From: Candidatus Sysuiplasma acidicola | Lineage (GTDB): Archaea > Thermoplasmatota > Thermoplasmata > Sysuiplasmatales > Sysuiplasmataceae | DNA: 48,261 nt | NCBI GenBank assembly: GCA_019721035.1 | Contig: JAHEAA010000017.1 | Span: 1 to 48,261 of the forward strand | Direction: 5' to 3' | Part shown: positions 1-48,261 of the stretch, one piece after another | Layout: the number at the start of each line of letters is the position of its first letter | Numbering within the stretch: the first letter of the stretch is position 1 | Notes under the pieces: generated by a model | Seen by the model: only the letters and a program-made list of their open reading frames with translations | Told to the model about the DNA's origin: nothing | Database searches by the model: none | Made by a program: the position numbers and the translations under genes

Positions 1-22
1 AGGGTGGTCCGGAGGGAGAACA

Positions 23-334
23 GTGACTGCGACTTCGAGAAGGAGATGGCAGCCGGAGGAGAAGCTTGCCATAATCAAGGAGATACAGGAAAAGGGTGCC
101 GTGGTGGAGACGTGCAGGAAGTACACCGTCGATCCTACAATGTATTACAAGTGGAAGGAAAACTACGACACATTCGGCATAGACGGCCTCAGGTCATACG
201 CCAGGAGAATGGAACCGGGTGTCAGGAAGCTGATGAAGGAAAACTCCAGGCTGAAGAAGCTCCTTGCTGAAAAGGAGCTCGCCAACGAGATGCTGAGCGA
301 GGCATTAAAAAAAAGGAAGGTGACGAAACAATGA
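23..334 (+). CDS. IS3-family transposase OrfA (helix-turn-helix subunit)
   Basis: This 103-residue protein has the usual OrfA layout. The N-terminal helix-turn-helix (about residues 8-55) has the typical pattern W-x-P-E-E-K-L followed by a Y-Y-K-W segment. A lysine/leucine-rich region (about 70-100) looks like the leucine-zipper coiled coil of this family. It binds the IS ends and regulates transposition. The start is GTG at 23, with a purine-rich GGAGGGAG at 11-18 upstream. The stop overlaps the OrfB start by four bases (ATGA, 331-334). An A8 run lies near the end (307-314) where a ribosome could slip into the OrfB frame. Confidence 0.85.
   Translation: MTATSRRRWQPEEKLAIIKEIQEKGAVVETCRKYTVDPTMYYKWKENYDTFGIDGLRSYARRMEPGVRKLMKENSRLKKLLAEKELANEMLSEALKKRKVTKQ
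307..314 (+). promoter_or_regulatory. Candidate -1 programmed frameshift site (A8 run)
   Basis: In the OrfA frame the run reads TTA AAA AAA AGG, which gives an A-AAA-AAA slippery heptamer. The OrfB frame is -1 relative to OrfA and is open from 271 onward, so slippage here would join the two products. IS3-family elements are known to use A-rich slippery sites of this kind. No downstream stimulatory structure was confirmed. Confidence 0.55.
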
Positions 335-1245
335 GCGTACTGGCGGCCGGATACATCGCGAAGGGTGTTCCCGTGACGGATGCGCTGAACATGCTGCACA
401 TTCCGAGGAGCAGCTTCTATTCGACGCCTTCCACATCGCCTTCGAGGGCAGGCAGGGCTGACTCCATGCACACGATGAGGAGGAATGGGTGTGAAACACT
501 GTATCTGACCAACGGTGAGGTGGTTGAGGAGATGAGGGCAGTGCTCTCACAGGAGTTCGTGTGCTATGGCTACAAAAAGGTGACGAAGCAGCTGCAGCGT
601 GAGGGCTTCGTGATAAACAGGAAGAAAGTCCGCAGGCTGATGGCTGAGAACCGTCTGCTCAATCATTCGTACAACAGACGCAGCCCCGTCAGCAGAGTGG
701 TGGAATCCAAAGTCATTGTCAGCGCACCGAACCAGGTCTGGGAGACGGACATAAAGTATGTCTGGATTGCCGGCGAGGAGAGGAACGCATACTTCCTCGG
801 TTTCATCGATTGTTTCACCAGGGAAGCGGTGAAGCACTATTTTGGACTCCAGTGCAGGGGAGACGACGTCAGGGAGGCAATGATGCGGGCATTCCACGAG
901 AGGGGAATTGGCAGTATCGGCAATGTCAGGATCAGGAATGACAACGGTACGCAGCTCGTCTGCAGGACCGTGGAGGAGTTTCTCTCAATGATGAACATCG
1001 GTCATGAGCGCATCCATCCACACACACCGAAAGAGGATGCCCACATAGAGTCGTTCAACTCAATCCTGGAGAGGGAAGTCATCAGAAGGTTTGAGTTCGA
1101 GAGCTTCGGCGACGCCGAAGCAACGATCAACAGGTTTGTGGGGTTCTACAACGGCAGACGATTGCACTCTGCAATCGGTTACTGCACACCAAGAGAGGCA
1201 TATGAAAAATGGAAAGGAATTTCTATGAAGGAGGCATTGAGTTGA
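331..1245 (+). CDS. IS3-family transposase OrfB (DDE catalytic subunit)
   Basis: This 304-residue integrase-core (rve) protein carries out strand transfer for the element. An HTH_21-like segment (about residues 65-110) precedes the catalytic core. The DDE residues are visible as Asp in E-T-D-I-K-Y, Asp in R-N-D-N-G-T-Q and Glu in H-I-E-S-F-N-S. The C-terminal block Y-N-x-x-R-x-H-S-A-I-G-Y is the usual IS3 signature. The ORF is intact, so the copy may be functional if the missing left end is present. It may be translated alone from ATG 331 by coupling with OrfA, or as an OrfAB fusion through a -1 shift upstream. The open frame extends back to 271, so it includes the A8 run. Confidence 0.9.
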   Translation: MSVLAAGYIAKGVPVTDALNMLHIPRSSFYSTPSTSPSRAGRADSMHTMRRNGCETLYLTNGEVVEEMRAVLSQEFVCYGYKKVTKQLQREGFVINRKKVRRLMAENRLLNHSYNRRSPVSRVVESKVIVSAPNQVWETDIKYVWIAGEERNAYFLGFIDCFTREAVKHYFGLQCRGDDVREAMMRAFHERGIGSIGNVRIRNDNGTQLVCRTVEEFLSMMNIGHERIHPHTPKEDAHIESFNSILEREVIRRFEFESFGDAEATINRFVGFYNGRRLHSAIGYCTPREAYEKWKGISMKEALS

Positions 1246-1296
1246 ATAAGACAATCTTGTCCAGAATTAGGGGACCAAACCAATACATCGGGCAAG

Positions 1297-1599
1297 TTGC
1301 TGTTTACCAACAGCTCTATTGCACAGACGATGGTTTTCAAACTGCCCAATAGTACCTATGCATGGAAGGCGAATCCGGTTCCTGGATATGTGATCACACT
1401 CTTCCCAAGCGGGCATTTATACATCAACGGCAGCAAAATGAATAACCCGAACGTCATTGGCTACGGTGTTGGCATTTATTTCTCCAGGCAATCTCCACCT
1501 TCTTTCTGGAATTGGACAACTGAACTGGCATTTGGTTTGACTATTAGCGGAGTTTTGAGCTCGGTTGCCTACATTATGGTTTCCCGCAGGAAAAAATAG
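1297..1599 (+). pseudogene. C-terminal remnant of a membrane-anchored surface protein
   Basis: The reading frame continues upstream without a stop into the end of the IS, and the only start is a weak TTG at 1297 directly beside the IS boundary. The protein has an extracellular-type stretch with several N-x-S/T sites, then one transmembrane helix (about residues 73-92), then a basic R-R-K-K tail. This is the C-terminal anchor architecture of archaeal surface proteins. I infer that the IS cut off the 5' part of a longer gene. The original function is not recognisable. It could still be expressed as a 100-residue protein, but no promoter was seen. Confidence 0.5.
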
Positions 1600-1649
1600 G
1601 TTTCAAAGAATATCGAGAGACAGCAATCGCAACGTGCATAGGAGTATTT

Positions 1650-1655
1650 TTTAAA
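1650..1655 (+). promoter_or_regulatory. TATA-like box of the nucleotidyltransferase gene
   Basis: TTTAAA lies with its centre about 24.5 bases before ATG 1677, the spacing expected for a leaderless archaeal transcript. This supports ATG 1677 over the in-frame TTG at 1668. Confidence 0.5.
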
Positions 1656-1676
1656 GACAACCGCGTTTTGCAACCG

Positions 1677-2744
1677 ATGAAAGGTGTCCTTCTACACGGC
1701 GGAAGCGGAACGAGACTGAGACCCATAACACACACAGAAGTGAAACAACTTCTCCCCGTCGCGGGCAAGCCCGTCAGCCAGTATGCGCTCGAAGACATGA
1801 TCTCACTGGGAATCAAAGAGATAAACATCATTGTCGGCAGCGTCGGTGCCGCGGCCGTCAGAGATTACTACGGCGACGGCTCGAAATGGCATGTGTCCAT
1901 AACTTACACACATCAGCCGGAGCCGCTAGGCATAGCCCATGCAGTCGGCCTGACACGTGAGTTTGTTGGCAGCGATTCGTTCGTTGTTTACCTTGGCGAC
2001 AACATACTGCACAGCGGTCTGACCAAACTGAAGGATTCGTTCGAATCTGGAGGTTTCGACGCACTGGTCGCACTGTGCAGAGTGAGCAGACCAGAAAGTT
2101 ACGGCATCGCTGAACTTGAAGGCGGAAAGCTGGTCAGACTCGTGGAAAAACCGAAGAATCCGAAGACAAACCTCGCACTGGTCGGCGTCTATTTCTTCAG
2201 GAGCTCCATTTTCGAAATGATAAAAAAGCTGAAACCGTCAAAAAGGGGCGAACTCGAAATAACAGAGGCAATTCAGGCGCTGATAGAGAGCGGTCACTCC
2301 GTGGGCTATCATGAAATCAAGGGATGGTGGAAAGATACGGGAACCATGGAGGAAATACTGGATGCCAACAGACTTGTGCTTGACGACATGGAAAGGCAAG
2401 TGGCAGAGAGCATTCCGTCACAGCACATCATTGGCAGAGTCAGGATCATGGAAGATTCGACAGTGGACGGGAAATCAGTCATCAAGGGACCGTGCCACAT
2501 AGGCCGCGGAACAAGAGTAAAATCATCGATTATAGGGCCAAATACGAGTATCGGCAACGATTGCGTTGTCGAGGGAGTGGAGATCGAAGACTCTATTGTT
2601 ATGGACGGATGCGTAATTGACGGGAAGGGGGAGATGAGACTGTATGAGAGCATCATCGGCACATCATGCACGATTACAAAAAATGACGGCCTGAAGAAGG
2701 CTTCGAAGATGATCGTCGGCAGGGATTCCAACATAACATTGTGA
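1677..2744 (+). CDS. Glucose-1-phosphate thymidylyltransferase-like sugar nucleotidyltransferase
   Basis: The enzyme family makes dTDP- or UDP-sugars from a sugar-1-phosphate and an NTP for glycan synthesis. The 355-residue protein starts with the nucleotide-binding signature G-G-S-G-T-R-L-R-P (residues 8-16). It continues with the Rossmann-like transferase domain (to about 235), including V-E-K-P and G-W-W-K-D-T-G motifs. The C-terminal part (about 245-340) has hexapeptide-type left-handed beta-helix repeats. This is the long archaeal RmlA form. ATG 1677 is preferred because of the TATA-like box upstream. The stop is 20 bases from the convergent MFS gene. The nucleotide and sugar specificity cannot be read from sequence. 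Confidence 0.85.
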   Translation: MKGVLLHGGSGTRLRPITHTEVKQLLPVAGKPVSQYALEDMISLGIKEINIIVGSVGAAAVRDYYGDGSKWHVSITYTHQPEPLGIAHAVGLTREFVGSDSFVVYLGDNILHSGLTKLKDSFESGGFDALVALCRVSRPESYGIAELEGGKLVRLVEKPKNPKTNLALVGVYFFRSSIFEMIKKLKPSKRGELEITEAIQALIESGHSVGYHEIKGWWKDTGTMEEILDANRLVLDDMERQVAESIPSQHIIGRVRIMEDSTVDGKSVIKGPCHIGRGTRVKSSIIGPNTSIGNDCVVEGVEIEDSIVMDGCVIDGKGEMRLYESIIGTSCTITKNDGLKKASKMIVGRDSNITL

Positions 2745-2764
2745 CTGTAAGCAGCAGGTCGCAG

Positions 2765-3961
2765 CTACGATTTGTCCCTGAAGAAGAGAAAATACAGTAC
2801 AGGGTCAAACGCAGAAATGACTCCGGCGGACGCAAAGGCGAGGACGGAGACACCTATTGCGAACAGCACACCGCTCAGACTTGCCGCAATACCGAAGGGA
2901 ATCCTCCTTGCAATGCCTGTTATACCGGCACCCCTGGCACGTTCAGCAGGATCGAACAGTTGCATTGAGAAACTCTGTCTGAGTGGAATGGTCATGCTGT
3001 ACATGCCGGTTCTGACGATAAACAGCAGAGCGGCCGCAGGGATGGAGCCGGAGAACGGTATGGCTATGAGCAGAATGGAACTCAATCCACGAAAAGCCGC
3101 AATGCCCTTTATTCTGCCCATAATGTTTTCCACCCTGGAAGCCAGAAGAACAGAGAGTGCGGTAACCAGATACGACAGCGAATAGATGAGAGATATTTCG
3201 CCGTTTGTGGCGTGCATAATATCACTGAACCAGACGGGGATGAATGGCATAATCATGCCGAGACCTGCACTTCCGAATAATCCCGACAGTGCAATGCGGC
3301 TTATGCCATAGCTTGATTTGACAGGTGCCACGGAAGAACCTTTTTCGGCGGGAGCATCCCTGAACTTCATCACGACAACAAACAGGAGACTCACAAGCGA
3401 CGAAACAAGCCCCGTCAGAAAGAGTGCCGTGAAATAAACCGAACGACTGAGAAACGCAGACAGAAATGCGGAGAAAAGGGAACCTGACAGAGCGGAAATT
3501 ACCGCAGCTGACATGAGGAAACTGAACGCCCCCGTTCTTGTTCCCGGAGCAGTCATGTCGGCCAGGAGCGATGTCTGCAGCGGTGCTATCGGCCCGCCAC
3601 CAGAGCCGCCGCCTATTCCGCCGGTGAAACTCACGCCAAGCAGCGATGTAATGAATATTCCCACTATACTGTGCACGAGGAGCAGGAGGAGCATCATGGC
3701 CGGAAACAGCAGGGAGAGCAGCATGAGCATGCGCTTCCTGCCGTAGAAATCACCCAGGAAACCGCTGACGGTGGAGAGAGAAGCGCTTGCAATGGTGGCA
3801 ACGAGTGCATAGGCACCCATCTCGATATAAGACATGCCGATAAAACGCAGATACAGAGGCAATACGAAACTGATGTAACCGAAGGCGAAGCTCCTGAATA
3901 TCCTGTATCCGAGCAGCAACCTGACAAATCGCCTGTTGAACGGCTCTTCCTGGACTGTCAC
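2765..3961 (-). CDS. Major facilitator superfamily transporter
   Basis: This 398-residue membrane protein has about twelve predicted transmembrane segments. The MFS motif A, G-x-L-G-D-x-x-G-R-K, follows the second helix (about residue 60). A glycine-rich stretch (G-G-I-G-G-G-S-G-G-G) lies in helix 4, a drug/metabolite-exporter-like feature. The open frame extends to 4051, but the start is placed at GTG 3961 because TATAAA lies 27.5 bases upstream and the extra N-terminal residues look non-conserved. The substrate is unknown. It converges with the nucleotidyltransferase gene and has no co-directional neighbour. Confidence 0.8.
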   Translation of the reverse strand: MTVQEEPFNRRFVRLLLGYRIFRSFAFGYISFVLPLYLRFIGMSYIEMGAYALVATIASASLSTVSGFLGDFYGRKRMLMLLSLLFPAMMLLLLLVHSIVGIFITSLLGVSFTGGIGGGSGGGPIAPLQTSLLADMTAPGTRTGAFSFLMSAAVISALSGSLFSAFLSAFLSRSVYFTALFLTGLVSSLVSLLFVVVMKFRDAPAEKGSSVAPVKSSYGISRIALSGLFGSAGLGMIMPFIPVWFSDIMHATNGEISLIYSLSYLVTALSVLLASRVENIMGRIKGIAAFRGLSSILLIAIPFSGSIPAAALLFIVRTGMYSMTIPLRQSFSMQLFDPAERARGAGITGIARRIPFGIAASLSGVLFAIGVSVLAFASAGVISAFDPVLYFLFFRDKS

Positions 3962-4387
3962 GCATAGAGCACAAGAGCTATTGTCTATAAAGATCGCGAA
4001 TGACTGTGGATTCATTCTCAGGCTGAATGAGCAAGCACACTGAATTGTCAATTGAGGGGATGCGTGGCAGTAAGTCAGTCACGAATCAATGCGTGCGTGG
4101 AATATTTTTCTGCCACCCTGCTGAAGCCGAATCCTGTGGCTGCAGGACGAAGGACGGAAGGCGGGGCAAGATGAATTGTGATGCAGACGGAACCGACAGT
4201 ATTTTGATCGTGGAGCGATTTCGGCATTACATGAGAGCATCCGCAATCAAATTATCCAAGCAGGCAATTAAGTGAGGGCATCAATGACCGCTGGTAAGAG
4301 GAAAGTTGAGACAACGGAAGTTTACCACTCTGAACGTCGCATGTTCACTGTCGCATCCGCATTTTTCGCAAGTCTTACTGTCAACGG
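3962..4387. other. Intergenic region between the divergent MFS and flippase genes
   Basis: These 426 bases hold the TATA box of the MFS gene at 3986-3991. An open frame at 4027-4275 (82 codons) has no recognisable family, no promoter-like spacing and no ribosome site, so it is not called. No structural RNA or repeat was recognised. Confidence 0.5.
3986..3991 (-). promoter_or_regulatory. TATA box of the MFS gene
   Basis: TTTATA on the minus strand is centred 27.5 bases upstream of the GTG at 3961. This matches leaderless archaeal promoters and decides the start in favour of 3961. Confidence 0.55.
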
Positions 4388-5908
4388 GTGAACTATTTGA
4401 GCACACTGAGGGATGGAGAGACACTTGGCAGAGGCATTGCGTTTCAGTATGCCTACTTTGCCACACTGACACTTTCCGGCGCTGCATTTTACCTGTATGT
4501 CATCCACATCTTTCCGCCGAGTCTGGTCGGCTCGGTTGCGCTTCTCATTGCAATACTCTCCCTGTTCCCCATAACATTTTCATTTGGCCTGCAGTATGGC
4601 TGGCAGCACTTCACATCGTATGAGATCGGCACAGGGAACTCCGATGGTGTTGGCAGCATTGCACGTAAAGCAGTCAGGATTGGCGTCATTCTCTCAATAA
4701 TATCCGTGGCAACCCTGATTGTTACAGCCCATGCAATTTCATTCCTCTTCTTTCACTCATACGCTTATGTAAATCTGGTCTACATGCTCGCTCTGGATAT
4801 TCCATCTGCGATTATGATATCGTTTCTGAACAGCATAATGCTCGGGCTGCAGAATTTCAGGAAATCGGGCATAATTGGAATGACTTATGTTGTGGTGGTT
4901 TATGCCATATCTATTGCGGCCCTGCACATTACACATTCCATCTATTCGATACCGGTTGGCTGGGGAGCGGGGTATTTCATTGGTGTTATGCTCTTCTATA
5001 TGGATATCAGGGGGAGGACCAGGTCAATTTCAAAAACCAAATTTGAGCTGAGACCCATCTTTTCCTATTCCCTTCCGCTCTACATTACAGGCATATTGAG
5101 TTATGGTGCTGCATACATAGACAGACTGACAGTCGCCTACCTGAAAGATCTTGCGTCTATAGGCGTTTACAATCTTGCTCTTCTCATTGCCTCTGGCACT
5201 TCGATTCTGAGTTCCCCGCTTGGCGGCATCATATTTTCCAAATTCTCAGAATTCCACGGCAGGAAGGACAGCGAAATGATAAGGGAGGGAGTGCGCATAT
5301 CGGCCAACGCAGCAGCCATACTATATGTGCCAGCCGCTCTCGGCATTTCTGCAATATCAGTTCCTGTGATAGAGCTCCTTGCGGGAAACGGGTATGTGCA
5401 GGGCGCGCTGCCGTTGTCCATAATTCTGACTATCAATGCTGTATTCATCATCGGAGGGCCGATAGGCAATGCCATGCAGGGAACCAGGAAAACACATGTT
5501 TTCATAATTTCGACAGGGCTTGCACTCCTTTCAAATTTGATTCTTTCATTCACGCTGATACCAGCACTGTCGCTGGTCGGCGCCGCCATCGCATATTCGT
5601 CAACGGGTGTAGTCAGCTTTGCAGTAATTTATGCGTTTGCGAAGGAAGCTGGGCTGGTGAGACTCGATGCGCGATTCCTTTCAAGGCTCTGGCTGTCAGC
5701 AGGCGTCATGGCGCTGGCGGTATTTCTCATTGCATCTGTGACAAAATATCAGCTCTTACTTCTTCCGATCTATGTGATTGTCGGATTTGCTGTTTACGTT
5801 GCAATGATTCATATCACATCCGCACTGAGAGCGGAAGACAAGTCACTTATAGCATCCCTTATACCGAAAAGGCTGAAGATACTCAGAAAGTTCGTACTTC
5901 TGCTGTGA
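4388..5908 (+). CDS. Polysaccharide biosynthesis flippase (Wzx/MATE-like)
   Basis: This 506-residue integral membrane protein has about 12-14 hydrophobic segments spread over its whole length. Its length and pattern match the oligosaccharide flippase (PST/Wzx) family, which moves lipid-linked glycans across the membrane. Family-like features include the early charged helix G-R-G-I-A-F-Q-Y, a G-L-Q-x-F-R segment near residue 155, and A-Y-I-D-R-L near residue 240. The annotated start is GTG 4388; TTG 4397 is an alternative. Its proximity to a sugar nucleotidyltransferase fits a role in surface glycan assembly, but the two genes are not in one operon. Confidence 0.8.
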   Translation: MNYLSTLRDGETLGRGIAFQYAYFATLTLSGAAFYLYVIHIFPPSLVGSVALLIAILSLFPITFSFGLQYGWQHFTSYEIGTGNSDGVGSIARKAVRIGVILSIISVATLIVTAHAISFLFFHSYAYVNLVYMLALDIPSAIMISFLNSIMLGLQNFRKSGIIGMTYVVVVYAISIAALHITHSIYSIPVGWGAGYFIGVMLFYMDIRGRTRSISKTKFELRPIFSYSLPLYITGILSYGAAYIDRLTVAYLKDLASIGVYNLALLIASGTSILSSPLGGIIFSKFSEFHGRKDSEMIREGVRISANAAAILYVPAALGISAISVPVIELLAGNGYVQGALPLSIILTINAVFIIGGPIGNAMQGTRKTHVFIISTGLALLSNLILSFTLIPALSLVGAAIAYSSTGVVSFAVIYAFAKEAGLVRLDARFLSRLWLSAGVMALAVFLIASVTKYQLLLLPIYVIVGFAVYVAMIHITSALRAEDKSLIASLIPKRLKILRKFVLLL

Positions 5909-6003
5909 AGTGTCTCCATGAAATTCAAACAGCGTCCAGGAAAAGAGATTTGATTCTACGGTATATGGAAATTGTCCGAGTTCGGATCGCCCTAGCATGC
6001 AAG

Positions 6004-6030
6004 TTACGGAAGACGGCCGCTGTTCCGTAA
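6004..6030. repeat. Inverted repeat upstream of the dehydrogenase-like gene
   Basis: TTACGGA (6004-6010) and TCCGTAA (6024-6030) form a perfect 7-bp inverted repeat around a 13-base spacer. A TATA-like CATAAATA follows at 6033-6040, so the repeat sits where an upstream regulator could bind. It could also end transcription from the flippase gene. Confidence 0.35.
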
Positions 6031-6112
6031 GCCATAAATATCGACTGATGCAGGGGGTATCCGAAGTCGACTGAAAACAGAACGACGCAGAAGGAAACAG
6101 TGTGGTGAAACT

Positions 6113-7258
6113 TTGGACGTTTTATTGATCGGGACGGGAGGAGCCGGGACTGTGATTGCCAGACATCTGGCGTCCAGCTCCAGCGTTGACAGTTTGATCG
6201 TGGCAGATTTAAACCATGCCCGGGCGAAAAGCGTCGCCAGAGAATCTGGAAGAAAGACAGAGGCAATAAAACTCGATGCCGGAAAGAGCAGAGAGGTTTC
6301 GCAGGCGCTGCGCGGAAAAGGCATGGTCATCAATGCATCGCTGCCCAGATACAACGATATCATAATGAGGGCCGCACTGGCGGCCGGCGCGAAGTACGTC
6401 GACCTTGCGCTGCAGGATCCGGAGGGGCAATACTCGGCTGACGATACCTGGAGGAAAAAAGGGAATACTGCCGTGATAGGACTCGGGGAAGATCCGGGCA
6501 TGAGCAACGTGTTCGCAATGTACGCGGCGAACAGGATGGATCGCGTAAAATCCGTCAGAATCAGGGACGGGGAGACAGCGTTCAGTTCCAGGCACAGTTT
6601 TGTATGCCTTTTCTCGCCTGCCACATTTCTGACCGAAACGCTTGAAGTGCCTGTGGTATTCAGGAACGGCAGACTGAAGCTTATCGAAAAATTCAGCGAC
6701 AGGGAGATGTGTGATTTTCCCGGCGGCCTGGGCAAACTCCCGGTCTACAGCGTAAGGCACGAAGAAGTCTACAGCCTTCCGAAAAGCATTGGCAAGGGGA
6801 TAAGGGATGCCGATTTCAAACTTGCTCTTACAGATGACACGATGAAGTATCTGGAAGTGCTGAACACACTGGGATTGCTGTCCGAAAAGAAGATTGCTGT
6901 CAACGGAACGAAATTAAAGCCCGTGGACCTTACGCTCAAACTCATGCCGCAGCCTTCGCAACTCGGAGGGGACGTAACAGGCAGGTCGACAATACTTGTC
7001 GATGTTGAAGGTAGCGTAAAGGGCAGGAAAAGGAGCCACAGACTCTACGCTACGATGGATCACGAAGAATGCTATGCGAAGTATGGAGTTACGGCAACGT
7101 CATACCTCACGGGCACTGGAGCTGCCGCAGGAGCACTGATGATGATGGAAGACGAAACCATAAAAGCGGGCATCCATCCGCCGGAGCACCTCAACCCGGA
7201 CGCATACCTGGAAAGGCTTGCTTCACTAGGCATCAGAGTCGTTCAGGAAGTGAACTGA
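6113..7258 (+). CDS. Saccharopine dehydrogenase-family oxidoreductase
   Basis: This 381-residue protein begins with a Rossmann dinucleotide site, G-T-G-G-A-G (about residues 7-12). It continues with D-L-N-H-A at the end of the second strand, the usual NAD(P)-ribose region. The blocks V-I-N-A-S-L-P, Y-V-D-L-A and G-L-G-E-D-P-G-M-S-N match the saccharopine dehydrogenase/reductase fold. Family members act in lysine metabolism or in polyamine synthesis as carboxynorspermidine synthase, and the exact substrate cannot be told here. The start is TTG 6113, with GGTGA at 6104-6108 just upstream. No lysine-pathway gene is adjacent. Confidence 0.8.
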   Translation: MDVLLIGTGGAGTVIARHLASSSSVDSLIVADLNHARAKSVARESGRKTEAIKLDAGKSREVSQALRGKGMVINASLPRYNDIIMRAALAAGAKYVDLALQDPEGQYSADDTWRKKGNTAVIGLGEDPGMSNVFAMYAANRMDRVKSVRIRDGETAFSSRHSFVCLFSPATFLTETLEVPVVFRNGRLKLIEKFSDREMCDFPGGLGKLPVYSVRHEEVYSLPKSIGKGIRDADFKLALTDDTMKYLEVLNTLGLLSEKKIAVNGTKLKPVDLTLKLMPQPSQLGGDVTGRSTILVDVEGSVKGRKRSHRLYATMDHEECYAKYGVTATSYLTGTGAAAGALMMMEDETIKAGIHPPEHLNPDAYLERLASLGIRVVQEVN

Positions 7259-7333
7259 AGCGACCGCCGTGCAGCGGTGAAACCTGTCTAAAAGAAGCTC
7301 AGGAACGATGCAGCTGACGCATTGGGTGCTCGC

Positions 7334-8125
7334 TCACAGGGATGCCTCCGCAGTCCCGTTTGAAGCGGCTGTGAGGCGTTTTGGATTGATGCCTGCGGCG
7401 GCGAATCTCCTGCCCTCCGGCGACTCATATGATATGAAATCCACTCCGAACACGTTTCTCAGTGTTTCCGGCAGAAACACGGATTCCGGGGCACCCTCGG
7501 CCGCTACCTTCCCATCCTTGAGAAAGATGACATTGTCGCAGAGTCTGTACAGCAAGTTGATGTCATGTAGTATAACGACCACGGTTTTGCCCCGGGATTT
7601 CAAATCGGCAATGAGGGACTGCACAAATGCGTCTTTATCCACATCAAGGAAGGTCGTCGGCTCATCCATCAGCAGCACTTCGGAATCCTGAAAGAGCGCG
7701 CCGGCAATCATGACAAGCCTCTTCTCGCCTCCGCTCAGGCTGTTGAAGTCCCTGTGGGCCAGATGCGCAATACGGCACGTTTCCAGCACACTGGTCAGTC
7801 CGGTTTTCGTATAACCGTTTGAATAACCGAACACTGAAATCACATCCGCGGTGGAGAAATTGATGGGCTCCGGCGCCTCCTGCCTGACTATTGCCATTTT
7901 GCGGGACAGTTCGTGCTCCGAATAAGAGCGGATGTCCCTGCCGTCTATCAATATGCTTCCGGACTCCGGCCTGTTGTAGCCGTAAAGCAGATTGAGAAGC
8001 GTTGACTTGCCCGAGCCGTTCTTCCCGCCAATGCCGTTTATCTTTCCCGCCTGGATGGAGAAGGTGACGTCACTGAGACGAAAACTGCCGGCAGAGTGAC
8101 ACAAACCCCTGACTTCAATTTTCAT
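7334..8125 (-). CDS. ABC transporter ATPase, FecE/BtuD type
   Basis: This is the ATP-hydrolysing subunit of the importer whose permease and binding protein lie upstream. The 263-residue protein shows Walker A G-G-K-N-G-S-G-K-S-T, the Q-loop in V-R-Q-E, the signature L-S-G-G-E, Walker B V-L-L-M-D-E-P and the switch histidine in L-H-D-I. The open frame extends to 8176, but ATG 8125 gives the normal family N terminus (M-K-I-E-V-R-G) and overlaps the permease end by 11 bases, which suggests translational coupling. The substrate is probably a metal chelate, heme or cobalamin, and sequence alone does not choose. Confidence 0.88.
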   Translation of the reverse strand: MKIEVRGLCHSAGSFRLSDVTFSIQAGKINGIGGKNGSGKSTLLNLLYGYNRPESGSILIDGRDIRSYSEHELSRKMAIVRQEAPEPINFSTADVISVFGYSNGYTKTGLTSVLETCRIAHLAHRDFNSLSGGEKRLVMIAGALFQDSEVLLMDEPTTFLDVDKDAFVQSLIADLKSRGKTVVVILHDINLLYRLCDNVIFLKDGKVAAEGAPESVFLPETLRNVFGVDFISYESPEGRRFAAAGINPKRLTAASNGTAEASL

Positions 8126-9185
8126 ATGCACCACTCGAAAGTTTACCGAGCATGTAGATGAAGAAGGGAACGCCAATCATGCCTGTGATGATGCCGATGG
8201 GTATCACCTTTCCAGGAATCGCCATCCTTGCAATATCATCTGCAAGAACGAGAAAGATTGCACCGAGTATGGCGGAGGAAGGCAGCACATATCTGTTGGA
8301 CCCGCCGTAAAGCAGCCTGGACATATGCGGCATGATGAGACCGACGAATCCAATGAGTCCGCTGATAGAGACAGAGGCAGAAACACTCAGAGCCACGAGT
8401 GCGATGAGCATCCTCTTTGTCCGCTCCACCCTGATACCGACAGAGTGGGCGTAAGCCCCTCCTAGCTGCAATGCATTGAGTTCCCTGGAATAGAGAGACA
8501 TGATGAACATGGCAGGCAGCACTGTAAACGCGACAGGCAGCAGTTCCTGCCATGTGATGCCCTGAAGTGAGCCCAGCAGCCAGAAGAATGCGGAACTCTG
8601 GAGCTCGATATTGGAATAAATCATCAGCGCAACGACAGATGAAGTGAAAAATGATATGGAGACGCCCATGAGCAGCAGATATGTTGCAGGCACACGCCCA
8701 TGCCTGTGCGAAAGCGCGTAGACGAGAAAAACAGTCAGGAGTGCGAAGCAGAATGCGAGCATCTGAACGGAGTAGGGCCCGAATATGGTGATGCCGAAGA
8801 CTATGGCTCCGACTGCACCAAGCGCGGCTCCGCTGGATAGACCTATCACATACGGTTCGGTAATGGGATTCTTGAAAATGCTCTGAACAACGGCTCCGCC
8901 CATGCCCAGCGATGCACCCACAACAACACCGCCGAGAATCTCCGGCTCCCTGATGTAGAATACGATTTCAAAATACACCGGCCTGATGGTGAAATGCTGA
9001 ATGCCGCCAAGGACGGGGATTTGTCTGAAGAGTATTTCCATCACTGTTGCAAATGGAATGGATACCGGTCCGATGAAGAACGACGCGATGCTGAGTGCCG
9101 TCAGAGCTGCGAATGAGAGAAAGAGCATCATCAGTTTCGGCGATTGTGCTTTCTGTTCAACCCGATCGCTGATTTCACCTGCCAT
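8115..9185 (-). CDS. FecCD/BtuC-family ABC transporter permease
   Basis: This 356-residue permease has about ten hydrophobic helices. Family blocks are visible: [20 protein letters not shown] near residue 80, [13 protein letters not shown] near 110, and [13 protein letters not shown] near 285. The last is the conserved ATPase-coupling region. It forms the membrane channel for siderophore, heme or vitamin B12 import. It starts six bases after the binding-protein stop and overlaps the ATPase gene, so the three form one operon. Confidence 0.92.
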
Positions 9186-9191
9186 GAGACG

Positions 9192-10160
9192 TCAACCTGG
9201 AGGGGCAGGCGAGTATTTCAGATGCAGTGGAAAATTCGGAAGGACGAGAGGACTCGACGGATACATCGTGTTGATGAGCCATTGTATGGCATAGACGACT
9301 CTGAAATCCGGTTCGTTGAAGAAGTTGTCATTGAATATCATGTAGACCTTGCCGTTAAGCACTGCCTGTGTTTCGTTGAACGGCGTTTGATTCACAGCTG
9401 AGAACGGGACATACTGATCGAGCAGAATCGACTGCGGATTGTCATTCGCTATCAGTTCGCCGGGCATTGTGTAATAACCGCTCGCATTCGCTATGTTACG
9501 CAGATGAGAAACCTGGAAAAGGTTGTTTATAAAAGTGTTATTGCCGGCTGTCCAGTAACCGCCATAATTGCTCAGATAATAGAATACAGAGAGTTCCGAG
9601 CTGTTCTGTATACCCGATGTGGCAAGTGAGGCAGCACTGATGGAGGCGTTCATCCAGCTGTTGATCAGAGAAGCATTTGCGGCTGTTCCGGTGATCTTGC
9701 CGAGTATCGTATTCTGACTTTCAATCTGAGCAAGGCTGCCGGGATCCAGGAAGATGTATGCTATGTTGGCAGAAAGCAGCTGACTGATTTCGGATTGCGG
9801 ATAATCGGAAAAGGCTATGACAGCCTGCGGTGAGAGGTTGAGTATCTGTTCCACATTCATTGTCGGGTAGTCACCCACAACAGGAAGCGTTGAATTTGGA
9901 GGGTACTGTGAGTAGTAGTCCACACCTACGAGATCTGAGTATGCGCCGAGAGCGTAAAACGTTGCAGTGGCCGCCGGGTCAAGGGACACTATACGGGTAA
10001 GCGGCTTCTGGAATGTGTACGTTCTGTTCTGACCGTCGGTTATTGTGATCGGTCCCTGCGAGATGTGAGTCCTGGCCCTGCTGTAGCCGAAGGCAAATAC
10101 GCCAGCGGAAAGTACCAGCACCACAAGCACTACTGAGATTATCTTCATCCTGTTGTCCAT
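9192..10160 (-). CDS. Periplasmic-type substrate-binding protein of the FecCD/BtuC importer
   Basis: This 322-residue protein has an N-terminal hydrophobic segment (about residues 5-27) acting as signal or membrane anchor. The class III binding-protein fold follows: R-I-V-S-L-D-P-A-A-T-A-T-F-Y-A-L-G-A near residue 57, V-G-D-Y-P-T-M-N-V-E-Q-I-L-N-L-S-P near 95, and a C-terminal lobe. It captures the ligand outside the cell. It is rich in N-x-S/T sites, which is common in glycosylated archaeal surface proteins. ATG 10160 is preceded by AGGTGG four bases upstream. No lipobox cysteine is seen. Confidence 0.88.
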   Translation of the reverse strand: MDNRMKIISVVLVVLVLSAGVFAFGYSRARTHISQGPITITDGQNRTYTFQKPLTRIVSLDPAATATFYALGAYSDLVGVDYYSQYPPNSTLPVVGDYPTMNVEQILNLSPQAVIAFSDYPQSEISQLLSANIAYIFLDPGSLAQIESQNTILGKITGTAANASLINSWMNASISAASLATSGIQNSSELSVFYYLSNYGGYWTAGNNTFINNLFQVSHLRNIANASGYYTMPGELIANDNPQSILLDQYVPFSAVNQTPFNETQAVLNGKVYMIFNDNFFNEPDFRVVYAIQWLINTMYPSSPLVLPNFPLHLKYSPAPPG

Positions 10161-10204
10161 GAATCCACCTGCTTTTCAATCCAGCCACCCCGTTCCCCGG
10201 CCAG

Positions 10205-10210
10205 CATATA
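10205..10210 (-). promoter_or_regulatory. Candidate TATA box of the importer operon
   Basis: TATATG on the minus strand lies about 47 bases before ATG 10160. A transcript starting about 25 bases downstream would have a short leader containing the AGGTGG ribosome site. A second AT-rich box at 10341-10350 could serve either divergent gene. Confidence 0.35.
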
Positions 10211-10295
10211 CACTGGGGACAGTGATGCAATCCAGCGATCATCTGGCATGTGATCAAGCATATCGCGTCTGCCCGTAGCGTATTCGAATCAAAGG

Positions 10296-10327
10296 CAACC
10301 GGGGTCCGGTTGGATATATCATCCAAC
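10296..10327. promoter_or_regulatory. Two overlapping inverted repeats in a divergent promoter region
   Basis: CAACCGG-GGT-CCGGTTG (10296-10312) and GTTGGAT-ATATC-ATCCAAC (10309-10327) are both perfect 7-bp inverted repeats and share GTTG. They lie between the importer operon and the acetyltransferase gene, next to AT-rich TATA-like sequence at 10341-10350. They could be operators or mutually exclusive RNA hairpins. Confidence 0.45.
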
Positions 10328-10492
10328 AGAATATAGTTTGATATTTAAACATATGCTGGAGGTCTGTGCCGGACATGTACGTAACAGATGCTCAGTAATG
10401 TCCGAAGTCATGTTCAATTACGTGAAAAGAATTTTATTTGCTCCCCGTCTAACTGCCTGCTGTCACTGGTAAAAGGAGGAAATGATGCAGCC

Positions 10493-10999
10493 TTGAAAGA
10501 GCCTGAAACGGTAGTCTTCAAAAGACTGGAACCGGAATATGTGGATGAATCTGCTGACATCATGGCTGAAGCGCTGCGTGACAGCTACATCACTCATGTC
10601 GAAATACAGATGGGTATAGCATCGGGCCCTGATACGCCTTCGCCCGATGCCGCGAAAATAATCAGGAGCCAGCTTGCAGATCTACTTTCTGATGAGAATG
10701 CCTGCGTCATGATCGCACTCGATGGAGGCAAACTGGCCGGCATCGGAATAGGATGTATTGAGGAGGAATATGGCAACAGGTACGGTGATTTCTGGGATGT
10801 CGTAGTAAAACCGGAATCTGGCGGGAAGGGAATAGGGAGCAGACTGATAGAGATGATACACTCGTTCTTCCGGGAAAGAGGTGTGAAGGCAATATACCTC
10901 GACGTCAATCCGAACAACAGCAGGGCAATTTCGCTGTATGGCCGCCTGGGATACGAAACCGTTACGCATGTCATGAGAAAGGAGTTGCAGCCCCGTTAA
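10493..10999 (+). CDS. GNAT-family N-acetyltransferase
   Basis: This 168-residue protein shows the acetyl-CoA site of the GNAT fold. V-V-V-K-P is followed by E-S-G-G-K-G-I-G-S-R-L-I, and D-V-N-P-N-N-S-R-A-I-S-L-Y-G-R-L-G-Y is the classic C-terminal block of RimI-like enzymes. It transfers an acetyl group to an amine, which may be a protein N terminus or a small molecule. The open frame reaches back to ATG 10388. TTG 10493 is preferred because GGAGG lies upstream (10475-10479) and the family's first strand starts there. The long spacing (13 bases) leaves some doubt. Confidence 0.75.
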   Translation: MKEPETVVFKRLEPEYVDESADIMAEALRDSYITHVEIQMGIASGPDTPSPDAAKIIRSQLADLLSDENACVMIALDGGKLAGIGIGCIEEEYGNRYGDFWDVVVKPESGGKGIGSRLIEMIHSFFRERGVKAIYLDVNPNNSRAISLYGRLGYETVTHVMRKELQPR

Positions 11000-11023
11000 G
11001 GGAAGCGCCGGAGGCAATGATAC

Positions 11024-12391
11024 ATGGAAAGTCCCCGCGGCAGCGAATCAGTTCCGGGCCTGCGTATGATATGCTCTATGTTCGTGTTCGATGCAAAGGA
11101 TACAAAGACCGGAGCCGAACTCGGCAGGTCAGCTGAAAATGCCGCTGGAATTTCGGCATATTTCACAGAGCACAGGGATAAGATCAGTGTGCCGCCTGTG
11201 CTGCCTTACTTCATATATTCAGAGAAGCTCAACTACAAGCCTGAATTCATCAGGAACAGCACCGCATTCTGGGCTGCACTGCCGGACGTGTCGGTCGAAT
11301 ACCCGGAACTGAGTAAAGAAAAGCATCACGCCGACGTCGTGCTTCACGGATATACGATGGGAATGGTAGTGGCATACATCATGTTTCCGGCTCCGCTTTC
11401 AGCAGAGGGTGCCGATGAAGTGATTTCAGCAGAGATGGGCGGCGTTCAGGCGCATTTTTCATGGCGTGGTTGTGCAGGCACAAGCGTTGACGAATTCGCC
11501 GGCGAGCTGCTTGCGTTCCTTTTCGGCAAGACGGGTCTGGTATCGTCGTCGTTCAGCATATACTACGTTTCACTGAACGGCAGGAGCATCGAGGAGATGA
11601 AGGCCGACCCGGGTGCCATGTACGGCATCATAGATGCCGACTGGTCTTTCAGGAAGGTGAAGCCGGAAATAGCGGCGAGGGTGGTCGGAAACGACGTTTC
11701 AATGGTGGATGGGATCGCACTCTACTTTATGAAGGAAAGAGCCCTAGTGTTCTACGGCGGCAAACCGTCTGAATACATAGAGGGCATTACCGGTTATTGC
11801 ACCGGGGAGTTCGCCGGAGTACTTCAGCATCTCTGCGATGAGGAAAATCTTGCAGCCGATTTTTCAGAAGGAGCCATCGACAGATATGCACCGTTCGTTG
11901 ATTATGCTGTGGAACTCGACACACTGAGAGTGCAGGAAGCGCTGCTGAGAAAGTACAACGATATGCTGAAGGTTGGCCACAAGTACAGAAAGGAAATGAT
12001 AACCATTAAAAATTCGGTTTCGTCGGGTATGGACATCTATTATGCGATAAACTCAGCAACGATTGAGGGAGTAAGATATGCCATAGAGTCGGCAAAGAGG
12101 GAAATGAGAATTGACGACTCCCTTTCCCTTGTCTACAAGAAAATGGAGCTCGTTGCAGACTCTCTTGCAACCAGGTACGATATTGAAAACAACACCTGGA
12201 ATTCTGTGTTTGCAATGCTGGTTGCCATCTTCGGATTTGGGACGCTCATTGCCGCGTTTGTCTTTCATTTTCTGCCCGGCCTGCCTGTTGCCTATTCCCT
12301 GACCATTGTGTTCAGTCTTACTGCAATTATCACAGTAATTGTTGTGATAATTGCCAGGGTTAATATCGAAAACAGGACGAGAGGCACGTGA
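11024..12391 (+). CDS. Conserved-looking protein of unknown function with C-terminal membrane hairpin
   Basis: I do not recognise this 455-residue protein. About the first 390 residues look soluble, mixed alpha/beta, then helical and charged from about 290. The tail ends in two hydrophobic helices (about 398-420 and 425-447) and a short basic end. A large N-terminal domain, a helical stalk and a two-helix C-terminal hairpin recall CorA-like and Rmd1/DUF155-like proteins, but no diagnostic motif such as the CorA G-M-N is present. The start is ATG 11024; ATG 11066 is possible. The stop overlaps the DMT permease start by four bases, so the two are probably co-translated. Confidence 0.65.
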   Translation: MESPRGSESVPGLRMICSMFVFDAKDTKTGAELGRSAENAAGISAYFTEHRDKISVPPVLPYFIYSEKLNYKPEFIRNSTAFWAALPDVSVEYPELSKEKHHADVVLHGYTMGMVVAYIMFPAPLSAEGADEVISAEMGGVQAHFSWRGCAGTSVDEFAGELLAFLFGKTGLVSSSFSIYYVSLNGRSIEEMKADPGAMYGIIDADWSFRKVKPEIAARVVGNDVSMVDGIALYFMKERALVFYGGKPSEYIEGITGYCTGEFAGVLQHLCDEENLAADFSEGAIDRYAPFVDYAVELDTLRVQEALLRKYNDMLKVGHKYRKEMITIKNSVSSGMDIYYAINSATIEGVRYAIESAKREMRIDDSLSLVYKKMELVADSLATRYDIENNTWNSVFAMLVAIFGFGTLIAAFVFHFLPGLPVAYSLTIVFSLTAIITVIVVIIARVNIENRTRGT

Positions 12392-13263
12392 AGACACGCA
12401 TCTCCTATGTCGGCATAGCCCTGATCAGCAGCGTGCTCTACGCGGTGTGGGCTTCGCTGGCATTTCTGGCAGTTCGGCTAGGCGCCAATGTCTTTGTTGC
12501 AGGAACAGTCATTTTTGTCTCCGCCCTGCTTGTGTCAATTGTTTACAAGGCCCTGGGGCATGAAAAACTGAATATTCGGGGACTGAAATTCGGCGCCATA
12601 GCCGGTACGCTTTTCTTTGTGGGAAATGCTGCATTCTTCTACGCTCTGGGAGTTCAGGACATGAGTTCGGCATATCCGTTCATTCCGGCATCGATACTCG
12701 TCTATTTCGCACTTTCCTACAAGACATTCGGAAGAAAGGACGGCAGGAACTCGATTGTAGGGTTCGGCGTGGCTGTTTCCGCATCGGGTCTGGTTATTGG
12801 AGAGATAACAGGGGCGCATCTGAATGACATCAACGGGAGTTCGTTCGCGGCAGGGCTGATAATACTGTTTTTTTACGGCGTAGCCGGGTATTTCGTCACC
12901 GTGGGATCTGACCACGGTGTCTCCTCGGTCGCACTCTCCACGATGGCAGTGGAGTCCATCCTGTTCTTTCTTTCGGCGGTGTTCATTCATCCTGGATTTC
13001 ACATCGGCACGGTGCCTGTTCTCATATCTATTGCGGGCGGCATATCCATCGGAGTGGCGTTCATAATTGAAACTGTGATATTCAATAAGCTGCTAACGGA
13101 TGGATCGGAACCGCTTGCGGGAATTAATCTGATTTATATCGTATCCAACGGCGACGCAATCTTTGTGATGCTGCTCGCTATTGTTCTCAACACATACACC
13201 GTGTTCAGCATAATCGGTCTTTCGCTCGTGTATGTGGGCATAGTGCTCCTGCAAAAGACGTGA
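12388..13263 (+). CDS. DMT-superfamily (EamA-like) permease
   Basis: This 291-residue membrane protein has about ten hydrophobic segments. It seems to consist of two EamA-like halves: the first contains F-F-Y-A-L-G-V-Q-D-M-S-S-A-Y-P-F-I-P-A-S, the second the matching helix pair near residues 205-290. Such proteins export or import metabolites and the substrate is unknown. GTG 12388 overlaps the preceding gene through GTGA, so the unknown membrane protein upstream is its likely functional partner. Confidence 0.75.
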   Translation: MKTRISYVGIALISSVLYAVWASLAFLAVRLGANVFVAGTVIFVSALLVSIVYKALGHEKLNIRGLKFGAIAGTLFFVGNAAFFYALGVQDMSSAYPFIPASILVYFALSYKTFGRKDGRNSIVGFGVAVSASGLVIGEITGAHLNDINGSSFAAGLIILFFYGVAGYFVTVGSDHGVSSVALSTMAVESILFFLSAVFIHPGFHIGTVPVLISIAGGISIGVAFIIETVIFNKLLTDGSEPLAGINLIYIVSNGDAIFVMLLAIVLNTYTVFSIIGLSLVYVGIVLLQKT

Positions 13264-13342
13264 TGCCTCGTACCCCATTAATGACCAGTATAGACTGCGT
13301 CCGTCGAAAACAGAGATCAAAACGCTTTAATACAGGATCGAG

Positions 13343-14371
13343 ATGACTTATTTCGGCTATGACGTTAGCCGTGTGCTACCCGGAACCGGGTTGATGACGT
13401 CTACTCATTGGAAAGGTGTCAGATTGTCATATCTCTGGGTAGAGACGGCCATACAGATAATCGGTGTTGTTATACTAGCTCCACTGGTGGAGGGAATCAT
13501 AGCAAGGCTCAAAGCCGTCGTTGAGTGCCGGCATGGTCCAAGCATTTTCCAGCCTTACTTCGACCTGAGAAAATATCTGACAAAGGAGACTTTACTGAAC
13601 ACAGATTCCACGGCACTGTTCGATCTTGCTCCATATTTTGTCTTCAGCATATATCTGGTGATATCGTTCGTTATACCCGTAATTCTGCCGTTTCCAGTTG
13701 AGTTCAGCCCAATCGTCGATCTTCTCGGCGGCGGCCTGCTGTTCGTCCTGGCCGGAGTCATACAGATACTTGCAGCACTTGATGCAAGGAGTTCTTTCAC
13801 GTCGCTGGGCGCCGGAAGGTCTGTGACATTTTCGGCGTATGCCGAGCCGACGCTGATAATGGTTTTCTTCGCAGTTGCGCTCATAAGCAACAGCAACAAT
13901 CCATACCTTACTCATGACCTGATATCAGCCTCAATCAACAATTATCTGACGCTGCCGCACCTTCTTTCCAGCGTCGCATTCTTCATGCTCTTTCTCTTCG
14001 AGACAGGAAGATTGCCCACCGAAAGTTCCGGCCTGATGGAATTCGGAATGATTGATGAGGCACGACTCTACGAGTACTCCGGACGGCACATGTTCCTTCT
14101 GAAATACTCGTCATACATGAAACAGTATCTGCTTGGCTCCGTTCTCATCAACGTGTTCATATTCCCGTGGTTCCTTCAGACTGGACTGCTTGGTTCCCTT
14201 CTGGACATACCGATCATGCTCGGCAAGTGGATCGTCGTTGCAATAATCCTCGTCTTCCTTGAAGAGACGCTCGCGAAGCTCAGGCTCTTCAAGATACAGG
14301 ATTACCTGACGCTTTCATTCGCACTCGCAGTGTTCTCTGTCATTACGTATTCGCTGGGTGGTCTGCTGTGA
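13343..14371 (+). CDS. hyfC: HyfC/NuoH-like membrane subunit of a hydrogenase-4-type complex
   Basis: This 342-residue membrane protein belongs to the complex I subunit 1/HyfC/HycD family, which links the peripheral redox arm to the ion-pumping arm. Hallmarks are R-H-G-P-S-I-F-Q-P-Y-F-D-L near residue 65 and E-T-G-R-L-P-T-E-S followed by E-F-G-M-I-D-E-A-R-L-Y-E-Y-S-G-R near 220-250. It has about eight helices. It is the first gene of a tightly packed six-gene operon and its stop overlaps the next start. A TATA-like CTTTAATA lies at 13325-13332, too near ATG 13343 for a leaderless transcript. GTG 13373 or ATG 13394 may therefore be the real start. Confidence 0.88.
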   Translation: MTYFGYDVSRVLPGTGLMTSTHWKGVRLSYLWVETAIQIIGVVILAPLVEGIIARLKAVVECRHGPSIFQPYFDLRKYLTKETLLNTDSTALFDLAPYFVFSIYLVISFVIPVILPFPVEFSPIVDLLGGGLLFVLAGVIQILAALDARSSFTSLGAGRSVTFSAYAEPTLIMVFFAVALISNSNNPYLTHDLISASINNYLTLPHLLSSVAFFMLFLFETGRLPTESSGLMEFGMIDEARLYEYSGRHMFLLKYSSYMKQYLLGSVLINVFIFPWFLQTGLLGSLLDIPIMLGKWIVVAIILVFLEETLAKLRLFKIQDYLTLSFALAVFSVITYSLGGLL

Positions 14372-14988
14372 TTAATCTGGAAATTGTGAATTTCATCGGC
14401 ATACTGATGCTCATTTCAGCGCTTGCAGTGCAAATCCGCTCGTATGTGAGGCCGATGATCGATACGCTGATCATACAATCGATTCTGCTGGCAGGCATTG
14501 CAACATATCTGGGTATTGCCACTTCGAATCTTCTTCTGCTGCTCCTTGCCGCACTCATAGTGCTGTTGAGGGGTTTCCTGCTGACGTACGTCCTGGGGAG
14601 AAGGCTGCCGAGAAATCACAAGTTCATCAGGGAGTACTCGACAGGCACCGGCGTGGCGCTGTTGTACAGCGTCATAGTCTTCATAGCATCATTCATTGTG
14701 TACAGACTGGTATTTTATCCGGCGGTGGGCCATCCGGACGGGGCAATAGCCATCTCACTCATCACTCAGGGAATGCTGCTGATACTGACAAGACGTAACA
14801 GCTTTGCCCACTTCATCGGTTTCGTGGAGGAGGAGAACGGCATTGTTCTGATGAGCCTGAGCATAATCTCACTTCCGCTTGTCATTGAAATAAACATACT
14901 GCTCGACGTGCTGGCGCTGGTTGTGGCCGGCGCCGTGCTCATACATGAAAAAATAGAACATGTGCCCGTTCAGGAGCTGATGGGATGA
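14368..14988 (+). CDS. hyfE: HyfE-like membrane subunit
   Basis: This 206-residue protein has about six or seven transmembrane helices and matches the HyfE family, whose C-terminal part resembles complex I subunit NuoK. The region F-I-G-F-V-E-E-E-N-G-I-V-L (about residues 150-162) carries the acidic membrane residues typical of HyfE and NuoK. HyfE is a small antiporter-arm subunit of hydrogenase-4-type and Ehr-type complexes. Both gene ends overlap their neighbours by four bases, which supports co-translation. Confidence 0.85.
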   Translation: MINLEIVNFIGILMLISALAVQIRSYVRPMIDTLIIQSILLAGIATYLGIATSNLLLLLLAALIVLLRGFLLTYVLGRRLPRNHKFIREYSTGTGVALLYSVIVFIASFIVYRLVFYPAVGHPDGAIAISLITQGMLLILTRRNSFAHFIGFVEEENGIVLMSLSIISLPLVIEINILLDVLALVVAGAVLIHEKIEHVPVQELMG

Positions 14989-16340
14989 TTGATCTTCTCC
15001 CTGTCATTCTGCTCGTGATTCCAATCGCATTTTCGCTCAGCTATTTCCTGAAACATTTCAGGCCCATGCACGTTATTGCGGCATCGATGACTGTGGCAAT
15101 CGCAGTCCTGCTCAATCTGTTTTCCATTTCCGAATCGTCGTTCTTCCTCGTGGACAGTCTCACAAGAGTCATACTGCTGACCGTGTCGATCATTTACCTG
15201 CTCTCCACGGTGTTCGGTCTAGGGTATCACAGCAGAATGGGCGGTTCCAAGAATCTCAGACTGCATATGTCGCTCATGGACCTGTTTGCGGCCAGCATGT
15301 TCTTCTCACTTATGGTGAACGACTTCGGTCTTCTGTGGATCGGAGTGGAAGCCACGACCGTATCCAGTGCATTGCTCCTTGTCATAGAAATGCAGCCGCT
15401 CGACGTTGAGGCAGCCTGGAGATATGTCATCATAGTTTCGGCCGGCCTTACGATAGGCCTCATTTCGGTCATCATGATTTACTTCAATTTCGGCACACTG
15501 ACGATTTCACGGCTCATATCGGTCAGGCACACGGCTTCGGTAACGCTGGAAATAGCGGCCGCGACGGCGCTTGTAGGATACGGCACAAAGATCGGGCTCG
15601 TGCCAATGCATACATGGTTGCCCGACGCCCACAGCAGAGCGCCGTCCGAAGTGAGCGCCATGTTTTCCGGCGTCCTGCTGCCTGTCGCGGTTTATGCCCT
15701 TTACCGGGTGTATCAGGTCACATTCGACCCGAAAATGGAATATCTCTTCATCTTCTTCGGCGTTGCAACGGTTGTAATCGCTGCGTTCATACTGGCTTCG
15801 CAGCGCGATCTGAAAAGGATGTTTGCCTACTCCACGATGGAGAACATGGGCATAATGGTCATCGGATTCATCATCGGTGGCGCTGGTTTCGCTGGCGCTG
15901 TAATCCTCCTTGTTTCGCATGCATTCGGAAAGGCAGGGGCATTCTACTCGTCCGGCAACATACTCGAGAGCTACCAGACGAGATACATGCCGGATATTCA
16001 CAACCTGAAGGAAAACATGCCATATACGACCGCTTCCCTGATGCTCTCCTCACTGAGCGTCACAGGCTCGCCTCCCTTCGGCACTTTCATAGGCGAATTT
16101 CTCATAATACTGGCACTCTTCATGGCAGGGTACTGGTTCATTGCAATCATCATTGTCATTTCAATAATCATTGCATTTGCGAGCGTCAACTTCAAGATCG
16201 CAGGCATGGTATTCTCCGGCTCCGAAGAGCGGAGAAGTGATGCGGGACGGTCGCAGAGGGCAGTTGCCATCATTGCAGCCCTGTTGTCGGCCATGGTCAC
16301 CGTCTTTTTCTTCATCACCGGGGGTTATGTGATTGGATAA
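14985..16340 (+). CDS. hyfF: HyfF-like antiporter-type (NuoL/M/N-like) subunit
   Basis: This 451-residue membrane protein has about fourteen helices of the Mrp-antiporter/complex I proton-pumping family. Diagnostic are G-T-K-I-G-L-V-P-M-H-T-W-L-P-D-A-H-S-R-A-P-S-E-V-S-A near residue 200, with the conserved Lys and His of the proton path, and W-I-G-V-E-A-T-T near 110, with the conserved Glu. It probably moves H+ or Na+ across the membrane, driven by redox chemistry in the large and small subunits. It overlaps hyfE by four bases and the large-subunit gene by eight. Confidence 0.9.
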   Translation: MIDLLPVILLVIPIAFSLSYFLKHFRPMHVIAASMTVAIAVLLNLFSISESSFFLVDSLTRVILLTVSIIYLLSTVFGLGYHSRMGGSKNLRLHMSLMDLFAASMFFSLMVNDFGLLWIGVEATTVSSALLLVIEMQPLDVEAAWRYVIIVSAGLTIGLISVIMIYFNFGTLTISRLISVRHTASVTLEIAAATALVGYGTKIGLVPMHTWLPDAHSRAPSEVSAMFSGVLLPVAVYALYRVYQVTFDPKMEYLFIFFGVATVVIAAFILASQRDLKRMFAYSTMENMGIMVIGFIIGGAGFAGAVILLVSHAFGKAGAFYSSGNILESYQTRYMPDIHNLKENMPYTTASLMLSSLSVTGSPPFGTFIGEFLIILALFMAGYWFIAIIIVISIIIAFASVNFKIAGMVFSGSEERRSDAGRSQRAVAIIAALLSAMVTVFFFITGGYVIG

Positions 16341-17547
16341 GGACAACCAGCTGTCTGCAGTGTTCAGAATAGACAACGTGCTTTACTGCGTGAAGGGCCG
16401 TTCGTCGACTGCGCTTGTCCGTTGCGACACAGCGGAACTGAAAGACTATGAAAACTATCCGTCGATTACGGGTGAATTTGAAAAGTCACCGTCGGACGGC
16501 AAGCTGTTCAACTTCAATCTTGGACCAGCATCCGGTGGAATACTTGAAAGTGTTAAACTGAATGTCTACACTGACGGCGAAAGAATTACGGGCATAGTGC
16601 CGGAAACACAATTCAAGAACAGGCACGTCCGGATGAAAGGCTCCGCACCGGACGACGCACTGCTCAAGACGGAGAGGATAAACGGAGCATATGCGGCAGG
16701 CTACGGAACGGCGTTCTGTCTTGCGGCGGAGGATATTTCGGGAGTCGATGTGGACTACGATGTTCAGCTCGTGAGGATGATCATGTCCGAGCTTGAAAGG
16801 ATGGCCAACCACATTCAAGTCATCGGAAAGCTTTCCGAGGGAGCCTCCCAAAACGTTGCTACGTATCAGCTGTTTGCACTCGAAGAGAGGGTAAGAAGAA
16901 TAATTTCCAAACATTTCGGGCACAGGTTCTTTTACGGCGTCAACGGCATCGGCGGCCTGGAAAGGGCGGTGGCGACAGACGGACTGAGCGCGGAGCTGGA
17001 TCGTGTTATCGGCGAGCTGGCATCCATCTGGGATGCACTCACGTCGTCCAGAATGTTCCTGGACAGAATACAGACCACCTGCTATGCGAAGAAACCGTGG
17101 ACGGTAGGCCCCGTTGCCAGGGCCGCCGACTTCAAATTCGACACGAGGACTTCTGGCTATCTGCCGTACAGCGACTTCGGCTTCGAAATATCCTCCGACG
17201 ATACCGGTGACGTTCTTTCCAGAGCACTGGTGCGCCGATACGAGATAGACAGCTCCCGTTCAATGATCGGCGAAATATGCAAGAAAGTCAGGCGTGTCGG
17301 CAAAAAGACGCGAACGGTAAACGGATTTGATGGAAGAGCGGTGAAACGTGTTGAAACCCCGGGCGGCGACATGGTGATGTTCCTTGACATGAAGAATAAT
17401 CTTGTCACCGGTTTCGACATCCGCTCTGCATCGACCGCCAACATGCCTGCATTCATGCAGGGAGCGGTGACAGGCATACTGACCGATTTCACCTTTGCAT
17501 GGGAGAGCTTCGGCTTCTGGATATCTGAAATGGGGGGTTATCAGTGA
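16333..17547 (+). CDS. HyfG/NuoCD-like large subunit lacking the nickel-binding cysteines
   Basis: This 404-residue protein aligns with the large subunit of group 4 [NiFe] hydrogenases and complex I NuoCD. A short NuoC-like N-terminal part is followed by the catalytic-subunit fold, with S-E-L-E-R-M-A-N-H and G-I-G-G-L-E-R blocks. Where hydrogenases have C-x-x-C after E-R, this protein reads N-G-A-Y (residues 117-120). Where they have D-P-C-x-x-C near the C terminus, it reads T-D-F-T-F-A-W (about 384-390). All four Ni/Fe ligands are thus missing, so it is very unlikely to be a hydrogenase. It fits the energy-converting hydrogenase-related (Ehr) group. The start is TTG 16333. Confidence 0.85.
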   Translation: MDKDNQLSAVFRIDNVLYCVKGRSSTALVRCDTAELKDYENYPSITGEFEKSPSDGKLFNFNLGPASGGILESVKLNVYTDGERITGIVPETQFKNRHVRMKGSAPDDALLKTERINGAYAAGYGTAFCLAAEDISGVDVDYDVQLVRMIMSELERMANHIQVIGKLSEGASQNVATYQLFALEERVRRIISKHFGHRFFYGVNGIGGLERAVATDGLSAELDRVIGELASIWDALTSSRMFLDRIQTTCYAKKPWTVGPVARAADFKFDTRTSGYLPYSDFGFEISSDDTGDVLSRALVRRYEIDSSRSMIGEICKKVRRVGKKTRTVNGFDGRAVKRVETPGGDMVMFLDMKNNLVTGFDIRSASTANMPAFMQGAVTGILTDFTFAWESFGFWISEMGGYQ

Positions 17548-18176
17548 ACAACTGGTTTTTCAGAGGTCTGCTAAAGGGGAATATGGCATCGAAATTCCCA
17601 GCCTCAGAACCCGAGTCTGTTTCCCCCTGGTCTACACGGCCGGTGAGGATCAGGGAGGGAACGGTCACATGCCCTGTGGATGCGATATCGGGGGACAGCG
17701 TGGCGATGGAGAAGTGCATCTCATGCGGCAGGTGCAGCGATGCTTTCGGTCCGGAAGGGTCTGTCAGCACATCCACATCGAGAATATCCGAACCGCGTTT
17801 CAGGAGATCCTTCAACCTTTTCATGATAGACACGGGCTCCTGCGGCGCGTGCAATCTGGAAGTGAAGGCACTTTCAAACCCGATGCACGATATGCAGAGA
17901 CTGGGAATATTTTTCACGGGCACGCCGCGGCATGCGGATGCATTACTCGTCGTCGGTGTCCTCTCTGATGAAATGAAGGGGGCACTCAGGCTCGCATATG
18001 ACGCGATGCCCCATCCGAAGCTCGTCTTTGCAATAGGTGCGTGCGCGATATCTGGCGGAATACTCGGGAAGGGCATCGGGGAAGTGCTGCAGGCCGATGT
18101 GATCGTTCCCGGATGCCCTCCAAGTCCTTTCACCATACTCGATGCGCTGATAAAGTCGAAGGGGAGCACTAAATGA
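17544..18176 (+). CDS. HyfI/NuoB-like small subunit with fused minimal ferredoxin-like segment
   Basis: The C-terminal two thirds of this 210-residue protein are the iron-sulfur small subunit. C100 and C103 (in G-S-C-G-A-C), C167 (in G-A-C-A-I-S-G-G) and C181 (in P-G-C-P-P) are the four ligands of the proximal [4Fe-4S] cluster, so electron transfer is retained. The N-terminal part adds C43-P-V-D-A-I and C58-x-x-C61-x-x-C64. These are the ligands for a single cluster in the order normally found across the two halves of a 2[4Fe-4S] ferredoxin. This may replace the separate HyfH/HycF ferredoxin subunit, which is absent from the operon. The gene overlaps both neighbours by four bases. Confidence 0.87.
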   Translation: MNNWFFRGLLKGNMASKFPASEPESVSPWSTRPVRIREGTVTCPVDAISGDSVAMEKCISCGRCSDAFGPEGSVSTSTSRISEPRFRRSFNLFMIDTGSCGACNLEVKALSNPMHDMQRLGIFFTGTPRHADALLVVGVLSDEMKGALRLAYDAMPHPKLVFAIGACAISGGILGKGIGEVLQADVIVPGCPPSPFTILDALIKSKGSTK

Positions 18177-20044
18177 TCATACTGATAATAGCCCTGCTTT
18201 ACACGATACCGCTCCTGATCTCGGCGGTATCAAAGAAGATCTCATACGCCGCAGGCATGGTTGCGGCGGGTGTCACAATAGTGCTGGCAATCATCTCATT
18301 GACGCAGTCACACATTACTGAGACTGTCGCGCTGGGGAGCTCAGTTTTCGGCGTCGACAGCCTTTCATGGTACTTCCTGCTGGTCGGCTCCGTTTCATGG
18401 ATATTGACATCCCTGTATTCGATAAGCTACGATGATTACAGCAGGGTGGTTACTGCATCCTATCACGCGGCCATACTTTCTATAGTTCTACTGATATTCT
18501 CGCGCAGCTATCTCCCCTTCCTGTTCGCGTGGGAGGGCATGTCAATCTCTGGTTATTTCCTCATCAGTTACAAGAGGAATACTGACAGGGTTCCTCCGTA
18601 TGTTTTCCTTGTGTTCGGAGAGATGAGCACGCTGCTCATACTGCTTATGTTCGCTTCCTTCTACGCGTCTACCGGCATTTCGTACTTTGTGAAGTCGGAT
18701 TACAGCCAGATCGCATTGCTTGTCGGTCTGATTGGTTTTGTGGTAAAGCTTGGAATCACGCCGTTCCAGATGACCGAATGGCTGCCGATTGCGCATGGCG
18801 GCGCACCGGTCAACGGTTCTGTTCTCTTCAGCGCCACAATGACCATGGCGTCGCTCTATTCCATTCTCAGAATAATCAGTTTCGCCCATCCGTCGATTCT
18901 CATCGGCGGGCTGCTCATGGCCATAGGTGCGTTTTCGCTCCTGTTTGCTGCCATTTATGCCGCCTCATCCGAGCACACGAAAATGCTTCCGGCATACAGC
19001 ACGATAGAGAACAGCGGCGCAATGCTTATTCTCGCAGGTGCGTCGATCACGAGCTTGAACTACGGTGATTTGCCGCTCGCAACGTTTGCTCTCGCAGGTG
19101 CCATGGTCTATGTGTTCACGCACACTGTTGCAAAAACAGGGCTTTTCCTGTACGCGGGCTATATAGAAAAAACATCGGGAACGCTGGACCTGACGAGAGT
19201 CACTGGCTCCTCCTCTTCAGTGTTTTCAACCGGTGGTCTGCTGAATGCCCTGTCACTGTCCGGTCTTCTCCCTTTTGGCGGAGGACTCGGTGAATGGATG
19301 CTGCTGGAGACGCTCTTCGTGATGGTGACGTTCAATTCTCCGGGCATTTCAGTTCTCTCCACCTTTACCGGCCTGATGGCGTCCCTCGGCGCCGGCATAA
19401 CGCTGGTGGCAATGACAAAATACTTTGGTTTCGGAGGCCGGCTCAGAAAGAACGGTCCCGCGGGTCCGGTGCTCATGCGGCCCTCGATCCTCGCATCTGG
19501 CTTCGTTGCGCTGATGCTTGGCATAGGGGGCACCCTGCTGATAACAGCTGCCGGAAGCGTGACGGCAGATTTTACCGGGTTGAGCACAGGCCCGATAATT
19601 ACCGGTCTCCTTGCCATCCCGGACGGCCTTCTTATTGCATCTCCGGGGCTGAATGGTCCTTTCGGCTTTGTTTCTCCCGCCTTCGTCGGACTGCTCCTTC
19701 TTTCAATATTCGCCCTCATTTTCCTGTCACTGCGGCACAGCAGCGCAAGACATGTTGCAGTCTGGAACAACGGTGTCGCAAAGATTGAGGAGCCGAATTC
19801 GTTTGCCTACGCGAATACTCTGCGCCTGACAATGAAGCGCGTCTACCCGGCAGGCAACGGTTCGAGCAGGGAGGATTTCACATCATCATATGACGTCTTC
19901 TGGATATGGCTCATAGTGCTGGCAAAACATTTTGAACTGGCGTCAAGACGTTTCTCGCTCTGGTTCATGAACAGCGATCTGAGCAGGTACATGCTATATC
20001 TCCTCCTTGCATTCTTTGCCGTTCTGCTGTACATAATTGTTTGA
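18173..20044 (+). CDS. hyfB: HyfB-like antiporter-type (NuoL-like) subunit
   Basis: This 623-residue protein is the second antiporter-type subunit. It has about sixteen hydrophobic helices, and its length fits HyfB/HycC. Conserved positions are W-E-G-M-S-I-S-G-Y near residue 120 (functional Glu) and K-L-G-I-T-P-F-Q-M-T-E-W-L-P-I-A-H-G-G-A-P-V-N-G-S near 190 (functional Lys, His). A helix-rich C-terminal extension follows, as in HyfB. It ends the operon. With HyfF it gives two potential ion channels; a HyfD-like subunit is not present in the window. Confidence 0.9.
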   Translation: MIILIIALLYTIPLLISAVSKKISYAAGMVAAGVTIVLAIISLTQSHITETVALGSSVFGVDSLSWYFLLVGSVSWILTSLYSISYDDYSRVVTASYHAAILSIVLLIFSRSYLPFLFAWEGMSISGYFLISYKRNTDRVPPYVFLVFGEMSTLLILLMFASFYASTGISYFVKSDYSQIALLVGLIGFVVKLGITPFQMTEWLPIAHGGAPVNGSVLFSATMTMASLYSILRIISFAHPSILIGGLLMAIGAFSLLFAAIYAASSEHTKMLPAYSTIENSGAMLILAGASITSLNYGDLPLATFALAGAMVYVFTHTVAKTGLFLYAGYIEKTSGTLDLTRVTGSSSSVFSTGGLLNALSLSGLLPFGGGLGEWMLLETLFVMVTFNSPGISVLSTFTGLMASLGAGITLVAMTKYFGFGGRLRKNGPAGPVLMRPSILASGFVALMLGIGGTLLITAAGSVTADFTGLSTGPIITGLLAIPDGLLIASPGLNGPFGFVSPAFVGLLLLSIFALIFLSLRHSSARHVAVWNNGVAKIEEPNSFAYANTLRLTMKRVYPAGNGSSREDFTSSYDVFWIWLIVLAKHFELASRRFSLWFMNSDLSRYMLYLLLAFFAVLLYIIV

Positions 20045-20083
20045 GGGCTGGTGAGCCATCCTGCAGTAACAGATGCTGTGTCC

Positions 20084-20118
20084 GAAACCGGTTTCAAGAT
20101 GCTGTTCAACCGCTTTTC
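20084..20118. repeat. Dispersed hairpin repeat, copy A
   Basis: GAAACCGGTT (20084-20093) and AACCGCTTTTC (20108-20118) form an imperfect stem just after the HyfB-like gene. The flanks, including TGCTGTG before and CCGTCCG after, resemble those of copy C near 23900, so the two look like diverged copies of one element of about 80 bases. Confidence 0.45.
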
Positions 20119-20184
20119 CCTGCCGTCCGGCACAGATCCTGCGCGGTGACAGAGTGACATTTCAGGCTTCTTCCTACTACAAAC

Positions 20185-20218
20185 CGAAAACCGGATTCAA
20201 CCGCACTTCCGGTTTTCG
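20185..20218. terminator. Perfect 11-bp hairpin between convergent genes (copy B)
   Basis: CGAAAACCGGA (20185-20195) and TCCGGTTTTCG (20208-20218) pair perfectly around a 12-base loop. The hairpin lies between the converging HyfB-like and ABC-2 permease genes, so it could act as a two-way transcription end or RNA-stability element. Its core resembles hairpins A and C. Confidence 0.5.
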
Positions 20219-20241
20219 TCAGGGGCAGCCCCCAGGCACCA

Positions 20242-21711
20242 TCAGTCCCGCCTGACAAATAGAATCGCTGCGAGTATGAACGGGACCGTCAGCCACAGAA
20301 TACCGCCTGCGATGACGCCTGCTTCGCTCAGACCAAGGGAGGAGAGGTTGGAGACCTGCCCGAACAGGAAGTTGTTTGTTGCAATCATCGATACCAGCGT
20401 CAAATATCCCGAAGGGCTGAGATAGAGCATTGCAACATAGGTGCGAATGAAGGCCGCGCTGCCGAAGGATCTCCCCAACAGCACGCTGACGATAAGCGAG
20501 ATGAAACTCCAGAGGAAAGACAACGCGATATAGATGCCAATACTCAGGCCGAGCATTGAACCGGCCGATTTCATGAAGATGGATGCGAGAAATACGAGTC
20601 CTATGAAACCGCCGCACATTACCAGCAGCGCCCAGAAAGCATAACCCAGGTAAACTGACGGAATGTAGTAACTTGTATAGAGACCGACAAAGAAGTAGAC
20701 GACCAACAGTCCCGCTGCGGAGGCAATGGCAAAAAGCACAACCGATGCCACGTATCTGGACACAATCACACTGCCTCTGGTAACCGGTCTCACCAAAACG
20801 GACTCGATTATACCGGAGACTCTTTCCCTTCCGAAGAAGAAATAGCCTGCAAAGACGGCGAGCAACGGCACAAATTCAGACATCAATACGGAACTGCTGG
20901 AAAAGAAAACTGTCAGGATCTGGCTTGAGGGAGGGACGAAACTTATCGATCCGGAAGTCTCACCGGCGAGTTCGCCATTGCTGCTGAATGCCGCAAAGAT
21001 ATAGGTCTGAGAACTGTTTCCTTTCAATGTGAGCGGCAGATTTATCGCGCTGAAGTCACTTATATTCGCCACAAGATGGTAACCGGTAGTTGAAGACAGG
21101 TTGTTGTAATACACCTTCGTATTGTTGCTGTAATAAATGCCGACCGAATTGGTAAAGTTCGCAGGAGGGCCGATAAAGGTCACGTGTATCATGCCCTGCA
21201 GCGGATGAGAGGGATTCCTGACGACACTGAGCCAGTAAGTTGTTCCCGTCCAATTGAAAAATACTGGTAAGGGCATTCCGGATGAGTAGGGCTGGCCAGG
21301 TAGTGCAGCAGAAGCAAGGATGGCAGGCGGCTGGCTCTTGTTTCCGAGTGTGCTCATAATCTCGCCCGGAAAGCTCATGAACGTCAGGTTGGCGAAACCA
21401 TCATGGCCCGAAACAACATTGTAATACCTGTTGACAGTCCCGGCGTTCGTATTGACAATCAAACTGTAATTGACAACCTTGCCAGGCACTCCCTGACCGT
21501 AACCGTTGTAGACCTGCATTGCAAAATGAATTTCAGTACTGTTTGAATAATATCCCGGGGCGATTGACAGGGTGGAAGCAGGGTTGCTCGAGATGAACGA
21601 ACTTTCGGAAGCATATCCAATCACGAGACTGAACAGTATGATTACAATGACGGAAATTATGCCGGCCCTGCTGCGCATAATCTTGAGGAAATCATTGAGA
21701 TAGTTGTTCAT
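20242..21711 (-). CDS. ABC-2-type exporter permease with large external domain
   Basis: This 489-residue protein has one N-terminal helix (about residues 14-32) and a long N-glycosylation-site-rich external region (about 33-270). It ends with a block of about five or six helices (275-487). R-E-R-V-S-G-I-I-E-S-V-L-V-R-P-V-T-R near residue 297 is the typical ABC-2 cytoplasmic coupling segment. It works with the adjacent ATPase; its start abuts the ATPase stop with no gap. The exported substrate is unknown, and such pairs often act on lipids, antibiotics or proteins. Confidence 0.82.
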   Translation of the reverse strand: MNNYLNDFLKIMRSRAGIISVIVIILFSLVIGYASESSFISSNPASTLSIAPGYYSNSTEIHFAMQVYNGYGQGVPGKVVNYSLIVNTNAGTVNRYYNVVSGHDGFANLTFMSFPGEIMSTLGNKSQPPAILASAALPGQPYSSGMPLPVFFNWTGTTYWLSVVRNPSHPLQGMIHVTFIGPPANFTNSVGIYYSNNTKVYYNNLSSTTGYHLVANISDFSAINLPLTLKGNSSQTYIFAAFSSNGELAGETSGSISFVPPSSQILTVFFSSSSVLMSEFVPLLAVFAGYFFFGRERVSGIIESVLVRPVTRGSVIVSRYVASVVLFAIASAAGLLVVYFFVGLYTSYYIPSVYLGYAFWALLVMCGGFIGLVFLASIFMKSAGSMLGLSIGIYIALSFLWSFISLIVSVLLGRSFGSAAFIRTYVAMLYLSPSGYLTLVSMIATNNFLFGQVSNLSSLGLSEAGVIAGGILWLTVPFILAAILFVRRD

Positions 21712-22626
21712 CTACTGCCCCACCAGCCTGAAGAAGTAATCCTCAAAATTTTCTCCTGCGACAGTGAAACGGCTGACAACATAACCGGCCCTTGCAAGCT
21801 CGTTGTTTACAAGATGCGCCTTCTCAGCGTCAACCCTGACGTTTGTCACTGAAAAGTCGTTACCTTCGCTGGAGACTTCACCATAAGACTGCAGCAGCGT
21901 GATGAGTTTGCTGTCGGGGTTGACGACGGACAGCCTTATAGTCTGTCTGCTGCCCAGATGAGAAAGTTCGTTCCGACTCACGATACTCACGACCTTCCCG
22001 GATTTTATTATAGCAATACGGTCGGCCACATTCTCCAGTTCGGAAAGGATGTGGGAGGAAAGAAAAATCGCCCTCCCTTCCTTCTTCATCGACATGATAA
22101 GGCTTTTCACATATCGTACTCCTTCAGGGTCCAGGCCGTTCAGTGTTTCATCTAGCAGCATGTTGCGCGGATCCGACAGCAGAGCAGATGCAAGAGAAAA
22201 TCTTTTCTTCATGCCCTGGGAGTAGTTCTTGAGCCTCTTTTCAGTGTGCTCTGAAAGGCCGGTTGCTTTGAGCAGCGTCTCTATTCTGTCTTCCAGATCC
22301 TTCTTATTAATGTCGTAGAATCTGCCGTAATAATTCAAAAGACTGACCGGCTTGGCATTTGGCTCAAAGTTTGGAAATTCAGGAACCCAGCCTATGTTGC
22401 AGGACGCCTTTCTCTTCTCACTTACGATATTATGACCGTCTATCTCCGCTGTGCCGCTTGTGGGGAAGATTATGCCTGCGCAAATTCTGATGGTCGTTGT
22501 CTTGCCGGCACCGTTCAGTCCGGCAAAACCCACTATTTCACCGTCGTTGACTTCCAGATTTAGCGCATCGACTGCTGCAGCTTTCGCTCCGGGAAAAAAC
22601 TTTGTCAGTGTCTTCATCTGCATCAA
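21712..22626 (-). CDS. ABC-2-type exporter ATPase
   Basis: This 304-residue ATPase of the CcmA/DrrA type powers the adjacent permease. Visible are Walker A G-L-N-G-A-G-K-T-T-T (about residues 38-47), signature Y-S-Q-G-M-K-K-R near 140, Walker B M-L-L-D-E-T-L-N-G-L-D-P, and switch histidine S-S-H-I. The Walker B line has Thr where Pro is usual (D-E-T instead of D-E-P). The C-terminal 90 residues form the accessory domain of this subgroup. The start is TTG 22626 or ATG 22623, with GAGGAGG upstream; a TATA-like TTTATAG lies near 22677-22685. Confidence 0.88.
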   Translation of the reverse strand: MMQMKTLTKFFPGAKAAAVDALNLEVNDGEIVGFAGLNGAGKTTTIRICAGIIFPTSGTAEIDGHNIVSEKRKASCNIGWVPEFPNFEPNAKPVSLLNYYGRFYDINKKDLEDRIETLLKATGLSEHTEKRLKNYSQGMKKRFSLASALLSDPRNMLLDETLNGLDPEGVRYVKSLIMSMKKEGRAIFLSSHILSELENVADRIAIIKSGKVVSIVSRNELSHLGSRQTIRLSVVNPDSKLITLLQSYGEVSSEGNDFSVTNVRVDAEKAHLVNNELARAGYVVSRFTVAGENFEDYFFRLVGQ

Positions 22627-22881
22627 TGCAATAATGCCTCCTCAACTTCTCTCCTGCCTTCAACCGCCTGAGAATACTATAAAACTTATGGCAGAAGTCC
22701 CCTTTTTGCAAGACTCCTGCTCTCTCCACGCGATCTTCTGAGACGGTTTGAGCATTTCCCGGGATACCGCCATCGCGCTTTTTCCATACACGATATTCAT
22801 GAGGATTCGATTCCAAATCCGGGAGATTATAATGCAGCCAGTGAAAGTTGGGTGCGTCGACTCCCTGCCGTCTGCGGGCAC

Positions 22882-23706
22882 CTACCAGTCAAGACCGGTC
22901 TGTCTCCCCTTTCCCTGACTGCCCGCTTTTCGTTCAGCCATGATCCTCCGCCAGTCCTTTTCGCCCATGCCTGCAAAACGTCTGAATGTGTTTATCGTCT
23001 CCGGGGCGAATCCCGCGAAGTGGTTGTTTGAAAAGACATAGGCATCCCTTACCTTATTTTCCTCGATGCTTGAATGTAGTCTGTACTGCCATTCACGGAT
23101 TGTTGCAGTTCTGTCTCTCTGTGTCCTGTCGAACCTTGTTATTTTCCGATCCCCTATGAATCTGAGATAGATCAAATCGCTTGTAAGCTCTGCGGGAGAT
23201 TCAGCGTACTGGTTGATTGACCAGACAAAACAGATGTTTCGGTCAGAGAGGAACTTGAAGACCTCCTGCCTGAACCACGATTGATGCCTAAATTCTACAG
23301 CATATCTTATCCGGGTGCCAAGAAGATCTAACATATCCCTGAGCTGGTCAAACAAGAGTTCAAACCTGCTCGAAGGGGGAAGCATGATAAGGACGCATGC
23401 CAGCTTTGATCCGAAAGCTTTGGCTACGTTCTCAAACTCTTCCACTGCAGACTGCTGGACAAGCAGTCTGCGATCATGAGTGAAAATGCCTGGAAGTTTG
23501 AGCGTAAACAGGAAGTCATCCGGCGTTCTGCTTTTCCATTGGTCAACCATCTCATGGGACGGCATCCTGTAAAAGGAGGAGTCAACTTCCACTGTATCGA
23601 ATACAAGACTGTAAAGCGACAGGAAATCGCTCTGTGAAGAGCGCTGCGGATAAAAAGGTCCAACCCAGTCAGCGTATGACCACCCCATGCAGCCTGTGCG
23701 TATCAT
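22882..23706 (-). CDS. DUF72-family protein
   Basis: This 274-residue protein has the DUF72 (YecE-like) TIM-barrel signature: I-R-T-G-C-M-G-W-S-Y at the N terminus, F-D-T-V-E-V-D-S-S-F-Y-R-M-P, the core F-T-L-K-L-P, and late Y-V-F-S-N-N-H-F-A-G-F-A-P. The family is widespread and its biochemical role is not established. The open frame reaches TTG 23727, but ATG 23706 gives the normal family start. A TATA-like CTTTAAT lies at 23745-23751. The gene stands alone between two intergenic regions. Confidence 0.82.
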   Translation of the reverse strand: MIRTGCMGWSYADWVGPFYPQRSSQSDFLSLYSLVFDTVEVDSSFYRMPSHEMVDQWKSRTPDDFLFTLKLPGIFTHDRRLLVQQSAVEEFENVAKAFGSKLACVLIMLPPSSRFELLFDQLRDMLDLLGTRIRYAVEFRHQSWFRQEVFKFLSDRNICFVWSINQYAESPAELTSDLIYLRFIGDRKITRFDRTQRDRTATIREWQYRLHSSIEENKVRDAYVFSNNHFAGFAPETINTFRRFAGMGEKDWRRIMAERKAGSQGKGRQTGLDW

Positions 23707-23899
23707 ACAGCACATCCGTCTTGTCAAGTATTCACTTCATTCCATTAAAGATCTTACACTCCGCATGTTACGATTCAAATTCAGCGATCCAGGAAGTGGG
23801 CTGAGAGAGGTGTGGAGAATAACGTCAGCGTTTGAACACTACTGTCCATCAAAGTTTAGTTAAAGTACTAACGGGCCTGTCATGACTGCTGCTGTGCCC

Positions 23900-23933
23900 G
23901 AAACCGGTTCATAATATTCATTCGACCGGTTTC
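23900..23933. repeat. Dispersed hairpin repeat, copy C
   Basis: GAAACCGGT (23900-23908) and ACCGGTTTC (23925-23933) form a perfect 9-bp stem with a 16-base loop. It lies just beyond the stop of the fumarylacetoacetate-hydrolase-family gene. Its flanks, TGCTGTG before and CCGTCCG after, match copy A near 20084. Confidence 0.5.
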
Positions 23934-23953
23934 CTCAGCCGTCCGCTACAGGC

Positions 23954-24895
23954 TCAGAGCGGCGCAGGCAAGGCGCTCTCTTCCACTTCATCTATGAATG
24001 TGTTTCTGAGCGTGCCTAATCTTTCAATCTCCACTTCCACCGTATCTCCTGGAGAGATCCATTTCCTTCTTCCTCTGCTTCCGAGTATCACTCCTTCGGG
24101 TGTCCCCGTCAGAATTATGTCGCCGGGGTAAAGCGGGAAGTACTGCGACACATACGATATGATGTAATCGCAGCCGAATATCATGTCGGAGGTACTGGAA
24201 TCCTGCCTGACCTCGCCGTTCACCGAGCACCTGATCCTCAACCGATCCGGTCTTCCGGTCTCGTCCGGCGTCACAATATACGGTCCGATTGGCGCAAAAT
24301 TCACGGACGTCTTTCCCAGCAGCCACTGGCTAGTTATCATCTGAGGCTCTCTTGCCGAAACGTCGTTAGCCGCGAAGTAACCGAACACAGCATTCAGCGC
24401 ATCTCCGGCAGCAATCCTGCGCGCACCGCAGCCTATAACCAGGCCAAGTTCGGCCTCATAATCGACATTCCATCCTTCTGCGGCTATTGGAATACTCTGG
24501 AGATGGGCCGCCACAGACTCTGAAAACTTGCTGAAGATGACAGGAAACTGCGGCAAAGGCACTCCGATCTCCTGTGCATGTTTCCTGTAATTGAGACCGA
24601 CACAGACGATCTTTCCGGGCTTGATGACGCATGGCAGGAATTTCACTTCAGATTCCTGAAGCGACTCCTTCTCCAGCCTGTTCCGGTGCTGCACGAAATC
24701 AGACACTATTTTTTCCGCAACCTTCGGCCGCCTTATCACGTCGTCTGTGGATCTGGCATTCGCATACCTGCTGCCTGTGAGTCCGCGCAGCATCCCGAGA
24801 GTGATTATGCCGCCGTCAGTCCGGATTGCCAGATCGCGCTTACTTCCATGAATCACATTGAGGTATCTCAAAATGCCCGCCTTCCGCGCATTCAC
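23954..24895 (-). CDS. Fumarylacetoacetate hydrolase-family protein
   Basis: This 313-residue protein has a short N-terminal domain and a FAH catalytic domain (about residues 90-310). Motifs are K-I-V-C-V-G-L-N-Y-R-K-H, the metal-binding pattern D-Y-E-A-E-L-G-L-V-I-G, N-D-V-S-A-R-E, and T-G-T-P-E-G-V near the end. Family members hydrolyse or decarboxylate 1,3-diketo or 2-keto acids in aromatic and sugar-acid breakdown, or act as acylpyruvases. The substrate here is unknown. The start is GTG 24895; TTG 24871 would also give a normal N terminus. Confidence 0.85.
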   Translation of the reverse strand: MNARKAGILRYLNVIHGSKRDLAIRTDGGIITLGMLRGLTGSRYANARSTDDVIRRPKVAEKIVSDFVQHRNRLEKESLQESEVKFLPCVIKPGKIVCVGLNYRKHAQEIGVPLPQFPVIFSKFSESVAAHLQSIPIAAEGWNVDYEAELGLVIGCGARRIAAGDALNAVFGYFAANDVSAREPQMITSQWLLGKTSVNFAPIGPYIVTPDETGRPDRLRIRCSVNGEVRQDSSTSDMIFGCDYIISYVSQYFPLYPGDIILTGTPEGVILGSRGRRKWISPGDTVEVEIERLGTLRNTFIDEVEESALPAPL

Positions 24896-24992
24896 CGATT
24901 TACTCAGGGAATCGGCTGCACCTTATTGAACGTGTTGAGCGAAATGAATGCAGACGGCGCCCGTGTTTGAACGGGCAGTCCATCTTCGGCGT

Positions 24993-26063
24993 TCATCGAT
25001 AGGTGGCGTGAACTGTGAAGTCCTGATCAAGACGTGCTTCCAAAAGCTCAGGCAGCCTTAGCTCCGTTTCCTGCGACGTTACGACCGGAAATCCATAGTG
25101 CCTGTTGATGTGCTCCATCTTTGATGTCGGAGCGCGTGCCAGCCTGTCGGATATGAATTTCCTGTGACTGGCGATCCTTCTTCCGCTCAAATCTCCTGCG
25201 AGTGAAACAGCATCCTTCAATTTCGACTCTATCTCTTCGCCAAGGGAGCTGTCGATTTCGATTCCAACGCTGTTGCGTCCTGCCGCAATCGATGCCAGGA
25301 TCGTTGTTCCTGTTCCGGCAAACGGATCTATCACGGTATCGCCGATGATTGAAAACATACAAATCAGCCTGTAGCACAAATCTAGCGGGAACGCAGCCGT
25401 CCTGCTGCCGTTCGGCCGGGATGTCTGTCTCGTCCCTTTGATGTTTTCCCAGACGTCGGAAAACCATTCGTTACGCTCCTCCCAGAAATATGCGCTCTGA
25501 TATCTACGCTTCAGCACGGAACTGTCTGAAAAAACACGCTTTGTACCCTTCCTGAGTATTACAATATATTCGTGCTCCTGTGTCGGATATGCACCTGCAG
25601 GAAGCATGCCTGAACCGATGAACTTATTTGGCTTGTTGGACTGTTTCCTCCACAGTATCTCAGGCAGAACATCGAACCCGGCGGCAGTGCACGAATTCAA
25701 AATCCTCGCGTGATTTGGAAACACACGGAATCTGCCGCCAATTGACCTCGTAGCATCACCGATGTTTATGCACGCAATGCCGCCGGGATTCAGCACCTCA
25801 TAGAGTTTTTTCCAGACTTCGTCCAGCTGCTGATGCATCAGTTCGAACGCCTTTTCGCCATTTGCGTCAAGCAGCGCGTCGGCGATTCGCTCATCGCTGC
25901 TGCCGAATAATCTGTCCCAGATTGATATCATAGGATACGGAGGAGAGGTTACGACAAGATCAACTGGATCGCCCCGGAATGCAGGAAGCTCCGTCGCAGC
26001 ATTGCCGAAGATTATTCTGTGAACAGTTTTCAAATCCATATCCGCATGCACCTGCAAATTCAC
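24993..26063 (-). CDS. Site-specific DNA methyltransferase (N4-cytosine or N6-adenine)
   Basis: This 356-residue enzyme transfers a methyl group from S-adenosylmethionine to an exocyclic amino group of DNA. The catalytic motif IV T-S-P-P-Y is at about residue 39, and the SAM-binding motif I D-P-F-A-G-T-G-T-T near residue 245, the order of beta-class enzymes. S-P-P-Y suggests N4-cytosine but does not prove it. The target-recognition part probably lies between. No restriction nuclease is adjacent, so it seems solitary. The frame opens at GTG 26063; ATG 26039 with AGGTG nine bases upstream is an alternative start. Confidence 0.85.
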   Translation of the reverse strand: MNLQVHADMDLKTVHRIIFGNAATELPAFRGDPVDLVVTSPPYPMISIWDRLFGSSDERIADALLDANGEKAFELMHQQLDEVWKKLYEVLNPGGIACINIGDATRSIGGRFRVFPNHARILNSCTAAGFDVLPEILWRKQSNKPNKFIGSGMLPAGAYPTQEHEYIVILRKGTKRVFSDSSVLKRRYQSAYFWEERNEWFSDVWENIKGTRQTSRPNGSRTAAFPLDLCYRLICMFSIIGDTVIDPFAGTGTTILASIAAGRNSVGIEIDSSLGEEIESKLKDAVSLAGDLSGRRIASHRKFISDRLARAPTSKMEHINRHYGFPVVTSQETELRLPELLEARLDQDFTVHATYR

Positions 26064-26133
26064 TGTGACCTGACGGGCAGCAGCACCTTGTAAGCCTTAC
26101 TGCAGAGCGAATAGCAAAGGGGCATATTTGAAA

Positions 26134-26207
26134 GACGCCCGAAGACCGGGCAGCAAAGAGCAGACCGGATTTGATGACTGATTGCCGCTGCTGCGTGTTT
26201 GGGCGTC
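26134..26207. repeat. Long inverted repeat between comA and the methyltransferase gene
   Basis: GACGCCC (26134-26140) pairs with GGGCGTC (26201-26207) and, inside, GCAGCA (26150-26155) partly pairs with TGCTGC (26189-26194). The two arms could form one long interrupted stem. The region follows the stop of the comA-like gene, so it may help end its transcript. Confidence 0.35.
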
Positions 26208-26218
26208 CGGAAATTACA

Positions 26219-27226
26219 TCAGTCGTTTTCCCGCTTCATTGACAGCGAGCGGTGAATAGCCGAGTATATCCTTTTACGCATATCGTGCTGGTCCCTGGCC
26301 TCTCTGACGAGACCCGAACCGAGAAGTGTGTTGAGTGCCTTCTGTACGGTCCTCCTTGTGAGACCGGTGGATCTGACTATTTTTGACTGATCCATTGAAC
26401 CGTGCGTGCTAAGCACATAATAAACAAATCTTGACGCAGGGCCTCCGTTAACCTCGGGCGCAGGAGCTACGACACCAAATGTGTCGCCTCGCAATCCCTG
26501 CCTCTGAGTCTCGAGCGCAGCCACGCTTGCAAACGACACGTTGCCGAGATTGACGTACGAGCCAATGTGTAATATGAGTTCTGTCTGCTGCCGCTCAATG
26601 GGTGCTTCAAACATCAGCATAGACGGACGGGAGACTTCGAGAAGGCGATCTACCCAGTCCCACTTTATCGTGCCTGCCTCATCATATATCTCAACGCCCC
26701 TGCCTGTTTCCCTGCCTTCTATTATCACCACATCCGGCTCGAGATCGAAAGCCCTTTCAACACCCTGGATCGTTTCATCAAGACTGAGCTGATTCCTTGG
26801 ATCCTTCTTACCGATTTCCACATTCAGCCTGAGCCCATTCGAGTGTGCGAACTCCGCTATACCAGACTTTATGTTCGCCGGCATATCGATAATACCTTCA
26901 CTCAATTCAATAGTGTCGAAACCTGCGTCTTTGAAAGATGAAAGAGTCTGAATGTACCTGCCTTTCGAAACGGACAGTTCGAGCATTGTACCACCGTTCG
27001 AGACATGAATGTGGTGTTGTTTGTAAAACGAAATACGGACTCTCAGTGCATCAACGTCCAGAAGCATCGGAATGCCCCATCCGATTTTCACTGTGTCTAT
27101 GTAATCAGAAAGCATCTCCACGACCTCAGAAGTGCCGTATGCTATCCTGTCGAGGACCATAGTCTTGCCTTTGTCTCTGGGTTTTCCCTCCCTGCCGGAA
27201 GTCAGGTTATCCAGAAAAAGCGCCAT
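26219..27226 (-). CDS. comA: Phosphosulfolactate synthase fused to a C-terminal winged-helix domain
   Basis: The N-terminal 250 or so residues match phosphosulfolactate synthase, a TIM barrel that adds sulfite to phosphoenolpyruvate. Blocks include V-D-T-V-K-I-G-W-G, H-V-S-N-G-G-T-M-L-E near residue 75, D-T-I-E-L-S-E-G and E-G-R-E-T-G-R-G-V-E-I-Y-D. The family is normally about 250-260 residues. Here about 75 more follow, with a MarR/winged-helix look: S-K-I-V-R-S-T-G-L-T-R-R-T-V-Q-K-A-L-N-T-L-L-G-S-G-L-V. ATG 27226 is chosen over TTG 27232 because a TATA-like box is centred 24 bases upstream. It is divergent from an APS reductase that would supply sulfite. The fused domain may regulate this locus; that is inference. 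Confidence 0.85.
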   Translation of the reverse strand: MALFLDNLTSGREGKPRDKGKTMVLDRIAYGTSEVVEMLSDYIDTVKIGWGIPMLLDVDALRVRISFYKQHHIHVSNGGTMLELSVSKGRYIQTLSSFKDAGFDTIELSEGIIDMPANIKSGIAEFAHSNGLRLNVEIGKKDPRNQLSLDETIQGVERAFDLEPDVVIIEGRETGRGVEIYDEAGTIKWDWVDRLLEVSRPSMLMFEAPIERQQTELILHIGSYVNLGNVSFASVAALETQRQGLRGDTFGVVAPAPEVNGGPASRFVYYVLSTHGSMDQSKIVRSTGLTRRTVQKALNTLLGSGLVREARDQHDMRKRIYSAIHRSLSMKREND

Positions 27227-27245
27227 TTTCAAACACCGTCAAAAG

Positions 27246-27265
27246 GATAAATACGAATATTTATC
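27246..27265. promoter_or_regulatory. Perfect palindrome over the comA TATA box
   Basis: GATAAATA-CGAA-TATTTATC is a perfect 8-bp inverted repeat with a 4-base centre. It overlaps the TATA-like TATTTAT of the comA-like gene (27247-27253 on the minus strand) and lies in the 104-base region shared with cysH. The position suits a repressor operator. Confidence 0.5.
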
Positions 27266-27335
27266 ATATTACTTAGGTCAGATATACGAACTATAGCACA
27301 TATACATTTGCGAATTTACCCATAAAAGTGTCATT

Positions 27336-28091
27336 ATGAACACGACCTCACTTTCCGGTTCGATGACTGAAATGCAAGAGCGGCATGAGATAATGGAAGA
27401 TAGCAATGCATTCGATTTGATTTCCGGGTCCGTATCGGATTACGGTGAAAAGTGCGGGTTCGCATGCAGCTTCGGACCGGAAGACATGGTCATACTTGAC
27501 ATGCTTGACAGAATTTACACCGGAACGGGAAAAAGCGCCAGTGTCTTTACGCTGGACACCGGACGCCTTCACAGTGAAACATACGAACTTATGCACACTG
27601 TCCACGAGAGATACAAGGTGCGCGTAAGTGTGTACTTTCCTGATGCAGGTGATGTCGAGGAAATGGTAACAGAGAATGGAATGAATCTTTTCTACCATTC
27701 AGTGGAAAAAAGGAAGTTGTGCTGCGAGGTGAGAAAGGTAAAACCGCTGAGCAGGGCACTCAAAGGAAAGGACGCGTGGATCACGGGCCTGAGAAGGGTT
27801 CAATCAAAAACACGATCTGTTGTGCCAAAAGTGCACTTCGATCAACAAACTGCCATGATGAAAATATCCCCACTTGCGGACTGGAGCGATGGAAATGTGT
27901 GGGAATACATACACACTAATAAAGTGCCATACAACAAGCTCCATGATTCCGGCTACCCCAGTATAGGGTGCCAACCGTGCACAAGAGCGGTGTTGAATGG
28001 AGAGGATTCACGAAGTGGAAGGTGGTGGTGGGAAGATAGTAACAGAGAATGCGGCCTTCACTTTAAGGAGAACGACAAAGAAGGAAATTGA
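27336..28091 (+). CDS. cysH: Adenylyl-sulfate (APS) reductase, CysH family
   Basis: This 251-residue enzyme reduces activated sulfate to sulfite. The nucleotide-binding part has C-S-F-G-P-E-D (about residues 44-50) and L-D-T-G-R (73-77). C129-C130 in K-L-C-C-E and C212-x-x-C215 in G-C-Q-P-C are the iron-sulfur ligands that mark the APS-using branch. The catalytic cysteine lies in the tail E-C239-G-L-H. The start is ATG 27336; ATG 27360 is possible. It faces the comA-like gene across a short shared promoter region, so the sulfite produced may feed sulfonate synthesis as well as cysteine. Confidence 0.9.
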   Translation: MNTTSLSGSMTEMQERHEIMEDSNAFDLISGSVSDYGEKCGFACSFGPEDMVILDMLDRIYTGTGKSASVFTLDTGRLHSETYELMHTVHERYKVRVSVYFPDAGDVEEMVTENGMNLFYHSVEKRKLCCEVRKVKPLSRALKGKDAWITGLRRVQSKTRSVVPKVHFDQQTAMMKISPLADWSDGNVWEYIHTNKVPYNKLHDSGYPSIGCQPCTRAVLNGEDSRSGRWWWEDSNRECGLHFKENDKEGN

Positions 28092-28217
28092 AATAAAAAA
28101 CGGTGACGCCGCAATGAACGAAACCGTGCAGGTCACAGGTGATGATATGGCAGGTAGCACCAGTTGTGGATTAGCTCACGCGTCAGTCTTTTGTCGGTCT
28201 TGTACGAGTACGGGTTA

Positions 28218-28226
28218 TCTATTAAT
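28218..28226 (+). promoter_or_regulatory. TATA box of the peptide importer operon
   Basis: TCTATTAAT, with ATTAAT centred 26.5 bases before ATG 28250, gives the leaderless archaeal promoter spacing. Confidence 0.5.
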
Positions 28227-28249
28227 AGCGATGCCTAAATGACCGACTC

Positions 28250-29851
28250 ATGGGCAAACGTTCGCTCTACCTGATTGTGGGCATTGTTGTTTTGCTGGTG
28301 ATCGGGGCAGGTGTAGCTACCATCGTCCTCAAGAAGACGACACCTGCCGCGACACCAAAGACTATAGTTGTGGCGAGCTCGGTAGTTCCAGCCTCCCTGG
28401 ATCCGGCCGTCGCGTTTGATTCGGGTTCCGTTCTCTTCACCGATCAGATATACAATACATTGATCGGTTATGGAACCACGACGTACAATGGTACAACCGT
28501 TGGGTCGCTGAATCCTGTGCCGGAACTTGCCACGAGCTGGACTTTGAATGCCAATGGTTCGGTTCTGTTCAATCTGAGACAGAACGTCACATTTTCCAAT
28601 GGCGACAAATTCAATTCAACCGCGGTACAGTTCTCGCTTGACAGGGTGATCACAATGAAGCAGGGAGCCGACTTCCATGTATTCAAGTTCCTGAATGAAA
28701 GCGGAATACATGTACTGGGCCCGTACAAGATTCTACTGGTGCCGTCAAGGCCATACCCATGGTTCCTCAACCTGTTTCAGCTGTGGGTTACCTCGATAGT
28801 AGATCCGAGTTATGTAAACGCAAACGGCGGTGTGCAGGCGGGTAAGGTTAACGCTTACATGACAGACCATGCGATGGGGACCGGCCCGTATGAATTGACT
28901 TCTTACGGCACTTCCGAGATCGTTTTGACTGCCAATCCCAATTACTGGGGAGGAAAAGTCAACATAACCAGGATCGTTTACGAGGTTGTTCCGAGCCCGG
29001 CCACGCAGCAGACGCTGCTACAGAAAGGTTCGGTAAATGTCGCACTGAACATACCGCTCGATCAGATGGCTACACTGAAGGGAACTACTGGCATAAAGGT
29101 AAAATCCGGTCCCACTTCTTCAGAGTATTACATCGGACTGGATGAGAACGTGACACCGTTCAATAACCTCTCCGTCAGGAAGGCAGTTCTGTATGCAGTC
29201 AACACGAGCGAGATAACTCAGTACTCGACGTTCGGGTACGGAATAGTGCTGAAGAGCGTTATAGCACCTACGATAGAGTCGTACACTCCCGCATTCCAGA
29301 ATTACACTTTCAACGTGACAATCGCCAAAAAGTACCTGTCGCAGGCACCCACTGCATACAGGAACGGCTTCTCAACATCCTTCTACTACATATCGGGAGA
29401 CCCGGTTGGCAGCGCAATAGCCACAATACTGCAGCAGGAACTCAAGAGCATCAACATAACACTGAACCTGGTACCATTGACATCAAATACATTCTTCACG
29501 GAAAACGGTTACGGGCACTTTCCGATGTTCTTCGACGGCTGGGTGAATCTGCTAGCTACGCCTGACGACGGCATGTATCCGCTTTTCAACAGCGGAAACA
29601 TTGGAATATACGGCAACTACAACTTCTTCAACAACAGCACAGTCAGCTATCTGCTTACGAAGGCAGGAGAGACGCTCAACGCGACGCAGAGGGATTCCAT
29701 GTATGTTGAAGCACAGAACATAATTGCCGCCAACGCCGTGGAAGTTCCGCTGTTCAACCTTGAGAATGTCATCCCCATGACATCCAACGTTCACAACCTG
29801 TACGTATATCCGACATTCGACATATTCTTCAGCCAGGTGAGCATGGGTTAA
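28250..29851 (+). CDS. Oligopeptide/dipeptide ABC transporter substrate-binding protein
   Basis: This 533-residue solute-binding protein of family 5 captures peptides outside the cell. A single hydrophobic N-terminal helix (about residues 7-27) anchors it. Family blocks include S-L-D-P-A-V-A-F-D near residue 54, Y-N-T-L-I-G-Y, P-E-L-A-T-S-W near 93, and T-G-P-Y-E-L followed by N-P-N-Y-W-G near 205-230. It is the first gene of an operon with two permeases and a fused ATPase. Many N-x-S/T sites suggest surface glycosylation. The peptide preference cannot be read; nickel or sugar binding is less likely given the tricorn neighbour. Confidence 0.9.
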   Translation: MGKRSLYLIVGIVVLLVIGAGVATIVLKKTTPAATPKTIVVASSVVPASLDPAVAFDSGSVLFTDQIYNTLIGYGTTTYNGTTVGSLNPVPELATSWTLNANGSVLFNLRQNVTFSNGDKFNSTAVQFSLDRVITMKQGADFHVFKFLNESGIHVLGPYKILLVPSRPYPWFLNLFQLWVTSIVDPSYVNANGGVQAGKVNAYMTDHAMGTGPYELTSYGTSEIVLTANPNYWGGKVNITRIVYEVVPSPATQQTLLQKGSVNVALNIPLDQMATLKGTTGIKVKSGPTSSEYYIGLDENVTPFNNLSVRKAVLYAVNTSEITQYSTFGYGIVLKSVIAPTIESYTPAFQNYTFNVTIAKKYLSQAPTAYRNGFSTSFYYISGDPVGSAIATILQQELKSINITLNLVPLTSNTFFTENGYGHFPMFFDGWVNLLATPDDGMYPLFNSGNIGIYGNYNFFNNSTVSYLLTKAGETLNATQRDSMYVEAQNIIAANAVEVPLFNLENVIPMTSNVHNLYVYPTFDIFFSQVSMG

Positions 29852-29855
29852 TCGC

Positions 29856-30872
29856 ATGAGCAGGAGAGGGGTATACCTCATCTTCAGGGCACTTTCGATC
29901 ATACCGACTCTTTTCGGGTTGGTATTGATCACTTTTATCCTCTCGCATGTGGTGCCCGGCAATCCGGCACTGGTTGTCATCGGGCCCGAAGTGAATGGAA
30001 CAGAATTGAAATTGCTCGAAGCGCAGATGGGGCTCAACAAACCTCTTTACATGCAGTTTCTGATTTACTTAAACCAGCTGATTCACGGCAATCTTGGATT
30101 TTCGTACGTGCAGCAGCAGTACGTGAGCTACGAGATTGCAACAAGACTTCCGGCGAGCATGGAACTTGCCATTGCGGCGCTGGCTATTTCCATTCCAATT
30201 GCGATAATTCTCGGAGTCTATGCAGCGCTGAGGGCAAACAAGCCGGCCGATCATGCGGCAAGGGTGTTTACGCTGCTGGGCATATCGATGCCGGTCTTCT
30301 GGATAGAGCTTGTGATGATAATTGTCTTCTATGTATATCTTGGAATAGCACCTGCTCCGTATGGGGAACTTAGCAATACGCTGAGTCCGCCGCCGAATAT
30401 CACCGGCATGATGATATTCGATTCTCTGATCACGGGAAATGCTGCGGATTTAGGAAATGCACTCTGGCATATTGCACTTCCGGCAATCGGTCTTTCTCTG
30501 GCAGGAATAGCCACGATGTCACGTGTGATCAGATCGAGCATGCTTGATGTGGTGAACAAAGATTACATGAGAACAGTCTTCGCGATAGGTTTGCCGCGAA
30601 ACGTCATCATCAACAAGTACGCTCTGAGGAACGCACTGCTTCCTGCCATAACGATTGCGGCGCTGTACGCTGGCGCGCTGATGAGCGGCGTTGTGCTCAC
30701 GGAAACTGTCTTCTCATGGCCCGGCCTAGGACTTTATGCGGTTACATCCATAGACAATCTTGATTATCCAAGCGTGATGGGTGTCGTGCTTGTGTCTGGA
30801 GTGCTGTTCGTCCTGTTTAATTTCCTCGCAGATGTCCTGTACGCACTGGTAGATCCAAGGGTAAAGTTGTGA
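29856..30872 (+). CDS. Peptide ABC transporter permease, DppB type
   Basis: This 338-residue permease has the DppB/OppB layout. An N-terminal helix is followed by an external loop with the family line P-G-N-P-A-L, then five helices. The coupling loop E-x-A-A-A-x-x-x-G appears in the modified form N-K-D-Y-M-R-T-V-F-A-I-G-L-P near residue 230. The stretch R-N-A-L-L-P-A-I-T and V-V-L-T-E-T-V-F-S-W-P-G-L-G is diagnostic. It starts four bases after the binding-protein stop. Confidence 0.92.
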   Translation: MSRRGVYLIFRALSIIPTLFGLVLITFILSHVVPGNPALVVIGPEVNGTELKLLEAQMGLNKPLYMQFLIYLNQLIHGNLGFSYVQQQYVSYEIATRLPASMELAIAALAISIPIAIILGVYAALRANKPADHAARVFTLLGISMPVFWIELVMIIVFYVYLGIAPAPYGELSNTLSPPPNITGMMIFDSLITGNAADLGNALWHIALPAIGLSLAGIATMSRVIRSSMLDVVNKDYMRTVFAIGLPRNVIINKYALRNALLPAITIAALYAGALMSGVVLTETVFSWPGLGLYAVTSIDNLDYPSVMGVVLVSGVLFVLFNFLADVLYALVDPRVKL

Positions 30873-30875
30873 ATC

Positions 30876-31757
30876 ATGTTTTCATCAATTGATACTACAG
30901 CTGTGCCGGGCATTGAGTCGAGTTTGTCACAGACGCTCAGACTTCTAATCAGGAACAGGAGCGCGATCACCGCACTCAGCATAATCGGCTTCTTTGTCTT
31001 TCTGGCCCTGTTCGGCCCATATTTTACTCCATTCAATCCTGACGCGCTCAACCTTGCACTGAGACTTTCGCCGCCCTCCAGTACACACATTATGGGAACA
31101 GACGAATACGGAAGGGATGTTTTTTCCCGCATTCTATATGCCGCAAGGCTCGATATGGCGATAGCGCTTCTGTCCACAACACTCAGCTACCTGCTCGGCG
31201 TCACGATCGGTGTTGTGTCCGGTTTTCTTGGAAAAATCACAGACAGCGTCATGATGAGATTCATGGACATACTGCTTTCATTTCCATCCATACTCTTTGC
31301 GATAGCAATTGCCATATCGATCGGGCCGGGATTCAACACGATAATCATAGCAATAGTGGTTGTGACCATACCCGGTTTCGCCCGTATTGCAAGGAGCTCG
31401 GTTCTTTCCACAAAGGAAGAACTTTACGTGCTGGCTGCCGCCTCCGTAGGTGCGTCACGCTGGCACATCATGTACAGGCACATTGTGCCCAATGTGATTT
31501 CACCTACGCTAGTATTCTATTCACTTGGCCTTGGTAATTCCATACTGATTGCCGCCAGCCTCAGCTTTCTCGGAGTGGGAATACCGCCTCCGACGCCGGA
31601 GTGGGGAGCCATGATATCGTCCGGCCTGCAGTATGTTGTATCCGGTCAGTGGTGGTTGACTGTTTTCCCCGGACTTTTCATTGTGGCAATAGTAGTTGCC
31701 TTCAATCTGCTGGGCGACACAATCCGTGAAGTCTCAGACGTCACGTTGAGGAGGTGA
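30876..31757 (+). CDS. Peptide ABC transporter permease, DppC type
   Basis: This 293-residue permease pairs with the DppB-type subunit. Family features are the N-terminal helix followed by H-I-M-G-T-D-E-Y-G-R-D-V-F-S-R (about residues 68-82), the coupling segment V-L-A-A-A-S-V-G-A-S near 186, and A-S-L-S-F-L-G-V-G-I-P-P-P-T-P-E-W-G near 230. It follows the DppB gene by three bases. The strong ribosome-binding stretch GAGGAGGTGA near its 3' end (31749-31758) seems to serve the next gene. Confidence 0.93.
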   Translation: MFSSIDTTAVPGIESSLSQTLRLLIRNRSAITALSIIGFFVFLALFGPYFTPFNPDALNLALRLSPPSSTHIMGTDEYGRDVFSRILYAARLDMAIALLSTTLSYLLGVTIGVVSGFLGKITDSVMMRFMDILLSFPSILFAIAIAISIGPGFNTIIIAIVVVTIPGFARIARSSVLSTKEELYVLAAASVGASRWHIMYRHIVPNVISPTLVFYSLGLGNSILIAASLSFLGVGIPPPTPEWGAMISSGLQYVVSGQWWLTVFPGLFIVAIVVAFNLLGDTIREVSDVTLRR

Positions 31758-31764
31758 AAAGCTG
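31749..31764 (+). promoter_or_regulatory. Ribosome-binding site and CTG start of the fused ATPase
   Basis: GAGGAGGTGA at 31749-31758 lies three bases before an in-frame CTG at 31762. The frame is closed by TGA at 31747-31749. No ATG, GTG or TTG lies between that stop and GTG 31855, which would remove the conserved first strand of the ATPase domain. Confidence 0.55.
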
Positions 31765-33987
31765 GATAACGCTGGCGCCGAATACGTCCTGTATGTAGAC
31801 GGATTAAGCATCGAGTACACGCTCGGCAGGAGGCGAATTTCTGCAGTCTCCGATGTGACGTTCGGCCTGAAGAAAGGAGAGTCCCTGGGCATAGTCGGAG
31901 AGAGCGGATGCGGCAAGTCCACGCTCGCGCTTGCAATCACGCACCTGCTGCCGCCGAATTCCAACGTGACCTCTGGCAGGATATACTTTGAGGGAAAAGT
32001 CATAGCCGATACTGAGAGTGGCGCTTCTTTTTCCCTGCGGAAAAGCAGAAAGGGCGTTGAGAACGAGAAAAAACTTTCCGCCGTAAGATGGTCCGGAATC
32101 TCAATGATATTTCAGGGAGCACTGGATTCCCTGAATCCTCTGTTCAAAATCGGCGAACAGGTGGACGATATCTTTGTTTACAAGCTGGGGATGGAAAGGA
32201 AAGATGCCAGAGTAAAGACACTGGATTTACTGAAATCAGTCGGGCTGGAAAAATGGGTTGCCGACGTATTTCCGCATCAGCTCAGCGGCGGAATGAAGCA
32301 GCGGGTGATAATCGCAATGGCAATTTCACTCAATCCGCTGCTTGTAATTGCGGATGAACCAACGACTTCACTGGATGTCATTACTCAGTACAGGATTATC
32401 GAGGAAATAAGAAAGCTTCAGCGGGAGCACGAAATAGCACTGATCAACATCTCCCACGACATATCGCTCATTTCCAACCTCTCTGAAAGGATCATGGTGA
32501 TGTATGCAGGAAGAGCTGTCGAGACGTTTCGCGCGAGCAGTTTTGAAGTTGCACAGCATCCTTACACCAGACTGCTCGTAGACTCCATACCTGCCATAGA
32601 CAGGCAGTTGCGGTACATCAGGCCGATAAGAGGCTATCCGCCCAGCCTTGAACAGTCGTTTCAGGGCTGCCCGTTTTACGAGCGGTGCGACTATGGCACT
32701 GAAATATGCAGGACGGATGAGGCGATGAAGCCTGTCGAAATTTCCGCAGGACACTTTGTCTCCTGCCCTGTGCTGCCATTCTCTTCAGGCAGTCAGGGGA
32801 AAACAAATCCGTCTGCCGGCAAAACTGAACTTGGAGCGGAAAGAATCGTTGAAGGGCAGTCAGGGGAGACGGTTATCGAGGCGAAAGGGCTGACCCGGTC
32901 ATATCTTAAAAAAACGGGAATCAGGGAATCTGGCAGGGGAAAAGATGCAACTGTAACTGCAGTTGACAATATCGATGTGATTCTTAAATCCGGTGAATCG
33001 CTGGCAATCGTGGGTGAAACAGGAAGCGGGAAAAGTACGCTCAGCCGCATTCTTTCCATGCTTGAACCCGGAAGCAGCGGAGAAGTGGCAGTAATGGGGA
33101 GTCCGGTCGACGCAACCGACAGGAAGTCCGTCAGGCCATTCAGAAAGGAAGTGCAGGTTGTATTCCAGGATCCATATCAGAGCCTCAATCCACGTCACTC
33201 AGTGTTCGAAATAGTGTCTGAACCGCTTTCTGTGAATTCGGTGACCAGAGAAAGAAAAGAGATGATCGCACTGGTGCAGGAAGCGCTGTTGAAGGCCGGA
33301 CTTACACCTCCTGGAGACTATATTGGCAAATATCCGCATCAGCTGAGTGGGGGACAGAGGCAGCGCGTTTCAATTGCCAGGGCACTCGTTCTTCACCCGA
33401 AAGTACTCATCACAGACGAGCCGATTTCGATGCTGGATGTTTCACTGAGGGCCGGTATCCTCAACCTTCTGAGAAAACTGAAAAACGAAGATCGTGTTTC
33501 CATACTGTACATAACACACGACATCGGCTCCGCCAGATATGTGAGCGACCGCATTGCAGTTATGTACAGAGGAAAAATCGTCGAAGAAGGCAGGACGGAA
33601 GACATCATAGCAAGACCATCCCATCCATACACAATGGCGCTTCTCGTCTCGAGCATTGGAATAAAGGGCAATCTCTTCCAGGTTCTAGGCGAAAGAATCT
33701 TCGAACAGGCAGCAAATCCGGGGGAGAACGGATGCGGTTTTTCACCCAGATGCCCGTTCTCCAGAGAGCGTTGCTTCACGGAAGCACCACAATTCGAAAA
33801 AGTGGAGGAGGGACACAGGAGCCTGTGCCATTTTGCTGATGAGATGTTCGCTCAGATGTCCACATACAGGGACGGAGAAGGCGGACTCGAATCACATATG
33901 ATAAAGATGATATCCGGCAGACCAATGGAAAAAGAGCGGCCCGGGAATTTGCAGGGGACGGACAAATCAGATGCTTCCGGGGATTAA
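31762..33987 (+). CDS. Fused peptide ABC transporter ATPase (DppD-DppF in one chain)
   Basis: This protein of about 741 residues joins two oligopeptide-transport ATPases that are usually separate. Domain 1 (about residues 8-340) has Walker A G-E-S-G-C-G-K-S-T (near 46-54), signature L-S-G-G-M and Walker B I-A-D-E-P-T-T. It ends with the DppD-type cysteine segment C-P-F-Y-E-R-C. Domain 2 (about 370-690) has Walker A G-E-T-G-S-G-K-S-T, signature L-S-G-G-Q, Walker B I-T-D-E-P-I-S and a matching C-P-F-S-R-E-R-C tail. Each half keeps its own peptide-transport C-terminal region, so the fusion is clean. The apparent start is CTG 31762; GTG 31855 is the alternative. Confidence 0.88.
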   Translation: MDNAGAEYVLYVDGLSIEYTLGRRRISAVSDVTFGLKKGESLGIVGESGCGKSTLALAITHLLPPNSNVTSGRIYFEGKVIADTESGASFSLRKSRKGVENEKKLSAVRWSGISMIFQGALDSLNPLFKIGEQVDDIFVYKLGMERKDARVKTLDLLKSVGLEKWVADVFPHQLSGGMKQRVIIAMAISLNPLLVIADEPTTSLDVITQYRIIEEIRKLQREHEIALINISHDISLISNLSERIMVMYAGRAVETFRASSFEVAQHPYTRLLVDSIPAIDRQLRYIRPIRGYPPSLEQSFQGCPFYERCDYGTEICRTDEAMKPVEISAGHFVSCPVLPFSSGSQGKTNPSAGKTELGAERIVEGQSGETVIEAKGLTRSYLKKTGIRESGRGKDATVTAVDNIDVILKSGESLAIVGETGSGKSTLSRILSMLEPGSSGEVAVMGSPVDATDRKSVRPFRKEVQVVFQDPYQSLNPRHSVFEIVSEPLSVNSVTRERKEMIALVQEALLKAGLTPPGDYIGKYPHQLSGGQRQRVSIARALVLHPKVLITDEPISMLDVSLRAGILNLLRKLKNEDRVSILYITHDIGSARYVSDRIAVMYRGKIVEEGRTEDIIARPSHPYTMALLVSSIGIKGNLFQVLGERIFEQAANPGENGCGFSPRCPFSRERCFTEAPQFEKVEEGHRSLCHFADEMFAQMSTYRDGEGGLESHMIKMISGRPMEKERPGNLQGTDKSDASGD

Positions 33988-33988
33988 C

Positions 33989-33994
33989 CTTAAG
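33989..33994 (+). promoter_or_regulatory. TATA-like box of the tricorn gene
   Basis: CTTAAG is centred 27.5 bases before ATG 34019, so tricorn probably has its own leaderless promoter in addition to any read-through from the importer operon. Confidence 0.4.
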
Positions 33995-34018
33995 AACGGT
34001 CATTGAATTAGCCCCTCC

Positions 34019-37000
34019 ATGAACGGTTACTATCTTTTTCCCGACATAAAAGGAGAGCGTGTAATATTTGTAAACGATGACGACCTGTGGGAGTTCAGCA
34101 CAGCGGACCATGAGGTCAAAAAAATTGCTGGCGGCATGGGCATTATCACAACTCCAAGATTCTCTCCTGACGGCAAATGGATTGCTTTCAGAAGTGCCGG
34201 AAGCCAATCCACGACTTCGGCGGAAATTTACCTGATACCTTCCACCGGTGGTGAAGTCAGAAGAGTCACATATTTTGGTTCTCCGGTGACAACCATTGCA
34301 GGATGGTCGCCTGAAGGGAAACTGATAGTGAGCACAGATGCCGGTAAGCCGTTCACCGGATGGAGAGAATTGCACGAATTCGGAACAGATTCGAAAACAC
34401 ACAGGCAACTGAAGCTCGGGCCCGCGACTGCAATAGAGTACGGGAAGCATGGTGTCGTGCTCGCGCGTAATTCTGTGGACCTTCCGCAGTGGAAACGATA
34501 CAAGGGTGGTGCTAGAGGAAAATTCTGGAAGGACAAAGCGGGCAACGGTACATTCAGCAAATTTCTCGAACTGGACGGAAACCTGACTTCACCGATGTGG
34601 GTCGGTGACAGACTCTATTTCATATCAGATCATGAAGGGACAGGCAACCTCTACTCTGTCGATCACAAGGGAGAGGACATTAAACGCCATACCGAGCATT
34701 CGGAATTCTTTGCTCGAAACGCCAGGAGCGACGGCAGACGTATCGTGTACCAGAGCGGCGGCGACATCTACCTTTTCGATGTCGAACAACAGCATTCTGT
34801 AAAACTCGAGATAGAGACGCCGATAACGCGTCTTCAGACAAAAGAGAGATTCATCGACACCGGAGAGTTCCTGGAAGAGTGCTCGCTTGACAGAAACGGG
34901 CACAGTGTTCTTCTGGTTGCGAGGGGAAAGCCGTTCGTAATGGACAACTGGGAGGGCGCGGTGACGCAGATAGGGGTGAGGGATGGAGTCCGGTACCGCC
35001 TCTGTGCCTTCCTGCATTCAGGAAAAATCGCGGCAGTGAGCGATGAGGGCGGCGAGGAGAAGATAGAGGTATTCGATCGCGACGGAGCGAGCCTCCGCAA
35101 GATAGCAGTCAAAGGTTCTGTTATGAAACTCGAGACAGCCAGTGGCAGAGACAGGCTGGCATTCTCGACAAACAGGTTTGAACTGCATGTGCTGGATACA
35201 GCGAAGGGCACTGTAAAGACCATCGACAGGAGTGAGTACGGCATCATAGATGAATTTGCATTTTCATCTGACGGGGAGCATATTGCCTACAGTTTTCCTG
35301 AAGCCATGAACGTAAACACCATCAGACTTGCAAAGGTTGCCGACGGGAAGAAGGTGAACGTTACGGCACCCAATGCGAATGATTTTTCACCCGCATTCGA
35401 TCCGGACGGGAGATACCTCTTCTTCCTCTCTGACAGAGAGCTCGATCCCGTTTACGACAAAATCCTGTTCGACCTCGGATTCCCGAAGACTGCGAGGCCC
35501 TTTGCCGTTACACTCAGGAAGGATCTTCCGTCGCCTTTCATCAAGTCTCCTCCGAGCGGGGAGAAAAAAGGCTCAGCGGACAAGGGAGTTGATTTCGGCG
35601 GCATAGAAAACAGGATCGAACCGTTTCCGGTGGAGGACGCAGACTTCTCCAGAATAATGGGCATACACGGAAAGGCGCTCTTCCTGTCATTCCCTGTGGA
35701 GGGGTCGAAGAAGTACTATCTCTATTCGGCAGAGAGGAGAAGAGGAACACTGATGTCATACGATTTCGAAAGGATGGAGACGGAGGAATATGCGTCCGGC
35801 ATCAGCGATTTCAGCCTCTCGGCGGACGCATCGCAGCTCCTCCTCTTCTATGACAAAGAGATAAGGGTTGTTGAATCTGGCAAAAAGGTTGAAGGCGGTG
35901 CTGAGAAGAAACCGGGAAAGAAGAGCGGTTACATAGACCTTGGCAGGATTAAGGCGACAGTCAGTCCGCCGGAAGAATGGAAGCAGATGCTCAGAGAGAC
36001 TTGGCGGCTTATGCGTGAGAATTACTGGAGAGAGGACATGCTGGGAAGGGACTGGAATGCCGTTTACCGGAAATACAGCAAACTTCTGCCCAGAGTGAGC
36101 ACCAGGTATGAACTGTCTGATCTCATAAGAGAGATGCAGGGCGAGCTGGGTACTTCTCACTCATATGAGATAGGAGGCGATTATGACCGGTCGAGACCAT
36201 ACCAGATTGGCGGGCTGGGCGCAGAATTCGAAGTCAGGAAGGGCGCGTATTACATAAGCGACTTCTTTATTGGCGACCCGGCGAATGACGGCGAGAAGTC
36301 ACCGCTTCTCTCACCAGGAGTCAATGCGATGAAGGGAGACAGGCTCCTTTCCATAAACGGCGTTACGCTCTCGGAGGAGAATTCACCCCAGCGGCTACTG
36401 GAAAACAGATCCGGCGATCTCGTCAACATAGTCCTTGAACGCGGTCGTTCGAGGAAGGAATGCACCATACGCACACTGAAAAACGAGAAGCGGCTCATAT
36501 ACAGGGCATGGGTTGAACGAAACAGGAAATATGTTCACGACAGGACCGGCGGAAGAATAGGCTACCTCCATATACCGGACATGGGCCCGAACGGTTTTGC
36601 CGAATTCCACAGGATTTACCGGCTGGAAACTGAAAGGGACGGCATGATCGTGGATCTGCGGTACAACTCGGGTGGGCATGTGTCCGCCCTGCTGCTGGAA
36701 AAACTGGCCAGGAAGCGCATAGGCTATGACAGGCCGAGGCGCGGGAAGGCCTATCCTTATCCGCCTGATTCAGTGAAGGGTCCGCTGGTTGCGATAACCA
36801 ACGAGCTCGCCGGTTCCGACGGAGACATATTCAGCCACGGATTCAAGCTGCTGAACCTCGGTCCGCTCATCGGCACGAGGACATGGGGCGGAGTCATAGG
36901 CATTAATCCGAGAATAAGGCTCGTTGACGGTACACGTGTGACTCAACCGCAGTATGCGTTCTGGTTCAAGGATGTGGGCTGGAACGTCGAAAATTACGGG

Positions 37001-37138
37001 ACTGATCCGACAATTGAAGTGGAGATCGCTCCTCAGGATTACGCAGAGGGAAGGGATCCGCAGATGGAACGGGCAATAACCGAAATACTGACAATGCTGA
37101 AGGAGCCAGGCATGATGCTCGAGGAACCTGAACTGTGA
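34019..37138 (+). CDS. tri: Tricorn protease
   Basis: Tricorn is a giant cytosolic peptidase that cuts proteasome- or import-derived oligopeptides into shorter pieces. The 1039-residue chain has the full architecture: a six-bladed then a seven-bladed beta-propeller (about residues 1-630), a C1 helical part, a PDZ domain (about 730-820) and the S41-type C2 catalytic domain. Catalytic candidates are Ser713-His714 (in T-S-H-S-Y), Ser933-Asp934 (in A-G-S-D-G-D) and Glu991 (in V-E-N-Y-G). Each lies 32 positions before its counterpart in the Thermoplasma enzyme, which I recall as His746, Ser965 and Glu1023. It directly follows a peptide importer. Confidence 0.95.
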   Translation: MNGYYLFPDIKGERVIFVNDDDLWEFSTADHEVKKIAGGMGIITTPRFSPDGKWIAFRSAGSQSTTSAEIYLIPSTGGEVRRVTYFGSPVTTIAGWSPEGKLIVSTDAGKPFTGWRELHEFGTDSKTHRQLKLGPATAIEYGKHGVVLARNSVDLPQWKRYKGGARGKFWKDKAGNGTFSKFLELDGNLTSPMWVGDRLYFISDHEGTGNLYSVDHKGEDIKRHTEHSEFFARNARSDGRRIVYQSGGDIYLFDVEQQHSVKLEIETPITRLQTKERFIDTGEFLEECSLDRNGHSVLLVARGKPFVMDNWEGAVTQIGVRDGVRYRLCAFLHSGKIAAVSDEGGEEKIEVFDRDGASLRKIAVKGSVMKLETASGRDRLAFSTNRFELHVLDTAKGTVKTIDRSEYGIIDEFAFSSDGEHIAYSFPEAMNVNTIRLAKVADGKKVNVTAPNANDFSPAFDPDGRYLFFLSDRELDPVYDKILFDLGFPKTARPFAVTLRKDLPSPFIKSPPSGEKKGSADKGVDFGGIENRIEPFPVEDADFSRIMGIHGKALFLSFPVEGSKKYYLYSAERRRGTLMSYDFERMETEEYASGISDFSLSADASQLLLFYDKEIRVVESGKKVEGGAEKKPGKKSGYIDLGRIKATVSPPEEWKQMLRETWRLMRENYWREDMLGRDWNAVYRKYSKLLPRVSTRYELSDLIREMQGELGTSHSYEIGGDYDRSRPYQIGGLGAEFEVRKGAYYISDFFIGDPANDGEKSPLLSPGVNAMKGDRLLSINGVTLSEENSPQRLLENRSGDLVNIVLERGRSRKECTIRTLKNEKRLIYRAWVERNRKYVHDRTGGRIGYLHIPDMGPNGFAEFHRIYRLETERDGMIVDLRYNSGGHVSALLLEKLARKRIGYDRPRRGKAYPYPPDSVKGPLVAITNELAGSDGDIFSHGFKLLNLGPLIGTRTWGGVIGINPRIRLVDGTRVTQPQYAFWFKDVGWNVENYGTDPTIEVEIAPQDYAEGRDPQMERAITEILTMLKEPGMMLEEPEL

Positions 37139-37326
37139 ATCGGGGATAATAACGCGTGCCTGTGACCCGGTCAGGACCCCGGAGCACGTCCTTACCAGGG
37201 GGCCGGGGCAGACCCATCAGGGCATTACACAGGGAAAGCTCAGCGGCGGCCCATGAAACTCCATTCACGCAGATGTGCGTAAGGTATATCAGCAGGGCAC
37301 CGGGTGGTGCGTGTGTCTGGCCCGCA

Positions 37327-38490
37327 TTACTGCTTCCTGAGGCTGTCCAGTGCACCCGTGAGATCATCTATCAGGTCCGATGCATCCTCGATACCGACCG
37401 ATACTCTGATGAGACCTTCATCGATGCCAATCCTATCCCGTTCTGACTCGGGGACGGAAGCATGCGTCATCAGTGAAGGAACCTCAATCAGTGACTCCAC
37501 TCCGCCCAGGCTTTCGGCGACTGCGAACAGTTTCAGCTCCTTCAGCATGCGTCTTGTTGCTTCTCCGCCGCCATTCAGTTCGAATGAGACCATTCCACCG
37601 AAGCCCGCAGCCTGTCTTCCGGCAAGCTCATGCTGCGGATGACTGCTGAGGCCGGGGTAGTATACGCGCTTCACTTCCTTCCTTCCCTCAAGGAAGCTGG
37701 CAATTTCCATTGCATTCCTGCAGTGGCGTCCCATCCTGAGTTCCAGTGTCTTTGCACCCCTCATTATGAGGAAGCAGTCGAATGGAGAAGGCACGCCCCC
37801 AGCTGCATTCTGATTGTATTTAAGCAGCGGGTAAAGCTCTATGTCGGAAAGCATGATCGCGCCGCCGACCACGTCGCTGTGCCCGGCAACATATTTTGTT
37901 GTGCTGTGGAGAGCTATTGTCGCTCCGAGTGCCAGCGGATGCTGCAGGTACGGGCTCATGAACGTGTTGTCAACAACCGTTGCTGCACCCGCATCTGAAG
38001 CAATCTCTGAAATCGCCCGTATATCACAGATCCTGAGAAGGGGATTTGAAGGACTCTCGAGCCAGACAATCTTCGTTCTGTCTGTAATGCATTTCCGCAC
38101 ATTGTCGGCATCAGTGACATCGGTGAAAGTCGTTCTGATCCCGAATCTGGCCATTACACTTGTCAGCAGTCTTCTTGTGCCGCCGTACAGGTCTTCGCCT
38201 GCAACGACATGATCCCCGTTTTCCAGCAGCGAAAGAAGAAGCGTTGTCTCTGCAGCGAGTCCCGAGGAAAAAGCAAGACCGTATTTCGCGTCTTCAAGCG
38301 ACGCGAGTTTCGACTCCAGTGCACTCCTTGTGGGATTGGCCGTTCTTGAATAATCGAACCCTTTTGTCGGTTCTGATACCTCAGACCTCGCAAACGTAGA
38401 TGACAGGTGTACTGCCGAAACGACGTCGCCGTAGCCGTTCAGTGTGTCCGGTTCCTCGCCCGCGTGAATAGCCCTCGTTGCAAATTTCAT
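37327..38490 (-). CDS. Cystathionine gamma-synthase/lyase-family PLP enzyme
   Basis: This 387-residue enzyme belongs to the Cys/Met-metabolism PLP family. The pyridoxal lysine lies in H-S-T-T-K-Y-V-A-G-H-S-D (about residues 196-207). Other hallmarks are Y-S-R-T-A-N-P-T-R near 47, G-L-A-F-S-S-G-L-A-A near 72, D-N-T-F-M-S-P near 173, and E-S-L-I-E-V-P-S-L-M-T-H-A near 330, followed by R-V-S-V-G-I-E. It either makes cystathionine from cysteine and an acylated homoserine or cleaves it; sequence does not separate the two well. It starts at ATG 38490, with a TATA-like ATATTAAAAG at 38528-38537. Confidence 0.9.
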   Translation of the reverse strand: MKFATRAIHAGEEPDTLNGYGDVVSAVHLSSTFARSEVSEPTKGFDYSRTANPTRSALESKLASLEDAKYGLAFSSGLAAETTLLLSLLENGDHVVAGEDLYGGTRRLLTSVMARFGIRTTFTDVTDADNVRKCITDRTKIVWLESPSNPLLRICDIRAISEIASDAGAATVVDNTFMSPYLQHPLALGATIALHSTTKYVAGHSDVVGGAIMLSDIELYPLLKYNQNAAGGVPSPFDCFLIMRGAKTLELRMGRHCRNAMEIASFLEGRKEVKRVYYPGLSSHPQHELAGRQAAGFGGMVSFELNGGGEATRRMLKELKLFAVAESLGGVESLIEVPSLMTHASVPESERDRIGIDEGLIRVSVGIEDASDLIDDLTGALDSLRKQ

Positions 38491-38684
38491 ATGTCTGCCT
38501 TCAGCACGGGAGTCAGACTGTTGACCCTTTTAATATCAGCGATCCTCAGCATCACCAATGTTCGTGTGCGGAGGAACTGCCAAAAGGTCACTGATATACA
38601 GGGGACATGAACGCCGTAATGAATGTTATTGTGAATCTAACTGGCATCTTCGATGAACTATAACGACAATATCGAACCGCGTGC

Positions 38685-39710
38685 CTATCCAGCTTCCTCG
38701 ACTCGCTTGAGGACCCGAAGCGCTTTGAGTGTGATCCATTTGCTGGGCTTCCCTTCCTCTTCCAATGCAAAAGGCTTGAAATTTCTCATGTCGATATCGT
38801 ACCCGGCACCCGGTGCAATATCCGGATGAACCTTATCCAGGAGCCATGTTCCGTCGCTCTGGCGTTTCTCCTTCAGTATCTTCAGCGCAGGCAGTAAACG
38901 CCTGTCGTCCGCATAGCCAAATCCGGTCATCAGGTCCAGCCCGGTAAGTATGTCGTAGTAGTAGTGGACCGGATAGTGGAACCTGAACCATGGCTCATAT
39001 CTCCTCTTCCCTTCCTCGAAGAGCTTCCTCTCGAGATAGAATTCAGCCCCTCTCGCGATAGAGCGCTCGATGGCAGCGGTCCGCTTTGATTTTGGCAGTG
39101 CAGCGAATGCCGCCAGCGCCTCCCAGCCGTCGAGTGTTCCATTGTCACTGGGAAAACAGTGCCAGCCTCCATCCTCCTTCTGGTCTTCGAGCAATCTGTC
39201 ATACAGTTTTCTGACTCTGTGATCTTCGGCGTAGCCGAATCGAGCAAGCATGCGGGCGGTGTTTCCAACAATACAGACCTCATCGTTGAACCAGTTGATC
39301 ATGGATCCAAGCATGAGCCTGTATCTGAAGAAAAGATCGGCTGTCTTTCCAATTCGCCGGTCTTTGCGGGTAAGTCCGAGATCCGAAAGCACGATGGCCC
39401 GCCAGTTGGTGGCCACGTATTTTGGCCTGTACATGAAATCGAGCCACTGTAGCAGGTTTTCCGGCGTTGCGTCCCCAGGTTCGCTCTGTTCCCAGTATCC
39501 GCCCGGTTTCTGTAATTCAAGAACGTCTCTTGCCCAGCCTTTCCTGGATATCTGCGAATATGCACCTTTCACTTCTGCGTCATTCTCTGTGCGGTCCAGA
39601 ATGTCACGTAGAGTGTGGTAGCGCACGGAAGGCTGATTCTTCTCGAGCAGCCAGTCGATTACTTGCTTATTCTGCTTATAGAAACCTGAATTGGCCAAAG
39701 AACGTCGCAT
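38685..39710 (-). CDS. Alpha/alpha-toroid protein (prenyltransferase/squalene-cyclase-like fold)
   Basis: This 341-residue protein has repeated helix-pair blocks with the terpenoid-cyclase-like pattern: L-E-L-Q-K-P-G-G-Y-W near residue 65, L-L-E-D-Q-K-E-D-G-G-W-H-C-F-P near 190 and I-L-K-E-K-R-Q-S-D-G-T-W near 295. These resemble the Q-x-x-D-G-x-W repeats of squalene cyclases, but the length is about half of a real cyclase and no D-x-D-D-T-A motif is visible. A catalytic cyclase role is therefore unlikely. Function is unknown. A TATA-like CTATTTAG lies about 22 bases before ATG 39710. Confidence 0.65.
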   Translation of the reverse strand: MRRSLANSGFYKQNKQVIDWLLEKNQPSVRYHTLRDILDRTENDAEVKGAYSQISRKGWARDVLELQKPGGYWEQSEPGDATPENLLQWLDFMYRPKYVATNWRAIVLSDLGLTRKDRRIGKTADLFFRYRLMLGSMINWFNDEVCIVGNTARMLARFGYAEDHRVRKLYDRLLEDQKEDGGWHCFPSDNGTLDGWEALAAFAALPKSKRTAAIERSIARGAEFYLERKLFEEGKRRYEPWFRFHYPVHYYYDILTGLDLMTGFGYADDRRLLPALKILKEKRQSDGTWLLDKVHPDIAPGAGYDIDMRNFKPFALEEEGKPSKWITLKALRVLKRVEEAG

Positions 39711-39813
39711 AGGAATGACTGTCCGCGGCTAAATAGTTTCTATTTTTCTTTCAGGACAAGTTGACCGTCCACGCCCGGGATAGACGTTATGCCTGTGTGA
39801 GCCGGAAAGTGTT

Positions 39814-41058
39814 ATGAGGGAATACAAATTGCCTCACACTATGTCCTCCACCTCAGTGGAAACAAAACCCGGCCCACTGGAAGGCATCAGAGTGCTTGAT
39901 TTCACCAGGGCAATGTCCGGTCCTTTCTGCACAATGCTGCTCGGAGATCTCGGAGCTGAAGTCACCAAAGTTGAGCCGGAGAAGGGCGATGATACGAGAG
40001 CGTGGGCACCTCCGGAATTAAATGGAATGTCTACGTACTTCATGAGCGCGAACAGAAACAAGCTCAGCGTTGCGCTGGATCTGACGAAGGAGAAATGCAC
40101 GGAGATAGTGAAGAGGCTTGCACTGCAATCGGACATAGTCGTGGAGAACTTCAGACCCGGCATAGCAAAAAAACTTGGCATCGACTATGGCACACTCTCT
40201 GCGTACAACAGCCGCCTGATTTACTGCAGCATATCTGGTTTCGGGCAAACAGGACCCTACAGGGAGAAACCGGGGTTCGACCTTACAGTGCTGGCCGTGT
40301 CAGGCCTCATGAGCCTTACAGGCGAAGAAGGAAGACCGCCTGTCAAGTTTGGCGTTCCAATCAGTGACATAACGGCTGGCCTCTTTGCATCGGTGGCGAT
40401 ACTTTCCGCGTTGTTCAGGAGATCTGAAACGGGCAGGGGGCAGTACATCGACATGTCAATGCTGGATGCGAACATGCTGACGCTCACCCATCAGGCAACC
40501 AGCTACTTTGCAACGGGCAGGAACCCCGCGCGCCTTGGCTCAGCGCATGCGAGCATAGCGCCGTATCAGGTATATGCCACATCGGACGGATTTATTTCGG
40601 TCGCCGTGGGCAGCGAGAAGCTTTGGAAGGAGTTCTGCGTGGCAATGGACATGAAAGAGCTGCTCAATGACCCTCAACTGCTTACGAATCCGCAACGTGT
40701 GAGGAACAGGAAGCTCCTCAACTCGAAGCTTGAGCCTGCATTCGCAGACATGAAAACTTCGGAGGCGTTGAGCAGGCTTGAGAGAGCCGGCATTCCGGCC
40801 GCTCCCATAAACAGCATGAGCGATATCGTCTCCGATCCGCAGGTAAAAGCAAGGAAGATGATAGGCGATGTCAGTCATCCGGTATACGGTGGCATGAAAA
40901 GCATCGGCTCGCCCTTTGCGCTCAGCGAGACACCGGGCACAGTGAGGCTTGCTCCGCCGCTGCTCGGCGAACATACGATTCAGACGCTGAGACAGCTGCG
41001 TTTCACCGAGGAGGAAATCAACGAATTGCTCAGAGAAAAGGCGGTTTTCTCCCGCTGA
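39814..41058 (+). CDS. CaiB/BaiF-family CoA transferase
   Basis: This 414-residue class III CoA transferase moves CoA between carboxylic acids without ATP. Family landmarks are L-E-G-I-R-V-L-D-F-T-R-A-M-S-G-P-F (about residues 22-38), L-G-A-E-V-T-K-V-E-P near 50, N-R-N-K-L-S-V-A-L-D-L near 80, and G-F-G-Q-T-G-P-Y near 148. The catalytic Asp is in I-S-D-I-T-A-G near 188. The substrate acid is unknown. ATG 39841 is a slightly shorter start. The gene is next to an SDR, a thiolase homologue and a DUF35 protein, all of which act on CoA thioesters or their products. Confidence 0.9.
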   Translation: MREYKLPHTMSSTSVETKPGPLEGIRVLDFTRAMSGPFCTMLLGDLGAEVTKVEPEKGDDTRAWAPPELNGMSTYFMSANRNKLSVALDLTKEKCTEIVKRLALQSDIVVENFRPGIAKKLGIDYGTLSAYNSRLIYCSISGFGQTGPYREKPGFDLTVLAVSGLMSLTGEEGRPPVKFGVPISDITAGLFASVAILSALFRRSETGRGQYIDMSMLDANMLTLTHQATSYFATGRNPARLGSAHASIAPYQVYATSDGFISVAVGSEKLWKEFCVAMDMKELLNDPQLLTNPQRVRNRKLLNSKLEPAFADMKTSEALSRLERAGIPAAPINSMSDIVSDPQVKARKMIGDVSHPVYGGMKSIGSPFALSETPGTVRLAPPLLGEHTIQTLRQLRFTEEEINELLREKAVFSR

Positions 41059-41338
41059 GTCGCACAGCCTGCAACAACCGACCATCTGCACCACGATAAT
41101 GCGCTGAGGTAATCGACAAATTTTCGGACATTCCGTGCGCGTGGGGACTGCTGTCGCATCTGGGCACCATCAGGAACGCGGACTGACCGGCGCAGTCACT
41201 GTTCTGCCCCCTGCATAACTCTTCTTCTGCCTCAACGCTTTTCGCATCAACACTACTGAAAAACCTATGCAGGATTGACGAGGTGCTGTAAGGATGTGGC
41301 TGCCCGGGAGTGAGAGCGATGCTTCCCATATGTGAAAT

Positions 41339-42043
41339 TCACAGACCTGACTGTATGCTTGTGGAATGTCCGCCGTCCACTTCTATCAGCTGGCCTGTGA
41401 TAAGTGGATTATCCAACAGGTACGATACTGTTTTTGCTATGTTCTCGGTGGGAAGCCGTCCCTTATGCAAGAGTCTGGTACCCTTGTCCGGGAAGCTGCC
41501 GTCGCCTCTGTTGAAGAATCCAGGGGAGACGCCGTTGACAGTTATGTTGTCCTGCAGGAGTTCGGCAGCAAGCTGTTTCACCATGAAATGCACGCTGCCC
41601 TTTCCTGCCGCATACGCCACGTTGCCGTTCAGATACACGTTTGGCGCGGCAGAAACTGCGACTATGGAACCGTGCCCGCTTCGCCTGAGGTAACCAACGG
41701 TCGACCTGACTGTATTATAGAAGGTCAGTGCATTGTTGAGCAGCGCGCCGGTGAAAAAAGCGCTGTCGACATTTTCAATTGTCTCCTTCTTGAAATACCC
41801 GCCAGCAGTATGAACGAGCGAGTCAACGCTCCCGAGGAGACCCGCGGCTTCCTCCACCATATGTGAGACCTGCGACTCATCTGTAAGGTCGCAACGTATA
41901 TGCGCGACAGACAGTTCCGATGCGAGTTCCGCACCGGTTTTTCCTCGTGAAACAACAACCACTTTGTGGCCCGTTCTGTGCAGTTCCCTGACAACTGCTG
42001 CACCGATCCCGTCACCCACGCCGCTTACTATCACCGAACGCAT
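41339..42043 (-). CDS. Short-chain dehydrogenase/reductase
   Basis: This 234-residue SDR has the cofactor loop S-G-V-G-D-G-I-G (residues 6-13), a little unusual since most have T-G-x-x-x-G-I-G. D-L-T-D is present after the third strand. The active-site pair is Y-A-A-G-K, with a Ser about 13 residues earlier in V-A-V-S-A. It also has P-G-F and a C-terminal G-Q-x-I-x-V-D-G-G. It probably oxidises or reduces a hydroxyacyl intermediate, possibly a CoA ester, given its neighbours. The open frame reaches 42067, but ATG 42043 has a TATA-like box 26 bases upstream. Confidence 0.88.
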   Translation of the reverse strand: MRSVIVSGVGDGIGAAVVRELHRTGHKVVVVSRGKTGAELASELSVAHIRCDLTDESQVSHMVEEAAGLLGSVDSLVHTAGGYFKKETIENVDSAFFTGALLNNALTFYNTVRSTVGYLRRSGHGSIVAVSAAPNVYLNGNVAYAAGKGSVHFMVKQLAAELLQDNITVNGVSPGFFNRGDGSFPDKGTRLLHKGRLPTENIAKTVSYLLDNPLITGQLIEVDGGHSTSIQSGL

Positions 42044-42065
42044 GACTGCGAATACGCCGGCTGCC

Positions 42066-42072
42066 ATAAATA
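42066..42072 (-). promoter_or_regulatory. TATA box of the SDR gene
   Basis: TATTTAT on the minus strand is centred 26 bases upstream of ATG 42043, supporting a leaderless transcript and this start. Confidence 0.5.
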
Positions 42073-42113
42073 GTTGGCAGGGAACAATCGGGCGGGGGTC
42101 AGCGCAGCGGGAC

Positions 42114-42332
42114 TCACACTTTCCTGTAGATTGCTTTTGTCTTTCCCAGCCTGGCGATTATGAGTTCGTAGGAGTCTTCGAAACCGGCGGGTGTCACAGT
42201 GAGTTTAGAGGAGACGAGTGGTTCAGGCTCGCCTGCCTCTGTCTCGGTGAATTTCTCTCCAAGGCATCCGGGACACACAGCCCTACGTTCAAACATCTCA
42301 TTTGCGCACGTTTCACACCTGAACACTTTCAT
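42114..42332 (-). CDS. DUF35 (zinc-ribbon/OB-fold) partner of the thiolase homologue
   Basis: This small protein of 72 residues has a rubredoxin-like zinc ribbon, C6-x-x-C9 and C20-x-x-C23, followed by a short beta-rich part that looks like a reduced OB fold. DUF35 proteins form complexes with thiolase-fold enzymes and bring acyl-CoA to the active site. It is shorter than most family members (about 120-140 residues), so the OB fold may be incomplete. It overlaps the thiolase stop by four bases (ATGA), so both are made from one message. Confidence 0.8.
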   Translation of the reverse strand: MKVFRCETCANEMFERRAVCPGCLGEKFTETEAGEPEPLVSSKLTVTPAGFEDSYELIIARLGKTKAIYRKV

Positions 42333-43465
42333 TTGCTGACCCCCATGATTGCCGCCGTTGCCGAATTGCCGAATCCTGCCATGTTCATCGCCATGCCGTT
42401 CTCCGGATTCTTCACCTGGCGCTGCCCTGCCTCGTTCCTGAGCTGGAGAAAGACTTCCGCCGCCTGTGCGACGCCTGTTGCGCCTATCGGATGCCCCTTC
42501 GAGTTCAGACCGCCGCTCGTATTTACGGGCAGCTCCCCACCTATTTCAGTGGCTCCTTCGGCAACAGCCTTCCATCCCTCTCCCCTTCCGAAAAAGCCAA
42601 GAGATTCCGTCTGCACTATCTCGAGTATGGTGGCCATGTCGTGCAACTCTGCGAAGTCGGGGCGCTCCACGCCCGATTGCCGCTTCGCTATTTCACCAGC
42701 CCTCCTGACAGACGGTATGTCTGTGAATGTCTTCCTGTCTGTGAGATGTGCGCACTCAGAAGACATTCCTATGCCCTTCACATAGACCGGTTTTTCTGTA
42801 TAGCTCTCCGCCTGATCGTCAGGCACAACGAGAAGCGAAGTTGAACCGTCGCTTATCGGGCTGATCTCAAACAGCCTCAGCGGATCTATGATGACGGCTG
42901 ACTGCAGCACCTGCTCGAGCGTCAGCACCTTCTGTATGTGTGCATTCGGGTTCATTGCACCGTTTATATGATTCTTGACTGCGACCTGTGCTATCGACTC
43001 CCTGGTTGCACCGAATTCACTCATGTAGAGTTTTGTGAGAAGGCCCGCAAGCGACGGGAGTGACGGACCAGCTGCCTTCTCCCTCTCACCCAGCAGCGAT
43101 GAAATGATCTTCGTTACATCCTTTGTCGGTTTCCCTGACATCTTCTCGACGCCGATGACGAGGACGGCTTTGGCCATGTTCGATTCAATGAGCGACACAG
43201 CCGACAACAGCCCAGCGCCGCCGCTGCCGCTCGTGTTGTCTATCCTGATTGAAGGCACTGCATCCAGAGAGAGAAAAGTTGTGACGAGGTTGTTCAGCCC
43301 GGACATGTCGTTGAACTCTCCAGAATAGCAGTTTGAGACGAGCACGAAGTCGATGCTGTCCCTGTATTTCCTCGAAACAGGCAGCGCAGATTCCGCAGCC
43401 AGATCCATGATGCCCTCTTTTCTCTTGCCAAACCTGCTGAAACCCGCAGACACGATGGCAGCCAT
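42329..43465 (-). CDS. Thiolase-fold protein with the nucleophilic cysteine replaced
   Basis: This 378-residue protein belongs to the SCP2/archaeal acetyl-CoA acetyltransferase branch. The late motifs are preserved: E-L-H-D near residue 290, G-G-L-N-S-K-G-H-P-I-G-A-T-G near 330, and a C-terminal M-N-M-A-G-F-G. At the nucleophile position, where relatives read N-A-C-A-S-G, it has N-T-S79-G-S-G. A normal Claisen thiolase reaction is therefore doubtful. An aldolase-type or scaffold role, as in the steroid enzyme Ltp2 with its DUF35 partner, is possible. The frame reaches 43612, but ATG 43465 gives the family start and has a TATA-like box 24.5 bases upstream. Confidence 0.83.
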   Translation of the reverse strand: MAAIVSAGFSRFGKRKEGIMDLAAESALPVSRKYRDSIDFVLVSNCYSGEFNDMSGLNNLVTTFLSLDAVPSIRIDNTSGSGGAGLLSAVSLIESNMAKAVLVIGVEKMSGKPTKDVTKIISSLLGEREKAAGPSLPSLAGLLTKLYMSEFGATRESIAQVAVKNHINGAMNPNAHIQKVLTLEQVLQSAVIIDPLRLFEISPISDGSTSLLVVPDDQAESYTEKPVYVKGIGMSSECAHLTDRKTFTDIPSVRRAGEIAKRQSGVERPDFAELHDMATILEIVQTESLGFFGRGEGWKAVAEGATEIGGELPVNTSGGLNSKGHPIGATGVAQAAEVFLQLRNEAGQRQVKNPENGMAMNMAGFGNSATAAIMGVSK

Positions 43466-43486
43466 GCTGTTGGGATAACGAAGCCT

Positions 43487-43492
43487 GATAAG
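43487..43492 (-). promoter_or_regulatory. Weak TATA-like box of the thiolase homologue
   Basis: CTTATC on the minus strand is centred 24.5 bases upstream of ATG 43465. It is a weak match but agrees with the family start of the protein. Confidence 0.3.
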
Positions 43493-43627
43493 AGGTTTTC
43501 CAGAGTCGTTAGAGCGCAGTGATTCCATGATTTGAAGGCGTGCGTACAGCCTGTTCAACGCAGCACAGGACGCTGCCATTTTCACCGCATTTCTCTGATG
43601 CGAAAATCGCAACGGTTAGAGATAAAC

Positions 43628-43654
43628 TTTATAGACTGATCATTTATATCAGTC
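43628..43654 (+). promoter_or_regulatory. TATA box and operator-like palindrome of the MFS gene
   Basis: TTTATA (43628-43633) is centred 28.5 bases before ATG 43659. Between the two lies GACTGAT-CATTTAT-ATCAGTC (43634-43654), a perfect 7-bp inverted repeat that covers the expected transcription start. A repressor bound here would block initiation. Confidence 0.5.
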
Positions 43655-43658
43655 AGGC

Positions 43659-44999
43659 ATGACGGGGGGTTATTCATCCGGAGACAGAATGGATGCGTCC
43701 GCGAAACATGTTTTTTGGGCGAGTTATTTTGGATGGCTGCTTGATGGTTATGACACCACGATCTATGCGTTTGTGCTATTTTCGTCGCTGGCATATCTTT
43801 TGCCGCATAGCGGAATTACGCACCTGAGCCCGGCTATTACCGCTCACTACGGACTCATCTTTTTTGCAATATTTCTGGTGGGATGGGGAACTGCATTCAC
43901 CTTTGGTCCGCTGGCTGACAAAATAGGCAGAATGAAAACGCTTGGCATCGCAATCCTGCTGTATGCGGTTGGAACGTTTTTCTCAGGATTCTCATATAAT
44001 ATCACCGAATTTGGAATAGCCAGATTCATCGCTGGATTTGGCCTCGGCGCCGAATGGTTCATTGGTGGAACAGGTGTTTCGGAAGTATTCCCTGAAAAGA
44101 GCAGACATGTGTGGGCCGGGCGATTCCACAGCGCCTGGTACGCTGGCTTTATTCTGGCAGCCATTACCACGCCGCTGCTTCTCCTCTATGTATTCAAAGG
44201 AGCAAGCGGATGGAGGGCAATCTTCTACATCGGCATAATTCCGGCCGTTATACTCGCATATATCAGGCTGGCGGCTAAAGAGCCGGAAGTCTGGCAGAAC
44301 AAGAAGACCAAGTTCGGTTCAAAAATGAACATGTCAACGTCATTCAAGACACTATTTTCGAAGCAGTACTGGAAGACGACGGTCCTGTTAGTTCTCGTCA
44401 TGGTGCCGGTGATAACAGGACTCTACGGCGGCACCCTCTTTGCACCTACTGCGATAACAGATCTCGTTCACGCTACATTTACCCCGACTACGGTAGCCAC
44501 ATGGTATGTAGTTCTCGGAGGAACGATTATATCCGGAATGACACTGATATTCTGTCTTGTCATGCCGTACATGGTCCGGAGGATGGGCAGGAAAGCAACG
44601 CTTGGAATATTCATGGCATTCATGATTATCGGACTTGTTACGGCGTTCGGGATTGCATTCACATCAAATAACCTGTACCTGTTCCTGATGCTGGCGGTCT
44701 TCCTGGGCATAGGAGGGGCCGACTTCTCTGTATTCTCACTCTGGGTGCCGGAAATATATCCAACCGAGGCAAGAGCAGGCGGTTTTGCCGTGATAACCGC
44801 GCTCGGCAGATATGCGGGAGCAGGGCTGGTATTCGTGATAGCAGCGCTTATAACAGCGGTGGGACTCGGCGAGTCTCTGGCCTATGCCTCGGTCGCGTTC
44901 ATCATAGGCATGGTACTGCTGGTCTTCGTCAAGGAAGACAGGTACAAGCAACTTGACAGAACCGTGGATAAGATGGCTCTGGAAGCAGATGCCGATTAG
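43659..44999 (+). CDS. MFS transporter, aromatic acid or metabolite:H+ symporter type
   Basis: This 446-residue protein has twelve predicted helices. The first helix carries G-W-L-L-D-G-Y-D-T-T, the Asp-containing signature of aromatic acid and other metabolite symporters. The loop after helix 2 reads F-G-P-L-A-D-K-I-G-R-M-K-T, and helix 4 has R-F-I-A-G-F-G-L-G-A-E-W. Late P-E-I-Y-P-T-E-A-R-A-G-G matches sugar/organic acid porters. It probably imports an organic acid used by the neighbouring CoA-thioester enzymes; this is inference from context. The operator-like palindrome suggests substrate-linked control. Confidence 0.85.
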   Translation: MTGGYSSGDRMDASAKHVFWASYFGWLLDGYDTTIYAFVLFSSLAYLLPHSGITHLSPAITAHYGLIFFAIFLVGWGTAFTFGPLADKIGRMKTLGIAILLYAVGTFFSGFSYNITEFGIARFIAGFGLGAEWFIGGTGVSEVFPEKSRHVWAGRFHSAWYAGFILAAITTPLLLLYVFKGASGWRAIFYIGIIPAVILAYIRLAAKEPEVWQNKKTKFGSKMNMSTSFKTLFSKQYWKTTVLLVLVMVPVITGLYGGTLFAPTAITDLVHATFTPTTVATWYVVLGGTIISGMTLIFCLVMPYMVRRMGRKATLGIFMAFMIIGLVTAFGIAFTSNNLYLFLMLAVFLGIGGADFSVFSLWVPEIYPTEARAGGFAVITALGRYAGAGLVFVIAALITAVGLGESLAYASVAFIIGMVLLVFVKEDRYKQLDRTVDKMALEADAD

Positions 45000-45199
45000 T
45001 GACGAAAATTTTTAAACCTCTTCATTTCGCGTTTTACCTCAGGGACGGCTCTCTTCCGATCGTACGCTTCTCCGGTGCGGTGGCATCAGCTACCCGGTAC
45101 TGCCACATCGGAAAAGAGTAGCAGGCGTGTCTACTCATGCAGCGCGAGCGTTTTCCCCGAAGTGATGGATTGCGCCAGTTATACTGATAAATTGAAATC

Positions 45200-46588
45200 T
45201 CACCTGTTGGATATCAGTTCTTCTGCGGAAAAAATCCGCCCATTCCTGATCACGTGCGCGATGTCACTCGCGTTTTCGATCGTCTCCAGCGGATTGGAGT
45301 TAAGAATAACCATATCAGCCCGATAACCGACGGCTATCCGGCCGACTTCCCCTTCCAGTCCCATTGCTTTCGCTCCGTTTGTCGTAACACACCTCAGTAT
45401 CTGAGCAGGACTCAAACCAGCATGCGCCATGAGAGCCATCTCGCGAAATATGGAAGGACCATGCAACGTGCCAATGTTACCTGCATCAGTAGCCAAGGCC
45501 ACTGTTATACCACTATTCCATACACGCATCAGGTTCTGCTCGGCGGTTTGCCACCTGGCAAGCATTGCAGGCGGCGATGCTTCACCTTTCGACCTGAACA
45601 CAGGCAAGATTCTCTCCGGAATATCTGACTCCGACAGTCTCTCCACATCCTGCATATGGGCAAGTATCTCGGGATCGCCGAATCGCTCTTCCTCACGTGT
45701 GGGTTTCCAGTTGCGGGAGAGCACCTCGGCGTAGCCTCTCGGCACGTAAAGCGTGGGTGAGTAGATTACACGCCGCTCAGCGGCGAGGCGCAAGAACTCG
45801 TCGTCCACTGGCTTGTCGCTCACTGAGTGCACCAGAATGTCCGCGCCGCTCCTCAGGGCGGCCTTGGCCGTCTCCAACTCGGTAGCGTGAACAGCCATCG
45901 GCAGTCCTGCTTCATGTGCGAGTCTGCCCACCTCCTTCACTACTTCCTCCTGCCCGGCGAGATCGTCCTGGGGCATGTGGATGAACCACACTTTCAGCCA
46001 GTTGGGCTTATGCACCAGTTGTCTTTCGGCGAGAGTCCTCACTTCGTCCACGGTCGATACCTTAATGATCGGAGGATCATCCAGTTCCAATGGCGCATCG
46101 GCTATCATCGAGAAAAGGGGACCCGTAACCAGAACTTGCGGAGCATCTTCCAGTTTATCCGCTTCGTCCCTCACTTTGAAATTCCAAAATGGACCACCCA
46201 TATCCATGACGCCGGTTACGCCGCATGCAAGCCATGTGTGCAGAGTCGCGTGGAGCCTTGCACGGTTTCTGGCATTTTCATGCTCATAAGGCACGAGCTT
46301 CGTCAGATCTATCACATCTGGTCTCGTGTAAGGATTCGCGGATTGGAAGAAATGGACATGCGTGTCTATGTAGCCGGGTACCAGCCATTTGCCAGTGCCG
46401 TCAATGACGATGTCCGCTTTCGTATCAGATATTGCCTCATCGACCGCTGCAATTCGCCCGTCCTTTATGAACACGCACGAGGTCCGCAGTACAATATCCT
46501 CTCCTTCGTTTTCAGGATAAACTATGTTGATGTTCCTGACAAGGATGGTGTTCAGGCGCCCGTCACTCTCCGATCTGGATTGCGTCAA
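45200..46588 (-). CDS. Amidohydrolase-family metalloenzyme
   Basis: This 462-residue protein has the amidohydrolase composite fold: a small beta domain, then P-G-Y-I-D-T-H-V-H near residue 74 with the first metal-ligand histidines. H-A-T-E-L near 240 and V-H-S-V near 258 follow, then L-A-T-D-A-G-N near 385 with the last catalytic Asp, and a closing G-Y-R-A-D-M-V-I-L. It resembles imidazolonepropionase/prolidase-like members that hydrolyse amide or C-N bonds, but the substrate is unknown. The start is TTG 46588, with a TATA-like CTTAAG centred 26.5 bases upstream. It converges with the MFS gene. Confidence 0.87.
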   Translation of the reverse strand: MTQSRSESDGRLNTILVRNINIVYPENEGEDIVLRTSCVFIKDGRIAAVDEAISDTKADIVIDGTGKWLVPGYIDTHVHFFQSANPYTRPDVIDLTKLVPYEHENARNRARLHATLHTWLACGVTGVMDMGGPFWNFKVRDEADKLEDAPQVLVTGPLFSMIADAPLELDDPPIIKVSTVDEVRTLAERQLVHKPNWLKVWFIHMPQDDLAGQEEVVKEVGRLAHEAGLPMAVHATELETAKAALRSGADILVHSVSDKPVDDEFLRLAAERRVIYSPTLYVPRGYAEVLSRNWKPTREEERFGDPEILAHMQDVERLSESDIPERILPVFRSKGEASPPAMLARWQTAEQNLMRVWNSGITVALATDAGNIGTLHGPSIFREMALMAHAGLSPAQILRCVTTNGAKAMGLEGEVGRIAVGYRADMVILNSNPLETIENASDIAHVIRNGRIFSAEELISNR

Positions 46589-46611
46589 CGTGCGGGTTAT
46601 GGGTCAACCGT

Positions 46612-46617
46612 CTTAAG
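46612..46617 (-). promoter_or_regulatory. TATA-like box of the amidohydrolase gene
   Basis: CTTAAG is centred 26.5 bases from the TTG at 46588, the same box and spacing as in front of tricorn. Confidence 0.4.
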
Positions 46618-47211
46618 ATGCTGTCGCCGTCGTACCTGGACATGCTCCATTTCACATAATGACACATTGTGATATATTTGAGACATCTGTAAAGTGTAAA
46701 GTCATTCCGATCGGAAAAACACAATTCGATTCCTTTGAACTTCATTAATGCTGAACGCAATGAAAGCTGCACAGGATGCTATCGCGATTATTATCCGGAC
46801 ACAAAAGAGCGGTGAATTCGATAAATCCTGAAAAGTGGATTTGACCAGCAATAAAATTAAAAATGAAATTATGGCCGCTGCCCTGGCGAGTGTTCAACAA
46901 AAGTCCGGTGTGAAGTTGTAGTAAAGCCAATCTCTGGAACGTGTATCCTCCCCACCGGGAAAAATGCAACCGGCCGAAATGAATGACCGAGTCCACCATC
47001 TGATTTCTCAGACCAATAGACAGATAAAGCCGCAATTCACAGGATTCTGCAACAGGATGTGCCCGATAAGTCATTTTCTGATTGATACTTCGCCTTCTGA
47101 CCGGAAATCATGGCCTTTACAAGGGTTTCCTGAACCGCTAGATCCAGGACCAATCGGCAGGTGCTGTTTAAAAAACCTAATATAACAAGAATATCTCTTT
47201 TCAAACAAACG
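46618..47211. other. Long AT-richer intergenic region
   Basis: These roughly 590 bases hold no gene I can support. Open frames on both strands (such as 46745-47074 minus) have no family features. AT-rich blocks, for example near 46850-46870 and at 47164-47172 and 47185-47195, could include the promoter of the next gene. No repeat or RNA gene was recognised. Confidence 0.5.
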
Positions 47212-47967
47212 GTGGATGGATCTATATTTAATGCTCTGGAATTGAAAAAAGGCGGGCTTCACGAGGGAATAGGATGCGGCTGCGTAGAAACTTCGTGTGC
47301 AAACTGTTTGGCCCCTACAGGCTGCCGAAATTGCGTGGATTGTTGCTGTGACACTACCCACAAGGAGTGGAGACAGTCGACCATTCACAGAGGGATCAGA
47401 TTACAGTACCTCAGCAATGCCTGGATGACTGTCGAGATGACTGTGGCGTTGTTTGCAGGTTTCGCAGCATTCAATTTTGCACTCCTTGCCTTCGGGAGCG
47501 ACAGCATAGTTGAGCTTGTTTCAGGAATGATTGTTCTACTCCATCTCAAGAAGGATGGTTCAGGAGTAGATGACGTGGGACTGAAGACGTCTCATTTCAG
47601 CAGGCTCCTCCTTTTTCTGCTGATCCCCATCATTGGAGGAGGAGCCGTTTATTCCTACCTGACAGGTCTGAAGCCCGAAACTTCGCTGCCCGGGTTGATA
47701 GTGGCTTTCGTTGCAGTCGCAGTAATGCCTTTTTTCTGGCTTGAAAAAAAGAGAATCGGCAAAGCAACCAATTGCATGCCGCTGAAGATAGATGCTGTTG
47801 AATCGGCTGCATGCTTTGCAATGTCGGTGGTTCTCTTGGTCGGCTTGGCGCTTCAGATGCTTTTGAATATCTACTGGATTGTCTATATCGCGACTGCAAT
47901 ATTGCTTGCATTCATAGCCAAGGAAGCACTGGAATCTGACGACGAACATGGTGAAAGTACCGGTTAA
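47212..47967 (+). CDS. Cation-efflux-like membrane protein with cysteine-rich N-terminal tail
   Basis: The membrane part (about residues 65-235) has about five or six helices and resembles cation diffusion facilitator proteins: S-N-A-W-M-T-V-E near residue 70, then F-G-S-D-S-I-V-E-L-V-S-G near 95, with acidic residues placed like the CDF metal site, and K-I-D-A-V-E-S-A near 195. The N-terminal 50 residues contain nine cysteines, several paired or as C-C-C, which looks like a soft-metal binding tail. A metal efflux role is likely but not proven. The start is uncertain: the frame opens at GTG 47161, and GTG 47212 is preferred because promoter-like AT-rich sequence lies between. Confidence 0.65.
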   Translation: MDGSIFNALELKKGGLHEGIGCGCVETSCANCLAPTGCRNCVDCCCDTTHKEWRQSTIHRGIRLQYLSNAWMTVEMTVALFAGFAAFNFALLAFGSDSIVELVSGMIVLLHLKKDGSGVDDVGLKTSHFSRLLLFLLIPIIGGGAVYSYLTGLKPETSLPGLIVAFVAVAVMPFFWLEKKRIGKATNCMPLKIDAVESAACFAMSVVLLVGLALQMLLNIYWIVYIATAILLAFIAKEALESDDEHGESTG

Positions 47968-48261
47968 CTGCGGTCACGAAGTATTATCGACTTGCACCAT
48001 CTTCTATGTCTGTCAGGCGGGAGACGTGCAATGGAGTGCATTCAAGATCAATCTTCGCAAACTTCTGTGGGATGAGCCAAAAATGGATTGTAAACTCAAA
48101 CGAAAGCGGGTAAGAGCGGCCGCCAATAGCTGAATTCTCGCTGAAGGCACCATTGGCAGGCTTGAATTTAAACGGAAGCGAGACAATCTATAGCCGCATT
48201 GAAAGGAAAACTGGAGCAGTCGTACCAGAGATTTCATGGAAATTTTCATTGAGAGGACGAA
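47968..48261. other. Right-edge non-coding stretch
   Basis: No gene, repeat or RNA is recognised in the last 294 bases. Short open frames on both strands (47948-48133 plus, 48013-48249 minus) lack family features and promoter spacing. Confidence 0.45.

Follow-up and report, generated by a model that had tools for sequence, protein, structure and literature searches.

A predicted Ehr-type membrane complex with a large subunit lacking the nickel ligands in Candidatus Sysuiplasma acidicola

The window (the whole stretch of DNA analysed, 48,261 nucleotides of contig JAHEAA010000017.1, assembly GCA_019721035.1, from Candidatus Sysuiplasma acidicola) carries six genes in the order hyfC-E-F-G-I-B, with neighbouring genes overlapping by a few bases. 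The genes and the features within them are listed below with the evidence in brackets.

13343..14371, plus strand, hyfC-like membrane anchor of the NuoH type (PF00146, 1.9e-27; conserved acidic loop)
14368..14988, plus strand, hyfE-like membrane subunit (PRK11492, 6e-8, below the family cut-off; occurs in homologous operons)
14985..16340, plus strand, hyfF-like antiporter/pump subunit (PRK06458.1-2, 466 bits, above the cut-off of 437; E122, K202 and K316 kept)
16333..17547, plus strand, hyfG-like large subunit without Ni ligands (ORF, Pfam, PDB sequence, alignment; model pLDDT 91.5)
16522..16548, plus strand, beta1-beta2 loop G64-E72 of HyfG, with S67 for the GPxH histidine and E72 at the position of MbhL E21 (alignment)
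16681..16692, plus strand, N117-G-A-Y120 of HyfG replacing the first CxxC, with G118 at the position of Nqo4 Tyr87 (alignment)
17482..17502, plus strand, T384-D-F-T-F-A-W390 of HyfG, a clade signature upstream of the Ni ligands (alignment)
17512..17529, plus strand, G394-F-W-I-S-E399 of HyfG replacing DPCxxC (alignment)
17544..18176, plus strand, hyfI-like small subunit (PF01058, 4e-22; pLDDT 92.3; fold match HycG/MbhJ)
17670..17735, plus strand, one-cluster ferredoxin-like segment fused to HyfI, C43, C58, C61 and C64 (alignment)
17841..18116, plus strand, proximal [4Fe-4S] ligands of HyfI, C100, C103, C167 and C191, in hydrogenase spacing (alignment)
18173..20044, plus strand, hyfB-like antiporter/pump subunit (PRK06459, 433 bits, just below the cut-off of 460; E121, K192 and K321 kept)

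The E. coli hyf operon comprises hyfA-J and hyfR; that of the window is made up of C, E, F, G, I and B alone and contains none of hyfA, D, H or J, so the operon is not the complete hydrogenase-4-like one of the original prediction. The antiporter subunits were correctly said to keep their pumping residues, as the glutamate and lysines of HyfF and HyfB given above match those of E. coli Hyf, and the same is true of the acidic loop of HyfC (E220, E227, E244). A small subunit, a NuoH-type anchor and Mrp antiporter-like subunits are found together in this one operon, as expected of an Ehr complex. Apart from the present finding, three minus-strand ORFs at 7334-10160 of the window resemble, by their translations alone, an ABC importer (ATPase, permease, binding protein).

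The hyfG ORF is intact, encoding 404 aa from a TTG start, and overlaps the hyfF stop. Pfam assigned the protein to Complex1_49kDa (3e-17), and PDB sequence searches matched MbhL, HycE and Nqo4, as did the family profile with E-values down to 4e-48; in NCBIfam every match lay far below cut-off and no family named the protein. The structural model was confident, the sole segment with pLDDT under 50 being residues 66-70 in the beta1-beta2 loop, and its best fold matches included HycE (TMq 0.80) and the complex I 49 kDa subunits/Nqo4. Differences between hyfG and the homologue L054 were distributed over the codon positions as 0.25/0.20/0.58, as expected under purifying selection, and this pattern, taken with the 31 invariant columns in the alignment of 60 homologues, argues that the motif loss described below is not due to chance.

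Motifs were mapped in one alignment of HyfG with E. coli HycE/HyfG and homologues. N117-G-A-Y120 falls exactly on C-G-I-C (C-x-x-C) of the E. coli proteins, as had been predicted. TDFTFAW had been taken as the replacement of DPCxxC; it was aligned to SDAPLII of HycE, upstream of the Ni ligands, and the true counterpart of DPCxxC is G394-F395-W396-I397-S398-E399, 10 residues after the start of TDFTFAW. The loss of all four Ni ligands was borne out, as none of the five HyfG cysteines (19, 31, 129, 250 and 316) is at a Ni-ligand position; none of them is family-conserved either. The Ni site is lost in 60/60 aligned homologues, with N/A/V/Q at position 117, F/H/Y/L/A at position 120 and mostly W or S at position 396. 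At the C4 position (399) an acidic residue is found throughout (E/D in 60/60), as in Nqo4 (DPVMGD), and the HyfG C-terminus, which ends 5 residues further on, is therefore partly NuoD-like. A shift of other cysteines into the Ni site, the outcome for which the alignment was to be checked, was ruled out, as none takes over in the 60 homologues. The C-terminus of L114, a long-branch clade member, is divergent (FESFGIMIGELDAGG).

The NuoD motif around the quinone tyrosine was found to be lacking, as originally claimed, and the loss includes a second complex I quinone residue: Nqo4 Tyr87 is replaced by G118 and His38 by S67. Across the 60 homologues the His38 position is S/T/A and the Tyr87 position mostly G. 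E72, placed on MbhL E21 by alignment, is glutamate in 59/60.

The claim that the small subunit keeps its [4Fe-4S] ligands was upheld for the four proximal cysteines; C100, C103 and C167 are invariant, C191 is present in 48/49 aligned sequences, and E106 is also retained. The N-terminal CP + CxxCxxC, the ligand count for one [4Fe-4S], is kept in 47/47 aligned members having the segment, and aligns as a shortened form of the classic Ehr small-subunit set. With the fused segment the relay is predicted to be short and to need no additional ferredoxin subunit. In L120 and L043 HyfI is without the full N-terminal ferredoxin-like Cys set, so this entry cluster is not universal in the clade.

Clade loci were obtained by a profile scan of genome contigs, a single-sequence scan having given no match. 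The profile scan yielded 71 related loci, mainly in Thermoplasmata, Sulfolobales and Nitrososphaerota; carriers include Ca. Sysuiplasma superficiale, Metallosphaera, Sulfolobus and records labelled Micrarchaeota, although metagenome records may hold binning errors and lone exotic placements such as the last need care. The six-gene set is complete wherever flanks permit, in the order C-E-F-G-I-B; the Metallosphaera loci L081 and L085 instead read F-G-I-B-C-E, hyfB there preceding C and E. In a quick-search tree of the large subunit (root unknown), a branch with support 100* separates the clade from the remaining sequences, which fall into a set of CxxC hydrogenases plus complex I (100*) and a set of four classic Ehr rows (98*); the sample did not extend to MbsL, Mbx or the bacterial Ehr proteins of the literature. 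Within this sample the clade is a well-supported group that appears separate from the hydrogenases, from complex I and from 'classic' Ehr. Over the 71 loci the operon has no conserved partner gene next to it, formate dehydrogenase included, and the complex therefore looks self-sufficient with its six subunits. Neighbouring genes were dropped as a hint to the substrate, as recurrence is limited to a UspA-like gene (24 loci, mostly on the opposite strand), ATPases of ABC transporters and the like.

HypD, the sole Hyp protein searched for, is absent from the genome of the window (95% complete), and no [NiFe] hydrogenase was found in this genome, where the sole PF00374 match is part of complex I NuoD. 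PF01512 (NuoF) was not found in the genome and NuoEFG genes are absent from the operon; archaeal complex I likewise lacks the NADH-input module (NuoEFG). Two POR-type domains are present, so reduced ferredoxin can be supplied, and COX1 is present twice. The complex I NuoD (G000:C5:100570-101433; L002, L048) has Cys at 2/4 Ni-ligand positions, as has NuoD of three other genomes in the class (L023, L027, L029), the motifs being RLCY and DMC/DVC alongside the quinone His and Tyr; such a Cys-retaining NuoD is possibly the relic of a stage between hydrogenase and complex I. Recoding of internal TGA codons in NuoD loci of other genomes was considered and rejected, these being ordinary gene borders before nuoD.

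Co-occurrence was analysed in 60 genomes, namely that of the window and those of 59 relatives. COX1 was present in 11/13 clade-positive and 3/47 clade-negative genomes (Fisher 7e-8), and HypD in 2/13 and 35/47, respectively (Fisher 2e-4), both comparisons being confounded by kinship. Within this sample the clade is confined to families f1, f9, f17 and f13, and COX1 to f1, f9 and f17. G019, a complete, clade-positive genome, is without COX1 and has HypD. One genome of f1, the family of the window, lacks the clade gene (G005); COX1 is missing from it as well, HypD and a CxxC group 4 hydrogenase (L049) are present, and the pattern looks like an exchange within a single family.

Loss of Ni motifs in such enzymes is already known, and the window complex adds another Ehr-type case. 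In acid-mine Thermoplasmatales (A-, E- and Gplasma, Fer1 and Fer2), Yelton et al. (2013, PMC3750248) described putative group 4 hydrogenases without either Ni-binding motif, the loss 'possibly indicating some other function', and a Sulfobacillus study, in which the name Ehr is used, reported loss of both motifs in that bacterium (PMC4378227). The case is therefore less singular than it had appeared. The genes of Yelton et al., likened to the clade by description and not by accession, agree with it in related archaea, acid-mine habitat, gene type and loss of both motifs, and the main text of that paper is without residue mapping or small-subunit analysis. The residue mapping, clade signature, fused one-cluster segment, retained E72 and HypD/COX1 pattern were not found in the literature, subscription Ehr papers aside; with the same reservation, the original description of the substrate as unidentified is still true of Ehr complexes.

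Classic Ehr (Geobacter, Sulfobacillus, Margulisbacteria) was compared via the sequences L044-L047 only; these share the hyf-like membrane subunits and the absence of Ni ligands with the clade, but keep the GPxH histidine, have the motifs ERISGDN (L047: EAVSGDE) and VPDFPLINKS and a longer NuoC-type N-terminal part, and form a separate branch, L044-L046 also having a longer ferredoxin Cys set. E. coli Hyf/FHL (HycE) shares B, C, E, F, G and I, the fold, the proximal ligands and the pump residues, whereas the window complex is without CxxC/DPCxxC, HyfA, D, H and J, in a genome without HypD. The genome's own complex I, which is NuoF-less and probably ferredoxin-fed, has the fold and the acidic C4 in common with HyfG, but keeps His38 and Tyr87 (GPQHP, RLCY) and two Ni-position cysteines.

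Judged on these features, the complex is very probably a six-subunit, membrane-bound Ehr-type complex and not a hydrogenase. The Ehr reading of the original prediction is supported by the lost Ni and quinone residues, the retained pump and FeS relay, the absence of HypD and the clade-wide extent of the changes. The best overall explanation, to which we assign a probability of about 0.5, is a Ni-free proton-pumping ferredoxin:quinone Ehr complex. Reduced ferredoxin supplied by 2-oxoacid:ferredoxin oxidoreductases would donate electrons to the fused HyfI segment, from which they would pass via the proximal cluster to an acceptor in a chamber of HyfG, HyfI and HyfC, and the redox reaction would power proton pumping by HyfB and HyfF. 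The most likely acceptor is, tentatively, the membrane quinone used in aerobic respiration, in keeping with the homology of the chamber and with a distribution that is mostly aerobic; the His/Tyr pair of complex I would play no part in its binding, and charge would be handled by E72 and R115. The complex would then resemble a minimal complex I running from ferredoxin to quinone, at work alongside the cell's own NuoF-less one. Against a quinone, both proposed complex I head-group residues are absent, as in MBS, so that quinone reduction would need an unproven site, and the COX1 pattern comes from three families, G019 being an exception.

The same complex could also run in reverse, the proton gradient lifting electrons from a quinol or mid-potential donor to ferredoxin for biosynthesis. 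Acidophiles maintain a large inward proton gradient, complex I-type pumps are in principle reversible, and the NuoF-less complex I could be the forward machine; no sequence feature fixes the direction, however, and POR enzymes already yield reduced ferredoxin, which makes this mode unlikely. Acid mine drainage is rich in sulfur compounds, as would suit a sulfur or polysulfide reductase like Pyrococcus MBS. The two complexes have a complex I-like build in common, and MBS, too, lacks H38 and Y87 of Nqo4 and has lost some of the Ni cysteines (PMC7684303). In MBS, however, two Ni-site cysteines are kept, the E21 glutamate is absent and the proximal CxxC segment is 3 residues shorter, so that the proximal cluster, on which catalysis depends, is held by three cysteines (PMC7684303), whereas in the window complex all four Ni cysteines are gone, E72 is kept and the HyfI segment is of hydrogenase length. 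An MBS-type three-Cys cluster was rejected, given the four proximal Cys in hydrogenase spacing, and with a terminal oxidase in most carriers a reductase of this kind is improbable.

It is rather improbable, too, that the complex is redox-dead, with a working antiporter part and HyfG/HyfI as structural relics: the catalytic ligands are gone and the antiporter parts intact, but the invariant HyfG columns, the near-invariant FeS cysteines of HyfI and the conserved fused ferredoxin segment point to selection on electron transfer. A formate hydrogenlyase-like partnership with formate dehydrogenase could be supposed from the formate hydrogen lyase cluster mentioned in Fer1 (PMC3750248) and the FDH-Ehr proposed in Margulisbacteria (PMC6349859); with no formate dehydrogenase conserved by the operon, HyfA/HyfH-type electron-input subunits absent and H2 to be produced without a Ni site, it is very improbable. 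Although HyfG has the overall fold of HycE, it is scarcely credible that the complex is a genuine hydrogenase binding nickel through unusual ligands, since no consistent Cys, His or acidic set provides four ligands, the one uniform substitute is the C4 acid also present in complex I, HyfG stops shortly after it, and HypD is missing.

Ehr complexes occupy a position intermediate between hydrogenases and complex I. The clade is a fairly clean case among them, occurring mainly in genomes that have a terminal oxidase and lack HypD, and having no conserved partner genes; it is also carried by cultured genera (Metallosphaera). Taken further, the ferredoxin:quinone reading may describe a respiratory complex of archaea in its own right, a Ni-free pump self-contained in its six subunits, found in mostly aerobic archaea of several phyla, that replaces the Ni-dependent hydrogenase in O2-respiring lineages and whose acceptor site (S/T/A67, E72, R115, TDFxF..ESFG) is unlike those of complex I, MBH and MBS; we regard this joint claim as possible but doubtful. 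If the acceptor is a quinone, the clade would represent a second way of building a quinone site on this scaffold; if it is not, the complex would point to a new respiratory reaction.
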